Shown here: positions 1 to 64,000 of the stretch, piece by piece | Position numbering within the stretch: the stretch's first letter is position 1 | Layout: each line of letters starts with the position of its first letter | Origin: Nitratireductor pacificus pht-3B | Lineage (GTDB): Bacteria > Pseudomonadota > Alphaproteobacteria > Rhizobiales > Rhizobiaceae | NCBI RefSeq assembly: GCF_000300335.1 | Contig: NZ_AMRM01000008.1 | Coordinates: 1 to 64,000, forward strand | DNA length: 64,000 nucleotides | Direction: 5' to 3' | Program-made: the position numbers and the translations under genes | The notes under the pieces: model-generated | Told to the model about the DNA's origin: nothing | The model's input: only the letters and a program-made list of their open reading frames with translations | Databases searched by the model: none

Positions 1-725
1 GCCAGCGCCTGCAGCCGGCGGTCGCTGTCGGGTTGCAGGGCGCCGAGCCGGCCGTTCCTGATCACCAGCACGCCGCGGCAGCGCGACAGAAGATCCTCGG
101 CGCGGCCGTTCATCTCAATCACCCGGCCGTTGTGGTCGAGCAGGAGCGCGGCGCGGTCGATCCGGTCCAGCGCTTCGAGCCCCGTCGCGTTCCTGGCGAC
201 GACGAAGCGCCGGTTGAGGCGGGCGATCCGGCTGAAATGGTGCGACAGCCGCGCGAGCGTTCCCGCCTCCTCCCGTTCGAAGAAGCCCTGTCGCACCGAG
301 CGCAGCAGGGGGACGCACCACGGCTCGCCATCGATCTGAAAGCCGATCGCCGCAAAGCCCTTATAGCCCCATCGCAGATAGAGGTCGTTGTAGTGCGGCA
401 GGCGCCGGCGTTCCTCGTCCGTGGCGAGATCGTGCTCCAGCACGACGGCGGTCGGGCTCTTCTCGAGCATCGGCCAGCCGCGCTCGGAGCGATAATGGCC
501 GGCGTACCAGCCGCCCCTGACATAGTGTTCAAGGAACTCGACATAGTCCGGCGAAGCCGGCATGTGGGCCGCGTTCTCGTTGACGTCCTTGGGAAAGAAC
601 ATGGCCGCGCTGGCGCCGACCGACCGGGACAGCGCCTGCAACGCCAGCGGCCAGTCGTCCGGCAACACGACCGCGTCATAGCAGGCGTCCAGCGCCCGAC
701 CGATGTCGTCCCCGTTGAACGACAT
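1..725 (-). CDS. LuxR-family transcriptional regulator, 3' end cut by window edge
   Basis: The minus-strand frame starts at ATG 725 behind a good Shine-Dalgarno (GGGAGGGG) and stays open to the window edge, giving 241 N-terminal residues (MSFNGDDIGRALDACYD...). The visible part resembles the N-terminal sensing half of the regulator at 3438-4565: an aromatic-rich segment (W, Y and F near residues 65-75, with 'YVRGGWYAGHY'), then a stretch on 'LARLSHHFSRIARLNRRFV' and a PAS-like 'ALLLDHNGRVIEMNGRAEDLL'. By analogy the missing C-terminus should carry a LuxR helix-turn-helix. It lies directly downstream of the Slam gene on the same strand, with a 109-bp gap that may hold its own promoter (TTGAGT, 16 bp, TTAATT by eye). 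The DNA-binding domain is not in view, so the class is inferred from the paralogue. Confidence 0.75.
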   Translation of the reverse strand, partial: MSFNGDDIGRALDACYDAVVLPDDWPLALQALSRSVGASAAMFFPKDVNENAAHMPASPDYVEFLEHYVRGGWYAGHYRSERGWPMLEKSPTAVVLEHDLATDEERRRLPHYNDLYLRWGYKGFAAIGFQIDGEPWCVPLLRSVRQGFFEREEAGTLARLSHHFSRIARLNRRFVVARNATGLEALDRIDRAALLLDHNGRVIEMNGRAEDLLSRCRGVLVIRNGRLGALQPDSDRRLQAL

Positions 726-834
726 GTCCCCTCCCGAAGCCACTGCACGGAGATTATCCACGAGCGGAAGGATTAAGCAACCATGGGAAGAATTAATTTG
801 CCAGTTAAGGTAACTCAAGGTTGCTGAAACGGTG

Positions 835-2142
835 TCAGAAACGCATCCTTCCGCTGATGACGAGATCGTTGCTCTCATAGGCGTAGAAACCGACATTGGA
901 GCGGTTCTGCGTGTAGCGGTAGCCGACATAGGGCATGACGCCGAAGATCTTCAGCCGCTCATGCGCGACGCCGACCTGAACCTGGAACTGATCGTCCCGG
1001 CGCGGCACGCTGGAGAGCGCGCCGGCTTCGTCGTAGGCCTTGGCCTGGTAGGACAGGGTGATGTCGGTATAGAGGCCGTTCGGCCAGTACTTCTCCAGTC
1101 CCGCGCTGATCTTCGCCAGATTGTGCGCCATGTGCCGCGCCTGCGTGTGCTGGCGTTCCAGCGCCAGCGAGACGGTTCCGGCGAGGTCGGGCGTGAACCT
1201 GCGGCGCAGGCCGATCTCGGCACTCGCCTTGTAGCCGTCGAGATAGTCCATGTCGGGATAGGTCTGCGACATCATGCGCAGCGCAAGGCTGATTTCGGTG
1301 TTGTCGAAGACCGCCCGCGAGACGTTCACCGCGCCTCCCATGCGATAGGCAAGCAGGTCCCCGTCCTGCCACTGGATTTCCGCGACCGGGCCGACCGACA
1401 GTTTCGTCGCGCCGAAATCATGCTGCAGGCGCAGGGCCGGCGCGACGGTCACCACGCTGCCGGAAGGGTCCTCCACGCCGCGCTCCAGCGTCGTGGTCAC
1501 CGATGCCAGCAGGTCGCTGCGTTCGCCAAGGGCGAAGCGGCGATAAAGGGTGAGCCCGCCCGTCACCGTGCTGCCGCTCTTCTCGCGGCTTGCTTCGGCG
1601 ACGCGGAACGGCAGGTCGTTCAGATAGACGATCTTCTGCTTGGTGCCCCGGGTCGCATTGGTGGACGGGGTGGCGGACATGGAGAGAGACAGCCCGAGCT
1701 GCGGATTGCGCTTCTCATAGGCGGCGAGCGCCGCCTCGTACTGCCGCACGATTTCGGGATCGTCGGCCAGCGCGAGGTTGCGGCGGATGTGATAGACGGC
1801 GGCGCGGTGCCGGCCCTGCGCTGCCAGCGCGTTGATCAGCAGGTGGCGCGCCCGCATGTTGCGTCGATCCTGCGCCAGAAGCCCGCGCGCGCGGCTTTCG
1901 GCGCAGGCGGCATCGCCCAGCGTGAGGCAGCGATAGCCGTCCACATAGGAAGGCAGCCAGGCAAGACCCGGCGAGAGCTGCGAGAAGCCGGCGGCCAGCA
2001 CCCGCGCGCCGTCCACGTCGCCTGAAGCGATGCGCCGGTCGAGCAGGTCCACCGGACCCGCCGAGGCCGGTCTTGCCGCAAATGGGGCCGCGAACAGGGC
2101 CGCTAACAGGGCAATGAATGCAAGAATGAGTCTGATCTTCAT
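835..2142 (-). CDS. Slam/DUF560-type outer-membrane lipoprotein translocator (type XI secretion)
   Basis: 435 aa. Residues 1-28 form a Sec signal peptide (hydrophobic core ALLAALFAAPFA, cleavage near PASA). Residues 30-150 are helical and TPR-like (RARHLLINALAAQGRHRAAVYHIRRN). From about 160 to the end there are alternating amphipathic strands typical of a 14-stranded barrel, ending in the outer-membrane signature with terminal Phe (SGRMRF). This is the architecture of Slam proteins (surface lipoprotein assembly modulators), which carry TbpB/fHbp-like lipoproteins to the cell surface. The start at 2142 has only a weak ribosome-binding site. It follows the lipoprotein gene with 95 bp between, across a strong hairpin. 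The pairing with a TbpB-like lipoprotein supports the assignment. The cargo specificity is unknown. Confidence 0.8.
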   Translation of the reverse strand: MKIRLILAFIALLAALFAAPFAARPASAGPVDLLDRRIASGDVDGARVLAAGFSQLSPGLAWLPSYVDGYRCLTLGDAACAESRARGLLAQDRRNMRARHLLINALAAQGRHRAAVYHIRRNLALADDPEIVRQYEAALAAYEKRNPQLGLSLSMSATPSTNATRGTKQKIVYLNDLPFRVAEASREKSGSTVTGGLTLYRRFALGERSDLLASVTTTLERGVEDPSGSVVTVAPALRLQHDFGATKLSVGPVAEIQWQDGDLLAYRMGGAVNVSRAVFDNTEISLALRMMSQTYPDMDYLDGYKASAEIGLRRRFTPDLAGTVSLALERQHTQARHMAHNLAKISAGLEKYWPNGLYTDITLSYQAKAYDEAGALSSVPRRDDQFQVQVGVAHERLKIFGVMPYVGYRYTQNRSNVGFYAYESNDLVISGRMRF

Positions 2143-2159
2143 AGACCGATCGCGGAACC

Positions 2160-2191
2160 GGCGCGCCGGGTCTTTTCAACCCGGGCGCGCC
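2160..2191 (-). other. Intercistronic hairpin between lipoprotein and Slam genes
   Basis: Inverted repeat with arms GGCGCGCCGGGT and ACCCGGGCGCGCC (one bulged G) around a pyrimidine-rich loop. No U-tract follows on the minus strand, so it looks more like an mRNA stabiliser or attenuator that lowers Slam expression relative to its cargo than a full terminator. Confidence 0.55.
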
Positions 2192-2237
2192 GGCGCCGTT
2201 GCTCCCCCACCCGTGGAAAGAATGGTCCCCGCCGGCG

Positions 2238-3263
2238 CTACTGGCGATCGCCGAACACCACGCCGCTGATGTCGTGGGTGGCGCTTTCGCCGGCGATCAC
2301 GGCGCCGATCTGGCCGCCGTCCTTGCCATAGAAGCGGCCATAGGCTTCCGCCTCAACCTGTCCCAGGCCATCGTTCTGGATCATGGTGTTGAGCGCGGCA
2401 TTGCCCTCGAGTTCGGACGTGAAGCCGTTCTGGACGATCTGGCCGGGCTTGAACATGACCACGGCGCCCTGGCCCGAGACATCGGTGGTCGTGTTGTTGC
2501 CGCCGACCTGGGCGCGATGCTCGTCCACCGCGATCGAGCCGGAAACGGTCTTGGCGCCGAAATCGGCCTCCATCGTCGCATCGCCGATATAGCGCACCCG
2601 CCACGTGTCGGTGTCGTAGTCATACGACTTGGCGCGCGCCTCGATCCGGCCGCGCCCCTGATAGGTGGCCTTGCCGGTGCTTGGGAGGGCGGTCGGCTTG
2701 GTTTCAAGTCCGACGATGGCGTAGCCGGCCACACCACCGCTATCGTCCGCAGTCGCCGCATCCGCACCGGGCTTGTAGCGCATGTAGTAGTTGAGCGGCA
2801 CCATGCTGGAGGTCCCGGATTCCAGCGCTTCCTTGGTCTTGCCGTTCAGCGCTGCGACGCTGGCCATGGTCCGCATCTGGTTGTTGCTGTTCAGTGCGGA
2901 GGTCTCATAATAATCCCCGTTGCCCTGGAGGTCGGCGTCGGTGAAGCTCACCTTCTCGCCGGCGACCTCGAACGAATAGCCGTTGGCGGTCTTCTCGACC
3001 TTGACCGGTGTCGGGTCTCCGGCTTCGCTCTTATCCTTGTTCGCAACATCGTCATAGGTGCTCACGAACGGGGCCGTTCCGCCCTCGAGCTTCTTGCCCG
3101 CGGCGGAGAAGAGTTGCGCCATCGTGTCGGTCGCCTCGGTGGCATATGTCGCCTTGTAGACATTGGCATAGGGCGCCATCGGCGGCTCCGGATCGCCCGA
3201 TTTGCAGCCCGCGAGCGCTGTCGCCGCCATCAGGGCAGGAAGCGCGATTGCCTTGTATTTCAT
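2238..3263 (-). CDS. TbpB-like surface lipoprotein, predicted Slam cargo
   Basis: 341 aa from ATG 3263, chosen over an in-frame ATG 18 bp upstream because GGAGGGG lies 7-8 nt before it. The N-terminus is a lipoprotein signal with lipobox LAGC at about residues 16-19, followed by the acidic linker KSGDPEPP. The mature protein is rich in beta-strand and glycine. Its C-terminal third carries the TbpB/HpuA-type barrel signature: 'AEAYGRFYGKDG' then 'IGAVIAGE' and 'ISGVVFGDRQ' (compare G-x-F-Y-G...E-x-x-G in TbpB lobes). It is first in the minus-strand unit with the Slam gene. The ligand (transferrin, haem, other) cannot be read from sequence. A non-Slam lipoprotein with a calycin-like barrel is the main alternative. 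Confidence 0.75.
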   Translation of the reverse strand: MKYKAIALPALMAATALAGCKSGDPEPPMAPYANVYKATYATEATDTMAQLFSAAGKKLEGGTAPFVSTYDDVANKDKSEAGDPTPVKVEKTANGYSFEVAGEKVSFTDADLQGNGDYYETSALNSNNQMRTMASVAALNGKTKEALESGTSSMVPLNYYMRYKPGADAATADDSGGVAGYAIVGLETKPTALPSTGKATYQGRGRIEARAKSYDYDTDTWRVRYIGDATMEADFGAKTVSGSIAVDEHRAQVGGNNTTTDVSGQGAVVMFKPGQIVQNGFTSELEGNAALNTMIQNDGLGQVEAEAYGRFYGKDGGQIGAVIAGESATHDISGVVFGDRQ

Positions 3264-3351
3264 CAAAATTCCCCTCCGCATGGATCACCTGACCGCATCC
3301 CCAGGATCGGCCACTCGACGAAACGTTAGCGGTTGGAAAAGCCACCGGCAG

Positions 3352-3365
3352 CTCCCATTTGGGAG
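3352..3365. promoter_or_regulatory. Inverted repeat in divergent lipoprotein/LuxR promoter region
   Basis: CTCCCA-TT-TGGGAG lies about midway between the divergent starts at 3263 and 3438. Position and dyad symmetry suit an operator for one of the LuxR-type regulators flanking the Slam pair. No homologous second site was found, so this is a candidate only. Confidence 0.3.
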
Positions 3366-3437
3366 GTGCGGTTGCATCTCAAGCCCGTCTAGGTTGTGGT
3401 ATCGAAGACGAGGCTCGGGGCAGCGGGGAGGTCGCCC

Positions 3438-4565
3438 ATGCGCACTTCGCGGGAGGGGGTGGACCGCATCGCCTCGACGATACGCGAGCAGATTCTGGAC
3501 GCTTCCGCCGATCAGGCGCACTGGAACACGGTCGCGGCGACGCTTTCGGACGCGTTCCCGGGGTCCTTCACCGCGATCCACAGTCTGGATTTTGCCTGCC
3601 CGCGGATCAATTTCGACATCACCCGGAACGTCGATCCGGACTACCTGGCCTCCTATGGCGCGCATTACGCCTTCATCAATCCCTGGCTGGCGTTTTGGGA
3701 GGGCTGGCCGGCCGGCACCGTCGGCATCGCCGAGCGCGACTGCCCCGCGCATCTGTTCCGCGGCACGGCGTTCTACGAGGAGTGGCTCGTTCCGCAGGGC
3801 GATTTCCGGGGCGCGGCCGGCCTGAAGATAGACGGAGGACCGCATGACCTGCTGCATCTGGCGATGCACTACCCGCTCAAGCTGTGCGACGGCTATGACG
3901 ACGCACTGGAGAAGATCCTGAAGTCCGTCCGTGGCGACATCCGAAGGGCGGTCGGCCATGCGCGGCGCGTCAACGACATGATGGGCCGGATGGCGGCTTT
4001 CGCGGCCGTGGTCGAGCGCTCTCCCGACATCGCGCTGGTGGTCGACCGGTGGATGAAGATCGCGGCGGCGAACGACATCGCGGAGGCGGCCCTGCGGGAA
4101 GGGCGCCTGCTTGCGGCGCGCCACGACCGGCTGGTCATCCGGGACATGCAGGCCAACGCGCTTCTGCGGCATACGGTGGAACAGCTCGTCGCCGGCCGCC
4201 CGGTCGACAGCGCGCATCACCTGATGGCGCATGGCGGGGCGACCTGGCGCGTATCCTTCGTCGCGCTGTCGCGCATCGAAAGCACCGCCATCGTTCCGGC
4301 GAAGCCGCTGGTCCTGCTGCTGTTCCGCGATCTGAGCCGCCCGCCCGGCGCCCGCAATTTCGATCAGCTCGGCCCGATCTTCGGTCTCACCAGGGCGGAG
4401 ATCGACTTCTGCCGGCACATGGCCGAGGGACGCACGCTCTCGGAGACCGCGGATGTGCTGGGCATCACGGTGGGGACGGCGCGCCAGAGGCTCAAGCTGA
4501 TCTTCCAGAAGACGGAAACGCATCGCCAGAGCGAGCTGGTGCTGCTCCTGGCGCGCTATGGCTGA
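3438..4565 (+). CDS. LuxR-family transcriptional regulator
   Basis: 375 aa from ATG 3438 (GGGGAGG 6 nt upstream); an upstream in-frame ATG at 3396 lacks a ribosome site. The N-terminal and central part (to about 300) is a PAS/autoinducer-like sensing region with several Trp/Tyr residues (FINPWLAFWEGWPAG). The C-terminus, about 315-372, is a LuxR/GerE helix-turn-helix: 'GLTRAEIDFCRHMAEGRTL', then 'ADVLGITVGTARQRLKLIF' as the recognition region, 'QKTETHRQSEL'. No receiver domain is present, so it is not a classical response regulator. It is transcribed divergently from the TbpB-like lipoprotein and is a likely regulator of the Slam pair. The gene at 1-725 is its paralogue. The signal is unknown. 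Confidence 0.8.
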   Translation: MRTSREGVDRIASTIREQILDASADQAHWNTVAATLSDAFPGSFTAIHSLDFACPRINFDITRNVDPDYLASYGAHYAFINPWLAFWEGWPAGTVGIAERDCPAHLFRGTAFYEEWLVPQGDFRGAAGLKIDGGPHDLLHLAMHYPLKLCDGYDDALEKILKSVRGDIRRAVGHARRVNDMMGRMAAFAAVVERSPDIALVVDRWMKIAAANDIAEAALREGRLLAARHDRLVIRDMQANALLRHTVEQLVAGRPVDSAHHLMAHGGATWRVSFVALSRIESTAIVPAKPLVLLLFRDLSRPPGARNFDQLGPIFGLTRAEIDFCRHMAEGRTLSETADVLGITVGTARQRLKLIFQKTETHRQSELVLLLARYG

Positions 4566-4703
4566 GCCCGGGCCTCTTTCGCGCCCGCCATAGCCGCCTC
4601 CTATATGGCGCAGGGACTATTTCGATTATCCTCCGCCGCCGCGGCCCGACAGACCCTCATCCGTCCCGGAACGCATCATTGTTTGGGACGGGATGTTGCC
4701 TGA

Positions 4704-4810
4704 CCCTAGACCGGTTCATCATTTCACGGAAACGCTGTCCCGTTCTGTCTCCTTGTTTCTTCGCGTTTATGCAGGCGTCAGGGGATTCCACCTGACTGCC
4801 AAACGCGCTA
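4704..4810 (-). repeat. Palindromic mosaic repeat, copy A
   Basis: The reverse complement aligns over about 105 bp with copy B (23255-23360): shared blocks include GCAGTC(A/G)GGTGGAATC, GCATAAACGCG, GAAACAAGGA, CAGCGTTTC(C/T)GTGAAA and GATGAACCGG. It has the size and mosaic-palindrome character of the intergenic repeats (RIME-like) described in rhizobia. Its outer end overlaps the permease stop codon at 4808-4810. Confidence 0.75.
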
Positions 4811-5539
4811 CAGGGCCGCGTTCGGCCGGGCGACCCGTGCCGTGCGCTGCGGCTTCGGCCGCTCGTGCAGCGGCGTCAGGCGCAGCTCCAGCGCGCGCAG
4901 GAGCATGATCAGGATGGTGTTGATCGCCAGATAGATCGCGGCCACCATGCAGAAGACCTCGATGACGGCGAAGGTCTGGCTCATCAGGTCCTTGGCGACG
5001 CCGGTCAGCTCCATCACAGTGATCGTGCTGGCGAGCGACGTCGCCTTGAGCGTCACGACGATCTCGTTGCTGTAGGCCGGCAGCGCGCGCCGGACGGCGA
5101 TCGGAACCGTGACGAGAAACAGAACCTTGAGCGGCGAGAGGCCCAGCGCGCGCGCCGCCTCGACGGCGCCTTTCGGCACGGCCGCCAGCCCGCCCCGCAT
5201 CACCTCGGCGGTGTAGGCGCCCGTGCACAGGCTCATCGCCACCACGGCGCAGGCGAAGGGATCCTTCAGGACGATCCAGGCCGGGCTTTCGCGCAGCCAT
5301 GCGAACTGGCTGAGGCCGTAATAGAGCACGAATATCTGGACCAGAAGCGGCGTCGAGCGGAAGGCGGTGACATAGGCCACGGCGATCATGCGCGCGACGC
5401 GATGGCGCGAGGCGCGGGCCCAGGTGGCGAGCGCCGCCAGCACGAAGCCGAGGGGCAGGGTGGCGGCGGCCAGCGCCAACGTGACCCAGATGGCGCCCGC
5501 CAGTTCGGTCAGCACGCGGAGCGTGGTTTCGAAATCCAT
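4808..5539 (-). CDS. Polar amino-acid ABC transporter permease (HisM/GlnP type)
   Basis: 243 aa, starting at ATG 5539 two bases after the stop of the preceding permease. It has a long first transmembrane helix (IWVTLALAAATLPLGFVLAALA), the family loop 'YVTAFRSTPLLVQIFVLYYGL' and the EAA-type coupling motif 'GAVEAARALGLSPLKVLFLVTVPIAVRRALP'-like segment near residues 140-165, followed by further membrane helices. The C-terminal tail is basic (RPKPQRTARVARP). It should form a heterodimer with the 5542-6252 permease in an amino-acid or opine importer. The stop codon lies inside repeat copy A, so the last codons may derive from the repeat insertion. Confidence 0.88.
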   Translation of the reverse strand: MDFETTLRVLTELAGAIWVTLALAAATLPLGFVLAALATWARASRHRVARMIAVAYVTAFRSTPLLVQIFVLYYGLSQFAWLRESPAWIVLKDPFACAVVAMSLCTGAYTAEVMRGGLAAVPKGAVEAARALGLSPLKVLFLVTVPIAVRRALPAYSNEIVVTLKATSLASTITVMELTGVAKDLMSQTFAVIEVFCMVAAIYLAINTILIMLLRALELRLTPLHERPKPQRTARVARPNAAL

Positions 5540-5541
5540 CG

Positions 5542-6252
5542 TCAGCCCCAGCGCATTCTGCGCTCGGCGGCGACGAACGCGCGCGAGGACGCCGCCACGA
5601 GAACGAGATAGACGACCGCCGCCACGCCGTAGAAGAAGAAGGGCTGCCCCGTGGTGCGCCCCGCGAGGCCGACGACGCGCATCAGCTCGGCAAGGGAGAT
5701 GACGGAGAGAAGCGTCGTTTCCTTGATGGCCATGATCCAGACATTGCCCAGTCCCGGCAGCGCATAGCGGAACATCTGCGGCATGATCACCAGGCAGAGG
5801 CCGGCGAGCGACCGCAGGCCGAGGGCGGCGAACGCCTCGAACTGCCCGCCGGGAATGGTGGCGTGGGCGCCGCGAAACACCTCGGAGCTGTAGGATGCCG
5901 AGACCAGCGTGACGGCCATGACGCCGACCGTGAAGGCGTCGACCTCGATATAGCCATTGTAGCCGAAGCCGCCGGCGATCCACATCAGGGCGCCGTTGGT
6001 CCCGAAGAACAGGAGGAAGATGACCAGGAGCGGCGGGACGCCGCGCACCACCGTCGTGTAGGCATTGGCCGCGGCGGCAACCCACCGGTTGCGCCCGAGC
6101 TTGGCCAGGGCGAGCGCGAAACCGAGGCCGACGCCCAGGACATAGCCGAGGCTGGCGCAGGCCACGGTGACGCCCAGCCCGACCAGGAGCGGCCTCGACC
6201 ACCCCTGGTCACCCCAGGCCAGTATCTCCAGCAGCGATGCCTCCCCAGCCAT
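5542..6252 (-). CDS. Polar amino-acid ABC transporter permease (HisQ type)
   Basis: 236 aa. Membrane helices are visible at about 20-45 (LLVGLGVTVACASLGYVLGV), 60-85, 95-120 and 195-220. The family signature 'AYTTVVRGVPPLLVIFLLFF' precedes the coupling loop with 'GQFEAFAALGLRSLAGLCLVIMPQ' at about 125-148 (EAA motif). The start at 6252 is 6 bp after the binding-protein stop, and translation of the next permease starts 2 bp after this stop, consistent with coupled subunits. It pairs with 4808-5539 in a type I importer. No ATPase gene is present in the cluster. Confidence 0.88.
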   Translation of the reverse strand: MAGEASLLEILAWGDQGWSRPLLVGLGVTVACASLGYVLGVGLGFALALAKLGRNRWVAAAANAYTTVVRGVPPLLVIFLLFFGTNGALMWIAGGFGYNGYIEVDAFTVGVMAVTLVSASYSSEVFRGAHATIPGGQFEAFAALGLRSLAGLCLVIMPQMFRYALPGLGNVWIMAIKETTLLSVISLAELMRVVGLAGRTTGQPFFFYGVAAVVYLVLVAASSRAFVAAERRMRWG

Positions 6253-6258
6253 GCGGGA

Positions 6259-7089
6259 TCAGGCTCCGCAGACCGCCGGATCGGCCCTCGTCGAGATGTC
6301 GAAGCCGAACCAGTGCTCTGAGATGCGGCGGATCTCGCCTTCCTTCTTCAGCGCGCACAGGGCCACGTCCCATGCCTTGCGCAGCTCGTCGGAATCCTTG
6401 CGCATCAGCCCGCCGACGCCGACGCCCAGATAGTTGAACGTCTCGAAGTTGAGGTCGGGCGAGAGGATCTCGATGCCCTCGCCCTGCGTGGTGCCCGTCA
6501 ACGCGATCCAGGGCGAGCGCCCGGCGAGCGCGGCGTCGAGGCGGCCGGCCAGCAGGTCGAGATTGAGGCTGTCCTGGTTGTCGTAGAGCCGGATGGTGAC
6601 GTCGCCCTTCAGCTCGTTGTCCATGAAGCGCTGGCTCTGCGTGCCGGACTGGACGCCGATCGTCTTGCCGACCAGGGCCTCGCGCAGCTCGGGCCAGGCG
6701 CTCTTGCCGTTCAGGCCGGCGCTCTTGGCGGCGGCGAAGTTGATCGGGAGGTTGGCGTAGCTCTGCGTGAAGGCAAGGCGCTTCTGCCGTTCGGCCGTGA
6801 TCGAGATTCCGCCGACGAGGATATCGTACTTGCCCTGCTCCAGCGCCGGGATCTGCCCTTCCCAGGGCTGCGCGGTGAAGCGGCACTTGCGCTCCATCCG
6901 CTCGCACACCAGTTTCGCCAGCTCGATGTCGAAGCCGGTCAGTTCGCCCGCCGGCGTCATCGAGCTCCAGGGCAGGTAGCCGCCATCGGTGCCGATGCGC
7001 ACCTCGGGCTTCTCCTCCGCCGCGGCCGGTCCCGCCAGTGACGCCCCGAGCGCCAGCGCCGTCAACAGTCCCACCAGTTTTCGATACAT
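6259..7089 (-). CDS. Periplasmic amino-acid binding protein (SBP family 3)
   Basis: 276 aa from ATG 7089 (GGAGGGG about 10 nt upstream; a GTG three codons earlier sits too close to that site). Signal peptide with core LLTALALGASLAG, cleaved near AAA-EE. The mature protein begins 'PEVRIGTDGGYLPWSSM...GELTGFDIELAKLVCERM', the classic HisJ/ArgT fold opening, then 'CRFTAQPWEGQIPALEQGKYDILVGGISITAERQK' with the ligand-binding Ser/Thr/Arg region. Two Cys (in 'VCERMERKC') could form the disulfide seen in ArgT/HisJ. It is encoded between an M20 peptidase and the two permeases. The ligand is likely a polar amino acid or opine. Confidence 0.88.
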   Translation of the reverse strand: MYRKLVGLLTALALGASLAGPAAAEEKPEVRIGTDGGYLPWSSMTPAGELTGFDIELAKLVCERMERKCRFTAQPWEGQIPALEQGKYDILVGGISITAERQKRLAFTQSYANLPINFAAAKSAGLNGKSAWPELREALVGKTIGVQSGTQSQRFMDNELKGDVTIRLYDNQDSLNLDLLAGRLDAALAGRSPWIALTGTTQGEGIEILSPDLNFETFNYLGVGVGGLMRKDSDELRKAWDVALCALKKEGEIRRISEHWFGFDISTRADPAVCGA

Positions 7090-7094
7090 GTCCT

Positions 7095-8516
7095 TCACCC
7101 CTCCGTTGTCGTTTTCCCGTACCCAGGGCGGCCAGGACGGCCGTCCGTTCCAAGATCCCAGAACAGGCCGGCCATGACGGCCAGGCCTTCCGCCACGAGC
7201 GGCCTGAGAAGATGCTCGTCCGGCGCATGCTGGGAGCAGCCGGAATAGGAATGCGGCACCCAGATCGTCGGAATGCCGAGAACTTCGGCGAAACAGTCGT
7301 TCGGCAGCGAGCCGCCCGCATTCGGCAGGATCGTCGGCTCGGCGCCGGTGGTCCGCCGGACCGATTCGGCCGCCCAGCGCATCAGCGGATGCTCCGGATC
7401 GAGGCGCGTCGCACCCCAGTCCAGCTCTGTCGATTTCGGCACGACCGCGACGTTGGCGAAGCCGTTTTCGTCGAGATGGGCGCGAATCGCCGGCATGAAG
7501 CGCTTCGGATCGCTATCGACCGTGTAGCGGATCTGCAACCGCGCCGAGGCGCGCGGCGGGATGGCGTTGATCGGCTGGGCCGGCGTTCCCGCCGTCATCG
7601 CCAGCACTTCGAGCGCGGTCCAGCCGAACACCCGCTCGGCCTGCGACAGGCCCGGCTCGCCCCACCAGGGGTCGAACGCGGGACCGCCTTCCTCGGCGAC
7701 GAGATCGATGCGGCCGAGCGCGACGCTCACCGTCGGCGGCACCGCCGCCGGCACGATGGCGCGGACATTGATGCGACCGGTCGCCGTGATCAGGCTGGCG
7801 ATGGCATTGGCGAGGATGACAGCCGGATTGGCGATCAGCCCGCCCCAGTTTCCCGAATGATGGGCGCCGGCCCTGAGGTCGCAGACCAGGTCGAAATCGA
7901 CCGTGCCGCGCGTGCCGCCGTCGAGCGTCACGGCGTCCTTCGCAAGGCGCGGGCCGTCCGACGCGATCAGCCAGTCGGCGGTGAGCCTGTCGCGATGCTC
8001 CGCGCAGACCTGATGCAGCCCGGCCGAACCGGTTTCCTCGGAGGTCTCGATCAGCGCGACGACGTTGTAGCCGAGCGACCCCCGCGTCTCGAGGACTGCC
8101 TCGAGCGCCAGCATGACGATGGTGTGCTGGCCCTTGTTGTCGGCTGTGCCGCGGCCGTAGATGCGCTCGCCCTCGACGCTGACCCGCCAGGGATCGCGGC
8201 CGTTCGACCAGGCGCCTTCCATCCCCGCCACGACATCGCCATGGCCATAGACGAGCAGGGTGGGCAGGTCATCGCCCTCCTGGCGTCGGGCGATCAGCAG
8301 CGGCCCGCCTGCCGGATCGGGATTGTCGATCACCTCGCCGGCAAAGCCGATCCTGGCGAAATCCTCCATGATCCCGTCCAGATAGCGCTGGCAATCGGCG
8401 CGCCGGGCGGGGTTCTGGCTTTCCGTCGCGACCGCCACACGGCGGGTCAGGTCCGCCAGGAAACGGCCATTGTCCGCATAGCCGGCGGAGGTGCTGATTG
8501 CTTGGTCCCGAGACAT
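7095..8516 (-). CDS. M20 family metallopeptidase / amidohydrolase
   Basis: 473 aa from ATG 8516. Zinc-site motifs in order: 'LLVYGHGDVVAG' (His and Asp), 'GRGTADNKGQH' (bridging Asp), 'LIETSEETGSAG' (catalytic Glu-Glu), a dimerisation domain at about 200-320 and the late His in 'WVPHSYSGCSQHAPDEH'. This is the M20 (ArgE/DapE/CPG2) layout. It is the first gene of the minus-strand unit with the binding protein and two permeases and its stop lies 5 bp before the SBP start. It probably cleaves the imported N-acyl amino acid or dipeptide-like compound. The GcvA-like LysR gene is divergent. The substrate is inferred only from context. Confidence 0.85.
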   Translation of the reverse strand: MSRDQAISTSAGYADNGRFLADLTRRVAVATESQNPARRADCQRYLDGIMEDFARIGFAGEVIDNPDPAGGPLLIARRQEGDDLPTLLVYGHGDVVAGMEGAWSNGRDPWRVSVEGERIYGRGTADNKGQHTIVMLALEAVLETRGSLGYNVVALIETSEETGSAGLHQVCAEHRDRLTADWLIASDGPRLAKDAVTLDGGTRGTVDFDLVCDLRAGAHHSGNWGGLIANPAVILANAIASLITATGRINVRAIVPAAVPPTVSVALGRIDLVAEEGGPAFDPWWGEPGLSQAERVFGWTALEVLAMTAGTPAQPINAIPPRASARLQIRYTVDSDPKRFMPAIRAHLDENGFANVAVVPKSTELDWGATRLDPEHPLMRWAAESVRRTTGAEPTILPNAGGSLPNDCFAEVLGIPTIWVPHSYSGCSQHAPDEHLLRPLVAEGLAVMAGLFWDLGTDGRPGRPGYGKTTTEG

Positions 8517-8619
8517 AATTCTGCTCATTCCTCGTCTTGACAGAACGATGTCACGCCGAAGAATGTGGGGGCAAACCAAAAGTTCTCTCGGTAAGCCTTA
8601 GTTGAATTGAGTCTCGTCG

Positions 8620-9570
8620 ATGGTCCGTCCCCTCCCGCCCCTGCCCGCGCTGCGCGCCTTCGAGGCCGCATCGCGCCATCTCAGCTTCGCCCGCGCCGGC
8701 GGGGAGCTCGGCGTCACGCCGGGCGCCGTCAGCCATCAGATGAAGCAGCTCGAGAAATGGGTCGGCGGGCCGTTGTTCGAGCGGCGCGCCAACGGCGTCT
8801 GCCTGACGGAGACCGGGCGCGTTTTCGCGACGCGCCTGAAGGCGATCTTCGACCAGCTCACCGCGGTCAGCGTCGCCGCGCGGGTTCCGGGCGGGCTGAG
8901 CGCCGTCACGGTGCGCTGCCAGTTCTCGCTGGCAACGAAATGGCTGACGCCGCGCATCGGACGGTTCCGGCAGAGCCATCCGGACATCTCCGTTGCCGTG
9001 ATGGCCCTGCCGCATCGCTGGAGCGCCAACGAGCCCGATCCGGACCTTGCCATCTACCACAGCAGGGGGACGGTGATGGGCGTGCAGCAGGACACGCTCA
9101 TCAACGGCAATCTGATCGTCGTCGGCACCCCGGCGCTGACCGCCACCCTGCCGCCCGCGCCCACCCCGGCGGACCTGCTCGCAAGCCCGCTGATCAAGGT
9201 GGATTTCACCGAGCCCGGCTGGCACGACGAGGGCTGGGAGGCGTGGTTCGCGGCGACGGGCTTCGGGCATCTCGAGCTGCGGTCGACCCTGTCGTTCAAC
9301 CTCGTTCACCTGGCGATCGACGCCTGTCTCGCCGGCGCCGGCTTCGCTCTGGTGCCGGATTTCCTGGTGGAAGCGGAGCTCGGCGCGGGCCGGCTGGTGG
9401 AGGCGTTCGGCATTTCGCTGCCGATCAGGCAGCCTTATGTGATCATGACGCCGGAGGCGAGCCTTGTCCGGCCGGAAGTGGCGCTGCTGCGGAGCTGGCT
9501 TCTGGAGGAGGGGCTGACCTCGGCCCGGGCGGGCGGCCCGGCCATGGGCGCTACGGCTCCCGGGGCCTGA
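8620..9570 (+). CDS. LysR-family transcriptional regulator (GcvA-like)
   Basis: 316 aa. The N-terminal winged helix 'LPALRAFEAASRHLSFARAGGELGVTPGAVSHQMKQLEKWVG' and the GcvA-like 'PLFERRANGVCLTETGRVF' are followed by a periplasmic-binding-protein-like effector domain (about 95-300). It is transcribed away from the M20/ABC cluster, with 103 bp between start codons, the standard layout for a LysR controlling the adjacent operon. The C-terminus overlaps the convergent GntR gene by 20 bp. The effector is unknown, perhaps the substrate or product of the M20 enzyme. Confidence 0.85.
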   Translation: MVRPLPPLPALRAFEAASRHLSFARAGGELGVTPGAVSHQMKQLEKWVGGPLFERRANGVCLTETGRVFATRLKAIFDQLTAVSVAARVPGGLSAVTVRCQFSLATKWLTPRIGRFRQSHPDISVAVMALPHRWSANEPDPDLAIYHSRGTVMGVQQDTLINGNLIVVGTPALTATLPPAPTPADLLASPLIKVDFTEPGWHDEGWEAWFAATGFGHLELRSTLSFNLVHLAIDACLAGAGFALVPDFLVEAELGAGRLVEAFGISLPIRQPYVIMTPEASLVRPEVALLRSWLLEEGLTSARAGGPAMGATAPGA

Positions 9571-10291
9571 TCGCGATGTCCGCCGCCAGGTTCTCCTGCA
9601 GGCTGCGCACATAGAGATCGACGAACGCCCGGGTGTGATTCTGGGCCAGCAGCTCGGCTTCCGCCGCGTCCCCCCGGCTGATCGCGGCGATGATGTCGCG
9701 GTGCTCGCGGGCCTGCCGCTGCAGGTCTGCCGCTTCCAGCCGGCCATAGACATGGCTGCTGCGCAGGACCCGCAGCCCCAGCGTCAGCAGATGGTTGTAG
9801 TGCGCCGCGAGATAGGGATTGTGGCAGGCGCCGGCGACCGTCGAATGAAACTGGCGGTTGGCCTCCGTCATCTGCAGCGGATCGCCCCGGCTGACCGCGG
9901 CCTCGAACTCCGTCGCGGCTGCATCCATGGCGGCGAGGTCGCTTTCGGTGCGGCGCCTGGCGGCCAGATGAACCACCGTGCGGTGCGCGATGTCGGTCGC
10001 CTCCACATAGAGCGGCAGGTCGCGGATATCGAGCGGCGCGATCTGCGCCTGGCGGTTGGGCTGCATGATGATCAGCCCCTCGGCGGCGAGCCGCACGAAC
10101 GCCTCATGGATGGGCGTCCGCGACAGGCGCAGCCGCGCCACCTGCTCGCGCTCGTCCAGCAGCATTCCCGGCGACAGCGTCAGGTCGAGAATATCGGCGC
10201 GCAACCGGTCATAGGCCTCGCTGACGCTGGTGCCCTTGGCGCGCACGCGCTGCTCCGGCCGTCCCGCCGCATCCCGCTTTCCTGTCTTCAT
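9551..10291 (-). CDS. GntR-family regulator (FadR/FCD subfamily)
   Basis: 246 aa from ATG 10291 with AGGTGG upstream. The N-terminal GntR winged helix includes 'AYDRLRADILDLTLSPGMLLDEREQVARLRLSRTPIHEAFVRL'-type sequence (about 25-70). The C-terminal FCD domain has the metal-binding pattern, with His in 'NRQFHSTVAGACHN' and 'REHRDII' and a late His in 'AQNHTRAFVDLY'. It is the last gene on the minus strand after the MFS, amidohydrolase and DMT genes, 95 bp downstream of the latter. It may bind the TGCAC-T-GTGCA dyad in the promoter at 13.7 kb. Confidence 0.88.
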   Translation of the reverse strand: MKTGKRDAAGRPEQRVRAKGTSVSEAYDRLRADILDLTLSPGMLLDEREQVARLRLSRTPIHEAFVRLAAEGLIIMQPNRQAQIAPLDIRDLPLYVEATDIAHRTVVHLAARRRTESDLAAMDAAATEFEAAVSRGDPLQMTEANRQFHSTVAGACHNPYLAAHYNHLLTLGLRVLRSSHVYGRLEAADLQRQAREHRDIIAAISRGDAAEAELLAQNHTRAFVDLYVRSLQENLAADIAIRPREP

Positions 10292-10386
10292 CAATCCACC
10301 TGCTGGCTCTCCCCACGCGCTATACCGCGACTGGCCGCGTGGCGACAAGCGCTGCGGCCGGCCGGCGATGCCGCGCGCGGCCCGTT

Positions 10387-11292
10387 TCAGCCGCGCCGGC
10401 GCAGCATGCCGGTCGCGTGGACCATGGCGACGCCGGCGATTGCCAGTGTTCCGCCCGCGAGAAGCTCGATGGACAGGGTCTCGCCGAGGAACAGCACGCC
10501 GAGCATCGTCGCCAGCGGCGGGATCAGGAACAGCAGCGACGCGGCGCGTCCGGCGGGGATCGATTTCAGGACCATCAGCCAGGCGATCTGGCCGAGCGCG
10601 CCGGGCACCAGCGCCAGAAGGATCACGAGAACCACCGCCGGTAGGGGCGCGGCCAGCGCCGCCGCGACGGCGCCGCCGGAAAAGGGCAGCAGGAACATGG
10701 CGCCGAGCACCATCAGCCATCCCGCCGTCTGCATCGGCGGAAAGGCATGCACCAGCCGCCTTTGCAGCACGATGTAGACGGCGGAGCAGACGGTGGCGGC
10801 GAGCACCAGCGTCGTGCCGGAGCCGAACGAGAAGCCGCCCGGCTGGCCGGACGCCAGGATGAAGATGCCGGCGAACGCCACCAGCATGCCGGCCCCGGAC
10901 AGGCGGGTCGGGCGTTCGCCGTTCAGCGCCCAGGCAAGGAGGGCGGTGAAGATCGGAATGGTGTTGGTGAGGAAACTGGCCGCGCCCGCGCTCAGCGTGA
11001 CCAGCCCCCAGGACAGGAGAAGATTGTAGACCGCGACGCCGAAGAAGGCGCAGACGGCCAGTCCCGCGAAGGCGCGCGGCGCGGGCAGCGGCGGCCGGGT
11101 GACAAGCAGCGCGCCGGCAAGGACGACGCCCGTGGCGATCAGCCGGAGGGTGACCAGCTCGAGCGGCGAGAACCATTGCAGGCACCACCGGGTCAGCGGG
11201 AAGATGCTGGCCCAGGACAGCACGGTGAAACCGGCCATCAGCGCGACGCCGGCATGGCCGCCGGCGGCGGTGTATCGATCGCTTGCCGACAT
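10387..11292 (-). CDS. DMT superfamily transporter (EamA family)
   Basis: 301 aa with ten predicted membrane helices arranged as two EamA repeats (about 15-145 and 160-290). Recognisable parts are 'VLSWASIFPLTRWCLQWFSPLELVTLRLIATG' in the first repeat and 'IPAGRAASLLFLIPPLATMLGVLFLGETLS' in the second. The family exports amino acids and other metabolites across the inner membrane. It starts 7 bp after the amidohydrolase stop, so it is in the same transcript as that gene and the MFS transporter. The substrate cannot be determined. Export of an amine or amino acid linked to the amidohydrolase reaction is a reasonable guess. Confidence 0.85.
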   Translation of the reverse strand: MSASDRYTAAGGHAGVALMAGFTVLSWASIFPLTRWCLQWFSPLELVTLRLIATGVVLAGALLVTRPPLPAPRAFAGLAVCAFFGVAVYNLLLSWGLVTLSAGAASFLTNTIPIFTALLAWALNGERPTRLSGAGMLVAFAGIFILASGQPGGFSFGSGTTLVLAATVCSAVYIVLQRRLVHAFPPMQTAGWLMVLGAMFLLPFSGGAVAAALAAPLPAVVLVILLALVPGALGQIAWLMVLKSIPAGRAASLLFLIPPLATMLGVLFLGETLSIELLAGGTLAIAGVAMVHATGMLRRRG

Positions 11293-11299
11293 GCCGCTC

Positions 11300-12319
11300 T
11301 CAGTCTTCGAAGCCGTTCAGGAAGGCCCCGAGACAGGCGGCGAGGTTGGGATTGAGGTACCCGCCCTCCTGCACGAGCAGGGTCGGCAGCGCCAGCGAAA
11401 CGATGCGGCCGGCGATGGTGGCGAAGCCGTCATTGCTGAGCTTGAAGGTCTGGACCGGATCGTGCGCGGACGCGTCGAGCCCCGCCGAGACGACCACCGC
11501 TCCCGGCGCGAACTGCCGGACCCGGCCGAGCACGTGATCGAGCGCGGCGAGATAGGCGGCGTCACCGGTGCCGACCGGAAGCGGCATGTTCAGGGTCAGC
11601 CCGCGCCCGGCCCCCTCGCCGGTCTCGCCGGCATAGCCGGCGTAGTAAGGCGGTCCGTAGTCCGGATCGACATGCAGCGACGCGAACAGGATGTCGCCGC
11701 GCTCCCAGAAGATGTCCTGCGTGCCGTTGCCGTGGTGCACGTCGATGTCGATGATGGCGACGCGCCCGAGCCGGCGCGCCAGCCGCTCGGCAGCGATGGC
11801 GGCGTTGTTGAAGAAACAGACACCGCTCATCAGGTCTCGATAGGCGTGGTGGCCGGGCGGCCGGCACAGCGCATAGACCGGCCCTTGCCGTTCCAGCACG
11901 AGATCGGCGGCATGGACGGCGCTTGCAGCGCTGGCCCGCGCCGCCGCGAAGCTGCCTTCCCCGATCGGACAGGAGGTGGAGTTCGAATACCAGCCGAGTT
12001 CGCCGAGCAGGTCCTTCGGCCGGCGGCGCATGCGGTGCGTCGGGTGAACGCTGGGAATCACCTCCGGCCCGGCGCCCGGCACGGCGCGCCAGCGTTCCCA
12101 GACGGTTTCGAAGAACCGCACATAGTCTTCGTCGTGGACGGCAAGGACCGGCTCGAGATCCCCGAGCGGCGCCTCGACGACCCGGGAGGCATGCTTCCGC
12201 GCCTCCCGGAGGAAGATGTGGTACCGCTCGGCCCTGTCCGGCTGGGGCAGGAACTGCCCCATGCGGAACACGAACTCCGGATCGTGGAGCGCCTGGTCGG
12301 GGTGATGAACGACGATCAT
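11300..12319 (-). CDS. Histone deacetylase fold hydrolase, acetylpolyamine amidohydrolase-like
   Basis: 339 aa from ATG 12319 (AAGGA about 10 nt upstream; a GTG two codons earlier is possible). The HDAC-superfamily catalytic elements are present: 'CRPPGHHAY' with paired His157/158, zinc ligands in 'DIDVHHGNGTQD' (Asp193, His195), a third zinc Asp in 'SAGLDASAHDP', and the Tyr of 'QEGGYLNPNLA'. Length matches bacterial acetylpolyamine amidohydrolases (about 341 aa), which deacetylate acetylputrescine, acetylcadaverine and related compounds in the cytoplasm. It sits between an MFS and a DMT transporter under a GntR-type regulator, so it probably acts on an imported acetylated amine. Confidence 0.85.
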   Translation of the reverse strand: MIVVHHPDQALHDPEFVFRMGQFLPQPDRAERYHIFLREARKHASRVVEAPLGDLEPVLAVHDEDYVRFFETVWERWRAVPGAGPEVIPSVHPTHRMRRRPKDLLGELGWYSNSTSCPIGEGSFAAARASAASAVHAADLVLERQGPVYALCRPPGHHAYRDLMSGVCFFNNAAIAAERLARRLGRVAIIDIDVHHGNGTQDIFWERGDILFASLHVDPDYGPPYYAGYAGETGEGAGRGLTLNMPLPVGTGDAAYLAALDHVLGRVRQFAPGAVVVSAGLDASAHDPVQTFKLSNDGFATIAGRIVSLALPTLLVQEGGYLNPNLAACLGAFLNGFED

Positions 12320-12356
12320 GAACACTGTATCCTTGCAGAAGCCGCAGCCGGACCGG

Positions 12357-13664
12357 TTAGTCCAGCGCCCGTCCCTTGGTTTCCGGCGTCAGGAAGATGT
12401 GCACCAGGATCGAGATCAGGCAAATCGCCATGACGTAGTAGGCGATGAAATGATCCTGCCCGTTCTTCAGGAAATAGGTGGCGATCAGGGGCGAGGTGCC
12501 GCCGAAGATCGCCACGCAGATCGCATAGGGAAGCCCGATGCCGGTGGCCCTGAGACGCGTCGGAAAGATTTCCGAGAACACGGTGCCGATGACGGAGTTG
12601 TTCATCGCGATCAGGAAGACGCCGGCCATCTGGATCATCAGGAAGCTGGTGAAATCGGCCGTCTTCAGCATCTGCAGCATCGGATAGACGAGCAGCAGGA
12701 AGCCGAGCGCCGAGCCGATCAGCATCGGCTTGCGGCCGATCCGGTCCGAGAGCGCGGCCAGCGGCGAGACGACGATGGTGTAGAAGGCGAGGCTGATCAT
12801 GCCGGCGGTCAGGCCCTCGCTGATGGGCAGCCCGCTGGACAGGTTGGCGTAGGTCGCCAGGAACACCATCCAGAGATAGAATTGGACGCCCGACGACTGG
12901 ATCACGACGACGATCAGCGATTCCTTCGGGAACTCGATGAAGCCGGCGAACACGGAACGCAGGGTGAGCGGGTCGCGCCGGGTGCGCGCCTCGAAGGACG
13001 GCGTTTCCGGGATCGCCCGGCGCAGCCACACGCCGTAGAGCGAAAGCACCGCGCCCAGCAGGAACGGAACGCGCCAGCCCCAGGACTGGAGGACGTCCGG
13101 CGCGAAGACCCGCGTGGTCACCGCGGCAACGGCCATGGCGAACAGGATCGCCAGCCCCGTCGAGACCATCTGGCTCGATGCGGCGAAAGCGCGCCGTTCG
13201 CGCGGGGCGTGTTCGTTGAGAAACGCCGCGGCCGTCTGGTACTCGCCGCCCGTCGCGAAGCCCTGCAACAGGCGCGCGGCAAGCAGGGTCAGCGGCGCGA
13301 TGAGGCCCGCCTGCTCGTAGGTCGGGGCGAGGCCGATCATCAGGCTGCCCACCCCGGCCAGGATGATCGTCAGCGCGAGAACGCCGCGGCGGCCGTAGTG
13401 ATCGGCGAGCGGCGACAGGACGAAGGAGCCGACCGGCCGCATGAGGAAGCCGGCGGCGAAGGTGCCGTAGGCGGCGAGAAGCGCGACCATCGGGTCGTGC
13501 CCCGGGAACATCTGGGCCGCGAAGACCGCCGAAAGCAGCCCGTAGATGGTCCAGTCGTACCATTCGATGAAATGGCCGGCGGCGCCGGCGATCACGGTCG
13601 AGCGGCTGCTTTTCGTCTTTCCGCCGAGATCGCTCCCGGCCTCCATTGCCTTGTCAGAAACCAT
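12357..13664 (-). CDS. MFS transporter, metabolite:H+ symporter (MHS) type
   Basis: 435 aa from ATG 13664 behind GGGGAGGG. Twelve membrane helices. Hallmarks of the MHS/ProP-ShiA group: 'AGAAGHFIEWYDWTIYGLLSAVFA' in helix 1, 'PVGSFVLSPLADHYGRRGVL' in loop 2-3, 'LLQGFATGGEYQTAAAFLNE' in helix 4-5 and 'ALSDRIGRKPMLIG' in loop 8-9, ending 'LTPETKGRALD'. The family imports organic acids, betaines or quaternary amines with protons. It is the first gene of the transcript that continues into the amidohydrolase and DMT genes and so likely imports their substrate. The frame is open further upstream, but that extension has no membrane character and is not coding. Confidence 0.88.
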   Translation of the reverse strand: MVSDKAMEAGSDLGGKTKSSRSTVIAGAAGHFIEWYDWTIYGLLSAVFAAQMFPGHDPMVALLAAYGTFAAGFLMRPVGSFVLSPLADHYGRRGVLALTIILAGVGSLMIGLAPTYEQAGLIAPLTLLAARLLQGFATGGEYQTAAAFLNEHAPRERRAFAASSQMVSTGLAILFAMAVAAVTTRVFAPDVLQSWGWRVPFLLGAVLSLYGVWLRRAIPETPSFEARTRRDPLTLRSVFAGFIEFPKESLIVVVIQSSGVQFYLWMVFLATYANLSSGLPISEGLTAGMISLAFYTIVVSPLAALSDRIGRKPMLIGSALGFLLLVYPMLQMLKTADFTSFLMIQMAGVFLIAMNNSVIGTVFSEIFPTRLRATGIGLPYAICVAIFGGTSPLIATYFLKNGQDHFIAYYVMAICLISILVHIFLTPETKGRALD

Positions 13665-13722
13665 GAAACCCTCCCCAGTGCAGTTGCCGACGCGCCCGAA
13701 CGCGCCGGCTATCCTCGAGGAC

Positions 13723-13762
13723 AGAATATACCTATGGCCCGCACTGTCAATGCACAGTGCAT
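13723..13762 (-). promoter_or_regulatory. Sigma70 promoter with overlapping palindromic operator for the MFS operon
   Basis: Reading the minus strand: -35 TTGACA (13750-13745), 16-bp spacer, -10 TATTCT (13728-13723). A perfect 13-bp dyad ATGCAC-T-GTGCAT (13762-13750) abuts and overlaps the -35 box, a position suited to repression. The nearby FCD-type GntR (9551-10291) is the best candidate binder. The start codon is 58 bp downstream of the -10 box. Confidence 0.65.
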
Positions 13763-13904
13763 GCAATGAGCGTGCAAGAAGATTGCCCGCCGCGCCGTCC
13801 TGCCCCGAAATGGCGCGCGATGCGGGAAACTGGAAATGCGCGTCGATTTGAGCGAGAAAGACGACAGCGTGTGTGACGCGGTTCACTTCCTGGGGAGGAG
13901 CGAC

Positions 13905-15311
13905 TTGATCCGCCGGATGCCCGGCCATGCGACGAGAGCGTCGCCGATCCTCGCGTGTGCGGCGAGGAAGGCGCGCCCGGGAGGCCGGGCGTGCATGGCC
14001 CTGCTGTGGCTGGCGCTGTCGTGCACGGCGGGCGCCGCCCAGTCGTCCGCGGGCGCGGAGGCCTGCCGGCTGCAGGTCCTGACCTCCTTTCCGGAGAGCT
14101 TCTTCCATCCCTTCGTCGAGCTGTTCTCGGCGGCCAGCAACGCGACGGTCTGCGTCACCAACAAGAACACCATCTCGCTGCTGCGGCACGTGCAGGAGAA
14201 CCGGCTCCCGGCGCCGGACGTGATCTGGGCGAGCTCGCCCGTCGCCTTCGCCGTTCTCGACGCGGAGGGGATGCTCGTCCACCGGCCGGACAAGGTCCGG
14301 CCCGCGGCGGATTTCAGCGGGATCGAGGTGGACGATCCGAACGGTTCGCGGTTCGGCTTCGCCCTCTCGCACATGGGCGTGATGTGGAAGCAGCGCGCCG
14401 ACGATGACCTGCCGAAGCGGCTGGACGAGCTCGCCGCGCCCGGCTACGCGGGCAAGCTCGGCATCAGCTCTCCCGCGCGCAGCGGCACGACGCATCTCTT
14501 CGTCGAGACGATCCTGCAGGAATTCGGCTGGGACGCCGGCTGGGCGCTGCTGTCGCGCATCGGCGCCAATGTGGCGACGGTCACGGCGCGCAGCTTCGGC
14601 GTCCGCGACGGCGTGGCGAAGGACCGGTTCCAGCTGGGCGTCGGCATCGACTTCCTGGCCAAGGCGGAGGGGCGGGGCCAGCCCCCGCTCGGCTTCGCGC
14701 CGCTCTCGCCGCACGTGGTGTTTCCGGCGAGCGCGGGCATCTTCATCGCCGGGGAAAACAATCCCCTGTCGGAGGCCTTCATCGATTTTCTCAGATCCGA
14801 AGCCGGGCAGAACCTGCTGCTCAGGCCGGACATCGCCCGCATACCGGTCGCGCCGGCGCTCTGGAGCCAGGCGGGGTTCGCGGCCGATCCCGACCCGGCG
14901 CGGCCGCTCGACATGCGGCATGCGGCGCGGCGGCTGCCGGTGGTGACGGCGCTGTTCGACGAGATGATCACCTATCGCCACACGGAGCTGGCCGAGCTGT
15001 GGTCGGCGGTCGACCGCTTCGCCGGTGACGAGCGCATCGGCCGATCGCAGACCATGCGCGCGCTGCTCGCGGACGTGCGCGATCTCCTCGAATCCGTTCC
15101 CGTCGCCTCCTTCATGTCTGACGCGGACGAGCTGGTCGCGCTGCTCGCGCGCGGCACGGCGGAGCGGATGCGCGACCTGCGGACGGCAGAGGGCACCGAC
15201 CTGCGCGACAGCTGGTCGCGCGATTTCTCGAGCCGCTTCCGCAAGGCGCGGGAGATCGTCGCACGCATCGACGCCTATCTCGGCGCGCAGGCGGAGCGGA
15301 CCGCGCCGTGA
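13905..15311 (+). CDS. PgtC-like periplasmic sensor binding protein
   Basis: 468 aa from a TTG at 13905, selected because GGGGAGGAG lies 6 nt before it; the upstream ATG at 13836 has no ribosome site and gives a poor signal peptide. The signal peptide core is MALLWLALSCTAGAA, cleaved near GAAQSS. The body is a family 1/iron-type solute-binding protein (LQVLTSFPESFFHPFVELF..., 'SSPARSGTTHLFVETILQ', 'FPASAGIFIAGENN'). It is paralogous to the transport SBP at 18851-20209, but has a long C-terminal helical extension (about 340-468). It is cotranscribed with a kinase and sigma54 activator, as in the PgtC-PgtB-PgtA phosphoglycerate sensing system, so it probably presents ligand to the kinase. Confidence 0.8.
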   Translation: MIRRMPGHATRASPILACAARKARPGGRACMALLWLALSCTAGAAQSSAGAEACRLQVLTSFPESFFHPFVELFSAASNATVCVTNKNTISLLRHVQENRLPAPDVIWASSPVAFAVLDAEGMLVHRPDKVRPAADFSGIEVDDPNGSRFGFALSHMGVMWKQRADDDLPKRLDELAAPGYAGKLGISSPARSGTTHLFVETILQEFGWDAGWALLSRIGANVATVTARSFGVRDGVAKDRFQLGVGIDFLAKAEGRGQPPLGFAPLSPHVVFPASAGIFIAGENNPLSEAFIDFLRSEAGQNLLLRPDIARIPVAPALWSQAGFAADPDPARPLDMRHAARRLPVVTALFDEMITYRHTELAELWSAVDRFAGDERIGRSQTMRALLADVRDLLESVPVASFMSDADELVALLARGTAERMRDLRTAEGTDLRDSWSRDFSSRFRKAREIVARIDAYLGAQAERTAP

Positions 15312-17317
15312 AGCCCGATTTCACGTCCCTGCGCTCGAAGCTCACCGTCTCGCTGGCCCTGATCGCCGGCGTGGCGATCGCCGCGACGCTGGTCACGGCC
15401 CTGACGCTCGACCGGGTGGGGCGCACGGTGGCCGACCGCGCCTCGGAGGATCTTGCCGTTTCGGCCGCGAGCGCCCGTTTCGCCGAGATCGGCCAGGCCA
15501 TCCGCGTCGACGTGCCGGCGCTCGGCAACGCGCAGACGCAGTTCGAGCGGCGCAGCGCCCTCGCGCGCCTGCAGGAGCATTTCCGCGTCGTTGGCACGCT
15601 CGCGCCGCAGACGCGGGGCGCCGATGCCGGTTATTTTTCGGGGTTGGACGATGTCCAGTCGAACCTGGAGGCGAATGTCTGGGCGCTTGACGACAATGTT
15701 TCGCGGCGCTTCGTGCTGGACGGTGCGATCCGCGAAAACATCGCCCGGATCAACCGCCTGCATGGCGACTTCCTGCTCGAGGTGGACCCGCTGCTGGTCG
15801 ACGCCAAGTTCAACGTCGAGGCGGCCTTGCAGGCGGGCGACGCTTCCGGCGGCGCCGGAAGCCAGCAGCGCGAGCGGGTGGTCGAGGAAATCCGCATGAC
15901 GGAGGCGCTGGGGCGGCTGCACGCCAACGCCAACCTGGCGGTCGGCATCATGCTGCGCGGCGCCAGCGAAACGGGATTTCGCGAGATCGAGCATCTCCAG
16001 GCGCGGCTGGTCGAGGTGATCGACGACGGCAACGAGAATGCCGAGGCGCTCGCCAACAACAGCAGCGCCATCACCCTGCGCCAGATCTGGCGCAAGATCG
16101 CCGGCCACGGAGACGGGCCGGACAGGTTCCTCGACCTCAAGGCGCGCAGCAGCGGACTCATGAACGAGAGCATCCAGCTGCAGGAGACCAACAGCGCGCT
16201 TCTCGGCCGGCTGGGCGAGGTTGTCGCGGGCGCGGTGCGCGCGAGCGGGCAACGCTCCACCGCCGCCTCCGGCGAGATCGGCGACATCGTCTCGCGCGGC
16301 CAGGTCTTCAACGCCGCGAGCACGGCGCTGCTTCTGGCGCTGCTTCTGGCGTTCCTGATCCTGTTCGTGCGCGGCCAGCTCTTCCAGCGGCTGATGAAGG
16401 TTCTCTCCTCGATGCGGCTGATCGCCGACGGCACAGCCGGCGTCGTGGTGGGCGTGTCGGGCCGCGACGAGATCGGGCAGCTCGCCGATGCCGTGCGGCT
16501 GTTCCGCGACAGGTCCCACGCCCTCGACCTGCATGCCAAGGAACTGAAGAAGACGAACCGGACGCTGCTCAGGGAGGTCGACCGCCGGCGGCGGGCGGAA
16601 ACCGATCTGCGCGAGACGCAGGCCGAGCTCGTGCAGGCCGCCAAGCTTGCGGCGCTCGGGCAGCTCTCCGCCGGCATCGCCCACGAGTTCAACCAGCCGC
16701 TGATGGCGATGCGCTCCTATGCGCACAATGCACGCCGCTACATCGAGCTGGGCGAACTGGACAAATGCGGCGACAAGATCGCCGACATCGAGCGGCTGAT
16801 CGAGCGGCTTTCGAAATCGTCCAACCACCTGAAGACCTTCGCCCGCCGCCCGCAGAAATTCCTGTCGCGGCACGATCCAGTCGAGGTGGTCTCCAACGCG
16901 CTGTCGCTGTTCGAGGAGCGCATCCGCAGCGAGCGCGTGGCGCTCGAGGTGAACCGGCCCGACCATGCGGTCCATGTGATGACGGAACCGGCGCTGCTCG
17001 AGCAGGTGGTGGTCAACCTGGTGAGCAACGGTCTGGACGCGATGAAGGGCGTGCCCGCGCCCCGGCTGACGGTCACGATCAGCGAGACCGACAAGCTCGC
17101 GCGCATCGGCGTGGCGGACAACGGAACGGGCTTCGCGGACGCGGCCGCCGCGGAAAAGGCGTTCGATCCCTTTTTCACCACCAAACCGCCGGGTGAAGGC
17201 TTGGGTCTCGGCCTCTCCATCTCCTACAATGTCATCCGCGATCTCGGCGGGAGGCTGGAGGTCAGGGCCGGGGCGGAGGGCGGTGTGTTGGCGACAATCG
17301 AGCTGTTCAAGTCATGA
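15308..17317 (+). CDS. Membrane sensor histidine kinase, PgtB-like
   Basis: 669 aa from GTG 15308, overlapping the previous stop by 4 bp. Layout: N-terminal membrane helix about 12-35 (VSLALIAGVAIAATLVTALTL), a large periplasmic helical sensor of about 290 residues, a second membrane helix about 335-357 (STALLLALLLAFLILFV), HAMP (GRDEIGQLADAVRLFRDR), then HisKA 'ALGQLSAGIAHEFNQPLMAM' with phospho-His459, and HATPase_c with N box 'NLVSNGLDAM', G1 'VADNGTGFAD', F box 'FDPFFTTK' and G2 'GEGLGLGLSIS'. It should phosphorylate the sigma54 activator encoded next. The large periplasmic domain fits contact with the PgtC-like binding protein. Confidence 0.9.
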   Translation: MKPDFTSLRSKLTVSLALIAGVAIAATLVTALTLDRVGRTVADRASEDLAVSAASARFAEIGQAIRVDVPALGNAQTQFERRSALARLQEHFRVVGTLAPQTRGADAGYFSGLDDVQSNLEANVWALDDNVSRRFVLDGAIRENIARINRLHGDFLLEVDPLLVDAKFNVEAALQAGDASGGAGSQQRERVVEEIRMTEALGRLHANANLAVGIMLRGASETGFREIEHLQARLVEVIDDGNENAEALANNSSAITLRQIWRKIAGHGDGPDRFLDLKARSSGLMNESIQLQETNSALLGRLGEVVAGAVRASGQRSTAASGEIGDIVSRGQVFNAASTALLLALLLAFLILFVRGQLFQRLMKVLSSMRLIADGTAGVVVGVSGRDEIGQLADAVRLFRDRSHALDLHAKELKKTNRTLLREVDRRRRAETDLRETQAELVQAAKLAALGQLSAGIAHEFNQPLMAMRSYAHNARRYIELGELDKCGDKIADIERLIERLSKSSNHLKTFARRPQKFLSRHDPVEVVSNALSLFEERIRSERVALEVNRPDHAVHVMTEPALLEQVVVNLVSNGLDAMKGVPAPRLTVTISETDKLARIGVADNGTGFADAAAAEKAFDPFFTTKPPGEGLGLGLSISYNVIRDLGGRLEVRAGAEGGVLATIELFKS

Positions 17318-18690
17318 GCGAGGGCGCGCGGGGAGTGCCGGTCATCCTTGTGGACGACGACGCGGAGATCCGCGACGCCTGGGCGGAGACGCTCGCCCTG
17401 GAACGATACGAGCCGCTGGCCTTCGCGGACGGCAGGCAGGCGCTGCGCGTTCTCGACACGCGCTGGCCCGGCGTCGTCGTCGCCGATCTCAGGATGCCCG
17501 AGATGGACGGGATGGCGGTGCTGAAGGCCGTTCGCGGGATCGACCCCGACATCCCCGTCATCATCGTCACCGGCCATGGCGACATTCCGCTGGCGGTCGA
17601 TGCGGTGCGCGCCGGCGCCTATGATTTTATCGAGAAGCCGGCCGACCCGCAGGCGTTTCTCGCGGCGATCGCGCGCGCCGTCCAGCTGCGCTCCCTGGTG
17701 CTGGAGAACCGCCGGCTCCTGCGGAAGAGCCAGGACGGCTACGCGCTGGAAAAGCACCTGGTCGGCAACAGCGAGGCGATGCGCCGGCTCCGGCAGAAGA
17801 TTGCCGCCGTCGCGGCGGCGGACGTCAACACCGTGGTCTATGGCGAGACCGGCTCCGGCAAGGAACTCGTCGCGCGGGCGCTGCACAATATGGGGCCGCG
17901 CAGGGCCGGACCCTTCGTTGCGCTGAACTGCGGCGCGCTGCCCGACACGCTGGTCGCCAGCGAGCTGTTCGGCCACGAGGCCGGCGCCTTCACCGGCGCG
18001 GACCGGCGGCGCATCGGCAGGCTGGAGCAGGCGAGCGGCGGCACGCTGTTCCTCGACGAGGTGGAGAGCATGGAGCTTTCCCACCAGACGCAGCTGCTGC
18101 GGGCCTTGCAGGCGCAGGTGATCGAGCGTCTGGGCGGCAAGACGGAGATCCCGATCGACGTGCGGGTCGTCGCGGCCTCGAAGGTGGAGCTGGAGGAGGC
18201 GGCGACGCGGAAGCTGTTCCGGGCGGATCTCTACTACCGCATCGCGGTCGCGACGATTTCCATCCCGCCGCTGCGCGAGCGGACCGGGGACATTCCCCTC
18301 CTGTTCATGCATCACGCGGCGCGGATCGCGGCGCGCAGCAAGGTCGAGGTCAGGGAGCCGGGGCCGGCCCTGTTCAGCGAACTCGCTGGCCGGCCCTGGA
18401 ACGGCAATGTGCGCGAGCTGGTCAACTTCGCCGAACGCTTCACCCTCGGCATCGACGGGGACCCGTTCGAGGAGGGGGATGGAGACGGGGAGCGCGCGAC
18501 GCTGCCCGCCCAGCTCGACGCGTTCGAGCGGCGTCTGCTCGACGAGGCGCTGCGCCGTACCAACGGCCACATGCAGCAGGCGGCCGACCTGCTCGGCGTG
18601 CCGCGCAAGAAGCTCTACCTGCGCCTGCGCAAGCATGGCCTGGAGCGGCGCGGCTATCTGGGCGAAGAGCGGGTCGATAGTGACACATAG
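17314..18690 (+). CDS. Sigma54-dependent response regulator (NtrC family), PgtA-like
   Basis: 458 aa, ATGA overlap with the kinase. Receiver domain 1-120: acidic pocket DDD14-16, phospho-acceptor Asp58 in 'VVVADLRMPEMDG', Lys in 'FIEKPAD'. AAA+ domain about 145-380: Walker A 'GETGSGKELVARALH', the sigma54-contact loop GAFTGA in 'GHEAGAFTGADRRR', Walker B 'GGTLFLDEVESM', and arginine finger region 'VRELVNFAERF'. C-terminal Fis-type helix-turn-helix at about 415-455 (HMQQAADLLGVPRKKLYLRLRKHGL). The intact GAFTGA loop means it can activate sigma54 holoenzyme. Two matching dyads and a sigma54 promoter follow at its 3' end, in front of the SBP gene. Confidence 0.92.
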   Translation: MSEGARGVPVILVDDDAEIRDAWAETLALERYEPLAFADGRQALRVLDTRWPGVVVADLRMPEMDGMAVLKAVRGIDPDIPVIIVTGHGDIPLAVDAVRAGAYDFIEKPADPQAFLAAIARAVQLRSLVLENRRLLRKSQDGYALEKHLVGNSEAMRRLRQKIAAVAAADVNTVVYGETGSGKELVARALHNMGPRRAGPFVALNCGALPDTLVASELFGHEAGAFTGADRRRIGRLEQASGGTLFLDEVESMELSHQTQLLRALQAQVIERLGGKTEIPIDVRVVAASKVELEEAATRKLFRADLYYRIAVATISIPPLRERTGDIPLLFMHHAARIAARSKVEVREPGPALFSELAGRPWNGNVRELVNFAERFTLGIDGDPFEEGDGDGERATLPAQLDAFERRLLDEALRRTNGHMQQAADLLGVPRKKLYLRLRKHGLERRGYLGEERVDSDT

Positions 18691-18718
18691 CGCCGTATAT
18701 GCGGGTCATTTCTGACCC
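18671..18718 (+). promoter_or_regulatory. Tandem enhancer sites (UAS) for the NtrC-type activator
   Basis: Two related dyads, GGGTCG-ATAG-TGACAC (18671-18686, spanning the end of the activator gene) and GGGTCA-TTTC-TGACCC (18703-18718), fit GGGTCR-N4-TGACMC. Their centres are 32 bp apart, about three helical turns, so two dimers would bind the same DNA face. They lie roughly 65-110 bp upstream of the -24 element. Confidence 0.7.
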
Positions 18719-18753
18719 GATTCTGAGGTCCGGCTGGTTCAGCTCGCAAGTAG

Positions 18754-18766
18754 AATCAATTGGTTA
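18754..18766 (+). promoter_or_regulatory. IHF binding site
   Basis: AATCAATTGGTTA matches the IHF consensus WATCAANNNNTTR at every defined position. It lies between the enhancer dyads and the sigma54 promoter, where IHF bending brings the activator to the polymerase. Confidence 0.7.
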
Positions 18767-18782
18767 GGCGGTTTCAGCGCTT

Positions 18783-18797
18783 TGGCACGAAGCTTGC
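18783..18797 (+). promoter_or_regulatory. Sigma54 (-24/-12) promoter of the SBP-ABC operon
   Basis: TGGCACGAAGCTTGC matches the sigma54 consensus TGGCACG-N4-TTGC exactly, with the invariant GG and GC 10 bp apart. Transcription should start near 18809, about 40 nt before the ATG at 18851. Confidence 0.85.
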
Positions 18798-18850
18798 CAT
18801 ACAGGGGGATGGTGGCCGGCCGGCCACCGCATTCTGTTTGGGAGGAAACA

Positions 18851-20209
18851 ATGCCAACACAGTCCCGGAATCATTTCCGCAAGCTTGGCCTCGGCATCGC
18901 CGCGGTGGCGCTGCTGGCGGCGTCGCAGGTGGCGCGCGCCGCCGACGACCGCCTGGTCGTCGTCACGTCCTTTCCGTCCGATCTGACGGACGTCTTCAAG
19001 ACCGCCTTCATGAAGGAGCATCCCTCGATCACCGTGGAGGTGGTGAACAAGGGAACGTCCTCCGGCGTGAAATACCTGATCGAGACCAAGGACAACAATC
19101 AGTCGGACATCTTCTGGGCCTCGGCGCCGGACGCCTTCGAGGTGCTGAAGGGCCAGGGGCTTCTGGCCAGCTATTCGAAGGAGGTGGACGGCATCCCGAC
19201 GGATCTCAACGGCTATCCGATCAATGATCCCGAGGGCAAGTATCTCGGCTTCGCCCTGTCCGGCTACGGCATGATGTGGAACACCCGCTACATGGAAGCC
19301 TTCAACGTTCCGGTTCCGAAGGAGTGGGACGATCTGGAGAAGGCGGAGTATCACGGCCATGTGGGCCTGTCCTCGCCGTCGCGCTCCGGCACGACGCACC
19401 TGACCATCGAAACGATCCTGCAGGGCGAGGGCTGGGAAGAGGGCTGGAACACGGTGAAGGCCATTTCTGGCAATGCCAAGACCATCACCGAGCGCAGCTT
19501 CGGCGTGCCGGACGGCGTCAACAGCGGCTCGTTCGGCATCGGCATCGTCATCGACTTCTTCGGCTTCTCGTCGAAGGCGTCGGGCTTCCCCGTCGAGTTC
19601 GCCTATCCGAGCGTGACGGCCCTGGTGCCGGCCAATATCGGCGTCGTGACGAACGCCCCGAACGAAGGTCCGGCGCAGAAGTTCATCGACTTCCTGGTGT
19701 CCGAGAAGGGACAGGCGCTCCTGTTCGATCCGAAGATCATGCGCCTGCCGGTGAACCAGAACGCCTACAAGGGCGCGCCGGAAGGCCTGCCCAACCCCTT
19801 CGACGGGACGATCAAGACCGAGGTGCAGTTCGACAGCGAAGCCTCCGAGCGCCGCTACAACGTCGTCAACTCGCTGTTCGACGTGATGATCACCTATCGC
19901 CTCGAGGACCTGCGACAGGCGACGGCGGCGATCCAGGCCGCCGAGAAGGCGCTGGCGGAAGCCGGCGGCGACAATGCCGAGGTGAAGGGCATGATCGAGG
20001 AGGCCAGGGCGCTGGTCAACAAGCTGCCGGTCGATGCCGAGCAGGCGATGGATGCCGATTTCAACGCCATCTTCACCGTCGAGCGCAAGGAGGCCGACAC
20101 GAAGGTCGAGGGCCGCCAGGCGGAGATCGAGCAGCAGTGGGACACGATGGTCGTCGAGAACTACCAGAAGGCCCGCGAACTCGCCGAGCAGGCGAAGGCC
20201 AAGCTCTAG
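18851..20209 (+). CDS. ABC transporter periplasmic binding protein (family 1, iron/phosphonate/phosphoglycerate type)
   Basis: 452 aa from ATG 18851 (GGGAGGA 5 nt upstream). Frame openings further upstream run through the sigma54 promoter and are excluded. Signal peptide core AAVALLAASQVARA, cleaved before ADDRL. The N-lobe is 'LVVVTSFPSDLTDVFKTAF', with 'DIFWASAPDAFEVL' and 'SSPSRSGTTHLTIETILQ' shared with the sensor SBP at 13905-15311. The C-terminal 90 residues form a charged coiled-coil-like extension (EAGGDNAEVKGMIEEARALVNKL...), which is unusual for a plain SBP. It is the first gene behind a sigma54 promoter and is followed by a fused permease and an FbpC-like ATPase. Candidate ligands are an organophosphate, a phosphonate or Fe(III); the Pgt-type control favours a phosphorylated compound. 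Confidence 0.87.
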   Translation: MPTQSRNHFRKLGLGIAAVALLAASQVARAADDRLVVVTSFPSDLTDVFKTAFMKEHPSITVEVVNKGTSSGVKYLIETKDNNQSDIFWASAPDAFEVLKGQGLLASYSKEVDGIPTDLNGYPINDPEGKYLGFALSGYGMMWNTRYMEAFNVPVPKEWDDLEKAEYHGHVGLSSPSRSGTTHLTIETILQGEGWEEGWNTVKAISGNAKTITERSFGVPDGVNSGSFGIGIVIDFFGFSSKASGFPVEFAYPSVTALVPANIGVVTNAPNEGPAQKFIDFLVSEKGQALLFDPKIMRLPVNQNAYKGAPEGLPNPFDGTIKTEVQFDSEASERRYNVVNSLFDVMITYRLEDLRQATAAIQAAEKALAEAGGDNAEVKGMIEEARALVNKLPVDAEQAMDADFNAIFTVERKEADTKVEGRQAEIEQQWDTMVVENYQKARELAEQAKAKL

Positions 20210-20322
20210 GTCGTCACGCGTCCATTCGGACGCAGAAAGACGATCCAGATCATTGATGGACCATCGGGGCAGAGGCCCCGTCCGCTTGCCGCTGAAGGCC
20301 GGGCGCTTCTCCGGAAACGCCA

Positions 20323-20351
20323 GCCCCTGCCTGCCGAAAGCCGGCAGGGGC
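20323..20351 (+). other. Intercistronic hairpin between SBP and permease genes
   Basis: Arms GCCCCTGCC and GGCAGGGGC around an 11-nt loop within the 187-bp gap. No U-tract. Such structures after an SBP gene usually protect the upstream message and reduce read-through, giving more binding protein than permease. Confidence 0.5.
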
Positions 20352-20396
20352 GCCCGGCCCGACGGCTGCCTTAAGCCCCCTGATCGGAGTACAACC

Positions 20397-22124
20397 ATGT
20401 CGTCCGCAGCGCTCCGGCGACCGGCGCTCACATCCTCGTTCGGCCCTTATCTGGTGGCCGGCGCGGTGTTCCTGTTCCTCGGCGCCTTTCTTATCATTCC
20501 CGTCCTCAAGGTGATCCAGGTCGCCTTCCAGGATCCCGCGACCGGGTCGCTGACCCTCGTCAATTTCCAGGACTTCTTTGCCAGCACGCTGTTCCGGCAA
20601 TCGTTCTTCAACTCGCTCTACGTGGCGTCGATGTCCGTGGTCTTCGCCTCGGCGGTCGCGCTGCCGCTCGCCTATCTCACCACGCGGTTCAACTTCTCCG
20701 GCTCGGTGGTGATCCAGACGCTCGCCTTCGTGCCGCTGATCATGCCGCCCTTCATCGGCGCGGTGGCGATGCAACTCCTGTTCGGCTCCAACGGCAGCCT
20801 GAACCTCTTGCTGCGCAACCATTTCGGCGTCACCCTGCCGATCATGGAGGGGCTGAACGGCGTCATCTTCGTCCAGAGCCTGCACTACTTCCCGTTCATC
20901 CTGATCAATCTCTCGGCGAGCCTGCGCAACATCGACCGTTCGATGGAAGAGGCGGCGCAGATGCTGGGTTCGAGCGGCCTGCGCCTGTTCCGGCGCATCG
21001 TCTTTCCGCTCGCCATGCCGGGCTACATCGCCGGTGCGTCGCTGGTCTTCGTCAAGGTGTTCGACGACCTCGGCACGCCGCTCCTGCTCAACGTCAACAC
21101 CATGCTGGCGCCGCAGGCCTATCTGCGCATCTCGTCGGTCGGCATCAGCGACCCGATGGGCTACGTCATCTCGTGCATCCTGATCCTGTTCTCGATCTTC
21201 GCCATGTGGGTGTCGTTCCTCGGCATGCGGGGCAAGGACTATTCCACCACCCAGAAGGGCGGCGGCGGACTGGCGAAGCGGGACCTGCGGCCCTACGAGG
21301 CGGCGCTCTGCTACCTGGTCGTGCTGTCGATCCTGGCGATCGTGCTCGCCCCCCATCTCGGCCTGCTGCTCCTGTCCTTTGGCACGATCTGGTCGTTCAG
21401 CGTGCTTCCGGACGGGTACACGCTGGCGCATTATGAAACCGCGCTGACCTCCGCTTGGGGCTTCATCCAGAACACGCTGCTCTATGCGGGCCTCGCCGGG
21501 CTGATCGACATTATTCTCGGCACCGCCATCGCCTATGTGGTGATGCGGACGGGCGTGATCGGCCGCAAATGGCTCGACTACATCGCCATGGCCGCGCTGG
21601 CGGTGCCCGGCGTCGTCCTTGGCATCGGCTATCTGCGTGTCTTCTACAGCGTCGAGATGCCCGGCAGCGGGCAGCCGCTCGCCACCTGGTGGGGCATCAT
21701 CGTGATCGCGCTCGCCGTGCGGCGCCTGCCCTACGCGCTGCGGTCCTGCACGGCGGCCCTGCAGCAGATCTCGCCGTCGCTGGAGGAGGCTTCCGAGAAT
21801 CTCGGCGCCTCGAAATTCGCAACGGTGCGCCGGATCGTCATTCCGCTGATGGCCGGCGGGCTCGTGGCCGGCTTCGTGACCAGCTTCGCGACGGCGGCCG
21901 TCGAGCTTTCGGCGACCATCATGCTCGTCGCGAGCGAGCGTGACGCGCCGCTGGCCTACGGGCTTTACCTGTTCATGCAATCCGCGGCGGGCCGCGGCCC
22001 GGGCGCTGCGCTCGGCATAATCGCCGTGATCATCGTCGGCCTCGCCACCTATTTTTCGCACCGCCTGATCGACAACGCCCGGCGCTCGCGCACCGACGTT
22101 GCCAATAACGGGGGAGGACATTGA
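20397..22124 (+). CDS. Fused two-domain ABC permease (FbpB/PhnU type)
   Basis: 575 aa from ATG 20397 (GGAGT upstream); the frame is open earlier but without membrane character. About 12 membrane helices in two homologous halves (about 15-285 and 310-565), each with a coupling loop: 'MEEAAQMLGSSGLRLFRRIVFPL' in the first and 'EEASENLGASKFATVRRIVIPL' in the second. This internal duplication is typical of Fe(III), 2-aminoethylphosphonate and related importers, and lets one polypeptide form the whole channel. Its stop overlaps the ribosome-binding region of the ATPase gene. Confidence 0.9.
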   Translation: MSSAALRRPALTSSFGPYLVAGAVFLFLGAFLIIPVLKVIQVAFQDPATGSLTLVNFQDFFASTLFRQSFFNSLYVASMSVVFASAVALPLAYLTTRFNFSGSVVIQTLAFVPLIMPPFIGAVAMQLLFGSNGSLNLLLRNHFGVTLPIMEGLNGVIFVQSLHYFPFILINLSASLRNIDRSMEEAAQMLGSSGLRLFRRIVFPLAMPGYIAGASLVFVKVFDDLGTPLLLNVNTMLAPQAYLRISSVGISDPMGYVISCILILFSIFAMWVSFLGMRGKDYSTTQKGGGGLAKRDLRPYEAALCYLVVLSILAIVLAPHLGLLLLSFGTIWSFSVLPDGYTLAHYETALTSAWGFIQNTLLYAGLAGLIDIILGTAIAYVVMRTGVIGRKWLDYIAMAALAVPGVVLGIGYLRVFYSVEMPGSGQPLATWWGIIVIALAVRRLPYALRSCTAALQQISPSLEEASENLGASKFATVRRIVIPLMAGGLVAGFVTSFATAAVELSATIMLVASERDAPLAYGLYLFMQSAAGRGPGAALGIIAVIIVGLATYFSHRLIDNARRSRTDVANNGGGH

Positions 22125-22126
22125 GA

Positions 22127-23257
22127 ATGAACCAGACCAGCACGCCCATCGCCGCGGAAACCGCCGTGGCCGAAACACTTCCCGACGCCCTGCAGAACCG
22201 CCTGCAGCCGATCGGCATCGACATCCGCGACCTGTCGCTGTCCTTCGGGGCCACGCAGGTCCTGAAGGGGATCGACCTGAAGATCGAGCCGGGGGAGTTC
22301 TTCGCCTTCCTCGGCCCGTCCGGTTCGGGAAAGTCGACCCTGCTGCGGGCCATCGCCGGCTTCGGCCCGACGCCGAAGGGAACCATCGCGCTCGACGGAC
22401 AGGATGTCGTGGGCCTTGCGCCCTGGAAGCGGAATGTCGGCATGGTGTTCCAGAACTATGCGCTGTGGCCGCACATGTCGGTTGCCCGGAACGTTGCATA
22501 CGGGCTGGACGAACGCCGCGTGCCGAAGCGCGAAAGCGTGGCCCGCGTCAATGCCGCGCTGGAGCTGGTCGGGATGCGCCAATATGCCGACCGCTACCCC
22601 TCGCAGCTCTCGGGCGGGCAGCAGCAGCGCGTTGCGCTGGCGCGGACCATCGTCGTCGAGCCGCGGGTCCTGCTGCTCGACGAGCCGCTGTCGAACCTCG
22701 ATGCCAATCTCAGGGTGCAGATGCGCCAGGACCTCCTGAAGCTCCAGCGCCGCCTCGGCATCACCACCATCTTCGTCACGCATGACCAGGAGGAAGCCAA
22801 CACGATCTGCGACCGCATTGCGGTGATGGCCGACGGCGTGGTGCAGCAGATCGGCAAGCCCGACGACGTCTACGACAACCCGGCCAACAGCTTCGTCGCG
22901 AATTTCCTCGGCACGGCGAACGTTCTGGAAGGCCATGTGGAGAAGGCCGCCTCCGGCCCGGTGTTCCGCAGCGCGGGCGGTCTGGAACTGCCCTGCGGCG
23001 ACGGCAAGGCGGGGGCAGCCAAGCTGGTCCTGCGGCCGCAGAGCATCGCGTTCGTCGATGGCGGCGCGGCGGACGGGCTGCAGGGCAGGGTCCGCTCCGC
23101 CGAGTTCCTGGGCGGCATGATCCGCTATCTGGTCGATGTCGGTGGCGAGGCGCTGCTGGTCGACGAGCTGCACGCGCGCGGCAGCGGCCGGCGCCGCGAG
23201 GGCGAAGCGGTGCATGTCCGGATCAACCATGAACAGGCCGTCCTGATCCATCGCTAG
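22127..23257 (+). CDS. ABC transporter ATPase (FbpC/PotA/UgpC-like with TOBE domain)
   Basis: 376 aa from ATG 22127 (GGAGG 9-10 nt upstream). Nucleotide-binding domain: Walker A 'GPSGSGKSTLLRAI', Q-loop 'QNYALWPHMSV', signature 'LSGGQQQRVALAR', Walker B 'VLLLDEPLSNLD', switch His in 'FVTHDQEEA'. The C-terminal region from about 245 (FLGTANVLEGHV..., 'LVLRPQSIAFVD') is a TOBE-type regulatory domain. It powers the import system with the SBP and fused permease. The stop TAG (23255-23257) is also the first triplet of repeat copy B. Confidence 0.92.
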   Translation: MNQTSTPIAAETAVAETLPDALQNRLQPIGIDIRDLSLSFGATQVLKGIDLKIEPGEFFAFLGPSGSGKSTLLRAIAGFGPTPKGTIALDGQDVVGLAPWKRNVGMVFQNYALWPHMSVARNVAYGLDERRVPKRESVARVNAALELVGMRQYADRYPSQLSGGQQQRVALARTIVVEPRVLLLDEPLSNLDANLRVQMRQDLLKLQRRLGITTIFVTHDQEEANTICDRIAVMADGVVQQIGKPDDVYDNPANSFVANFLGTANVLEGHVEKAASGPVFRSAGGLELPCGDGKAGAAKLVLRPQSIAFVDGGAADGLQGRVRSAEFLGGMIRYLVDVGGEALLVDELHARGSGRRREGEAVHVRINHEQAVLIHR

Positions 23258-23360
23258 AGCGTTTTGCAGTCGGGTGGAATCACCCGACGCCCGCATAAAC
23301 GCGGAGAAACAAGGAATTAGTCCGGTTCAGCGTTTCTGTGAAACGATGAACCGGACTAAT
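23255..23360 (+). repeat. Palindromic mosaic repeat, copy B
   Basis: It begins TAGAGCGTTTTGCAGTC at the ATPase stop codon, contains the dyad GTCGGGTGG-AAT-CACCCGAC and ends in a second dyad TTAGTCCGGTTCA...TGAACCGGACTAA. It is homologous and inverted relative to copy A (4704-4810). Confidence 0.8.
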
Positions 23361-23383
23361 GCGACATGCATCACTTCAAAGTG

Positions 23384-23430
23384 CTACAGCGTCGCGCGTC
23401 TCAGAAGATGCGCGGCGCTGTAGGGTTTTT
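23384..23430 (+). terminator. Repeat-derived hairpin, possible terminator of the ABC operon
   Basis: Arms CTACAGCGTCGCG (23384-23396) and CGCGGCGCTGTAG (23411-23423) pair over 13 bp with one mismatch and are followed by GGTTTTT. The stem plus T-run can act as an intrinsic terminator for the plus-strand operon ending at 23257. The CTACAGCGCCGCG motif is itself a palindromic intergenic unit. Confidence 0.5.
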
Positions 23431-23583
23431 CAGTCAGGTGAGACCATCTGACGCCCCACGGAAATCAGGAAAATGGGAGACAGACCCGCGCTGCGTTTCG
23501 GCGAAACGTTGCCGGGTCTATCTTCTTGTTTTTCCGCATTTATGCGGACGTCAGGTGATTCCACCTGACTGCAAAATGCTCTA
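23421..23583. repeat. Palindromic mosaic repeat, copy C (large inverted pair)
   Basis: The left end (TAGGGTTTTTCAGTCAGGTG) and right end (CACCTGACTGCAAAATGCTCTA) are inverted relatives, so the unit is a large imperfect palindrome of about 160 bp with internal dyads such as AGACCCG...CGGGTCT. The right half matches copies A and B in inverse orientation. Its right end provides the stop codon of the GntR gene at 23581. Confidence 0.75.
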
Positions 23584-24291
23584 GCGCGCCAAAGCGCGTT
23601 CTCCGGGCGCGAAGGACTGAAGCACGGCGTCGGTGGTCCGCCCGATATGCGTTTCCATCACCGTGACGGCCTTTTCCGCGTTGCGGTCGAGCGCGGCCTC
23701 GAAGAGGGCGCGGTGCTCGAGGCTGATGTCGCGGGTGGCGACGGTCTTGACGCGGGAGAGGCGGCGGTACCGCTCGTGCTGGTCGAACATGAGCTGGCGC
23801 ATGCGCAGCAGCCATTCGGAATCGCAGGCGGCGACCAGCGCCTTGTGGAACTGGTGGTTGAGACTTTCCCATTCGGCCAGGTCGCCGATGCCCTGATCGA
23901 TGGTCCGCTCGAGCCGCTCCAGCCGATGAAACGCGGCGGCAAGGGCGTTCTCCCATTCGTCGCCGCCGTTGCGGATCGAGATGCGCAGGGCCTCCACCTC
24001 GAGCAGCTTGCGCATGTTGCCGATGTCGCGCGCATCCCGGACGGACATCGGCACGACCTCGCAACCGCGCTGGCCCTCGAGCTTGACCAGATGGTCGCTG
24101 GAAAGCCGGGCGAGCGCTTCCCGGATCGGCGCGGCGCCCAGACCGTAGCGCGCGCGCAGCATTTCGATCTTGAGCTTCAGCCCGGGCGCGAGCGCGCCTG
24201 AAATGATGTCCTCGCGCAGCAGCCGATAGGCGCGCTCGGCGATCGTTCGTTCCGGTCCGTCATACCGCATGCTGACGAGGATCTCTGCCAT
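23581..24291 (-). CDS. GntR-family regulator (FadR/FCD subfamily) of the TRAP/catabolic operon
   Basis: 236 aa (a shorter start at Met8, 24270, is possible). GntR winged helix at about 15-75: 'AERAYRLLREDIISGALAPG', 'LRARYGLGAAPIREALARL'. FCD effector domain at about 95-220 with metal-binding His in 'NHQFHKALVAACDS', 'EHRALFEAAL' and 'METHIGRTTDAV'. It is divergent from the TRAP operon, and two perfect ATATCGATAT-centred dyads lie in the shared promoter region. It probably represses uptake and catabolism until the substrate or an intermediate binds. The stop codon falls in repeat copy C. Confidence 0.88.
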   Translation of the reverse strand: MAEILVSMRYDGPERTIAERAYRLLREDIISGALAPGLKLKIEMLRARYGLGAAPIREALARLSSDHLVKLEGQRGCEVVPMSVRDARDIGNMRKLLEVEALRISIRNGGDEWENALAAAFHRLERLERTIDQGIGDLAEWESLNHQFHKALVAACDSEWLLRMRQLMFDQHERYRRLSRVKTVATRDISLEHRALFEAALDRNAEKAVTVMETHIGRTTDAVLQSFAPGERALAR

Positions 24292-24355
24292 TCCGCTCGT
24301 TTGCTCCAGTTAACCGGCCCGCGGCGCCTACGACAAGCGGGTTGTCTCGATCCTC

Positions 24356-24398
24356 AAAATATCGATATTTTTATTGACTTGCAAATAATATCGATATT
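24356..24398 (+). promoter_or_regulatory. Twin GntR operators at the TRAP operon promoter
   Basis: Two perfect dyads share the core AATATCGATATT: AAAATATCGATATTTT (24356-24371) and AATATCGATATT (24387-24398), centres 29 bp apart. A -35-like TTGACT (24374-24379) lies between them and the second dyad covers the expected -10 region, a clear repression geometry. The sites also lie upstream of the divergent GntR gene, so autoregulation is likely. Confidence 0.75.
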
Positions 24399-24425
24399 TT
24401 ATCCGAGGAATTGGAGGACGGAGCC

Positions 24426-25025
24426 TTGAGGAGGCGGCGAATTCTGCCGATGTCGAGCGTATTGTCTGAAGAGCGAACCGAGCGGGAAGGCGTGCTGGCG
24501 CGCGCCAGCGCCCGCCTTGCTGCCGCCGAGTGGTATTGCGCCGGGCTGCTGCTCTGCGTCGTGTTCGCGCTGCTGCTTCTGAACGTTGTCACGCGCAGTC
24601 TCGGCACACCGCTGATCTGGGTGGACGAGCTGGCGATCTACGTCATGATCTGGGCGGCGCTCATCGGCGCGTCCATCGGCATCCGCAACCGCGACCACAT
24701 CGCGATGACCCTCGTCACCGACCTGCTGCCGGCGGGAAGCCGCAGGGCGCTTCTGATCGGCGTCGATGTCGCGCTGCTGGTCTTCTTCGCCATCTTCGGC
24801 GTCATTCTCTGGAACTGGTTCGACCCGGTCGGCGTGCTTTCCGCCGAAACGCTTTCCGGCTTCAGCCAGACGAGCTTCAATTTCATCTATGAGGAGCCGA
24901 CCACGACCATCGGCATGCGCAAGGTCTGGTTCTGGCTGATCCTGCCCGTCTTCTTCGTGAGCGGCACGGTCCACGCATCGGCCAACCTCGCGACCCGCCT
25001 GCGGGGCGGGGAGGGCAAGCCATGA
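24426..25025 (+). CDS. TRAP transporter small permease (DctQ)
   Basis: 199 aa if translation begins at TTG 24426, which has GGAGG 8 nt upstream; ATG 24450 is the alternative (191 aa) with a poorly spaced site. Four membrane helices: about 40-62 (CAGLLLCVVFALLLLNVVTRSL), 75-95 (IYVMIWAALIGASIGI, with conserved 'WVDELAIYV'), 115-140 (LLIGVDVALLVFFAIFGVIL) and 165-190. DctQ supports the large DctM subunit in Na+-driven, SBP-dependent import. The stop overlaps the DctM start (ATGA). Confidence 0.85.
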   Translation: MRRRRILPMSSVLSEERTEREGVLARASARLAAAEWYCAGLLLCVVFALLLLNVVTRSLGTPLIWVDELAIYVMIWAALIGASIGIRNRDHIAMTLVTDLLPAGSRRALLIGVDVALLVFFAIFGVILWNWFDPVGVLSAETLSGFSQTSFNFIYEEPTTTIGMRKVWFWLILPVFFVSGTVHASANLATRLRGGEGKP

Positions 25026-26293
25026 CGATTGCCGGCTCTTTCCTCGCCTTCCTGCTCGTCGGCCTGCCCATCGCCTTCGTCCTCGCCGCGACCGCGCTGG
25101 TGTTCATCGCCGTCAGCGGCAACACGGTGCTGCTCCAGTCCTATGCGCAGCAGCTCTTCGGCGGGCTCGAGAACTACGGCCTCCTGGCCCTGCCCATGTT
25201 CATCCTGCTCGGCGAGTTCATGAATGCGGGCGGCATCGGCAGGCGTCTGATGAGCCTGTCCCTTGCCCTGCTTGGATCGGTCCGGGGCGGTCTCGCCTAT
25301 GTCAATCTCATCGCCAACATGCTGATGGCCTCGATCCTCGGCTCGACCGTGGCGCAGATCACCATCATGTCGAAGATCGCCGTGCCGGAGATGGAGAAGG
25401 CCGGCTATCCGCGCGACGTGTCGGTGGGCATCACAGCGGCCGGCGGCCTCCTGGCGCCGATCATCCCGCCGTCCATGCTGTTCATCATCTTCGGCGTCGT
25501 CGCGCAGATGCCGATCGGCGACCTGTTCATCTCCGGCATCGTGCCGGGCGCGATGATGTTCCTTGCCTTCATCGTGGTGATTGCGGTCTTCAGCAGGCTC
25601 TACGCCTTCCCGCGCTCGGAGCGCCTTTCGATCGGGAAGCGTTTTGCGGCATTGTTCGATGCGCTCCCGGCGCTGGCCATTCCCGCCGTCATCATCGGCA
25701 GCATCCTGGGCGGCCTGGCGACGCCGACCGAAGCCGCCGCCATCGCCACGCTGGCGGCGATGCTGACGGGCCTCTTCGTCTACCGCGAGATGAGCGTAGC
25801 CGACATCTTCCCGGCCTTCGCCAATGCCGCGCGTAGCGCCGCCGTGGTGCTGTTCCTGATCGCGGCCGCGCAGGTGTTCAGCTGGGTGATCACCTTCGAG
25901 AACCTGCCGGCGCGGGTGGCGGACGGGCTGCAGCTCATCACCGCCTCGCCGATCGTCTTCCTGCTGCTCCTGAACCTGCTTCTCCTGATGCTCGGCATGG
26001 TCACGGACCCGATTCCCGCCATCATCCTCGTGGTCCCGGTGCTGCTGCCGGTGGCGACCGATGTCTACGGCATCGATCCGTTCCAGTTCGGCGTCATCGT
26101 CTGTCTCAACCTGACGCTCGGCCTCCTGACGCCGCCGGTGGGGACGGGCCTGTTCGCCGCCGCCCTGATGGGCGGGGTGAAGGCGGAGCGCATCGCCTGG
26201 CTGGTCACGCCGTTCTTCCTCGCCGTCGCTGTGGTTCTCGTTCTCCTGGCCTTCTTTCCATGGCTGGCAACGGGCCTGAAGGAGCTGCTGTGA
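25022..26293 (+). CDS. TRAP transporter large permease (DctM)
   Basis: 423 aa, about 12 membrane helices. DctM signatures: 'LPIAFVLAATALVFIAVSG' at the N-terminus, 'LLALPMFILLGEFMNAGGIGRRL', 'MLMASILGSTVAQITIMSKIAVPEMEKAGY', 'AAGGLLAPIIPPSMLFIIFGVVAQMPIGDLFISGIVPG' region, and 'GLLTPPVGTGLFAAALMGGVK' near the C-terminus. It carries the substrate pathway of the TRAP importer. ATGA overlap with dctQ and a 1-bp overlap with the dehydrogenase gene show tight coupling. The SBP gene lies one gene downstream (27261-28229). Confidence 0.92.
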   Translation: MTIAGSFLAFLLVGLPIAFVLAATALVFIAVSGNTVLLQSYAQQLFGGLENYGLLALPMFILLGEFMNAGGIGRRLMSLSLALLGSVRGGLAYVNLIANMLMASILGSTVAQITIMSKIAVPEMEKAGYPRDVSVGITAAGGLLAPIIPPSMLFIIFGVVAQMPIGDLFISGIVPGAMMFLAFIVVIAVFSRLYAFPRSERLSIGKRFAALFDALPALAIPAVIIGSILGGLATPTEAAAIATLAAMLTGLFVYREMSVADIFPAFANAARSAAVVLFLIAAAQVFSWVITFENLPARVADGLQLITASPIVFLLLLNLLLLMLGMVTDPIPAIILVVPVLLPVATDVYGIDPFQFGVIVCLNLTLGLLTPPVGTGLFAAALMGGVKAERIAWLVTPFFLAVAVVLVLLAFFPWLATGLKELL

Positions 26294-27243
26294 TGGCCGA
26301 GGCGAAAGCACCCGTCCTGATCGTCGGCGGCGGAACCATCGGCTGCGGATGGGCGGCTGCGTTCGCGGCCGCCGGGCACCCGACGCAGGTCTTCGACCCG
26401 GCACCCGAAACGGCCGCGCGCGTCGAACTGGTCTGGCGGAAAGCCCTGCCCGTTCTGGAACGGCTTGGAAACGTCGGCGCCGACGTGGCACCGCCGTCCC
26501 ACATCGCCCGGCTCGATGAGGCTGCTGAGACCGTGGCCTTCGTGCAGGAAGCCCTGCCGGAGCGGCTGGAACTCAAGCGGCAGGTGCTCGCCGCGCTGGA
26601 GCGGCATGTGCCAGCCGATGCGGTGATCGCATCGAGCACATCCGGCCTGTCGCCGAGCGACATACAGGATGCGCTGGCCCATCCCGAACGCCTTGTGGTC
26701 GGCCATCCCTGCAACCCGCCCTATCTCATGCCGGTGGTGGAAATCTGCGCCGGCGCGAAGACCGACGCTCCGGCGATGGACAGGGCCGACGCCTTCTATT
26801 CCGCCATCGGCAAGACGGTGCTGCGGCTGCGGCGCGAGATGCCCGGCCATCTGGTCAACCGTCTTCAGGCGGCGCTGTGGCGCGAGGCCGTTCATCTGGC
26901 GGCGGAGGGCGTCGCCTCGGTCGACGATATCGAGAAGGCGGTCACTAAGGGGCTGGCGGCGCGCTGGTGCGTGACCGGCCCGACGGCGATCTTTCATCTG
27001 GCCGGCGGCGAGGCCGGCCTGGCGAAGTTCTTCGACGATCTGGGGCCGGAAGTCGAAAAGTGGTGGGCTTCGCTCGGCACGCCGCGCCTCGACGCTGAAA
27101 CCCGCGCCGCCCTTATCGAAGGCGTCGCGCAGAGCCCCGGCCTGGCGGATGCCGAAGCGCTTGCCGGCCTGCGGGACGCGCGGGTGCCTGAAATTCTCAA
27201 CCTGCTGTCCGGCACGGAAGACCGGAACGGATCTTTGCATTGA
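26293..27243 (+). CDS. 3-hydroxyacyl-CoA dehydrogenase family NAD-dependent dehydrogenase
   Basis: 316 aa from ATG 26293, overlapping the dctM stop. NAD-binding Rossmann motif 'VLIVGGGTIGCGWAAAFAAAGH' at about 8-30, helix of 'VAFVQEALPERLELKRQVL', 'VIASSTSGLSPSDIQ' and the family substrate loop 'VVGHPCNPPYLMPVVEI' with His near residue 138, then 'MPGHLVNRLQAALWREAVHLAAEGVAS'. Length and 'HPCNPP' favour the short L-gulonate 3-dehydrogenase/lambda-crystallin/carnitine dehydrogenase-like branch over fatty acid oxidation enzymes. It lies within the TRAP-catabolic operon and may oxidise a side-chain hydroxyl of the imported compound. Confidence 0.8.
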   Translation: MAEAKAPVLIVGGGTIGCGWAAAFAAAGHPTQVFDPAPETAARVELVWRKALPVLERLGNVGADVAPPSHIARLDEAAETVAFVQEALPERLELKRQVLAALERHVPADAVIASSTSGLSPSDIQDALAHPERLVVGHPCNPPYLMPVVEICAGAKTDAPAMDRADAFYSAIGKTVLRLRREMPGHLVNRLQAALWREAVHLAAEGVASVDDIEKAVTKGLAARWCVTGPTAIFHLAGGEAGLAKFFDDLGPEVEKWWASLGTPRLDAETRAALIEGVAQSPGLADAEALAGLRDARVPEILNLLSGTEDRNGSLH

Positions 27244-27260
27244 AAACGGGAGGAAGACAC

Positions 27261-28229
27261 ATGCTGAAACAGATTGCGGGCGCGCTCGCCATTACCGGCC
27301 TCATGCTGGCGGCTCAGGCGGCAAGCGCCGCCGAATACCGGCTCGGCCTCATCACGCCGCCGCCGCATCAATGGACGGTCACGGCGAACACCATCGCCGG
27401 CGAACTGAAGGAGAAGACCGACGGACGCGTCGAGCTTCTGATCTTCCCGAGCGGCCAGCTCGGAAACGAAGCGCAGATGCTCCAGCAGTTGCAGACGGGC
27501 GCGCTGGACTTCGCCTTCCTGACGCTCGGAGAGCTTGCCAACCGCGATCCGAACTACGGCATTTTCCTCGCGCCTTACATCGTCAAGGACGTCGCCGGCG
27601 CGCAGAAGCTGCTGAAGGGCGAGACCGCCGGCGAGCTGCTCGACGGGGTCAGCAAGTTCGGCCTGAAGGGTTTTGGTTACGCGATGGCCGGCCTGCGCCA
27701 GATCGTCATGCGCGGCGAGGTCAAGGATGCCGCCGGGCTTTCGGGCAAGAAAATCCGCACCGTGCCCCTGGCGCCCGAACTCGACTTCTGGGTCAAAGTG
27801 GGAGCCGCCCCGACCCCGATGCCGCTGCCGGCGCTCTACGACGCCTTCGCCAACGGTCAGGTCGACGGCATGCAGATCGACTTCGAAGGCACCTGGAACA
27901 GCAAGTATTACGAGCATGCGGGCACGATCATCGAATCCAACCACATGATGTTCCCCATGATCGCGGTCGGGTCCGGACGCAAATGGGGCGCGATCCCCGC
28001 CGAGGATCAGGCGATCATCGAGGAGGTGCTCAGCGCGCATCTCGACACGCTGGTGGGATCCTATGCGAAGATCGACGCGGACTATCTCGAGAAGCTGAAG
28101 GGCACCGAGGTGCCGGTCGTCACCATCGACCGCGCGTTCTTCGGCGAGTCCATCGACAACTGGTACAAGGAATGGCGCACCAAGGCGCCGATGCTGGAAA
28201 AGCTGGAAGCCGAGGCATCGGGGCTCTGA
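27261..28229 (+). CDS. TRAP transporter substrate-binding protein (DctP)
   Basis: 322 aa from ATG 27261 (GGGAGGAAG 6 nt upstream). Signal peptide core AGALAITGLMLAAQAASA. DctP signature parts: 'TVTANTIAGELKEKTDGRVELLIFPSGQLGNEAQMLQQLQTGALDF', with the ligand-fixing Arg expected in 'KKIRTVPLAPELDFWVKVGAAPTPMPLPALYDAF' and 'GQVDGMQIDFEGTW'. It completes the TRAP importer with 24426-26293. The order dctQ-dctM-dehydrogenase-dctP, with an enzyme between, is unusual. The ligand is probably a carboxylate, perhaps the aromatic acid degraded by the downstream enzymes. Confidence 0.9.
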   Translation: MLKQIAGALAITGLMLAAQAASAAEYRLGLITPPPHQWTVTANTIAGELKEKTDGRVELLIFPSGQLGNEAQMLQQLQTGALDFAFLTLGELANRDPNYGIFLAPYIVKDVAGAQKLLKGETAGELLDGVSKFGLKGFGYAMAGLRQIVMRGEVKDAAGLSGKKIRTVPLAPELDFWVKVGAAPTPMPLPALYDAFANGQVDGMQIDFEGTWNSKYYEHAGTIIESNHMMFPMIAVGSGRKWGAIPAEDQAIIEEVLSAHLDTLVGSYAKIDADYLEKLKGTEVPVVTIDRAFFGESIDNWYKEWRTKAPMLEKLEAEASGL

Positions 28230-28290
28230 GGCCATCGACATGAAACGGCGGGGCGCGCGAAGCGCTCCGCATCGGAACCTGGAGGATATT

Positions 28291-29145
28291 GTGAGCGGGA
28301 CCTATCGCGACCTTCGCTATGTGCGGCTGGCGACCGGCGACCTGAACAAGGCTGCCGACTTCGCCACCGGTCTGGTCGGGCTGCAGGAGTTCGCGCGCGA
28401 CGAGCAGCGCGCCTACTTCCGCTCCGACGCGCGCGCCTATTCGCTCTGCTTCAGCGCCGCCGACAAGGGCGACGCGGTCGCCCTGACCGTCGCGCGCGAC
28501 ACGGACCTGACGGCGATGGCCGAGCGGCTGCGCGCCGAGGGGTTTGCCGTCTCCGAGCTGGATCAGGCGGCCTGCACCGCCCGCAAGATCAAGAAGGGCA
28601 TCGCGACCAGCGCGCCCAACGGTGTGGCGGTCGAACTCGTCTGGCGTCCCCTCACCTCCGGCTGGCGCTATCACGGTCCCCGCGACGCGGGCATCACCGA
28701 AATCTCCTCCGTCTCGCTGGCCTGCACCGATATCGCCGCCAACGAGGATTTCTGGACGCGCGTCCTCGGCGGCGCCGTCTCCGACTGGGCCGGCGATGCC
28801 GCCTATATCCGCATCGACGGCGCGCATCACCGCATCGCGCTCTATCCCTCCGCCCGCGACGGCATTCTGGGCGTCGACTTCGCCGTGGAGTCGATCAACA
28901 ACGTGATGCAGAACCACTATTTTCTGCAGGCGCGGCAGATGCCCATCGTCCAGGGGCCGGGCCGCCAGCCGGCATCGGAAAAGATCTTCGTCGCGACCCG
29001 CGGGCCGGGCGACGTGCTGTTCAGCTATTCCACGGGAATGAGCCAGGCCGATCCCGAGCGCACGCCGCGCCAGTTTCCCGACGCGGCGCTTTCCCATTGT
29101 GCGTGGGGTTCCCCCACGAACGAGCCCGAGTTTCGGGGCGCGTGA
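28291..29145 (+). CDS. Extradiol dioxygenase-fold (VOC) protein lacking all three metal ligands
   Basis: 284 aa from GTG 28291 (GGAGG 5 nt upstream). Two VOC domains (about 6-120 and 135-270), colinear without gaps over the first ~250 residues with the neighbour at 29163-30020. Type I extradiol enzymes hold Fe(II)/Mn(II) with His-His-Glu in the second domain. The neighbour has His140, His194 and Glu245, whereas here the same positions are Ser140 (ISSVSL), Gly194 (GILGVDF) and Ser245 (VLFSYS). The 'HH(R/T)IAL' pair near 179-180 is retained. It is therefore unlikely to be a dioxygenase by itself. It may be a structural or regulatory partner of the intact paralogue, or may have another activity. 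Confidence 0.85.
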   Translation: MSGTYRDLRYVRLATGDLNKAADFATGLVGLQEFARDEQRAYFRSDARAYSLCFSAADKGDAVALTVARDTDLTAMAERLRAEGFAVSELDQAACTARKIKKGIATSAPNGVAVELVWRPLTSGWRYHGPRDAGITEISSVSLACTDIAANEDFWTRVLGGAVSDWAGDAAYIRIDGAHHRIALYPSARDGILGVDFAVESINNVMQNHYFLQARQMPIVQGPGRQPASEKIFVATRGPGDVLFSYSTGMSQADPERTPRQFPDAALSHCAWGSPTNEPEFRGA

Positions 29146-29162
29146 ACGACAGGAGAAGCGAA

Positions 29163-30020
29163 ATGATCGAGTTGAAGGACGTGGTCTACTGCCGTCTCGG
29201 CACGCGCGATCTGGAGGGAGCGGTCTGGTTTGCGCAAAACATCCTCGGGCTGGAAGTGTCCGAGCACCGCAAGGGCGCGGTGCATTTCAAATCCGACAGC
29301 CGCGACCACACGCTGTGCTATTTCGAGGGCGACCCGGAAGACCAGGTGACGGCGTTCGAACTTGGCTCGTCAGCCGATTTGCACGCGGCGGCGGCCACGC
29401 TCGAATCGTTGAAGCAGCAGGTCTATTACGGCACGCGCGAGGAATGCGACGCGCGCCATGTGCGTGAGTTCATCCGCTTTCGCGACCCGACCGGCAACAA
29501 CATCGAATTCGTCGTGCGCCCGGCCTTTTCCGGCCAGCGCTACCACGGCACGCGCGACGCGGGCATCACCGGCTTCAGCCATGTGGGCCTGTGCTCCAGC
29601 GATCTGGAGCGCGACGAGAAATTCTGGACCACGGTCTGCAACGCGCGCGTCTCCGACCGCATCGGCGATGCGCCGCTGATGCGGCTCGGCTCGATCCACC
29701 ACACGATCGCGCTGTTCCCCTATCACAAGGCCGGCATCCAGCACATCAACCACCAGGTGGAATCGACCGACGACATCCAGCGCTCGACCAACTTCATCCG
29801 CGACCGGCAGATCAACATCACCTTCGGTCCCGGCCGTCATCCGACGTCCTCCGCTCAGTTCCTTTATTTCAGCGGTCCCGACGGCATGACGTTCGAATAT
29901 TCGACCGGCGTCTGCGAGATCCACGACGAGCCGCTGTGGCGCGACCGGCAGTTCGCGTTCGAGCCGGTCGGCTTCTGCCACTGGGGCGCGAAGCCGAACA
30001 TCGCCGCGTTCGAGGACTGA
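29163..30020 (+). CDS. Type I extradiol ring-cleavage dioxygenase (BphC/XylE-like VOC)
   Basis: 285 aa from ATG 29163 (AGGAG 6 nt upstream). Two VOC repeats. The catalytic C-terminal half shows the 2-His-1-Glu facial triad: His140 in 'GFSHVGLCSSDL', His194 in 'GIQHINHQVES', Glu245 in 'MTFEYSTG', plus the second-shell His in 'SIHHTIALF' and 'GPGRHPTS'. The family inserts O2 next to a catecholic diol to give a muconic semialdehyde, cytoplasmic. It is followed by a semialdehyde dehydrogenase, hydratase and aldolase, so it likely starts a meta-cleavage pathway. The exact catechol is not evident. No ring hydroxylase is encoded nearby. Confidence 0.85.
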   Translation: MIELKDVVYCRLGTRDLEGAVWFAQNILGLEVSEHRKGAVHFKSDSRDHTLCYFEGDPEDQVTAFELGSSADLHAAAATLESLKQQVYYGTREECDARHVREFIRFRDPTGNNIEFVVRPAFSGQRYHGTRDAGITGFSHVGLCSSDLERDEKFWTTVCNARVSDRIGDAPLMRLGSIHHTIALFPYHKAGIQHINHQVESTDDIQRSTNFIRDRQINITFGPGRHPTSSAQFLYFSGPDGMTFEYSTGVCEIHDEPLWRDRQFAFEPVGFCHWGAKPNIAAFED

Positions 30021-30023
30021 GCC

Positions 30024-30707
30024 GTGACGCAGACCGACAGGGACGATCTGGCGCGCCGGGTGCGCGTGGCGGCAAGGGCGCTCGGCCGGCATGGGCTCGC
30101 CCATGCCTACGGCCATTGCTCGGCGCGCATCGACGCGGAGCGCTTCCTCGTCTGTCCGCCGCAGCCCATGGGGCTGGTGGCGCCGGGTGAGGCCTGCACG
30201 GTGGTGCCGGTCAGCGGACCGCTGCCCGATGGCGTTCTGGGCGAGGTGCGCATCCATCAGGAGATCTATCGCAACCGGCCGGCGGTCGGCGGCGTGGCGC
30301 GCTTCATGTCGCCGAAGATGATGGCGCTTGCGGCACTCGGCAGATCGCCGAAGGCGCGCCACGGCTTCGGAGCCTATTTCGCGCCGGAGCCGCCGCTCTG
30401 GGACGACCCGCAGCTCGTGCGCGACGACGCGAAGGCGAGGGGCGTCTTCGCCGCCATGGGCGATGCGCGCGCCGTCCTGATGCGCGGCAACGGCGCCGTT
30501 ACGGCGGGCGACACGCTGGAAGAGGCCATCGTGCTCGCCTGGTATCTGGAGGATGCGTGCCGCATCGAGCTGGAAGCGCTGGCCGCGGGCCTTGCCGACG
30601 CGCCGCCGACCTTTTCCGCCGAAGGGGCGAATGAGCGGGCCACCAAGGCCGGCCGCATCTTTGAACGCATGTGGGATTTCCTCACCGCAGGCGATCCCGA
30701 ACTCTGA
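30024..30707 (+). CDS. Class II aldolase/adducin-fold protein with substituted metal ligands
   Basis: 227 aa from GTG 30024 (GAGGA 7 nt upstream), 3 bp after the dioxygenase. Family sequence: 'GRHGLAHAYGHCSARID', 'GEVRIHQEIYRNRPAVGGV', 'DARAVLMRGNGAVTAGDTLEEA'. Normal members bind Zn2+ through H-x-H followed by SP, and a later RGHG. Here these are Arg93-Phe94-Met95 (VARFMSP) and Asn156 (RGNG), so all three zinc His are missing. Members of this fold act as decarboxylases of dihydroxy-aromatic acids or ring-cleavage products in phthalate and p-cumate degradation, a role that would fit this operon. Whether a metal is used here is open. Confidence 0.75.
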   Translation: MTQTDRDDLARRVRVAARALGRHGLAHAYGHCSARIDAERFLVCPPQPMGLVAPGEACTVVPVSGPLPDGVLGEVRIHQEIYRNRPAVGGVARFMSPKMMALAALGRSPKARHGFGAYFAPEPPLWDDPQLVRDDAKARGVFAAMGDARAVLMRGNGAVTAGDTLEEAIVLAWYLEDACRIELEALAAGLADAPPTFSAEGANERATKAGRIFERMWDFLTAGDPEL

Positions 30708-30732
30708 GTTTCCGCAAGAAGGACGAGATTAC

Positions 30733-32187
30733 GTGAAGCGCATTCAGAATTTCATCAACGGTCGCTTTGTCGACGGCACGGGCGAACTGTTCGAGAACCG
30801 TTTCCCGGCAACGGGCGAGGTGCACTCGCTTGTCTCCGCCGCGGGCGAGCAGGATGTGGATGCCGCGGTTTCGGCGGCGAAGAAGGCGCTCAAGGGGCCA
30901 TGGGCGCGGCTGAGTGTGCAGGAGCGCATCACGCTCCTGCGCCGGGTGGCCGACGGCATCAATGCGCGCTTCGACGAGTTCCTGCGTGCCGAGATCATGG
31001 ATACGGGCAAGCCCGCCTCCATCGCCAGCCACATCGACATTCCGCGCGGCGCGGCCAATTTCAACGTCTTCGCCGACCAGATCGCCAGCGTCGCGACGGA
31101 GGCGTTCGAGATGGCGACGCCGGACGGCGCCGGGGCGCTGAACTACGCGATCCGCATGCCGCGGGGCGTCATCGGCGTTGTCTGCCCGTGGAACCTGCCA
31201 CTGCTTTTGATGACGTGGAAGGTCGCGCCGGCACTGGCCTGCGGCAACACGGTGGTGGTGAAGCCCTCGGAGGAAACCCCGGCCACCGCCACGCTGCTCG
31301 GCGAGGTGATGAACGACGCCGGCATTCCCGAAGGCGTCTACAATGTGGTGCATGGTTTCGGCGGCGGCAGCACGGGCGAGTTCCTGTCGAGCCACCCCGA
31401 CGTGGACGCGATCACCTTCACCGGCGAAACGACGACGGGCGAGGCCATCATGGCGGCGGCCGCGCGCGGCGTTCGCCCCGTCTCGCTGGAGCTTGGCGGC
31501 AAGAATCCGGGCATCGTGTTCGACGATGCGGATATCGACATCACCATAGAGGGCCTGGGCCGCTCCTGCTTCGCCAACACGGGGCAGGTGTGCCTCGGCA
31601 CCGAACGGCTTTACGTGCAGCGCGGCATCTTCGATCAGGTGGCGGAGAAGCTCGCCGCCAGGGCGAGGACCTATGCCTTCGGCGATCCGTTCGACCAGAG
31701 CACGACCATGGGGCCGCTGATCAGCGAGGAGCACCGCCGCAAGGTGCTCGCCTATTACGAGAAGGCGAAGGCCGGCGGCGCCGAGATCCTCGCCGGCGGC
31801 GGCGTGCCCTCCATTCAGGGCTATGAGGGCGGAAGCTGGGTGGAGCCGACCGTCTGGACCGGCCTGCCGGAGGATTCGCCCGTGGTGCGCGACGAGATCT
31901 TCGGCCCCTGCACGCACATCACGCCCTTCGACGACGAGGAGGAGGCGATCCAGCTCGCCAACAACAGCCCCTACGGGCTGGCGACCTCGATCTGGACGAC
32001 GAACCTGTCGCGCGGCCATCGCGTGGCCGGCCGGATCGACGCCGGCATCACCTGGGTCAACTGCTGGTTCCTGCGCGATCTGCGCACCCCCTTCGGCGGC
32101 TCGAAACGCTCGGGCATCGGCCGCGAGGGCGGCGTCCACTCGCTCGAATTCTACACCGAACTGCGCAATGTCTGCGTGAAGCTCTAA
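30733..32187 (+). CDS. Aldehyde dehydrogenase, hydroxymuconic semialdehyde dehydrogenase type (XylG/DmpC/HpaE-like)
   Basis: 484 aa from GTG 30733 (AGGA upstream). N-terminus 'RIQNFINGRFVDGTGELFENRFPATGEVHSLV' is characteristic of 2-hydroxymuconic semialdehyde dehydrogenases. NAD site 'PWNLPLLLMTWKVAPALACGNTVVVKPSEETP', general base Glu in 'SLELGGKNPGIV', catalytic Cys in 'FANTGQVCLGTERLY', C-terminal 'PFGGSKRSGIGREGG'. It converts the semialdehyde from extradiol cleavage into the corresponding dicarboxylate with NAD+. Length (about 486 aa) matches DmpC/XylG. It sits between the dioxygenase and hydratase genes as expected for a meta pathway. Confidence 0.9.
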   Translation: MKRIQNFINGRFVDGTGELFENRFPATGEVHSLVSAAGEQDVDAAVSAAKKALKGPWARLSVQERITLLRRVADGINARFDEFLRAEIMDTGKPASIASHIDIPRGAANFNVFADQIASVATEAFEMATPDGAGALNYAIRMPRGVIGVVCPWNLPLLLMTWKVAPALACGNTVVVKPSEETPATATLLGEVMNDAGIPEGVYNVVHGFGGGSTGEFLSSHPDVDAITFTGETTTGEAIMAAAARGVRPVSLELGGKNPGIVFDDADIDITIEGLGRSCFANTGQVCLGTERLYVQRGIFDQVAEKLAARARTYAFGDPFDQSTTMGPLISEEHRRKVLAYYEKAKAGGAEILAGGGVPSIQGYEGGSWVEPTVWTGLPEDSPVVRDEIFGPCTHITPFDDEEEAIQLANNSPYGLATSIWTTNLSRGHRVAGRIDAGITWVNCWFLRDLRTPFGGSKRSGIGREGGVHSLEFYTELRNVCVKL

Positions 32188-32260
32188 CTTTCTGATTTGC
32201 GCGATTACGGACGGAAGCGGGTCCCCGCTTCCCCCGTAATTGCCTTGGAGGATATCCATC

Positions 32261-33043
32261 ATGCTTAGCGAAGAACAGCGCGGGGAAGCGGTTCGCTCCC
32301 TGCTCGAAAGCCACCGCACGAAGGTGCAGGGCCGCCGCCCCTCGGAAATGTTCCCGGATATCCGGATCGAGGATTCCTATGCCATTTCGTCCGCTGTGGC
32401 CGCGGAACGGGTCAAGGCGGGCGCCAAGATCATCGGCCACAAGATCGGCCTCACCTCCAAGGCGATGCAGGCGAGCTCGAAAATCGACGAGCCCGACTAC
32501 GGCTATCTGTTCGATGACCTGATCCTGAACGACGGCGCGAAGGTTCCCTTCGAGAACTTCTGCGTGCCGCGCGTCGAGCCGGAGCTGACCTTTATCCTGA
32601 AGGAACCGCTCAAGGGGCCGAATGTGGGCCTGATCGACGTGCTGCGCGCCACCGAATATGTGGTGCCGTCCATCGAGATCATCGATGCGCGCGTCACCGA
32701 GCCGCGCAAGATTTTCGACACGGTGGCCGACAATGGTGCCGCCGCCGGCATCGTGCTCGGCGGCCGGCCGGTGCGCCCGGACGAGGTGGATCTGCGCTGG
32801 GTCGGCGCGGTCTTCTACCGCAATTCCGAGATCGAGGAGACGGGCCTCGCCGCCGGCGTGCTCGGCCATCCGGCCATGGCGATCGCCTGGCTCGCCAACA
32901 AGCTCGCGCCCTTCGACATCACGCTGGAGCCGGGACACATGATGCTGTCGGGCTCCTTCACGCGGCCCGTCTGGGCGCAGAAGGGCGATACGCTGCACGC
33001 CGATTTCGGCCCGCTCGGCAGTGTTGCCGTGCAGTTCGTCTGA
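32261..33043 (+). CDS. 2-keto-4-pentenoate hydratase / HpaH-like hydratase
   Basis: 260 aa from ATG 32261 (GGAGG about 9 nt upstream). Family motifs: 'DSYAISSAVAAERVKAGAKIIGHKIGLTSKAMQ', 'PDYGYLFDDLIL', acidic metal ligands in 'RVEPELTFIL' and 'SIEIIDARV', and C-terminal 'GHMMLSGSFTRPVWAQKGDTLHADFG'. These enzymes (DmpE/XylJ/HpaH/MhpD) add water to a 2-hydroxydienoate, giving a 4-hydroxy-2-oxo acid for the aldolase encoded next. The 73-bp gap after the dehydrogenase contains no other gene. Confidence 0.9.
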   Translation: MLSEEQRGEAVRSLLESHRTKVQGRRPSEMFPDIRIEDSYAISSAVAAERVKAGAKIIGHKIGLTSKAMQASSKIDEPDYGYLFDDLILNDGAKVPFENFCVPRVEPELTFILKEPLKGPNVGLIDVLRATEYVVPSIEIIDARVTEPRKIFDTVADNGAAAGIVLGGRPVRPDEVDLRWVGAVFYRNSEIEETGLAAGVLGHPAMAIAWLANKLAPFDITLEPGHMMLSGSFTRPVWAQKGDTLHADFGPLGSVAVQFV

Positions 33044-33051
33044 GGTCCGCC

Positions 33052-33813
33052 GTGAAGAGCCTGGAAAACACGTTCAAGAAGCGTCTTCTGGCCGGCGAAA
33101 CGCTGGTCGGCCTGTGGAACAGCCTGTGCAGTCCCATCGCCTCCGAGGCGCTGGCGGATGCCGGCTTCGACTGGCTCCTCTTCGACAGCGAGCATTCGCC
33201 GGTGGAAGTGGCGGGCCTCTATCCGCTGCTGCAGGCGGCTTCCGGCGGGTCCGCCGAGGCCATCGTGCGCCCCGCCTGGAACGACAAGGTGCTGATCAAG
33301 CGGGTCCTCGACATCGGCGCGCAGACCATTCTCGTCCCCTTCGTCCAGAACGCCGCCGAAGCGCGCGCCGCCGTTGCGGCCACGCGCTATCCGCCGGAGG
33401 GCATTCGCGGCGTCGCGGGCAGCACGCGCGCCAGCCGCTACGGCCGCGCGAAGGACTATTTCAAGGTCGCCAATCGCGAGGTCTGCCTGCTCGTGCAGAT
33501 CGAGACGGGCGAGGCGCTGGAGGCACTGGGCGAGATCGCCGCCGTCGACGGCGTCGACGGCGTCTTCATCGGTCCGTCCGATCTCGCCGCATCGCTCGGG
33601 CATCTGGGCAATCCCGGCCATGACGACGTGCAGAACGCCCTGCGCCGGGCGGTGGAGCAGCTCAGGGAGACGGGGAAACCCGCGGGCATCCTCGCCACCA
33701 ATCCGGAGGATGCGAAGCGCTACCGCGACTGGGGCTACCAGTTCGTTGCCGCCGGCGTCGATCTGGGGCTGCTGGTGAAGGCCGCGGATGCTCTGGCGAC
33801 GCAGATGAAGTAG
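33052..33813 (+). CDS. HpaI/HpcH-family class II pyruvate aldolase
   Basis: 253 aa from GTG 33052. Conserved HpaI residues: general base His in 'LLFDSEHSPVEV', Arg in 'IVRPAWNDKVLIKRVLD', metal ligands Glu in 'VQIETGEALEAL' and Asp in 'FIGPSDLAASLG', substrate loop 'GIRGVAGSTRASRYGR'. It cleaves 4-hydroxy-2-oxo acids (4-hydroxy-2-oxoheptanedioate in homoprotocatechuate degradation) into pyruvate and an aldehyde or semialdehyde. It is the last gene of the catabolic operon, 8 bp after the hydratase, and releases central metabolites. Convergent to a LysR gene. Confidence 0.92.
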   Translation: MKSLENTFKKRLLAGETLVGLWNSLCSPIASEALADAGFDWLLFDSEHSPVEVAGLYPLLQAASGGSAEAIVRPAWNDKVLIKRVLDIGAQTILVPFVQNAAEARAAVAATRYPPEGIRGVAGSTRASRYGRAKDYFKVANREVCLLVQIETGEALEALGEIAAVDGVDGVFIGPSDLAASLGHLGNPGHDDVQNALRRAVEQLRETGKPAGILATNPEDAKRYRDWGYQFVAAGVDLGLLVKAADALATQMK

Positions 33814-33843
33814 CCGCGCATGCGGCCGCAGGTCCCGCGAGGT

Positions 33844-34737
33844 TCAGAGCCAGGCCGCCCGCGCGGCGCTCTCGATCTCGCGGACCTGGCGCAGGGAGGC
33901 CGAAGCGGCCTCGTAGAACATGCCGAATGTCGGGCTCCAGTAATCCGTCTCCAGCGGGACGCGGATCATGGCGTCGGCGGGCGCGGGCTTTCCGACCGGC
34001 GACATGTTGAACGTCGCATAGCCGAAGCCGCCCTCCACCAGCCTGCGCGCCATTTCCGTGGAATCGACGACGAACCGGGTGTTCGGCGTGATCCTGTGAT
34101 GGTCGAACAGCCCGCTGTAATAGGCGCGCGCGCCCGGAAAGTTGAGGAAGATATACGGTTCCTCCGCGAGTTCGTGGAGCGAGAGCGAACGGGCTTCGGC
34201 CAGGCGATGGTTTCGCGGCAGGGCGATGTGAAGCTGCGCGCGGAACAGGCTGACGAAGGTCAGGGAGGGATGCAGGAAATCGTTGAAGCCGAGGCCGACG
34301 AGATGCGCTCCGGCGCGCACCGCATCCACCAGCGCCTCCGAGTCCAGCTCCGCGATCCGGTAGCGGGCGACAGCCCCGCGACGGTCGAGTTCGGCGATCA
34401 GCCGCGGCATGATGATCGGGCTGGCATTGGCGAGAATGCCGATGGTGATCTCGCGCTCCTGCGTATGGGCGATGCCCGCCGCCTTCTTCTCGAACAGCTC
34501 GTGCGCCTCGAAAAGCGGCTCCGCGAAGCCCAGGAACCGCTGGCCCTCGGGCGTCGGGCGCATGCCCTTGGCGCGCGACCTGACGAACAGCTGCGCGCCG
34601 ATCTTGCTCTCCGCGTCGCTGAGTGCCTCGCGGATGGAGGACGCCGACAGGTTGAGTTTTTCCGACGCGCCGGCGATCGAGCCGGCCGAGGCGACGGCCG
34701 CGATGTAACGCAACTGCTTGTAGCTGAAACCCTTCAT
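33844..34737 (-). CDS. LysR-family transcriptional regulator
   Basis: 297 aa. N-terminal helix-turn-helix 'MKGFSYKQLRYIAAVASAGSIAGASEKLNLSASSIREALSDAESKIGAQLFVRSRAKGM' region (about 1-65), then an effector-binding domain (about 90-290). It is divergent from the second TRAP operon (start 34862) with a 124-bp AT-rich gap that includes a run of A and T around an imperfect dyad (CAAAAAAAGCATTTTTTAC), the usual arrangement for a LysR activating the neighbouring operon. The C-terminal region is convergent to the aldolase gene, 30 bp away. Confidence 0.88.
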   Translation of the reverse strand: MKGFSYKQLRYIAAVASAGSIAGASEKLNLSASSIREALSDAESKIGAQLFVRSRAKGMRPTPEGQRFLGFAEPLFEAHELFEKKAAGIAHTQEREITIGILANASPIIMPRLIAELDRRGAVARYRIAELDSEALVDAVRAGAHLVGLGFNDFLHPSLTFVSLFRAQLHIALPRNHRLAEARSLSLHELAEEPYIFLNFPGARAYYSGLFDHHRITPNTRFVVDSTEMARRLVEGGFGYATFNMSPVGKPAPADAMIRVPLETDYWSPTFGMFYEAASASLRQVREIESAARAAWL

Positions 34738-34861
34738 GTGCCCTCAAGCCCTCCCCCGGCGCTTCATATATACAAAATATGTCCTTCTCAGTTTCAAAAA
34801 AAGCATTTTTTACATGATTTGGATTTCGCTAGATTGCTCCGAGATCAAAAGGGGGAATGTC

Positions 34862-35899
34862 ATGAACAAAGTTCTGTCGGGAATGGCCGCCGCTGCCTTC
34901 ACCCTGCTCGCCTCGCACAGCGCCTCGGCGCAGGAGCTCTCGGTTTCCACCTGGCTGCCCATGGGGCACCACATCAATGCCGGGATTCTGGAGCCCTATG
35001 CGAAGCGCGTCAGCGAAGCGACCGACGGTCGCGTCACCTTGAATTTCCTCGGCAAGCCGCTGGGCTCTCCCGCCGAGCATTTCGAGCTCGCCCGCAAGGG
35101 TCTGGCCGACATCACCTGGAGCAATTTCACCTACGAGCCCAAGCGCTTCGCCGTGTTCACGCTGTTCGAACTGCCGCTTCTCAGCGACAGTTCGGAGGTC
35201 AACTCCGTCGCGGCCTGGAACACCTACGAGAAGTTCCTCGCCTCCAGCCTGTCGGTGCTTGAGGGCGTCGAGATCCTCGGCCTGATGCAGCTCGACCCCG
35301 GCATGATCAACATGCGCGACACCGCCGCCGTGAAGCCGGAAGACCTGGCCGGCAAGAAGATGCGCGCGGGCGGCCCGATCCAGTCGGCGCTGCTGGAGAA
35401 GGCCGGCGGCGTTTCCGTCTCCGCGCCTCAGTCGAAGTCCTACGAGCTTCTTTCGACCGGCGTGGTCGACGGCACCTTCGCCAATACCGAAGCCCTCTAC
35501 GGCTTCAAGCTCTTCGAGGTGGTCAAGCACCAGACCGCGGTGAAGGGAGGTGCCTATAACGGCATCTTCTTCATCGCGATGAACAAGAAGCGCTTCGACA
35601 GCCTCTCCGAGGAAGACAGGCAGGCCATTCGCGGCGTCTCGGGCATCGAGCTGTCGCGCGCGGCCGGGATCGACTGGGACCAGTCCAGCGCGGCCGGCGG
35701 CAGCGCCGCCGAGAAGGCCGGCATGACCTTCTCCGAACCCTCCGAGGAACTGCTTTCGCTGATCCGCGAGGTTCGCACCGAGCAGGAGCAGGTCTGGATC
35801 GAAAGCGCCAAGGCCGCGGGGGTCGAGAACCCGCAGGAGGTCATGGACTTCTTCTACGCCGAGATCGAGCGCCTGGACGCAGAGCGCGCCAGCCGTTAA
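34862..35899 (+). CDS. TRAP transporter substrate-binding protein (DctP), second system
   Basis: 345 aa from ATG 34862 (GGGGGA 5-6 nt upstream). Signal peptide core GMAAAAFTLLASHSASA cleaved before QELS. The mature part begins 'LSVSTWLPMGHHINAGILEPYAKRVSEATDGRV', followed by 'GSPAEHFELARKGLADITW', and the ligand-site Arg is likely in 'AGKKMRAGGPIQSALLEKAGGVSVSAP', with 'GVVDGTFANTEALYGF'. The sequence is distinct from the DctP at 27261, so it recognises a different carboxylate. It is the first gene of the operon and is separated from dctQ by a perfect 12-bp hairpin. Confidence 0.9.
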   Translation: MNKVLSGMAAAAFTLLASHSASAQELSVSTWLPMGHHINAGILEPYAKRVSEATDGRVTLNFLGKPLGSPAEHFELARKGLADITWSNFTYEPKRFAVFTLFELPLLSDSSEVNSVAAWNTYEKFLASSLSVLEGVEILGLMQLDPGMINMRDTAAVKPEDLAGKKMRAGGPIQSALLEKAGGVSVSAPQSKSYELLSTGVVDGTFANTEALYGFKLFEVVKHQTAVKGGAYNGIFFIAMNKKRFDSLSEEDRQAIRGVSGIELSRAAGIDWDQSSAAGGSAAEKAGMTFSEPSEELLSLIREVRTEQEQVWIESAKAAGVENPQEVMDFFYAEIERLDAERASR

Positions 35900-35905
35900 T
35901 CCGTT

Positions 35906-35932
35906 GCGCCCGACCGCCTCGCGGTCGGGCGC
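35906..35932 (+). terminator. Strong hairpin after the SBP gene (attenuator or partial terminator)
   Basis: Perfect 12-bp stem, GCGCCCGACCGC and GCGGTCGGGCGC, with a 3-nt loop CTC, 7 nt after the dctP stop and followed by GCTTTCGG. The short T-run suggests partial termination, giving excess SBP relative to dctQM. Confidence 0.6.
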
Positions 35933-35973
35933 GCTTTCGGATGAAGGCCTCACACTCTTCCGGAATCCAGGAA

Positions 35974-36447
35974 ATGAAATCTCGCAACGGTATCGACCGG
36001 CTGGCGCTTCTGCCAGCCCTGCTCCTGCTCGCTCTTGCCGTGATCACCTTTGTCGATGTGGTCGGCCGCAACCTCCTTGCCATGCCGCTCACCGGGTCGT
36101 TCGACATCATCTCCTACATGATGGCCGTTCTCGTCTTCGCGGCGGCTCCGGCGGTAACCCGCTCGCGCAGCCATGTGGTGGTCGATCTTCTGGACCCGTT
36201 CTGTCCCGCCTGGCTGGCGCGCATCCGCGGCGCGGCGATCGAACTGCTGTCGGCCGGGATCCTGTTCCTGCTTGCCTGGCGGCTGGGCCTGTATGGCATC
36301 GAGGCGCATGAATTCGACCGGGTCTCGCCGGACATCTACCTGCCGATCTGGCCGATTGCCGGCTTCTGCGCCGCCGTTGCGGCGGTCACCGGCTTCATCC
36401 ACCTGGCGAACGCCGCCCGTGACATCCTGGGGGAGCCGGAACAATGA
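35974..36447 (+). CDS. TRAP transporter small permease (DctQ), second system
   Basis: 157 aa from ATG 35974; an in-frame ATG at 35941 would add 11 residues but lies directly after the hairpin without a ribosome site. Four membrane helices at about 10-30 (LALLPALLLLALAVITFVDVV), 40-62 (SFDIISYMMAVLVFAAAPAV), 85-107 and 125-148. Conserved 'RSRSHVVVDLL' between helices 2 and 3. The stop overlaps the dctM start (ATGA). It works with the DctP at 34862 and DctM at 36444. Confidence 0.85.
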   Translation: MKSRNGIDRLALLPALLLLALAVITFVDVVGRNLLAMPLTGSFDIISYMMAVLVFAAAPAVTRSRSHVVVDLLDPFCPAWLARIRGAAIELLSAGILFLLAWRLGLYGIEAHEFDRVSPDIYLPIWPIAGFCAAVAAVTGFIHLANAARDILGEPEQ

Positions 36448-37736
36448 TCGCCACCCTGAGTGCCTGCGCCATCGTCGTGGCGCTCGTCTTCCTGCGCATC
36501 CCGGTCGGCTTCGCCATGCTCGTCGTCGGCCTTGCGGGCATCGCGATGTTCCGCGATCTCGCCGTGGCGCTCGACCTGCTCGGCTCCACGACCATGGAGA
36601 CGGTCGCCTCCTTCGAACTGTCGGTCATTCCGCTGTTCCTCCTGATGGGCAATGTCATCAACCGGTCGAACATCTCGCGCGAGCTGTATGACTGCGCCAA
36701 CACCTTCGTCGGCCACCGGCGCGGCGGGCTGGCGCTGGCGACGGTGCTGAGCTGCGGCGTCTTCAGCGCCATCTGCGGATCGTCGCTCGCAACGGTGGCC
36801 ACCATGTCCAAGGTGGCCCTGCCGGCCATGCGGCGGCACAATTACGGGGACGAACTGGCCGCGGGCGCCATCGCCGCCGGCGGCACGCTGGGCGTGCTCA
36901 TTCCGCCATCGGTGATCCTGATCCTCTACGGCCTTCTCACCGAGACAAGCATCGGCCAGCTCTTCGCGGCGGGCTTCATCCCGGGCCTCGTCGGTATCGG
37001 CTTCTATCTCCTGGCCGTGCAGGCCGCCGTCGCGTTGAAGCCGGAGCTCGGCCCGGCGGGCGAGCGGCACGGCTGGCGGGAGCGCCTGCGTTCGGCGCGC
37101 GGCGTCCTGCTGCCCATTCTGCTCTTCGTCATCGTCATCGGCGGAATCTATGCCGGCTTCTTCACGCCGACGGAATCGGCGGGCATCGGCGCCGTCGCGG
37201 CGATCATGATCGCCTTCGCGCGCCGCGCCATCACCTGGAGCGACCTGCTCGACGTGCTCGGCGAGACGGTGCTGGTGAGCGCCGCGCTGTTCTTCATTCT
37301 CATCGGCGCGCTCTACTTCTCGCACCTCGTCACGCTGTCCGGTTTCTCCTACGAGATCGTCGAGTGGCTCGAGGGCCTGAATGCGACGCCGATCATGGTG
37401 CTCCTCGGCATCCTCGCGATCTACCTGCTGCTCGGCTGCATCATGGACAGCATGGCCATGATCGTGCTGACAGTCCCGATCTTCTTCCCGCTGGTGACCG
37501 GCCTCGGCTTCCACCCCGTCTGGTTCGGGATCATCGTCGTCGTCGTTTCCGAGATCAGCTTCATCACGCCGCCGATCGGCATCAACATCTTCGTCCTGCG
37601 GTCCAACCAGCCCGATCTGTCGATCGCCACCATCTACCGGGGCGTAACGCCTTTCTGGATCTCCGATATCTTCCGGCTCGCGGTCCTGACGGCCTTCCCG
37701 GCGCTCTCGCTGTGGCTGCCGTCCCTGCTTTTCTGA
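36444..37736 (+). CDS. TRAP transporter large permease (DctM), second system
   Basis: 430 aa, about 12 membrane helices. DctM landmarks: 'LRIPVGFAMLVVGLAGIAMF', 'SVIPLFLLMGNVINRSNISRELYD', 'SLATVATMSKVALPAMRRHNYGDEL', 'AAGGTLGVLIPPSVILILYGLLTETSIGQLFAAG' region and 'ISFITPPIGINIFVLRSN' near the end. It forms the transport pathway with DctQ and DctP of the same operon. It is followed 22 bp later by the M20D amidohydrolase. Confidence 0.92.
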   Translation: MIATLSACAIVVALVFLRIPVGFAMLVVGLAGIAMFRDLAVALDLLGSTTMETVASFELSVIPLFLLMGNVINRSNISRELYDCANTFVGHRRGGLALATVLSCGVFSAICGSSLATVATMSKVALPAMRRHNYGDELAAGAIAAGGTLGVLIPPSVILILYGLLTETSIGQLFAAGFIPGLVGIGFYLLAVQAAVALKPELGPAGERHGWRERLRSARGVLLPILLFVIVIGGIYAGFFTPTESAGIGAVAAIMIAFARRAITWSDLLDVLGETVLVSAALFFILIGALYFSHLVTLSGFSYEIVEWLEGLNATPIMVLLGILAIYLLLGCIMDSMAMIVLTVPIFFPLVTGLGFHPVWFGIIVVVVSEISFITPPIGINIFVLRSNQPDLSIATIYRGVTPFWISDIFRLAVLTAFPALSLWLPSLLF

Positions 37737-37758
37737 CATCTTCCAACACGAGGTTCTC

Positions 37759-38928
37759 ATGTCCACGCTCGACTATTTCCGCAACGCGGCCGGGGAGATC
37801 GGGGATTGGCGGCGCACGCTCCATTCGATGCCGGAACTGCTCTACGACCTGCCGCGCACGAGCGCCTACGTCGCCGACAAGCTGCGCTCCTTCGGCGTCG
37901 ACGAGATCACCGGCGGCGTCGCCCAGTCCGGCATCGTCGCCGTGATCGAGGGGCGGAAGGGGCCTGGCGGAACGGTCGGCCTGCGCGCCGACATGGACGC
38001 CCTGCCCATCGCGGAGACCACCGGCCTCGCCTATGCGTCGGACACAGACGGGCACATGCATGCCTGCGGGCATGACGGACACACGGCGATGCTTCTGGGT
38101 GCAGCCCGCTATCTCAGCGAGACGCGGGATTTCGCGGGCCGGGTCGTGCTGGTGTTCCAGCCGGCCGAGGAGGGCGGCGCGGGCGGCGAGGCGATGCTGA
38201 AGGACGGCCTGCTGCGGCGCTGGCCGATGCAGCAGATCTACGGCCTGCACAACCAGCCGGGCATTCCGGTCGGCCGCTATGCGATCCGCGAGGGCGCGAT
38301 GCTGGCGTCTTCCGACATGTTCGACGTCACGATCACCGGCAAGGGCGGCCATGCGGCGGCGCCGCAGACGGCGACGGATGCGCTGGTCACCGCGGCGACG
38401 ATCATCGCCTCGGCCCAGAGCGTCGTTTCGCGCAACCTGTCGCCCTTCGACGCGGCCGCCCTCTCCGTCACCCGCATCTCCTCAGGAGACAGCTACATCA
38501 CCATCGCCGAAACCGCGTGTTTCTCCGGCACAATCCGCACGCTCGACGAACGAACGCGCGGCATGATCAAGTCCCGCCTCGAGGAGATCGTCCATGCCGG
38601 AGCGAAACTGCATGGCGCGAAGGCCGAGATCGATTTTCTGGGCGGCTACCCGGTGCTGAAGAACCACCGGGAACACACGGTACGGGCGGCCGAGGCCGCA
38701 AGGTCCATCGTCGGAGCCGACGCGGTCGATGCCGACTGCGCGCCCATCCTGGCAAGCGAGGACTTTGCATTCATGCTGAACGAGGTCCCCGGAGCCTATA
38801 TCTTCATCGGCAATGGCGACACGGCCTCGCTGCACAATTCGGCCTATGACTTCAATGACGACGCCATCCCCTATGGCTGCGCCTTCCTGGCCGAGGTGGC
38901 CCGCAGCGCGCTGTCCGACATGAAATGA
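37759..38928 (+). CDS. M20D amidohydrolase (hippurate hydrolase/N-acyl amino acid hydrolase type)
   Basis: 389 aa from ATG 37759 (GAGG 6 nt upstream). M20D motifs: 'GTVGLRADMDALPIAETTGL', metal ligands Cys/His in 'HMHACGHDGHTAMLLGAARYL', catalytic Glu pair in 'LVFQPAEEGGAGGEAML', His in 'YGLHNQPGIPVG', and 'ILASEDFAFMLNEVPGAYIFIGNG'. It hydrolyses N-acyl or N-aroyl amino acids, cytoplasmic. As the last gene of the TRAP operon it probably processes the imported conjugate. Hippurate-like substrates would release an aromatic acid, a possible link to the ring-cleavage operon next door; this link is speculative. Confidence 0.88.
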   Translation: MSTLDYFRNAAGEIGDWRRTLHSMPELLYDLPRTSAYVADKLRSFGVDEITGGVAQSGIVAVIEGRKGPGGTVGLRADMDALPIAETTGLAYASDTDGHMHACGHDGHTAMLLGAARYLSETRDFAGRVVLVFQPAEEGGAGGEAMLKDGLLRRWPMQQIYGLHNQPGIPVGRYAIREGAMLASSDMFDVTITGKGGHAAAPQTATDALVTAATIIASAQSVVSRNLSPFDAAALSVTRISSGDSYITIAETACFSGTIRTLDERTRGMIKSRLEEIVHAGAKLHGAKAEIDFLGGYPVLKNHREHTVRAAEAARSIVGADAVDADCAPILASEDFAFMLNEVPGAYIFIGNGDTASLHNSAYDFNDDAIPYGCAFLAEVARSALSDMK

Positions 38929-38938
38929 CGGCGTGGCC

Positions 38939-38960
38939 GGGACCCCTCTCACGGGGTCCC
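38939..38960 (+). terminator. Hairpin at end of the second TRAP operon
   Basis: Perfect 8-bp stem GGGACCCC/GGGGTCCC with a 6-nt loop, 10 nt after the amidohydrolase stop. No clear T-run, so termination efficiency is uncertain. The following 196 bp up to the tRNA hold no convincing gene. Confidence 0.5.
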
Positions 38961-39156
38961 TCATCGCTTCAGAGAAGGCCGCGGATGGCGTGAACGCCTG
39001 TCCATTGACGGCGCCGTCGGCGCGCCGTGATTGGAAGCGCTCGTGGCCGCTCCCGGTTACCGCTTCGACTGAAACGCGCGCGACGGCGCTTAACGCCGCA
39101 ATCCGGTCACCGATGGCAACCGTCGGATTCTAAATATCTGAGATATTGAAGGAATT

Positions 39157-39232
<76 letters not shown>

Positions 39233-39406
39233 ACACTCCGGCGATATGCCGGCCGCCGTCTCCGGCGAAGAGGTTCCGGCGGCCCTTCCGGGCCAACCGT
39301 GTGGGCGGCTTCTAAACCCGCCCGGCGGGAAGATCAAGCCCCGTTTTTCGCTTGTTCGCCGCAGATCGACGAAGGCCGGGGCTTTCTTCCGCGAAGTCCC
39401 CGCGGA

Positions 39407-39811
39407 TCAGCGGTCGTCGTCGTCGTCGCCGACGCCGATGAAGTCCTTGACGTCGTCGTCGTCCTCATCCTCGTCTTCCTCGAGGAAGGTGTCGTCGTCG
39501 TCATCGTCGCCGAGATCGACATCGTCGTCATCGTCGCCGTCGAGATCCGGAATGTCCGTCTTGTCGCTGCCGGAAGCCTCGTCATCGGCGTCCTCAAGCG
39601 AAACGACCTCCGGAGCATCCTCTTCGGCGTCCAGCTCCTTCTCCTCAACCTCGTCTTCCTCGTCCACCGAGTTGTCGACGCTGGAATCGAAATAGCTGCG
39701 CGGATAGGACTGGCCCGTATAGGGCGATACGATCGGATCCTTGTTGAGATCGTAGAACTTGCGGCCCGTTTCCGGGCAGACGCGTTTTGTTCCGAGTTCC
39801 GGTTTAACCAC
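39407..39811 (-). CDS. TIGR02300-type acidic protein (FYDLN domain)
   Basis: 134 aa. The N-terminal 40 residues hold the conserved domain 'GTKRVCPETGRKFYDLNKDPIVSPYTGQSYPRSYF'. The rest is almost entirely acidic, with long Asp runs (DDDDDVDLGDDDDDD, DEDEDDDDV). The family is confined to alphaproteobacteria and has no established function. The single Cys in the domain argues against a classical zinc finger. GTC-rich tracts on the plus strand at 39415-39540 are simply the complement of GAC/GAT codons. It lies between tRNA-Ala and aroA, divergent from aroA. Confidence 0.9.
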   Translation of the reverse strand: MVKPELGTKRVCPETGRKFYDLNKDPIVSPYTGQSYPRSYFDSSVDNSVDEEDEVEEKELDAEEDAPEVVSLEDADDEASGSDKTDIPDLDGDDDDDVDLGDDDDDDTFLEEDEDEDDDDVKDFIGVGDDDDDR

Positions 39812-41469
<1,658 letters not shown>

Positions 41470-41501
41470 ACGGCAGGCATTCAGGCAGGAGGAGAACCGG
41501 T

Positions 41502-42206
41502 ATGAGCGCAGAGAAAGTGGCGATGATCGTCGGCGGCGGCAGCGGCATGGGCGCCGGCGCCGCGCGGATCCTGGCGGCGAACGGCTATTCGGTGGCCATC
41601 CTGTCGTCGTCCGGCAAGGGCGAGGCCCTGGCGGGCGAACTGGGCGGGCTGGGCTTCACCGGCTCCAACCGCTCGGTCGAGGACCTGACGCGTTTCACGG
41701 AAAAGACCATGGAGCGCTACGGCCGCATCGACGTGCTGGTCAACGGCGCCGGCCATGGGCCGAAGGGCGCGGTGCTGGAGATTTCCGATGCCGACTGGCA
41801 GCTCGGCATGGAGTTCTACCTGCTCAACGTGGTGCGCGCGACGCGCCTCGTGACGCCGATCATGCAGGCGCAGAAATCCGGCTCCATCGTCAACATCTCG
41901 ACCTATGCGACCTTCGAGCCGGAGGAAGCGTTCCCCACCTCCGGCGTCTTCCGGGCCGGGCTTGCCGCCTTCACCAAGCTGTTCTGCGACAAATACGCCG
42001 CCGACAACATCCGCATGAACAACGTGCTGCCGGGCTTCATCGATTCCCTGCCGGAGAAGGAAGACCGCCGTGCCCGCATCCCGATGGGACGCTACGGCAG
42101 CGTCGACGAGGTATCGGAACTGATCCTGTTCCTCGCCGGCGGGAAATCGGGCTACATCACCGGCCAGAACATCCGCATCGACGGCGGCATCACGCGCTCG
42201 GTCTAG
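41502..42206 (+). CDS. SDR-family oxidoreductase with altered YxxxK active site
   Basis: 234 aa from ATG 41502 (AGGAGGAG upstream). Nucleotide motif '[23 protein letters not shown]' (GxxxGxG at about 11-17), 'NGAGHG' at about 81-86, structural Asn109 and Ser133 (VNISTY) are present, and the C-terminus '[19 protein letters not shown]' is typical. At the position of the catalytic Tyr-x-x-x-Lys the sequence is Ser147-Gly-Val-Phe-Arg151 ([15 protein letters not shown]), so both catalytic residues are replaced. It lies between aroA and cmk, 32 bp after aroA. It could be a binding-only or regulatory SDR; the function is unknown. Confidence 0.82.
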
Positions 42207-42252
42207 GCCGGCCATGCGGGATCGTCCAGCCAGCCACGCACAGGAGCCTCAA

Positions 42253-42891
42253 TTGCTGATCGCCATCGACGGACCTGCAGCCTCCGGCAAGGGCACGCTG
42301 GCCCGCAGGCTGGCCGCCCATTACGGGCTGCGCCACCTCGACACCGGGCTGACCTATCGCGGCGTGGCCAAGACCCTGCTCGACACCGGCCGGCCGCTCG
42401 ACGACGAGGCGGTTGCCGAAGAAGCGGCGCGGGCGCTCGATCTCGGCGCGCTCGACCGCGCGGTCCTCTCGGCGCATGGCATCGGCGAGGCGGCGTCGAA
42501 GGTCGCGGTGATGCCCTCGGTGCGCCGGGTCCTGGTCGACAAGCAGCGCGCCTTCGCCGCCGCGCCGCCCGGCGCCGTGCTCGACGGGCGCGACATCGGC
42601 ACGGTGGTCTGTCCCGATGCCGACGTAAAACTCTATGTCATCGCCACCGCCGCGGTGCGCGCCACCCGCCGCTGGCGCGAGATCGAGGCCGCGGGCGGTA
42701 GCGCCGACTACGCCGGAATCCTGGCCGATATCGAGCGGCGCGACGCGCGCGACACGGAACGCGCGGCAAGCCCGATGCGGCCCGCCGAAGACGCCCACTT
42801 GCTCGATACGAGCGAAATGGATATAGAGACGGCGTTCCGGGCGGCCTCAGCCGTCATCGACGCCAGGCGCGCCGAACGGGACGCGAACTGA
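42253..42891 (+). CDS. cmk: Cytidylate kinase (CMP/dCMP kinase)
   Basis: 212 aa from TTG 42253, which has AGGAG 6 nt upstream and gives the family N-terminus '[21 protein letters not shown]'. The in-frame ATG at 42214 lacks a ribosome site. P-loop [12 protein letters not shown]-binding region '[12 protein letters not shown]', '[20 protein letters not shown]', Arg-rich LID '[20 protein letters not shown]'. It phosphorylates CMP and dCMP with ATP. The aroA-cmk-rpsA order is conserved in many proteobacteria. Confidence 0.93.
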
Positions 42892-43032
42892 AGAACCGCC
42901 TGCCTCGCATTCTCATGCGCCGGATCAGCCGCTTCGCGGCTCCAGAGCGATCCGCTCGGATGCATGGCAGGTGAAACGCAACACGAACCACCGGCGCCGC
43001 CCCGATCCAGAAGGGGCAATTCAGGAGCATCA

Positions 43033-44739
43033 ATGTCAGAACTCAATCCGTCTCGCGATGATTTCGCGAGCCTTCTCGAAGAATCCTTCTCCGAACGCGA
43101 CGCCACCGAAGGCGCCGTCGTCAAGGGCGTCGTCACCGCCATCGAAAAGGACATGGCGATCATCGACGTCGGCCTGAAGGTCGAGGGCCGCGTGCCGCTG
43201 AAGGAATTCGGCGCGAAGGGCAAGGACTCCGACCTCAAGGTCGGCGACGAAGTCGAAGTCTATGTCGAGCGCATCGAGAACGCGCTGGGCGAGGCCATGC
43301 TGTCGCGCGACAAGGCGCGCCGCGAGGAAAGCTGGGTCAAGCTGGAAGTCAAGTTCGCCAATGGCGAGCGCGTCGAGGGCTTCATCTTCAACCAGGTCAA
43401 GGGCGGCTTCACCGTCGATCTGGACGGCGCCGTGGCGTTCCTGCCGCGTTCGCAGGTGGACATCCGCCCGATCCGCGACGTCACCCCGCTGATGCACACC
43501 CCGCAGCCCTTCGAAATCCTCAAGATGGACAAGCGCCGCGGCAACATCGTCGTGTCCCGCCGCACGGTTCTCGAAGAGAGCCGCGCCGAGCAGCGCTCCG
43601 AGATCGTCCAGAACCTCGAAGAGGGTCAGGTGGTCGAAGGCGTGGTCAAGAACATCACCGATTACGGTGCGTTCGTCGACCTCGGCGGCATCGACGGCCT
43701 GCTGCACGTCACCGACATGGCATGGCGCCGCGTCAACCATCCGACCGAGATCCTCAACATCGGTCAGACGGTCAAGGTGCAGATCATCCGCATCAACCAG
43801 GAAACGCACCGCATCTCGCTGGGCATGAAGCAGCTCGAGGCCGATCCGTGGGACGGCATCGGCGGCAAGTACCCGCTCGGCAAGAAGGTTCTGGGCCGCG
43901 TCACCAACATCACCGACTACGGCGCGTTCGTCGAGCTGGAGCCGGGCATCGAGGGCCTGATCCACGTTTCGGAAATGTCCTGGACGAAGAAGAACGTCCA
44001 TCCGGGCAAGATCCTGTCGACGACGCAGGAAGTCGAAGTGGTGGTGCTCGAGGTGGATCCGGTCAAGCGCCGCATCTCGCTGGGCCTCAAGCAGACGCTG
44101 GAAAACCCGTGGGAAGCCTTCGCGCGCACCCATTCGGCGGGCTCCGTCGTCGAGGGCGAGGTCAAGAACAAGACCGAGTTCGGCCTGTTCATCGGCCTGG
44201 AAGGCGACGTGGACGGCATGGTCCATCTGTCGGATCTCGACTGGAACCGTCCGGGCGAGCAGGTGATCGAGGAGTATAACCGCGGCGACGTGGTGCAGGC
44301 GCAGGTTCTCGACGTCGACGTCGAGAAGGAGCGCATCTCGCTCGGCATCAAGCAGCTCGGCCGCGACGCCATCGGCGAGGCCGCAGCCTCCGGCGATCTG
44401 CGCAAGGGCGCCATCGTCACCTGCGAGGTCACCGCCGTCAAGGATGGTGGACTCGAGGTCAAGCTGGTCGATCACGACGTCGATGCCTTCATCAAGCGCA
44501 ACGACCTGTCGCGCGACCGCGACGAGCAGCGCCCCGAGCGTTTCTCGGTCGGTCAGAAGGTCGATGCCCGCGTCACCATGTTCGACAAGAAGACGCGCAA
44601 GATCAGCGTTTCGATCAAGGCGCTGGAAATCGCCGAAGAGAAGGAAGCGGTTGCCCAGTACGGCTCGACCGACTCCGGCGCTTCGCTCGGCGACATTCTC
44701 GGTGCCGCGCTGAAGAAGCAGGGCGGCGACGACGAATAA
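43033..44739 (+). CDS. rpsA: 30S ribosomal protein S1
   Basis: 568 aa from ATG 43033 (AGGAG 7 nt upstream). It contains six S1 RNA-binding domains. The clearest are 'GQVVEGVVKNITDYGAFVDLGGIDGLLHVTDM', 'GKKVLGRVTNITDYGAFVELEPGIEGLIHVSEM' and 'GSVVEGEVKNKTEFGLFIGLEGDVDGMVHLSDL' type repeats in the centre. Repeats 1-2 bind the ribosome, 3-6 bind mRNA. A 141-bp gap after cmk may carry its own promoter and S1 autoregulatory leader. An intrinsic terminator follows 28 bp after the stop. Codon use is strongly biased, as expected for a highly expressed gene. Confidence 0.97.
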   Translation: MSELNPSRDDFASLLEESFSERDATEGAVVKGVVTAIEKDMAIIDVGLKVEGRVPLKEFGAKGKDSDLKVGDEVEVYVERIENALGEAMLSRDKARREESWVKLEVKFANGERVEGFIFNQVKGGFTVDLDGAVAFLPRSQVDIRPIRDVTPLMHTPQPFEILKMDKRRGNIVVSRRTVLEESRAEQRSEIVQNLEEGQVVEGVVKNITDYGAFVDLGGIDGLLHVTDMAWRRVNHPTEILNIGQTVKVQIIRINQETHRISLGMKQLEADPWDGIGGKYPLGKKVLGRVTNITDYGAFVELEPGIEGLIHVSEMSWTKKNVHPGKILSTTQEVEVVVLEVDPVKRRISLGLKQTLENPWEAFARTHSAGSVVEGEVKNKTEFGLFIGLEGDVDGMVHLSDLDWNRPGEQVIEEYNRGDVVQAQVLDVDVEKERISLGIKQLGRDAIGEAAASGDLRKGAIVTCEVTAVKDGGLEVKLVDHDVDAFIKRNDLSRDRDEQRPERFSVGQKVDARVTMFDKKTRKISVSIKALEIAEEKEAVAQYGSTDSGASLGDILGAALKKQGGDDE

Positions 44740-44767
44740 GTCTCAGCGCCCAGGCGTGAAACGAGAA

Positions 44768-44810
44768 GCCCCGCCGGCCAGTTCATCCTGGCCGGCGGGG
44801 CATTTTCTTT
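44768..44810 (+). terminator. Intrinsic terminator of rpsA
   Basis: Perfect 14-bp GC-rich stem GCCCCGCCGGCCAG/CTGGCCGGCGGGGC with a 6-nt loop, followed by ATTTTCTTT. Confidence 0.93.
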
Positions 44811-44843
44811 GTGTATCTACGGTCGTGCGGGGCCGCTTCCGCC

Positions 44844-45299
44844 TCACAGGGTGCTGGCGAACTCCTCCAGCAGCTGCGGGAAGGCCTCGACCGGCGGAAA
44901 GCGTTCGTAACGATGGCGGGCCGGCGTTTCCACCCAGGGCAGCTTGTCCACCGTCATCGTCTCGATGAAGGGGGTGCTCCAGGGCATGTCGTCGAACATG
45001 GTCGGACGCACATTGACGAAATCGTCGATGCCGGTGATCCGGGTGAACATCCACGACATGCACGAGGGGCAGCAATAGTGATCGAGCTGCGGTCCCTTGA
45101 TGCCGCCCTTGACCGGTTCGCCCTTCGTCACGCGGAACGCGGAGGGCGGGACCATCATCGTCAGGGAAAAGGCGCTGGAGCTCATGCGCTGGCACCCTCT
45201 GCAATGGCAGGCGGCCGTCATGATCGGCGGGGCCGAAATCTCGATGCCCACCGCGCCGCAGCGGCAGGCGCCGGAGATCGGAAGTCGGGGTTTTTCCAT
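44844..45299 (-). CDS. GFA family (Mss4-like fold) zinc protein
   Basis: 151 aa from ATG 45299 (AGGA upstream). Cys motifs of the GFA/Gfa-like domain: 'GACRCGAVGIEI' (about 10-21), 'AACHCRGCQRMSSSAFS' (about 29-45) and 'YCCPSCMSWMFTR' (about 75-87), which bind structural and exchangeable Zn2+. The family was named for glutathione-dependent formaldehyde-activating enzyme, but most members have no proven substrate. It is a stand-alone gene between the rpsA terminator and a divergent VOC gene. Confidence 0.85.
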   Translation of the reverse strand: MEKPRLPISGACRCGAVGIEISAPPIMTAACHCRGCQRMSSSAFSLTMMVPPSAFRVTKGEPVKGGIKGPQLDHYCCPSCMSWMFTRITGIDDFVNVRPTMFDDMPWSTPFIETMTVDKLPWVETPARHRYERFPPVEAFPQLLEEFASTL

Positions 45300-45467
45300 G
45301 GCTTGATCCTCTTTCGATGAAGGGCGGCGGCCCGGTGCGACCGCCCCTGCTTTTTAGAGCGGTCATCGCCCCGCGGGAATACGGTCTCGAGGGGGCGGGA
45401 GATTTTCTCCTGAGAAGACGTTATCCTTCGTCTATATTTCGCCTTCGGGTAGAAACGGAACATCCTC

Positions 45468-45830
45468 ATGAAACAGAAAGTCACCGGCATCGGCGGCCTG
45501 TTCTTTCGCGGGCGCGACCCGCAGGAACTGGCAAACTGGTATCAGGAGCATCTGGGCGTCGACAGCCTGTTCGACAGCGTGTGGAAACAGGAGGCCGGGC
45601 CGACCATCTACGGCCCGTTCTCGCACGACACCGAGTATTTCGGGCGGAAAGAGCAGCAATGGATGGTCAATTTCCGGGTGGGCGACCTCGATGCGATGAT
45701 CGCCCAGCTCAAGGCCGCCGGCATTGCCGTCGAGACCCGCGCCGAATGGGATTCGGAGGTGGGCCGCTTCGCCCGCATCCATGATCCGGAAGGAAACCCG
45801 ATCGAGCTGTGGGAGCCGGCGGGGTTCTAG
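45468..45830 (+). CDS. Single-domain VOC (glyoxalase/bleomycin-resistance fold) protein
   Basis: 120 aa from ATG 45468. Sequence 'KVTGIGGLFFRGRDPQELANWYQEHLGV' then 'WMVNFRVGDLDAMIAQLKAAGIAV' and 'GRFARIHDPEGNPIELWEPAGF'. The C-terminal Glu in 'IELWEP' is the usual metal ligand, but the first ligand position lacks His (GIGGLFF), so the metal site is incomplete in a monomer. These proteins dimerise and include many orphan enzymes. It is divergent from the GFA gene with a 168-bp gap. The substrate is unknown. Confidence 0.8.
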   Translation: MKQKVTGIGGLFFRGRDPQELANWYQEHLGVDSLFDSVWKQEAGPTIYGPFSHDTEYFGRKEQQWMVNFRVGDLDAMIAQLKAAGIAVETRAEWDSEVGRFARIHDPEGNPIELWEPAGF

Positions 45831-45912
45831 AGCGGTTGCGCGAAGCCTGTCGAACCACGCGGGCAGGATGGCGTGTGCAAAGGGTCAAATGCCCTGCGGC
45901 ACCCGCCTCCGC

Positions 45913-46116
45913 TCACCAGTGCGGCGGCTTGGTCACCGGCACGTCAGGCGTGGTCTGCTCTTCCAGGGCGAGGAAGCGGTCCGTCAGGCGGTCGAGCTTG
46001 GTCTGGAGCCGCTCCATCTCCCTCCATTGGCGCGTCAGCTCGGCGGAAAGCTCCTCGATGGTCTTTTCCTGCTCGGCGGCCAGCATTTCCAGCTTTGTCA
46101 GCCTGTCTTCTTCCAT
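45913..46116 (-). CDS. slyX: SlyX family protein
   Basis: 67 aa from ATG 46116 (MEEDRLTKLEML...), preferred over an upstream in-frame start that would extend it beyond the usual size of about 70 aa. It is one continuous amphipathic coiled coil (EQEKTIEELSAELTRQWREMERLQTKLDRL) with a short Pro-rich end (VPVTKPPHW) typical of SlyX. The function is not established. It is divergent from nupA, with about 165 bp between. Confidence 0.85.
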   Translation of the reverse strand: MEEDRLTKLEMLAAEQEKTIEELSAELTRQWREMERLQTKLDRLTDRFLALEEQTTPDVPVTKPPHW

Positions 46117-46281
46117 GGCCCCGCAGTCTCCGAATGTTGTGGCGCAGATCGGTCCGGAAATTGACAATCATGCCCGCTTTTGTCGAGAGTGTTTCCTCTG
46201 TATCCGTCCGCGGTTGGCATGGAACAACCCGCATGTTAGTTCATTGACCAAACGATAAAAAAACGGGGAAGCGGGCCGCCG

Positions 46282-47814
46282 ATGGCGCAAACGGCAATCG
46301 AGCTCAAAGGCATCAGCAAGAGCTTTGGCGCGGTTCACGCAAACCGCAACATCGACCTCAGGATCGAGGCCGGAACGATCCACGGCATCATCGGCGAGAA
46401 CGGCGCCGGCAAGTCGACGCTGATGTCGATCCTCTACGGTTTCTACCAGGCCGACCGGGGCCGCATCCAGGTGGGCGGCAAGCCCGTCACCATCAACACG
46501 CCGAGCGCTGCGATCGCGCTGGGCATCGGCATGGTCCATCAGCATTTCATGCTGGTCGAGAATTTCACCGTCCTGGAGAACGTCATCCTCGGCGCCGAGG
46601 GCGAGGCGCTGCTCAACACCTCGATCGCCAAGGCCCGCGCCGAGCTGGAACGGCTTGAGCGCGACTACGGGCTGGAGGTGGATCCCGACGCGGTGATCGA
46701 GGACCTGTCCGTCGGCCTGCAGCAGCGCGTCGAGATCCTCAAGGCGCTCTATCGGGGCGCCGAGATCCTCATCCTCGACGAACCGACCGGCGTGCTTACC
46801 CCGGCGGAGGCCGACCACCTGTTCCGCATCCTCAGGCAGCTGAAGGACGAGGGGAAGACCATCATCCTCATCACGCACAAGCTGCGCGAGATCATGGCCG
46901 TGACGGACAGCGTCTCGGTGATGCGCCAGGGGGCGATGGTGGCCACCCGCGCGACCGCCGGGACGACGGTGGAGGAACTGGCCGAGCTGATGGTCGGCCG
47001 CCGTGTCCTGCTGCATGTCGAGAAGGGCGAGGCCAGCCCCGGCGACGTGATCCTGTCCGTGAAGAACCTCACCGTGCGGGATTCGCGCGGTGTGGTCATG
47101 GTCGACGATGTCTCGCTCGACGTGCGGGCGGGCGAGATCGTCGGCATTGCCGGCGTGGCGGGCAACGGCCAGTCGCAGCTGCTCGACGCCATCACCGGCG
47201 TGCAGAAGGCCGTTTCCGGGACGGTGACGCTGGATGGCGCCCCCGTGGCGCTGACGGGCGAGGCGGACCCCGCCGACCTGCGCGAGCGGGGCATGGCGCA
47301 TGTGCCCGAGGACCGGCACCATGTGGGCCTCGTGCTGCCCTTCGAGGAGAACGAGAACGCCATGCTGGGCTATCACCGGCAGGCGAAATATCTGAAGGGC
47401 CCGTTCCTCGACATCGAGGCGATCCGCAACGACGCGCGCGAGAAGATCGAGAAATACGACATCCGCCCCGCCGACTGCCGGCTGAAGACGGCGAATTTCT
47501 CCGGCGGCAACCAGCAGAAGATCGTGCTCGCCCGCGAGATGGAGCAGGACCCGAAGGTGCTGATCGTCGGCCAGCCGACGCGTGGCGTCGATGTCGGCGC
47601 CATCGAGTTCATCCACAAACGGCTCATCGACATGCGCGACCAGGGCAAGGCGGTTCTGCTGGTCTCGGTCGAGCTGGACGAGATCCGCTCCCTGTCCGAC
47701 CGCATCCTCGTCATGTTCGCCGGGCGGATCGTCGGCGAGCGGGGGCCGGACGCGAGCGAGGGCGAGCTTGGCCTGCTGATGGCCGGCGTCGAGGAGAAGG
47801 AGGCCGCGGAATGA
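46282..47814 (+). CDS. nupA: Nucleoside ABC transporter, double ATPase subunit
   Basis: 510 aa with two fused nucleotide-binding domains (about 5-240 and 255-500), the RbsA/YufO-like layout of BMP-family nucleoside importers. First domain: Walker A 'GENGAGKSTLMSILYG', signature 'LSVGLQQRVEIL', Walker B 'ILILDEPTGVLTP'. The second has a degenerate P-loop 'GVAGNGQSQLLDAI', signature 'FSGGNQQKIVLAR' and 'LIVGQPTRGVDVG'. It works with NupB and NupC. No BMP-type binding protein is encoded in the window. The last codons (KEAAE stop) are duplicated at the far side of the restriction-modification insertion. Confidence 0.92.
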   Translation: MAQTAIELKGISKSFGAVHANRNIDLRIEAGTIHGIIGENGAGKSTLMSILYGFYQADRGRIQVGGKPVTINTPSAAIALGIGMVHQHFMLVENFTVLENVILGAEGEALLNTSIAKARAELERLERDYGLEVDPDAVIEDLSVGLQQRVEILKALYRGAEILILDEPTGVLTPAEADHLFRILRQLKDEGKTIILITHKLREIMAVTDSVSVMRQGAMVATRATAGTTVEELAELMVGRRVLLHVEKGEASPGDVILSVKNLTVRDSRGVVMVDDVSLDVRAGEIVGIAGVAGNGQSQLLDAITGVQKAVSGTVTLDGAPVALTGEADPADLRERGMAHVPEDRHHVGLVLPFEENENAMLGYHRQAKYLKGPFLDIEAIRNDAREKIEKYDIRPADCRLKTANFSGGNQQKIVLAREMEQDPKVLIVGQPTRGVDVGAIEFIHKRLIDMRDQGKAVLLVSVELDEIRSLSDRILVMFAGRIVGERGPDASEGELGLLMAGVEEKEAAE

Positions 47815-47815
47815 G
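47797..47815 (+). repeat. Direct repeat, left end of the restriction-modification insertion
   Basis: AAGGAGGCCGCGGAATGAG at the nupA stop. It recurs at 49060-49078 with two A/G differences; the last 13 bp are identical. It contains an AGGAGG ribosome site and the ATGA overlap. Confidence 0.85.
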
Positions 47816-49065
47816 ATCGGCGGACGATCTGCCCGTGGAAATTCAACAGTTGTACCAGGTATTCGACTGGCGAAACGCTGTTGCGATTCTATCGACGGTT
47901 CATTCGTCGGACTTCTCCGAGATACTTGATGTTCTTTCCAGGTTCCGCCTTCGCTATTCGGATGTTTCTCAAGGTGGAGGAAACAAGTCGCAGATCTCGA
48001 AGTTTATCGATTCCAACCTTTATGCGTCCGGTTGGAAGGAGGTGTCCTTTGATACAAAGTTCGTTGTCGACGGCACGGAGTATCCCTCACCGACGCACAG
48101 CGTCGACTGCTTCAAGGGAAAGATCGCGCTTGAAGTGGAATGGAACAACAAGGATCCGTTCTTCGACAGGGACCTCAACAATTTTCGCTTGCTTTATGAT
48201 CTCCGCATCGTTGATGTCGGCGTCATCGTAACACGAGCGACGTCGCTTCAAACGACGCTCACTGGGGTTGGCCGAGCCGCGACGACATTCGGCAAGGCTA
48301 CGACTCACACTGAAAAGCTCTATCCGAAGATAAGAGGTGGAGGCGCCGGTGGGTGCCCTGTGCTAGTCTTTGGAATCAAACCGGAGGCCTATGTCGATGA
48401 CCGATGACGTTCTTGATACCATCATCGACTTTTCGCAGCATCTACGCGGACGCAAGGTGAAAACCGTGCTGGCCGATCCTCCGTGGCGTTTTACGAATCG
48501 AACCGGAAAAGTGGCTCCCGAGCACAAGCGCCTCAGCCGCTACGGGACCATGACCACGGATGAGATTTGCCAACTCCCGGTCGTGGAGGCGCTCGCGCCG
48601 ACGGCGCATCTCTATCTATGGACGCCCAATGCCCTGTTGCCCGATGCGCTGAAGGTTATGGAAGCGTGGGGTTTCACCTACAAGACGAACATCATCTGGC
48701 ACAAGATCAGGAAGGATGGCGGCTCGGACGGTCGGGGGGTAGGGTTCTATTTTCGCAACGTTTCGGAATTGATTCTCTTCGGTGTAAGAGGCCCAAACGC
48801 GCGCACCTTGGCCGCCGGGCGCAGCCAGGTTAATTACATCGCTTCCAGAAAACGAGAACATTCCCGGAAGCCTGATGAACAGTATGACCTGATCGAGGCA
48901 TGTTCACCGGGTCCATACCTCGAAATGTTTGCGCGCGGCACGAGGCCCGGCTGGATATACTGGGGAAATCAGGCCAACGACGAATACGCTCCAACCTGGG
49001 ACACCTATTCATACAACTCTCGGAGTGACCCGGCTCCCGACAGGAAGGAGTCCTCCGTCAAAGAA
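47803..49065 (+). mobile_element. 1,263-bp restriction-modification cassette inserted in the nup operon
   Basis: The segment between the two direct repeats (counting one repeat copy) holds only the BglII-like endonuclease and MT-A70 methylase genes, has visibly lower GC than the flanks (many 60-base lines near 45-50%), and separates nupA from nupB, which are normally adjacent. No transposase, integrase or inverted terminal repeats are present. Removing exactly 1,263 bp rebuilds a nupA-nupB ATGA junction. Confidence 0.8.
47811..48407 (+). CDS. Type II restriction endonuclease, BglII/BstYI-like
   Basis: 198 aa; ATG 47811 overlaps the nupA stop and uses the AGGAGG in the nupA 3' end. Length is close to BglII (223) and BstYI (203). 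The active-site pattern Asp99-(8)-Glu108-Val-Glu110 in 'SVDCFKGKIALEVEWNNKD' matches the D-x8-E-x-Q arrangement of BglII, with Glu in place of Gln, and is followed by the family-like 'WNNKDPFFDRDLNNFRLLYDLRIVDVGVIVTR'. It should cut a GATC-containing site (RGATCY or a subset), inferred from the family. The overlap with the methylase by 11 bp supports a matched pair. GC is low compared with the flanks, indicating transfer. Confidence 0.8.
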   Translation: MRSADDLPVEIQQLYQVFDWRNAVAILSTVHSSDFSEILDVLSRFRLRYSDVSQGGGNKSQISKFIDSNLYASGWKEVSFDTKFVVDGTEYPSPTHSVDCFKGKIALEVEWNNKDPFFDRDLNNFRLLYDLRIVDVGVIVTRATSLQTTLTGVGRAATTFGKATTHTEKLYPKIRGGGAGGCPVLVFGIKPEAYVDDR

Positions 49066-49077
49066 GCCGCGGAATGA
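48397..49077 (+). CDS. MT-A70 family adenine-N6 DNA methyltransferase
   Basis: 226 aa from ATG 48397 (GGAGG 9 nt upstream; ATG 48391 is too close). Catalytic motif DPPW at residues 27-30 in 'KTVLADPPWRF', then 'HLYLWTPNALLPDALKVMEAWGF', 'NIIWHKIRKDGG', and 'SRKREHSRKPDEQYDLIEACSPGPYLEMFARGTRPGWIYWGNQ', the SAM-binding and target parts of the MT-A70 (IME4/M.MunI) group. It should protect host DNA from the upstream endonuclease by m6A. The C-terminal KEAAE is the same as the NupA C-terminus because both come from the flanking repeat. The stop overlaps nupB (ATGA). Confidence 0.85.
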   Translation: MTDDVLDTIIDFSQHLRGRKVKTVLADPPWRFTNRTGKVAPEHKRLSRYGTMTTDEICQLPVVEALAPTAHLYLWTPNALLPDALKVMEAWGFTYKTNIIWHKIRKDGGSDGRGVGFYFRNVSELILFGVRGPNARTLAAGRSQVNYIASRKREHSRKPDEQYDLIEACSPGPYLEMFARGTRPGWIYWGNQANDEYAPTWDTYSYNSRSDPAPDRKESSVKEAAE

Positions 49078-49078
49078 G
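49060..49078 (+). repeat. Direct repeat, right end of the restriction-modification insertion
   Basis: AAAGAAGCCGCGGAATGAG, matching 47797-47815 at 17 of 19 positions. The two changes convert AAGGAGG to AAAGAAG, which weakens the ribosome-binding site in front of nupB. Confidence 0.85.
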
Positions 49079-50213
49079 CGCGCCATACGCCAAGCTGCCG
49101 GCCTGGGCCGATTATGGGCTGATCCCGCTGATCAATCTCTGCGTCGCCTTCCTGGTCGCCGGGCTGGTGGTGATGCTGGTCGGCGAGAATCCGTTCCGCG
49201 CCGCCGCGATCCTGGTCGAGGGCGCGCTCGGGCGCGGCCAGAACATCGCCTACACGCTCTATTACGCGACCAGCTTCATCTTCACCGGCCTTGCGGTCGC
49301 CGTCGCCTTCCATTGCAGCCTGTTCAACATCGGCGGCGAGGGACAGGCCTATGTCGGCGGGCTGGGCGTCGCCGTGGTGTGCCTCGCCTTCGACAGCATC
49401 CTGCCCTGGTGGGTGGTGTTCCCGCTCGCCGTGGCGGGCGCGGCGCTGTTCGGTGCCGCCTGGGCGTTCATTCCCGCCTATTTCCAGGCGCGGCGCGGCT
49501 CGCACATCGTCATCACGACGATCATGTTCAACTTCATCGCCGCGAGCCTGATGGTCTACCTCTTGGTCAACGTGCTGAAGCCGGCCACCAGCCAGGCCCC
49601 TCAGACGCGCACCTTCCTCGAGGGCGGGCAACTGCCGAAGCTGAACTTCGTCCTCGAGGCGCTCGGCTTCTCCGTGCGCTCGGCGCCGTTCAACCTGTCG
49701 TTCCTGCTGGCGCTGCTCGCCGCTTTCCTGGTCTGGGTGCTGATCTGGCGGACGCGGCTCGGCTACGAGATCCGCATGCGCGGGTTCAGCCCGAAGGCGG
49801 CGCGCTATGCCGGTGTCAGCGACACGAAGATCGTCATCGTCGCCATGCTGATCTCCGGCGCGCTGGCCGGCATGATGGCGCTCAACCCGGTGATGGGAGA
49901 CCAGAACCGGCTGCAGATCGACTTCGTCACCGGCGCCGGCTTCGTCGGCATCGCCGTGGCGCTGATGGGCCGGTCGCACCCTGCCGGCATCGTGCCGGCG
50001 GCGATCCTGTTCGGCATGCTTTACCAGGGCGGCGCGGAACTCGCCTTCGAAATGCCCAACATCTCGCGCGACATGATCGTCATCATCCAGGGGCTGGTCA
50101 TCCTTTTCGCCGGCGCGCTGGAGCACATGTTCCGGCCGTCGGTGCAGGCGGCCATCGCCACCCTCAGCCCGCGCGCCGTCGGCGCCGAGGCGCGCCAGGG
50201 GGAGGGTGGCTGA
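49074..50213 (+). CDS. nupB: Nucleoside ABC transporter permease
   Basis: 379 aa, about 9-10 membrane helices of the BPD_transp_2 family (AI-2/ribose/nucleoside type). Landmarks: 'ALGRGQNIAYTLYYATSFIFTGLAVAVAFHCSLFNIGGEGQAYVGG' region, 'RRGSHIVITTIMFNFIAASLMVYLL', 'RMRGFSPKAARYAGVSDTKIVIVAMLISGALAGM'. It forms the channel together with NupC. ATG 49074 overlaps the methylase stop; ancestrally it must have overlapped nupA in the same way. With the ribosome site weakened, its translation probably depends on coupling to the methylase. Confidence 0.92.
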   Translation: MSAPYAKLPAWADYGLIPLINLCVAFLVAGLVVMLVGENPFRAAAILVEGALGRGQNIAYTLYYATSFIFTGLAVAVAFHCSLFNIGGEGQAYVGGLGVAVVCLAFDSILPWWVVFPLAVAGAALFGAAWAFIPAYFQARRGSHIVITTIMFNFIAASLMVYLLVNVLKPATSQAPQTRTFLEGGQLPKLNFVLEALGFSVRSAPFNLSFLLALLAAFLVWVLIWRTRLGYEIRMRGFSPKAARYAGVSDTKIVIVAMLISGALAGMMALNPVMGDQNRLQIDFVTGAGFVGIAVALMGRSHPAGIVPAAILFGMLYQGGAELAFEMPNISRDMIVIIQGLVILFAGALEHMFRPSVQAAIATLSPRAVGAEARQGEGG

Positions 50214-50214
50214 G

Positions 50215-51186
50215 ATGGATTTCTTCAACACACTGATCCTCCTGCTCGATTCCACCGTGCGGCTTTCCGTGCCGTTGCTGCTGGCGGCGCTGGCGGGCCT
50301 CTACTCGGAACGCTCCGGCGTGTTCGACATCGGCCTCGAGGGCAAGATGCTGGCCGGCGCCTTTGCCGCCGGCGCGGCCGCCGCCGTGACCGCCTCGGCC
50401 TGGGCCGGACTGGGGGCAGCCATCATGGTCTCCGTCTTCCTGGCGCTGGTGCACGGCTTCGCCTCGATCACCCATCGCGGCAACCAGATCGTCTCCGGCG
50501 TCGCCATCAACTTCATCGCCGCCGGCTCGACCATCATCCTCGGCCAGGCCTGGTTCCGGCAGGGCGGCCGCACACCGTCGCTCCCGGCGGACGGCCGTTT
50601 CGGCGCCATCGAGCTGCCCTTCGCCGACGCCGTGCGCGATGTGCCGATCCTCGGCCCGATCTATGCGGAGCTCCTGTCCGGCCACTCGCTGCTGGTCTAC
50701 GCGGCGTTCCTGTTGGTGCCCTTCACCTGGTGGGTGCTGTTCCGCACGCGCTTCGGCCTGCGCCTGCGCGCCGTCGGCGAAAACCCGGCGGCAGTGGACA
50801 CGGCGGGCATCTCCGTTTCCTGGCTGCGCTACCGCGCGGTGATCTGCACGGGGATCCTGACCGGCATGGCCGGCAGCTATCTGGCGCTGGCGCAGAATGC
50901 CGGCTTCGTGAAGGACATGACGGCGGGCCGCGGCTTCATCGCGCTGGCGGCGCTCATCTTCGCCAAGTGGAAGCCGGTGCCGGTGATGTTCGCCTGCCTC
51001 CTGTTCGGCTTCCTCGATGCTTTCGCGATCCGCATCCAGGGAACGCCGCTGCCGCTGATCGGCCAGGTGCCGGTGCAGTTCATGCAGGCGCTGCCCTATA
51101 TCCTGACCGTGGTGCTGCTCGCCGGCTTCATCGGCAAGGCCATTCCCCCGCGCGCCGGCGGCGTGCCCTATGTGAAGGAGCGCTGA
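50215..51186 (+). CDS. nupC: Nucleoside ABC transporter permease, second subunit
   Basis: 323 aa from ATG 50215 (GGAGG 9 nt upstream), one base after the nupB stop. Eight to nine membrane helices. Conserved parts: 'LLLAALAGLYSERSGVFDIGLEGKMLAGAFAAGAAA', 'GFASITHRGNQIVSGVAINFIAAG', 'RTRFGLRLRAVGENPAAVDTAGISVSWLRYRAVICTGIL', 'FIALAALIFAKWKP'. It is the partner of NupB. The stop overlaps the cdd start by one base, linking uptake to salvage. Confidence 0.92.
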   Translation: MDFFNTLILLLDSTVRLSVPLLLAALAGLYSERSGVFDIGLEGKMLAGAFAAGAAAAVTASAWAGLGAAIMVSVFLALVHGFASITHRGNQIVSGVAINFIAAGSTIILGQAWFRQGGRTPSLPADGRFGAIELPFADAVRDVPILGPIYAELLSGHSLLVYAAFLLVPFTWWVLFRTRFGLRLRAVGENPAAVDTAGISVSWLRYRAVICTGILTGMAGSYLALAQNAGFVKDMTAGRGFIALAALIFAKWKPVPVMFACLLFGFLDAFAIRIQGTPLPLIGQVPVQFMQALPYILTVVLLAGFIGKAIPPRAGGVPYVKER

Positions 51187-51581
51187 TGAGCGCCGACCAG
51201 CTTTTCGCGGCGGCCAGGGCCGCCATGGCCAGGGCCCATGCCCCCTATTCGCGCTTCCCCGTCGGCGCGGCGGTGAAGACCGAGGCCGGCGCGATCCATG
51301 CGGGCTGCAACATCGAGAACGCGTCCTATCCCGAAGGCTGGTGCGCCGAGACGACGGCGCTCGGGCACATGGTCATGGCGGGTGGCGGCCGGGTGACCGA
51401 GATCGCCGTCGTGGCGGAGAAGATGGCGAAGATCATGCCCTGCGGCGGCTGCCGTCAGCGCCTCGCGGAATTCGCCGCCGACGATGCGGTGCTGCATCTG
51501 TGCGACACGGAGGGCGTGCGGGAAACGATCCCCTTCTCGGCGGTTTTCCCGCGCGGCTTCTCGTTCGAGGATGGCAAATGA
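51186..51581 (+). CDS. cdd: Cytidine deaminase
   Basis: 131 aa, the small homotetrameric type. It deaminates cytidine and deoxycytidine to uridine forms. Zinc and catalytic motifs: 'HAGCNIENASYPEGWCAETTAL' (Cys ligand then Ala-Glu with catalytic Glu) and 'MPCGGCRQRLAEF' (two Cys ligands), with 'APYSRFPVGAAV' at the N-terminus. It overlaps nupC by one base and the phosphorylase by four. It channels imported pyrimidine nucleosides towards uridine for DeoA and Upp. Confidence 0.95.
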   Translation: MSADQLFAAARAAMARAHAPYSRFPVGAAVKTEAGAIHAGCNIENASYPEGWCAETTALGHMVMAGGGRVTEIAVVAEKMAKIMPCGGCRQRLAEFAADDAVLHLCDTEGVRETIPFSAVFPRGFSFEDGK

Positions 51582-52384
51582 GGGAAGCGATCGACCTCCT
51601 GACGGAGCGGCTCGAGGGGCTTGCCCCGCGCCTCGGCCTGGTACTCGGCTCCGGCCTCGGCGGGCTGGTGGACGAGGTCGAGGACCCGGTGCGCGTCCCC
51701 TACGCGAACTTACCGGGATTCCCCCGGAGCGGCGTCACCGGCCATGCGGGCGAGATCGTTGCCGGAACGCTGGCCGGCACGCCAGTCGTGATGCTGGCGG
51801 GGCGCGCGCATTACTACGAGCACGGCGACCCGGCGGCGATGCGCCCTGCGCTCGAAACCTTATGGGGCATCGGCGTGACGACCCTGATCCTGACCAATGC
51901 GGCGGGATCGCTGAGAGAGGACATGCCCCCCGGCTCCGTGATGATGCTCGACGACCACATCAATTTTTCGGGCGCCAACCCGCTGATCGGCGAGGCGAGC
52001 GACCGCCGCTTCGTCGGCATGAGCGAGGCCTACGACCCGCACCTGCGCGCCGCACTTGCCGCGGCCGCCGGCGAAGCCGGGGTCGAGCTGCACCGGGGCG
52101 TCTACATGTGGTTCTCCGGACCGAATTTCGAGACGCCTGCCGAGATCCGCATGGCGCGGGTGCTGGGCGCGGACGCGGTCGGCATGTCGACCGTTCCCGA
52201 AGTGATCCTGGCGCGCTATTTCGGCCTCAGGGTCGCCGCCTGCTCGGTCATCACCAATCTCGGCGCCGGCATGAGCGCCGGCGAGCTGTCGCATCAGGAG
52301 ACCAAGGACATGGCGCCCATCGGCGGCCAGCGCCTCGCCAGGATCCTCCGGCAACTCCTTGCCGGCGGCCTGCCGGAAGGTTGA
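51578..52384 (+). CDS. punA: Purine nucleoside phosphorylase (PNP type)
   Basis: 268 aa from ATG 51578. Trimeric PNP/MTAP motifs: phosphate loop 'LGLVLGSGLGGLVDEV', 'VMLAGRAHYYEHGDP', 'LILTNAAGSLRE', 'YMWFSGPNFETPAEIRMAR', Met/Ser of 'AVGMSTVPEVILARYFG', 'VITNLGAGM'. It splits inosine and guanosine with phosphate to base plus ribose 1-phosphate. It is encoded in the nup-cdd-deoA operon with ATGA coupling to cdd, and works in purine salvage along with Add (55180-56166). Confidence 0.93.
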   Translation: MREAIDLLTERLEGLAPRLGLVLGSGLGGLVDEVEDPVRVPYANLPGFPRSGVTGHAGEIVAGTLAGTPVVMLAGRAHYYEHGDPAAMRPALETLWGIGVTTLILTNAAGSLREDMPPGSVMMLDDHINFSGANPLIGEASDRRFVGMSEAYDPHLRAALAAAAGEAGVELHRGVYMWFSGPNFETPAEIRMARVLGADAVGMSTVPEVILARYFGLRVAACSVITNLGAGMSAGELSHQETKDMAPIGGQRLARILRQLLAGGLPEG

Positions 52385-52394
52385 GGCGCGGGCG

Positions 52395-53714
52395 ATGCTG
52401 CCGCAGGAGATCATCCGCAGCAAGCGCGATGGCGGTGTCCTGTCGAAGGCCGACATCGCCGATTTCGCGGCCGGCCTGACCCATGGCACGTGGAGCGAAG
52501 GCCAGGTGGCCGCGCTCGCCATGGCGATCTTCCTCAACGGGATGAATGCGGAGGAAGGCGCCGCGCTGACCTTGGCCATGCGCGATTCTGGCAAGGTGCT
52601 GGACTGGTCCGGCCTGCCCGGCCCGGTGACCGACAAGCATTCGACGGGCGGGGTGGGCGACAATGTCTCGCTGATGCTGGCGCCCATCGTCGCCGCCTGC
52701 GGCGCCTTCGTGCCGATGATTTCCGGACGCGGCCTCGGCCATACGGGCGGGACGCTCGACAAGATGGATTCCATCCCCGGCTACACGAGCCAGCCGGACG
52801 ACCGGCTGTTCGCGAGAACCGTTCGCGACGTGGGATGCGCCATCATCGGCCAGACCGCGGACCTCGCGCCCGCGGACAAGCGCTTCTATGCGGTGCGCGA
52901 CGTGACGGGCACCGTCGAATCGATCCCGCTCATCACCGCGTCGATCCTCTCGAAGAAACTCGCCGCTGGCCTCTCCTCGCTGGTGCTCGACGTGAAGTCA
53001 GGCAACGGCTCCTTCATGGCCGAGGCGCGCGACGCGCGAAGGCTGGCGGAGAACCTGGTGACGGTGGCCGGCGCCGCCAGCCTGCCGGCGACGGCGCTGC
53101 TGACGGGCATGAACGAGCCGCTGGCCTCCGCCGCCGGCAACGCCGTCGAGGTGCGCAACGCGGTCGACTTCCTCACCGGGGCCGGACGCGACAGGCGTCT
53201 GGAGGACGTGACGCTGGCGCTGGCGGCGGAGATGCTCGTGGCCGCACGCATCGCCGCGACGGCCAAGGAGGGACTGGCGCGCGCGCGGGAAGCGCTTTCC
53301 GGCGGCGCTGCCGCGGAGCGTTTCGGAAAGATGGTGCGGGCGCTCGGCGGTCCCGCCGATTTCGTCGAGAACCCGGAGCGATACCTGCCAGCGGCGGCCA
53401 TCGTCGTGCCGGCGACTGCGGGGCGCGACGGCTTCGTCGGCCGCATCGAGACGCGGGCGCTCGGCGTGGGGGTGATCGAGCTGGGCGGCGGCCGGTCGAA
53501 GCCCGAGGATGCGATCGACCATTCGGTCGGCCTGACCGGATGCCTGCCCGTCGGCGCGGAAGTCCGGCGCGGCGAACCGCTGGCCATGGTGCATGCCCGG
53601 ACCACGGACGACGCGGAGCGGGCGGTGGCGGCGGTGCGCGCCGCCTACCGGATGACGGACGAGAAGCCGCGCGCGGGAAAGGCGATACTGCGGCGGATCG
53701 CCGGGGCCGCGTAA
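52395..53714 (+). CDS. deoA: Thymidine phosphorylase
   Basis: 439 aa from ATG 52395, 10 bp after the PNP stop. Motifs: 'LPQEIIRSKRDGGVLS', 'DKHSTGGVGDNVSLMLAPIVAACGAFVPMISGRGLGHTGGTLDKMDSIPG' region, phosphate/base site Lys-Ser in 'LVLDVKSGNGSFM', and a C-terminal pyrimidine phosphorylase lyase-like domain ('GGGRSKPEDAIDHSVGL'). It cleaves thymidine and deoxyuridine to base and deoxyribose 1-phosphate. It is the last gene of the nucleoside operon. Confidence 0.95.
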   Translation: MLPQEIIRSKRDGGVLSKADIADFAAGLTHGTWSEGQVAALAMAIFLNGMNAEEGAALTLAMRDSGKVLDWSGLPGPVTDKHSTGGVGDNVSLMLAPIVAACGAFVPMISGRGLGHTGGTLDKMDSIPGYTSQPDDRLFARTVRDVGCAIIGQTADLAPADKRFYAVRDVTGTVESIPLITASILSKKLAAGLSSLVLDVKSGNGSFMAEARDARRLAENLVTVAGAASLPATALLTGMNEPLASAAGNAVEVRNAVDFLTGAGRDRRLEDVTLALAAEMLVAARIAATAKEGLARAREALSGGAAAERFGKMVRALGGPADFVENPERYLPAAAIVVPATAGRDGFVGRIETRALGVGVIELGGGRSKPEDAIDHSVGLTGCLPVGAEVRRGEPLAMVHARTTDDAERAVAAVRAAYRMTDEKPRAGKAILRRIAGAA

Positions 53715-53814
53715 CCGCGCATCCGACGCGAACGCCCCGTCGCTCGGCCAATCCCGTTCACCACGCGCCATGGCGAGGCTCTTGATCGGAAGCCGCAGCC
53801 CAGACAGCCAACCG

Positions 53815-54387
53815 CTATTGTTCGAGGATGAGCTCGCCGTTCTCGACCTGATAGCGCGCAAGGCGCTTGAGGAAGCTCATCCCGATCAGCACGCCGTCCA
53901 GTGCCTGGTCCTCGAGCACCACCGCATCGACATTCTCCAGGAAGATGCGTCCGATCTGCAATGTCTCGATTGTGGCCGCAGCGGCCTTCGCCTGCCCGTT
54001 GGCAGTGTTGACCTTGTACTTGAAATCGCTCGCCGAGAGCCGGACGCCGATGCGATGGGCCGTCGATTTGTTGAGGGCGATATAGGTGGCGCCGGTATCG
54101 ACCATCGCCCTGATCTCGCGGCCGTTCAGCTTGAAGCGGCCCATGTAATGGCCCCGTCCGTCGGCGGCGATGCTGACCTTCTTGCCGAGCAGGACCGAGG
54201 TCTCGCCGTTCATTTCCAGGCGGTTGACCGCCACATGGCGCGGGGGCGCGCTCTTTGCCTCGTCCGGCTTCTCGGCGAGTGTCTCGCGCAGCCAGCTCCG
54301 GTAGACATCCGGATTGTTCTGATAGAGCGCCGGCACGGCGGCGGCGGATCCGACCACGGCGCCCAGCATGAGCAGTTTGCGAAACAT
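53815..54387 (-). CDS. Membrane-anchored retropepsin-like aspartic protease (TIGR02281 type)
   Basis: 190 aa from ATG 54387 (GGGG upstream; 54396 is an alternative start). N-terminal hydrophobic anchor or signal (LLMLGAVVGSAAAVPAL), then a linker, then a single retroviral-type protease domain at about 85-190: 'GRFKLNGREIRAMVDTGATYIALNKSTA' with catalytic Asp in DTG, 'LQIGRIFLENVDAVV', 'LDGVLIGMSFLKRL'. It must dimerise for activity. The family is common in alphaproteobacteria (for example the SpdP/PerP-like group); the substrate is unknown. It is convergent to deoA with 100 bp between. Confidence 0.85.
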   Translation of the reverse strand: MFRKLLMLGAVVGSAAAVPALYQNNPDVYRSWLRETLAEKPDEAKSAPPRHVAVNRLEMNGETSVLLGKKVSIAADGRGHYMGRFKLNGREIRAMVDTGATYIALNKSTAHRIGVRLSASDFKYKVNTANGQAKAAAATIETLQIGRIFLENVDAVVLEDQALDGVLIGMSFLKRLARYQVENGELILEQ

Positions 54388-54484
54388 CGACCCCATCCAG
54401 ACTGTAAGCAGGGTCAGCCTAGATGCATATGGTCAGCAGAACTCTAACGCCTTCGGAGAACCGCGCTGCTTGGTTAAGCCGCGG

Positions 54485-55114
54485 TTATTTCGTGCCGTAC
54501 ATGCGGTCGCCCGCATCGCCGAGGCCGGGGACGATGTAGCCCTTCTCGTTGAGGTTCCGGTCGATCGAGGCCGTGAAGACCGGCACGTCCGGATGCGCGG
54601 CGCGGAAGCGCTCCAGGCCTTCCGGGGCTGCCAGCAGGCAGAGGAAGCGCAGATTGGTGGCGCCGCGCTCCTTCAGCTTGTCCACCGCGGCGATGGCCGA
54701 ATTGGCGGTCGCCAGCATCGGGTCGACCACGATCACCAGCCGGTTGGCGAGATCGCTGGGCGCCTTGAAGAAATACTCGACCGCCTGCAGCGTCTCGTGG
54801 TCGCGGTACATGCCCACATGGGCGACGCGGGCGGCCGGCACGAGGTCGAGCATGCCGTCGAGCAGGCCGTTGCCGGCGCGCAGGACGGAGGCGAAGACCA
54901 GCTTCTTGCCCTCCAGTGTCGGCGCGTCGATCACCTCGAGCGGCGTCTCGATCTTCCGGGTCGTCAGCTCCAGGTCGCGCGTGACCTCGTAGCAGAGCAG
55001 CAGGGAGATCTCGCGCAGCAGCCGGCGGAACCCGGCGGTCGAGGTTTCCTTGTCGCGCATGATGGTCAGCTTGTGCTGGACAAGCGGATGATCGACGACG
55101 GTGACGCCCTGCAT
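54485..55114 (-). CDS. upp: Uracil phosphoribosyltransferase
   Basis: 209 aa. It makes UMP from uracil and PRPP. Conserved parts: '[20 protein letters not shown]', '[20 protein letters not shown]', '[17 protein letters not shown]', PRPP loop '[19 protein letters not shown]', and uracil-site C-terminus '[25 protein letters not shown]'. It is downstream of add on the minus strand (65-bp gap), next to the nucleoside uptake operon, completing pyrimidine salvage. Confidence 0.95.
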
Positions 55115-55179
55115 GTGCTGTTCCCTGCTTTCTCGTTCTGATGGACGATCTTAGCCCCTTGGCGCCGGGCGGCATACCG

Positions 55180-56166
55180 TCAGGCTTCGGGAGCCACAGC
55201 TTTGTCGCCCAGGCGGCGCAGCAGCATGGCCCGCGTCGCCTCGTCGAGGAAGGCTGCTTCGAGCGCCGTTCGCGTCAACCCGGCGAGCGCATCGTCGTCG
55301 AGGCCGAATGCCTCTGCCGCGACGGCGTATTCATGGGCGAGCGAGGTGTGGAAGTGCGGCGGGTCGTCGGAGTTCAGCGTCACCCGGCATCCGGCCGCCA
55401 GCAGTTGCGGCAGGGGATGGCTGGCGAGGTCGGCGAAGACCTTCAGCGTCACGTTCGAGACGGGGCAGACCTCCAGCACGACGCCCTCCTCCGCGAGCCG
55501 CCGCACCAGGTCCGGATTCTCGATGGCGCGGACGCCGTGGCCGATGCGCGCCGGGCGGATATGGTCGAGCGCCGCGGCGACGCTTTCCCAGCCGGCGAGC
55601 TCTCCGGCATGGACGGTGATGCCGAGGCCGGCCTCGCGCGCGAGGTCGAAGGCGGCCGCATAGTCGCGTGGATGGCCGAACCGCTCCTCGCCCGCCATGC
55701 CGAAACCCGTCACGAGCGGATGGCCGCAGCGGACCGCGAAACGCGCGGCCGCTTCCACGGAGGACGCGCCGAAATGGCGGATGCCGGTGACGATCATGCG
55801 CCCCTCGATGCCGGTCGCGGCGCGCGCGCGGGCGATCCCCTCGCCGAGCGCATCCGTGTAGGCGTCGGGCGACAGGCCGGCCTTCACCGCGTGGTCGGGC
55901 GAGATGAAGATCTCCGAATAGACCGCGCCGTCGCGGGCGAGGCCGGTCAGATAGTCCTCGGCGAGGGCCGCATAATCCTCCTCGCTGCGAAACAGGCCGG
56001 CGGCTGCGTCATAGGCGGCAAGGAAGCCGGTGAAGTCGCCCCAGACATAGGCGCCGTCCCTGATGAAGGACGATGGATCGACGCCATATCTGCGTGCCTG
56101 CGCGAGCACGAGATCGGGTGACGCCGCGCCCTCGATGTGGCAGTGCAGTTCGGCTTTGGCGACCAT
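55180..56166 (-). CDS. add: Adenosine deaminase
   Basis: 328 aa from ATG 56166 (GGAG 5-6 nt upstream); the frame is open further upstream through the antisense of ubiE but without coding support. Metal ligands 'ELHCHIEGA' (His-x-His), '[14 protein letters not shown]' (His), '[10 protein letters not shown]' (catalytic His), and '[10 protein letters not shown]' (Asp-Asp). It deaminates adenosine and deoxyadenosine to inosine forms for the phosphorylase. The first motif reads HCHIEG rather than the more common HxHLDG, so adenine deaminase or another family member is possible. Confidence 0.85.
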
Positions 56167-56274
56167 TGCGGCTCCGTTCTCGACCGGCCGCCGGCGCGGC
56201 TCTTCATCGCATGATTGATCATAGCGCCCCGGCTGCCGATGGGCTATGGTCCCGGCGTTTTTGAAAGGCTTGCA

Positions 56275-57051
56275 ATGTCGGAACAGCGTACCACCGCCGG
56301 GGGCGGCATGGAGACCGCCTATGGTTTCCGCCAGGTCGGCGAGGGCGAGAAGCAGGATCTGGTCAACACGGTCTTCCACCGGGTCGCCGAACGCTACGAC
56401 ACGATGAACGACCTGATGTCCGGAGGGCTGCACCGGCTCTGGAAGGATGCCATGGTGGCCTGGCTGGCGCCGTCGAAGCGGCCCGGCTACAGGGCGCTCG
56501 ACGTGGCCGGCGGGACCGGCGACATCGCCTTCCGCATCGTCGACGCCTCGCGCGGCCATGCCGACGTGACCGTGCTCGACATCAACGGCTCGATGCTCGA
56601 GGTGGGCCGGGCGCGCGGCGAGAAACGCGGCATCGCCGACCGGCTGACCTTCGTCGAGGCCAATGCCGAGGAACTGCCCTTCGAGGATAATTCCTTCGAC
56701 GCCTATACGATCGCCTTCGGCATCCGCAACGTGCCGCGCATCGACACGGCGCTGAGCGAGGCGTTCCGCGTGCTGAAGCCCGGCGGACGCTTTCTCTGCC
56801 TGGAGTTCTCCGAGGTGGACATGCCGCTGCTCGACAAGGTCTACGAGGCATGGTCGTTCCACGCCATTCCGCGCATCGGCAAGGCGGTCACCGGCGACGA
56901 CGAGCCGTACCGCTATCTCGTCGAATCGATCCGCAAGTTTCCGAACCAGGAGAATTTCGCCGCCATGATCACGAGCGCCGGCTTCTCGCGCGCCACCTGG
57001 CGCGACTATTCGGGCGGCATCGCCGCGCTGCATTCGGGCTGGAAGATTTGA
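56275..57051 (+). CDS. ubiE: Bifunctional demethylmenaquinone/2-methoxy-6-polyprenyl-1,4-benzoquinol methylase
   Basis: 258 aa from ATG 56275 (AAAGG 6 nt upstream). SAM-binding motif I '[15 protein letters not shown]' (about 74-88), '[14 protein letters not shown]', '[25 protein letters not shown]', '[20 protein letters not shown]', and UbiE signature '[17 protein letters not shown]'. It catalyses the C-methylation step of ubiquinone synthesis. It is followed 10 bp later by ubiB. In alphaproteobacteria, which use ubiquinone, the menaquinone role is probably idle. Confidence 0.95.
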
Positions 57052-57061
57052 CGGCGCGACC

Positions 57062-58636
57062 ATGAGTGCCATCGGCGCATATTTCCGCCTTGTCCGCGCG
57101 GGCTGGATCCTCGTCCGCGAGGGCGTCGTCGCCGCGCTTCCCGGCGACCAGCTCGAAGGCATGCCGCGCTTCGGCTGGCGCATCGCGACCCTGATGTCGC
57201 GCCGCCGCTCGACGCGCCGCGCGCGCCCCGAGCGCCTTGCCAAGGCGGTCAACCGGCTCGGCCCGTCCTACGTCAAGCTCGGCCAGTTCCTGGCGACGCG
57301 GCCCGATGTGGTCGGGCACGACCTGGCGCGCGATCTGGCGAGCCTGCAGGACCGCATGGACACCTTCCCCGAGGCGCAGGCGCGCGCGGCCATCGAGGGT
57401 TCGCTGGGCCTGCCGGTGGAGGCGCTCTACAGTGAATTCGGCGCCCCGGTGGCGGCCGCCTCCATCGCCCAGGTTCACGAGGCGCGCATCGCCGACGAGA
57501 ACGGGACGCGGCACGTCGCGGTGAAGGTGATCCGCCCCGGCGTCCGGCGGCGTTTCGCCAACGACCTCGAAAGCTATTTCCTGGCCGCCCGGATGCAGGA
57601 GCGGTTCATGCCCGCGGCGCGCCGGCTGAAACCGGTGAAGGTCGCCGAGATGCTGGCGCAGGTGACCAAGATCGAGATGGATCTGAGGCTCGAGGCCGCC
57701 GCCATTTCCGAGCTGCACGAGAACACCAGGGACGATCCCGGCTTCCGCGTGCCGGAGGTGGACTGGCAGCGCACCGGGCGCGACGTGATGACGCTCGAAT
57801 GGGTCGACGGCACGAAGATGTCGAATGTCGAGGCCCTGCGCGAAGCCGGGCACGATCTGGAAGCGCTGGCCCGCACGCTGATCCAGTCCTTCCTGCGCCA
57901 CACGCTGCGCGACGGGTTCTTCCATGCCGACATGCATCCCGGCAATCTGTTCGTCGAGGCGGACGGAACCATCGTCGCCGTCGATTTCGGCATCACGGGC
58001 CGCATCGGCAAGAAGGAACGGCATTTCCTGGCGGAGATCCTCTACGGGTTCATCACGCGGGATTTCCGGCGCGTCGCCGAGGTGCATTTCGAAGCCGGCT
58101 ATGTTCCCGCGCACCATGACGTGGCGGCCTTCGCGCAGGCGCTGCGCGCCATCGGCGAACCGATTCACGGCCAGTCGGCCGAGACGATCTCCATGGCCCG
58201 CCTGCTGACGCTGCTGTTCGAGGTGACGGAGCTGTTCGACATGCAGACGCGGCCGGAGCTTCTGCTGCTGCAGAAGACCATGGTCGTGGTCGAGGGCGTC
58301 GCGCGCACGCTCGACCCGCATTTCAACATGTGGAAATCGGCCGAGCCGGTGGTGTCCGACTGGATCGCCGCCAATCTCGGCCCGCGCGGCATGCTGAACG
58401 ACGCGCGCGACGGCATCACCGCCATTGCGGCCTTCGTCCGCCAGGCGCCGGAGCTGGCGGCGCGGACGGAGCGCCTGTCGCGCGAGATCGACGGCATGGC
58501 CGAGCGCGGCCTGCGCTTCGACCCGGAGACGGCCGAGGCTATCGGCCGCGCCGAGGCGCGCCATACGCGCAGCGGCCGGCTCGCGCTGTGGACGATCGCG
58601 GTTCTGCTCGCCGTGATCGCCTGGCAGGTCTCCTGA
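57062..58636 (+). CDS. ubiB: Ubiquinone biosynthesis atypical kinase UbiB
   Basis: 524 aa. ABC1/ADCK family. KxGQ motif in '[18 protein letters not shown]', Ala-rich nucleotide loop '[16 protein letters not shown]', Lys of '[13 protein letters not shown]', catalytic '[14 protein letters not shown]' and '[27 protein letters not shown]'. A C-terminal membrane anchor is visible ([17 protein letters not shown]), with a single helix before the end. It is an accessory ATPase needed for ubiquinone synthesis at the inner membrane. It is cotranscribed with ubiE. Confidence 0.94.
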
Positions 58637-58766
58637 CGGGCGTCGCGAGGCGCCGCCGCCGGCCTGGACCAAGCCACCCGGCGCCAGCGCTTCTTTTCAA
58701 GAACGGCGAATTCGTCCATACCGGTGCGGAACCCGCCCCGAAACCGGCGTGAGAGAACTTGGTGCC

Positions 58767-60011
58767 ATGCCTGACGAAACGCTTGGGACAAAGCGCATCC
58801 TGCTGATCATCGGCGGCGGGATCGCGGCGTATAAATGCCTCGACCTGATCCGCCGCCTGCGCGAGCGCGGCGCCGCGGTTCGCTGCGTGATGACCCAGGC
58901 CGCGCAGGAATTCGTGACGCCGCTTTCGGTCGGTGCGCTGTCGGCGGACCATGTCTTCACCGATCTCTTCGACCGGCAGGACGAGCAGGATGTCGGCCAT
59001 ATCCGCCTGTCGCGGGAGGCGGACCTGATCGTCGTCGCGCCGGCAACGGCCGACCTGATGGCGAAGCTCGCCGGCGGCCTTGCCAACGATCTGGCCTCCG
59101 CGGTCCTTCTGGCGACCGACAAGCCGGTGCTGATGGCCCCGGCGATGAACCCGCGCATGTGGCAGCACCCCGCCACAAGCCGCAATCTGGCGACGCTGAA
59201 GGGCGATGGTGTCGCTTTCGTCGGACCGAACAGCGGCGAGATGGCCGAGAGCGGGGAGGCCGGCCCCGGCCGCATGGCCGAACCGCTGGAGATCGTCGCG
59301 GCAATCGAGGCCATGCTGGGCAAGCGGTCCGGTCAGCTTGCCGGGCGCAGGATCATCGTCACCTCCGGCCCCACCCACGAGCCGATCGACCCGGTGCGCT
59401 ATATCGCCAACCGGTCGTCTGGCCGGCAGGGCCACGCGCTGGCCGGCGCGCTGGCGCGGCTGGGCGCGGAAGTCCATCTGGTCTCCGGCCCGGTCTCGAT
59501 CGCCGATCCGGCAGGCGTCTCCGTCACGCATGTGGAGAGCGCCCGCCAGATGCGCGATGCCGTCGAGGGGTTGCTGCCCGCCGATGCGGGCATCTTCGTC
59601 GCCGCCGTCGCCGACTGGCGGCCGGAAACGGAAACCGGCGAGAAGATCAAGAAGAAGAAGGGCGAGGCGGCACCCGCCCTGCAGCTTACCGAGAACCCGG
59701 ACATCCTCGCCGGCGTCGGGCACCACGGGAAGCGGCCGGCGCTGGTGGTCGGCTTCGCCGCGGAAACGCAGGACCTGCTCGACAACGCCCGCGCCAAGCT
59801 CGACCGCAAGGGTGCCGACATGATCGTCGCCAACGACGTCTCGCATGACAGCGGCGTCGGCCCCGGCGGCGTGATGGGCGGCGCGCGCAACCGCGTCGTC
59901 ATCGTCGGCCGGGACGGGCACGAGGCCTGGCCCGAGATGAGCAAGGACGAGGTGGCGTCGCGGCTTGCCGCGCTGATCGCCGAAACGCTGGAAAAGAAAA
60001 CCGCCCGATGA
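58767..60011 (+). CDS. coaBC: Bifunctional phosphopantothenoylcysteine decarboxylase/synthase
   Basis: 414 aa from ATG 58767 (a GTG at 58749 is less likely). CoaC half 1-185: 'ILLIIGGGIAAYKCLDLIRRL', catalytic His78 in 'VGHIRLS', substrate motif PAMN in 'LMAPAMNPRMW' (125-128). The flap normally carries a Cys in A-C-G-x-x-G-x-G-R-M, but here it reads 'AESGEAGPGRMAEP', so Ser162 replaces the Cys. CoaB half from about 190: 'RRIIVTSGPTHEPIDPVRYIANRSSGRQGHALA', 'KIKKKK', 'ADMIVANDVS'. It makes 4'-phosphopantetheine for CoA in two steps. ATGA overlap with the acetyltransferase. Confidence 0.93.
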   Translation: MPDETLGTKRILLIIGGGIAAYKCLDLIRRLRERGAAVRCVMTQAAQEFVTPLSVGALSADHVFTDLFDRQDEQDVGHIRLSREADLIVVAPATADLMAKLAGGLANDLASAVLLATDKPVLMAPAMNPRMWQHPATSRNLATLKGDGVAFVGPNSGEMAESGEAGPGRMAEPLEIVAAIEAMLGKRSGQLAGRRIIVTSGPTHEPIDPVRYIANRSSGRQGHALAGALARLGAEVHLVSGPVSIADPAGVSVTHVESARQMRDAVEGLLPADAGIFVAAVADWRPETETGEKIKKKKGEAAPALQLTENPDILAGVGHHGKRPALVVGFAAETQDLLDNARAKLDRKGADMIVANDVSHDSGVGPGGVMGGARNRVVIVGRDGHEAWPEMSKDEVASRLAALIAETLEKKTAR

Positions 60012-60538
60012 CCCTGACGCCCGTGCTGGAAACCGAGCGGCTGGTGCTGCGCGCCCACCGCATCGAGGACCTCGACGCCTTCGCCGAGATGTGGACCCAT
60101 CCCGAGGTCGCGCGCTTCACCTCCGGCCAGCCGCTGAGCCGCGAGGACGCCTGGCGCCGTCTCGTCGGCCACCGGGGCATGTGGAGCCTGATGGGCTTCG
60201 GCTATTTCGCCATCGAGGAGAAGGCCAGCGGCGCGTTCGTCGGCAGCGCCGGCGTGCAGGAGTGCCGCCGCGCCATCACGCCCTCGCTCGAAGGAACGAT
60301 GGAGGCGGGCTGGATTCTGGCGCCGCAGGCACATGGCAAGGGCTACGCCCGCGAGGCGATGGAGGCCGTGCTCGCCTGGTGCGGCGAGGCGCATCCCGGC
60401 CGGGCCGTCACCTGCATCATCAACGAGGAGAACACGCCGTCGCAGAAGCTCGCCACACGCCTCGGCTTCCGCGAGCGGGCGCAGACCCACTACAAGGATC
60501 GGCCGACCACGGTCTACGCCTATGGCGATGGCGCCTGA
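60008..60538 (+). CDS. GNAT acetyltransferase, RimJ/RimL-like
   Basis: 176 aa. N-terminus 'LTPVLETERLVLRAHRIEDLDAFAEMWTHPEVARF' is typical of the RimJ/RimL branch. The acetyl-CoA loop 'EAGWILAPQAHGKGYAREAMEAVLAW' (Q/R-x-x-G-x-G/A) lies at about 98-123, then 'CIINEENTPSQKLATRLGFRERAQT'. It transfers acetyl groups to an amine or protein N-terminus; the substrate is unknown. It overlaps coaBC by four bases. Confidence 0.88.
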   Translation: MTLTPVLETERLVLRAHRIEDLDAFAEMWTHPEVARFTSGQPLSREDAWRRLVGHRGMWSLMGFGYFAIEEKASGAFVGSAGVQECRRAITPSLEGTMEAGWILAPQAHGKGYAREAMEAVLAWCGEAHPGRAVTCIINEENTPSQKLATRLGFRERAQTHYKDRPTTVYAYGDGA

Positions 60539-60706
60539 CCTTCGTGGAATTGTGTAGGAACGGGGAGAGGGAGTGTCCGGATGGACGCCTGCCACTCCAG
60601 TTCCTGCCGGTTGTTTCAAAATAGTGAACACCGCGTCACCGCCGGTGCCGATGCGCCGGGGCAGGGGAAGGCCTATGTTTGCCGCAAGCAACCGATGGAG
60701 GTTCCC

Positions 60707-61624
60707 ATGTCCATACGACCCGTAAAGCAGATCTCCCAGGCGCAGCCGACGCTGGAAGGCGCCGGCGTACGGCTCGACCGTGCGTTCGGCTTCGGCGATC
60801 CGAAGCTCGCCGATCCGTTCCTGCTGTTCGACGACTTCCGCAACGACCGGCCGGAAGACTACCGGGCCGGCTTTCCGTGGCATCCGCATCGCGGCATAGA
60901 GACGATCACCTATGTGCTGGCCGGCTCGGTCGATCACGCGGACAGTCTCGGCAATGCCGGATCGCTCGGCGCCGGCGACGTGCAGTGGATGACCGCGGGC
61001 AGCGGCATCCTGCATCAGGAAATGCCGCAGGGCGACCAGAAGGGCCGCATGCACGGCTTCCAGCTCTGGGCCAACCTGCCGGCGAGCCAGAAGATGACGC
61101 CGCCGCGCTACCAGGACATCAAGTCGGGGGAGATCCCCGAGATCGTCGATGACGACGGCACCCGCGTGCGCGTCGTGATGGGCGAATTCTGGGGCAAGCG
61201 CGGCCCGGTCGACGGCATCGCCGCCGATCCGCAATATCTCGACATCTGGGTGCCGCCCGGCAAGCGCAAGGTGCTGCCCGTCGACACCTATCGCAGCGCC
61301 TTCGCCTATATCTTCGAGGGATCGGGCACGTTCCGCGACGCCTCGAAACCGTTCGGCGTCCTGCTGGAGAAGGAGCTGGACGGGCAGGAGATCCACCTGC
61401 GCGACCTCTCCGGCGACCGCACGCTGGTGGTGTTCGACACGGGCGACGAGGTGGTCGTGCAGGCCGGCGAGCGGGGTATACGCTTCCTGCTGGTTTCCGG
61501 CAGGCCGATCCAGGAGCCGGTCGCCTGGCACGGGCCGATCGTGATGAACACGCGCGAGGAGCTGATGCAGGCCTTCTCGGAGCTGAACGCCGGGACGTTC
61601 ATCCGCGAGCGCGCCACGACATAA
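60707..61624 (+). CDS. Pirin family protein
   Basis: 305 aa from ATG 60707 (GGAGG 6 nt upstream). Cupin metal ligands 'GFPWHPHRGIETITYVLAGSVDHADSLG' (two His) and 'GSGILHQEMPQ' (His and Glu), with 'MHGFQLWANLPASQKM' and a second pirin C-terminal domain from about 175. Bacterial pirins have been described as quercetinases or regulators of metabolism; the role here is not known. It stands alone, with a 168-bp gap after the acetyltransferase gene. Confidence 0.9.
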   Translation: MSIRPVKQISQAQPTLEGAGVRLDRAFGFGDPKLADPFLLFDDFRNDRPEDYRAGFPWHPHRGIETITYVLAGSVDHADSLGNAGSLGAGDVQWMTAGSGILHQEMPQGDQKGRMHGFQLWANLPASQKMTPPRYQDIKSGEIPEIVDDDGTRVRVVMGEFWGKRGPVDGIAADPQYLDIWVPPGKRKVLPVDTYRSAFAYIFEGSGTFRDASKPFGVLLEKELDGQEIHLRDLSGDRTLVVFDTGDEVVVQAGERGIRFLLVSGRPIQEPVAWHGPIVMNTREELMQAFSELNAGTFIRERATT

Positions 61625-61647
61625 GCCGCAATACCGCAGGGCGCTGT

Positions 61648-62139
61648 TCAATCGATCGCGGAACCGTTTCCGATCACGCGGTCGAGCTGTTCGAGCACCA
61701 GCGGCCAGGCGCGCTGATGGTTTCCGGCGGCGGCCTCGTCGGCGAAGCCCGCATGCGTGAGGCTGAGATGCGTGCCCTTGCCGCGCGGCGTCAGCTCGAC
61801 CGTGACGACCGTTTCCGCACCGCCCGTGCCCTCCGCACCGGTCACCCAGGTGAGTTCGACGAGGCGGCCGGGACTGAGCCGCAGGAACCGGCCATAATGC
61901 GGATATCGCGTCGCGGGCTTTCCCTCCTCCATGTCGATCACGGTCTCGAAGAAGAACGGCATGCCGACCCGCGCCTGCATCACGACCGAGCCCGGCGCGG
62001 CGAACCAGCGGTCGAGCTGTTCCGTCCAGGCGCGATAGAGCGCCTCCGGCGGCGCTCTCATGACCCGCGAAACCGCAAGGCGATGGGGACGCCGCGAAAG
62101 CTCCGGCGGCGCGGCGCGGATGACCGGATGATCATTCAC
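61648..62139 (-). CDS. SRPBCC (AHSA1-like) domain protein
   Basis: 163 aa from GTG 62139, which has GGAGG 8 nt upstream and overlaps the end of the preceding gene. The fold pattern '[32 protein letters not shown]' at the N-terminus, a curved-sheet core ('[23 protein letters not shown]', '[20 protein letters not shown]') and the long C-terminal helix '[16 protein letters not shown]' identify the START/Bet v1 fold. Third gene of an arsR-SRPBCC-SRPBCC unit, a widespread arrangement whose ligands are mostly unknown. Confidence 0.85.
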
Positions 62140-62698
62140 CGGTCGTTCCTCCGGAATCCCTGCCGTAGCGCTGCGAATAGTCGGCTTCGAGGCGTTCGAT
62201 CCGGCTCCAGAAGGGCGGCGTTTCCGCGCCTTCGAGCAGTGCGGCGAGCACGTCCAGATGCGCGTGCCAGCCGCCCGAGACATTGGCCATCTCGGCGCGG
62301 CCGGCAAGCCGCCTGTGGGTGATCACCAGCAGCACGTTCTTGCCTTCGGGGAACAGCTCGAAGACCACTTCGCTGTCCACCCCGTCGCCGGGCCAGGTCA
62401 TCCCGAGCACGCGCGGCGGATCGAACGCGGTGATGCGGCCGTGGGCGTGAAAACCGTCGGCAATGTCCCTGAAGCGCTCCGGCACCGGCTCGTCGGTGAA
62501 GTCGGAATGGCGGAAGAACAGTTCCGCCCGGCCGCCAAGCCTCGGTTCCATCTCTCCGCCCGCGAGCCACTGCCGGCGCTTGCCGGCCTCGGTCAGATAG
62601 GCCCAGAGCCGTTCGGCGGAACCGGGCAGAAGGCGCTCGAAGCGCACCGTGTCGGGCGCTGCGACAACGCCGTAGTCGTCTCGATCGCTTGTGTTCAT
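62132..62698 (-). CDS. SRPBCC (AHSA1-like) domain protein
   Basis: 188 aa from ATG 62698 (GGGAGGA 5 nt upstream). '[39 protein letters not shown]' opens the fold, followed by '[45 protein letters not shown]' and the terminal helix '[16 protein letters not shown]'. It is downstream of the ArsR gene by 42 bp, overlaps the second SRPBCC gene and is presumably controlled by the ArsR. Hydrophobic ligand binding is expected from the fold only. Confidence 0.87.
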
Positions 62699-62740
62699 CT
62701 GTTCCTCCCAGACGGTTCGATCGCCACAAGGTCCTGCGGG

Positions 62741-63094
62741 TTACCCTTTGCCGTCGCGTTTCTGCCGGTCCTCCGCCACCAGCAGCGCTTCCAGCGCATC
62801 GAGCCGCCCGGCCCAGTAACGCTCATAGCGGCGCAACCAGGCCTGCGCCTCCGCCAGGTGCTGCGCCTCCAGGCGGCAGTAGTGGGTCCGGCCGGCGACG
62901 CGGCGGCGCACCAGCCCGGCGGTTTCCAGCACCCTGACGTGCTTGGATGCGCCCGCCAGCGACATGTCGAACGGCTCGGCGAGCTGCGAGACGCTCTGTT
63001 CGCCATCGGTCAGCCGGTGCAGCATGGAGCGCCGTGTCGGATCGGACAGGGCATGAAACACGGCGTCGAGATGCGGGGATTGAAATTCAACCAT
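62741..63094 (-). CDS. ArsR-family transcriptional regulator, probably leaderless
   Basis: 117 aa. Winged helix: 'LDAVFHALSDPTRRSMLHRLTDGEQSVSQLAEPFDMSLAGASKHVRVLETAGLVRRRVAGRTHYCRLE'. No metal-binding CxC is present, so it is of the SRPBCC-associated, non-metal type. The ATG at 63094 lies 8 bp past a consensus -10 box, so the mRNA should begin at or next to the start codon with no leader. A 22-bp perfect palindrome spans the start codon, which points to autoregulation. First gene of the unit with two SRPBCC genes. Confidence 0.9.
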   Translation of the reverse strand: MVEFQSPHLDAVFHALSDPTRRSMLHRLTDGEQSVSQLAEPFDMSLAGASKHVRVLETAGLVRRRVAGRTHYCRLEAQHLAEAQAWLRRYERYWAGRLDALEALLVAEDRQKRDGKG

Positions 63095-63141
63095 ATGGTT
63101 GAATTATAGGGTCGGGCGAAAAATGTCAACCGATTGGTTTA
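63084..63141 (-). promoter_or_regulatory. Consensus promoter with two ArsR operators
   Basis: On the minus strand: -35 TTGACA (63129-63124), 15-bp spacer, -10 TATAAT (63108-63103). Operator 1 is a perfect palindrome (63084-63105) with core TCAACC-ATAT-GGTTGA, covering the start codon. Operator 2, TCAACC-GATT-GGTTTA (63126-63141), overlaps the -35. Their centres are 39 bp apart. Both boxes are perfect, but the spacer is short. Confidence 0.75.
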
Positions 63142-63154
63142 ATATGGGCGGCGG

Positions 63155-63505
63155 TCACTCCCGGACGGTGCAGGAGACCGGATCGGCGTCGTCTCCCTGG
63201 GAGACATCGTAGAGGTCGCCCCGATCGCCCTTGGTCCACCAGACGAGCGTGCCGCCGGCATATTTCGCGCCCGAGGCGGAGAGCACGTTGACCATCACCA
63301 CGCTGCGGTCCTCGAAGGCCAGCACAGCAAGCGCGTTCTCCCCGGCGTTGTAATAGGTCACGTCGAAGCTCTGGTGCGGGCAGGTATAGGACGCGGCCTT
63401 GGTCTCGACCGCGTCCGCGAAGGGCAGGTCGATTTCCAGCATGGCGGCGCGGGCGCCGGTTGCGGCAACCAGGGCAATGGAAAGGATGGAGAAGAATCGG
63501 CGCAT
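63155..63505 (-). CDS. MliC-like periplasmic lysozyme inhibitor family protein
   Basis: 116 aa from ATG 63505 (MRRFFSILSIALVAATGARA signal peptide). The mature domain has the MliC/PliC pattern: 'SYTCPHQSFDVTYYNAGENALAVLAFEDRSVVMVNVLSASGAKYAGGTLVWWTKGDRGDLYDVSQGDDADPVSC' region, with two Cys that can form the family disulfide, and the key 'ASGAKYA' loop that contacts c-type lysozyme. There is no lipobox Cys, so it should be soluble in the periplasm. A frame extension upstream to 63553 is possible but would spoil the signal peptide. Confidence 0.82.
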   Translation of the reverse strand: MRRFFSILSIALVAATGARAAMLEIDLPFADAVETKAASYTCPHQSFDVTYYNAGENALAVLAFEDRSVVMVNVLSASGAKYAGGTLVWWTKGDRGDLYDVSQGDDADPVSCTVRE

Positions 63506-63642
63506 GGCAACGGGTTCCTGAAACGGCGTCAAAACGGCAACCGAACCCCGCAAGGTGGCCGTTTCAAGGCTATGCCGATGCGCACCTGCCGCATGACCCC
63601 GCGGCGTGCCGCGGGGCTGCGTTCATCGCCTTCTGCCGGGCG

Positions 63643-64000
63643 TCAGGACGAAGGCTGCTTGGTCTTGCGCAGATAGGGCAGGATCGTCTCGAAGGAGCCG
63701 AAGCGTTTTACGGCGTCCTCGTTCGACACGGCCGCCGTGATGATGACGTCCTCGCCCTGCTGCCAGTTCGCCGGTGTCGCCACCTGGTGCTTGGCGGTAA
63801 GCTGGATCGAATCGATGGCGCGCAGGATCTCCGCGAAATTGCGCCCCGTCGTCATCGGGTAGGTCAGCACCAGCTTGATCTTCTTGTCGGGCCCGACGAC
63901 ATAGACCGAGCGCACCGTCTGGTTGTCGGCTGGCGTCCGGCCCTCGGACGAGTTGCCGGCGTCGGCCGGCAGCATGTCGTAGAGTTTGGCGACCTTGAGA
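63643..64000 (-). CDS. 1-Cys peroxiredoxin (Prx6-like), C-terminal part
   Basis: The minus-strand frame is open to the window edge; about 118 C-terminal residues are seen, ending 'YLRKTKQPSS'. 'VAKLYDMLPADAGNSSEGRTPADNQTVRSVYVVGPDKKIKLVLTYPMTTGRNFAEILRAIDSIQLT' and 'VATPANWQQGEDVII' match the Prx6/1-Cys subfamily C-terminal domain. The thioredoxin-fold half with the peroxidatic Cys is outside the window. It reduces peroxides in the cytoplasm. Confidence 0.9.
   Translation of the reverse strand, partial: LKVAKLYDMLPADAGNSSEGRTPADNQTVRSVYVVGPDKKIKLVLTYPMTTGRNFAEILRAIDSIQLTAKHQVATPANWQQGEDVIITAAVSNEDAVKRFGSFETILPYLRKTKQPSS

Follow-up and report, generated by a model that had tools for sequence, protein, structure and literature searches.

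It has long been asked how restriction-modification (R-M) genes and lone nuclease genes can move when they bring no transposase, and several described systems bear on the question. In minimal mobile elements (Saunders and Snyder 2002), type II R-M genes lie at pheS/pheT in Neisseria, according to passages of PMC3898611 and PMC3082526, and on the strength of those passages the likeness to the nup junction described here is that different whole-gene cassettes, R-M included, occupy the interval between two conserved genes. R-M insertion with a long target duplication (Nobusato et al. 2000, as cited in a passage of PMC3031569) likewise shows inserted R-M genes flanked by directly repeated target sequence. 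In the part of PMC2988022 that treats them, the seg genes of T-even phages are lone, free-standing GIY-YIG homing endonuclease genes between conserved genes, mostly co-directional and in several cases overlapping the upstream gene, and the nup inserts include lone GIY-YIG genes similarly placed. The nup junction differs from each of these systems. In contrast to minimal mobile elements, adjoining genes at the nup joints overlap by 4 bases, leaving no spacer, and the inserts have ends that in some cases repeat 13-24 bp of the joint, with no imported flank tract; the variable cassettes (empty, R-M, GIY-YIG and metabolic; 161 junctions) are found across species rather than strains. Compared with the Nobusato-type insertion, the R-M repeat is short and its right copy is probably native to the methylase gene, whereas the clean duplications at nup belong to lone GIY-YIG genes. 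Compared with the seg genes, the GIY-YIG inserts at nup encode bacterial DUF4357 proteins of ~300 aa, and no co-conversion tract was seen. Because relatives have at this spot either nothing, metabolic genes or a very different nuclease gene, the nup junction is a natural test bed for transposase-free movement.

The window analysed is a 64,000-nucleotide stretch of the Nitratireductor pacificus pht-3B genome, and all features described are on its forward strand. The order is nupA, a BglII-family endonuclease, an MT-A70 methylase and nupB, with an overlap at each joint in the ORF listing. The nupA-like ABC transporter ATP-binding protein (46282..47814; two ABC_tran stretches, Pfam E = 3.9e-51) ends in EEKEAAE, and its stop overlaps the start of a BglII/BstYI-family type II restriction endonuclease of 198 aa (47811..48407; PF09195, E = 5.1e-41). 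The adjoining MT-A70 type II adenine methyltransferase of 226 aa (48397..49077; PF05063, E = 3.1e-28; PADLOC MTase_II, E = 4e-93) ends in SSVKEAAE, and its stop overlaps the start of the nupB-like permease (49074..50213; BPD_transp_2, E = 4.7e-34). Overlaps are 4 bases (ATGA) at nupA/endonuclease and methylase/nupB, and 11 bases at endonuclease/methylase. Downstream lie a nupC-like permease (50206..51186; BPD_transp_2, E = 4.2e-35), whose junction with nupB served as a control, and nucleoside salvage genes (51186..53714; cytidine deaminase, nucleoside phosphorylase and pyrimidine nucleoside phosphorylase by Pfam). The nup names are putative, taken from the sugar/nucleoside type of the ABC transporter and the families of the salvage enzymes. 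G+C falls from ~0.66 in the flanks to 0.49-0.59 within the inserted block, and together with the Pfam matches this upholds the initial annotation, which had described nupA and nupB as split by a 1,263-bp lower-GC R-M block without a transposase. Between 47815 and 49073 the ORF listing gives nothing beyond the R-M pair except shadow frames of ≤116 aa, with no evident transposase or integrase gene.

The cassette is apparently an intact BglII-family type II R-M pair. BglII/BstYI type II enzymes cut AGATCT or RGATCY unless the site is methylated. The PF09195 domain is full-length in the window endonuclease (profile 1-163/163), and an alignment of 15 sequences shows no variation at D99, E108, E110 and the residues around them, which may correspond to the acidic BglII active-site pattern D-x8/9-E-x-E/Q. 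The methylase carries a PF05063 domain and a DPPW motif that is invariant among four aligned sequences. For relatives on RefSeq plasmids the annotation reads 'BglII/BstYI family type II restriction endonuclease'. Sequence comparison with PDB chains gave no match to the endonuclease (E 0.01). Restriction by the pair is putative, and the absence of intergenic space is consistent with co-transcription of the R-M genes with the nup operon. As in other BglII/BstYI-family systems, a full-length PF09195 endonuclease adjoins an MT-A70 methylase, but the window pair sits within a metabolic operon with the endonuclease gene first, whereas about half of the relatives in methylase-endonuclease (M-R) order have a LexA-type box instead. 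No nup genes occur at loci L236-L252 within the sequence examined around each. Relatives of the BglII type occur on 13 plasmid records and 5 phage records, all at <60% identity, and no vehicle of the window cassette was found among them.

The left end of the cassette (47797..47815), AAGGAGGCCGCGGAATGAG, comprises the nupA 3' end with a Shine-Dalgarno-like AAGGAGG and the ATGA overlap, and closely resembles the junction sequence native to empty sibling genomes. The right end (49060..49078), AAAGAAGCCGCGGAATGAG, comprises the methylase 3' end and the nupB start. The two 19-bp ends lie 1,263 bp apart and are identical at 17 of 19 positions, the last 13 exact in a row, in agreement with the repeat with two changes that had been reported at the nupA stop and nupB start, along with KEAAE ends common to NupA and the methylase and ATGA overlaps at both outer joints. 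This similarity is beyond chance, because the longest shared word of 13 bp exceeds that in shuffled sequence (8 at the 95% point; 60 shuffles, one flank) and the shared 16-bp motif GARGCSGCSGAATGAG is rare in the genome (three occurrences in 4.47 Mb, two of them the cassette ends).

The same nupA-nupB site is empty in seven of nine same-genus genomes, and stop/start coupling is intact on both sides of the window cassette, supporting the proposed insertion into an operon junction; the suggested search for empty-site relatives by junction comparison was thus successful. The remaining two siblings have a GIY-YIG/DUF4357 gene in the same overlap, flanked by exact repeats of 21 bp (G002) and 24 bp (G007). 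The wider survey took in one junction, nupA-nupB, chosen because the initial annotation had given it, and its 161 loci comprised 117 empty sites, 37 with metabolic or secreted-protein genes, 4 with GIY-YIG genes, 2 with an R-M pair and 1 with a short remnant. At the control junction, nupB-nupC, 0 inserts were counted in 61 loci. Of two apparent gaps, one reflects a nupB that is broken (L046) and the other a nupC start that had been missed (L056); this control is not immune, because Ahrensia locus L254 carries a 114-aa ORF there. The window flanks are like those of the empty siblings (closest overall G003, 91.2%) right up to the joint, and hence no imported flanks are evident.

Sequence comparison gives good support to target duplication in the case of the GIY-YIG inserts. 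Exact direct repeats flank those of G002 (21 bp), G007 (24 bp) and G068 (18 bp), with a single copy in the empty site, and in each of the three both copies share lineage-specific bases. Over nupA and nupB, G002 is 96.3% identical to G001, its sister with the empty site, and beside the insert the identity is 99-100%; because this near-identical empty sister exists, exact before and after sequences and a testable target site are available. AAE/AAQ tails occur in 6/8 GIY-YIG copies at nup compared with 1/40 others, these being related rows and not independent. The tree requires three separate GIY-YIG arrivals, forced by the starred branches. One well-defined ~20-bp joint in one bacterial family has been entered by GIY-YIG genes on three or more separate occasions and also by an R-M lineage unrelated to them. 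DUF4357 was detected in all eight GIY-YIG members and PF01541 in six, with a best E of only 0.0025; plasmid relatives are named 'GIY-YIG nuclease family protein' in RefSeq, and searching PDB sequences with the GIY-YIG profile yielded no useful match. On 52 plasmid records and 2 phage records the relatives are all <60% identical, with no vehicle of the nup inserts among them. DUF4357 proteins also adjoin genes resembling type I R-M subunits.

These inserts also bear on convergence. Stop/start overlaps of the ATGA type are common in operons, and selection on the Shine-Dalgarno sequence and the overlap might have shaped the ends of a cassette that came by random illegitimate recombination. The AAGGAGG of the left repeat, seven bases ahead of the start, fits such selection, but the GIY-YIG inserts of G068, G160 and G265 keep AAE/AAQ codons without a good Shine-Dalgarno (by eye), and the exact 21- and 24-bp repeats run on as far as codons 3 and 4 of the gene that follows, so that convergence is very improbable.

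For the R-M pair, target duplication would mean that the junction was opened by some process leaving a stagger of ~20 bases, so that copies of the nupA tail and of the nupB start came to flank the cassette. In addition to the GIY-YIG precedents, the first alanine codon is GCC in both window copies and GCG in the nine siblings, and the reading is kept alive by the imperfect repeat of L255, where the nupA and methylase tails both end in EAAE and 13 of 18 bases are alike, as an old duplication would also give. However, of 97 distinct methylases from loci other than nup, 54 have AAE-stop tails, so the right-hand repeat need not derive from nupA; the best non-nup methylase tail matches 16/20 bases of the window right end and the window nupA 17/20, which does not separate a native tail from a copied nupA tail. 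The window left end matches the right ends of some other genomes as well as it matches its own (19, 19 and 18 of 22). The sister R-M cassettes in the nup operons of L253, L254 and L255 have no exact repeat; relatives lacking the end repeat are a case that the initial annotation had named as refuting its reading. Target duplication was dropped as the favoured account of the R-M pair because methylases at unrelated loci also end in AAE and the sister cassettes lack exact repeats, and it is now unlikely. Where the initial annotation had offered short homology or target duplication, short homology fits the R-M pair better, and duplication has its support in the GIY-YIG genes.

The reading we favour, with a probability of roughly 0.55, is that the R-M pair entered by short-homology recombination at the matching tails of nupA and the methylase gene, and that, in this bacterial family, small nuclease cassettes dock repeatedly at the start/stop overlap of nupA and nupB, much as minimal mobile elements share a site. 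It rests on the empty sites of siblings, the recurrence of unrelated nucleases, the widespread methylase tail and the rare genomic motif. NupA ends in AAE at 129/161 surveyed loci, compared with 2/~813 other long ORFs. A crossover would fall in the short match between the methylase 3' end (AAE-stop in most relatives) and the conserved nupA 3' end (EAAE-stop), which we infer to be the shared crossover site. Because such a crossover falls in matching gene tails, the flanking gene ends would be preserved: the nupA end would be kept, the endonuclease would start at the nupA stop, the methylase stop would substitute for the nupA stop beside nupB, and the nupB start would be kept, with the R-M pair translated from the nucleoside-operon message. 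The left crossover is explained only if the donor DNA was circular, arranged in tandem or provided with a similar upstream tail. Outside nup, the gene 5' of a Rubrimonas cassette ends in KAAE, as does the cassette methylase. Among 30 loci with relatives of the gene after the Rubrimonas methylase (best identity 60%), compared as a guide to the upstream tail before that insertion, 5 had no readable upstream ORF, and an AAE upstream tail was found in 1 of the 25 readable, distant hom junctions. The insertion in Ahrensia L254 shows no AAE tails, because its upstream gene ends in VIH and its methylase in TAS.

The pair could instead be a long resident of several genera, exchanged by homologous recombination in nupA and nupB in the manner of a minimal mobile element and often lost. 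The closest endonucleases (L253, L254, L255 and L256) group with the window enzyme in both trees, three of the four lie in nup operons, and divergence from G143 is similar for the endonuclease (75.8%), methylase (77.0%) and NupA (78.6%). Long residence nevertheless seems doubtful: the inserted block is lower in G+C than its flanks, clean empty sites in seven siblings would need repeated precise loss, and no foreign tract is found near the joint in the window flanks. Homing, or an exchange of flanks with some diverged donor, was rejected, as the flanks of the window, G002 and G007 have no foreign tract; a near-identical donor would leave none. In a comparison of left and right ends across 10 inserts, which includes rows L111 and L116 with a misplaced nupB start, the mean match was 14.4 of 22 within genomes and 12.3 between genomes; because this excess is weak and those two rows are off, single cases were relied on instead.

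On the favoured reading, the nup case is a route by which defence-type genes come under a host operon without breaking it. A broader reading, which we hold only speculatively, is that lone GIY-YIG/DUF4357 genes and AAE-tailed R-M pairs are promoterless single-cassette mobile elements that insert at (E/K)AAE-TGA/ATGA overlaps, duplicating or matching ~20 bases. Such elements would rely on the target for their start codon, stop codon and ribosome-binding sequence while the operon stayed functional, and use of the overlap as a circle or tandem crossover would convert the free-standing M-R order into R-M order. The internal M-R joint in L262, GAAGCTGCGGAATGAGC, resembles the nupA/nupB joint.

In the window, a restriction-modification (R-M) pair comprising a BglII-family endonuclease (47811-48407; whole Pfam profile covered, E 5e-41) and an MT-A70 methylase (48397-49077; Pfam profile positions 3-172 of 172, E 3e-28) lies between the nupA-like ORF (46282-47814) and the nupB ORF (49074-50213), with all four genes on the plus strand and successive overlaps of 4, 11 and 4 bases. 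The acidic block is conserved in the endonuclease, DPPW is present in the methylase, and G+C is 0.49-0.59 within the R-M block versus ~0.66 outside. 'Nucleoside operon' is a fair name, because nupB is followed by a second permease and then by cytidine deaminase, nucleoside phosphorylase and pyrimidine phosphorylase families (Pfam); the R-M genes may plausibly borrow nup expression. The near-repeated ends described in the initial annotation were confirmed: 17 of the 19 positions are alike and 13 are consecutive; when one flank was shuffled 60 times, the 95% point for the longest shared word was 8. GARGCSGCSGAATGAG occurs three times in the 4.47-Mb genome, twice as the ends of the R-M pair.

All nine other same-genus genomes (G001-G009) encode nupB at 91-95% identity, in two pieces in G005; the window endonuclease finds no match in any of them at E 0.001. 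Insertion into an operon junction, as originally proposed, is borne out by seven of them (G001, G003, G004, G005, G006, G008 and G009), in which the site is empty, the NupA stop directly overlaps the nupB start and NupA ends in ...EKEAAE or ...KKEAAE; G002 and G007 carry a different gene there. The nearest genome to the window over nupA and nupB is the empty G003 (91.2%), with 94% identity in the short last nupA block (97% for G006) and 89% in the first nupB block (84-87% for the others). Block-wise identity against the same-genus genomes revealed no foreign tract in the nupA/nupB flanks of the window.

The initial annotation attributed the repeated ends to short homology or target duplication. 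Duplication is not supported for the R-M pair, since methylase AAE tails are common outside nup, but is supported for GIY-YIG/DUF4357 nuclease genes at the same site, with repeats of 21 bp in G002 and 24 bp in G007. AAE ends were found in 54 of 97 distinct methylases outside nup, in NupA from 129/161 junctions and in 2 of ~813 other long ORFs (unannotated, >=250 aa, in loci L038-L097, with NupA removed by motif and three GIY-YIG genes excluded). The right end of the window cassette agrees with the best non-nup methylase tail (L232) at 16/20 bases and with the window's own nupA at 17/20; the right 'copy' can therefore be the methylase's own end.

A pattern-based scan of species genomes for R-M relatives (best 80 of 125) gave four closest endonucleases, L253 (76%), L254 from Ahrensia (69%), L256 from Rubrimonas (69%) and L255 from Aurantimonas marina (68%), with the next at <=60%. 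These four group with the window in both trees (87 and 94% SH-aLRT), and three lie within the nup operon. L253 sits between nupA and nupB; L254 is flanked by an isochorismatase-type gene (by eye) and nupB, with nupA beyond the DNA examined; and L255 has nupA on one side and a VOC gene (by eye) on the other. Exact words common to both ends of these nup cassettes reach only 8 bases in L253, 5 in L254 and 6 in L255, and the ends of L255 are 13/18 alike, overlapping start included. L253 shares a contig with L200 of genome G143. Outside nup, the gene upstream of the Rubrimonas cassette (aminotransferase-like by eye) ends in QKAAE and the methylase in LKAAE, and the following gene (homoserine-dehydrogenase-like by eye) starts in an overlap. 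A general AAE-tail rule is weakened by Ahrensia, which has AAE in neither the upstream-gene nor the methylase tail. A Mesorhizobium phage (KM199771.1, 7251-7826) encodes a BglII-type endonuclease 54% identical to that of the window.

The nupA-nupB junction, chosen because it was given in advance, was surveyed at 161 loci, one per genome (60 from a first search, 4 of them in other families, 20 + 80 from a family search, and the window), a non-random sample drawn mostly from genomes with the nearest NupB. Most junctions (117/161) are empty (gap <=19 bases). The others hold an isochorismatase-family gene (16), a VOC/glyoxalase gene (12), both (4), a secreted-looking protein of unassigned function (5), a GIY-YIG/DUF4357 gene (4), the BglII/MT-A70 pair (2) or an 89-base gap (1). 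This geneless gap (L207, genome G179) is possibly the remnant of a lost insert. The secreted-looking protein (L065, L205, L216, L217 and L219) has 285-289 aa; that of L065, the one scanned, had no Pfam match. At the nupB-nupC control junction no insert was left in 61 loci, because, of two apparent gaps >60 bases, the one in L046 reflects a broken nupB and the one in L056 a nupC start that had been missed. Ahrensia L254, outside these 61, has a 114-aa ORF between nupB and nupC (6387-6731).

Relatives of the GIY-YIG/DUF4357 genes occur in 39/394 family genomes, and among 30 loci listed, eight lie between nupA and nupB (L098, L106, L111, L115, L116, L117, L118 and L119), with a VOC gene after the insert in L116. 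DUF4357 is matched by 8/8 members and GIY-YIG, weakly, by 6/8 (best E 0.0025); plasmid relatives are named GIY-YIG nucleases in RefSeq. Exact direct repeats at the nup copies reach a length of 21 bp in G002, 24 bp in G007, 18 bp in G068, 14 bp in G265 and 8 bp in G160, against shuffle maxima of 8, 8, 8, 9 and 7; repeats in G333, G248 and G196 do not exceed shuffles. Those of G002 and G007 extend to nupB codons 3 and 4, respectively, with lineage-specific bases. Over nupA and nupB, G002 shares 96.3% identity with its empty sister G001, and 99-100% beside the insert; G008 and G004 are further sisters with an empty site. When 48 full-length proteins, trimmed of their final 14 residues, were placed in a tree, well-supported branches required three separate arrivals in nup: one for a clade of six, one for G002 and one for G007, which is on a long branch. 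AAE/AAQ tails close 6/8 nup copies versus 1/40 others (Fisher p 1.5e-5; related rows are not independent). Outside nup, a gene in L099 (genome G314, 1483-2439), 67-68% identical to that of G002, starts in an overlap with a short frame ending in REAAE, itself ends in PEAAE, and adjoins a resolvase-like gene (by eye). Others lie next to type I R-M subunit-like genes (by eye), some overlapping (L102, L109, L112, L114, L120, L121 and L125), which suggests a role alongside type I systems.

The simplest account is that the conserved 3' end of nupA, with its ATGA overlap and a sequence resembling a ribosome-binding site, defines a docking site. The R-M pair probably entered by short-homology insertion at matching gene tails, and the GIY-YIG genes by insertion duplicating ~20 bases; in both cases the operon stays readable. 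Passages in the literature treat minimal mobile elements, including type II R-M at pheS/pheT (PMC3898611, PMC3082526), long, variable target duplications at R-M insertions (PMC3031569), suggested small integration hotspots for R-M genes (PMC4176335) and free-standing T4 GIY-YIG endonucleases overlapping upstream genes (PMC2988022). Among the titles listed in literature searches on related topics, none of which used nup by name, there was no description of a nup-operon site, and absence from print is not claimed.

Free-standing cassettes in methylase-endonuclease (M-R) order have a joint, for example GAAGCTGCGGAATGAGC (L262), laid out as in nupA/nupB. A circular or tandem cassette crossing over at this joint would give exactly nupA-R-M-nupB, an attractive but unproven route. 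Permutation from M-R is not required, because R-M order is widespread outside nup (51 loci in this order, 6 of which are accounted for by the window and copies in nup, with two repeats among the six). GTTC-N7-GTTC, an alphaproteobacterial LexA box, lies 33-48 bases upstream of the methylase start in 10/20 M-R loci (L032, L033, L036, L232-L235, L261, L262 and L283; 9/19 without the repeat pair L232/L262). It occurs within 120 bases in 4/51 R-M and 1/33 divergent loci, with 30 boxes in 708 kb overall, a sequence pattern that suggests SOS control of the M-R-order pair.
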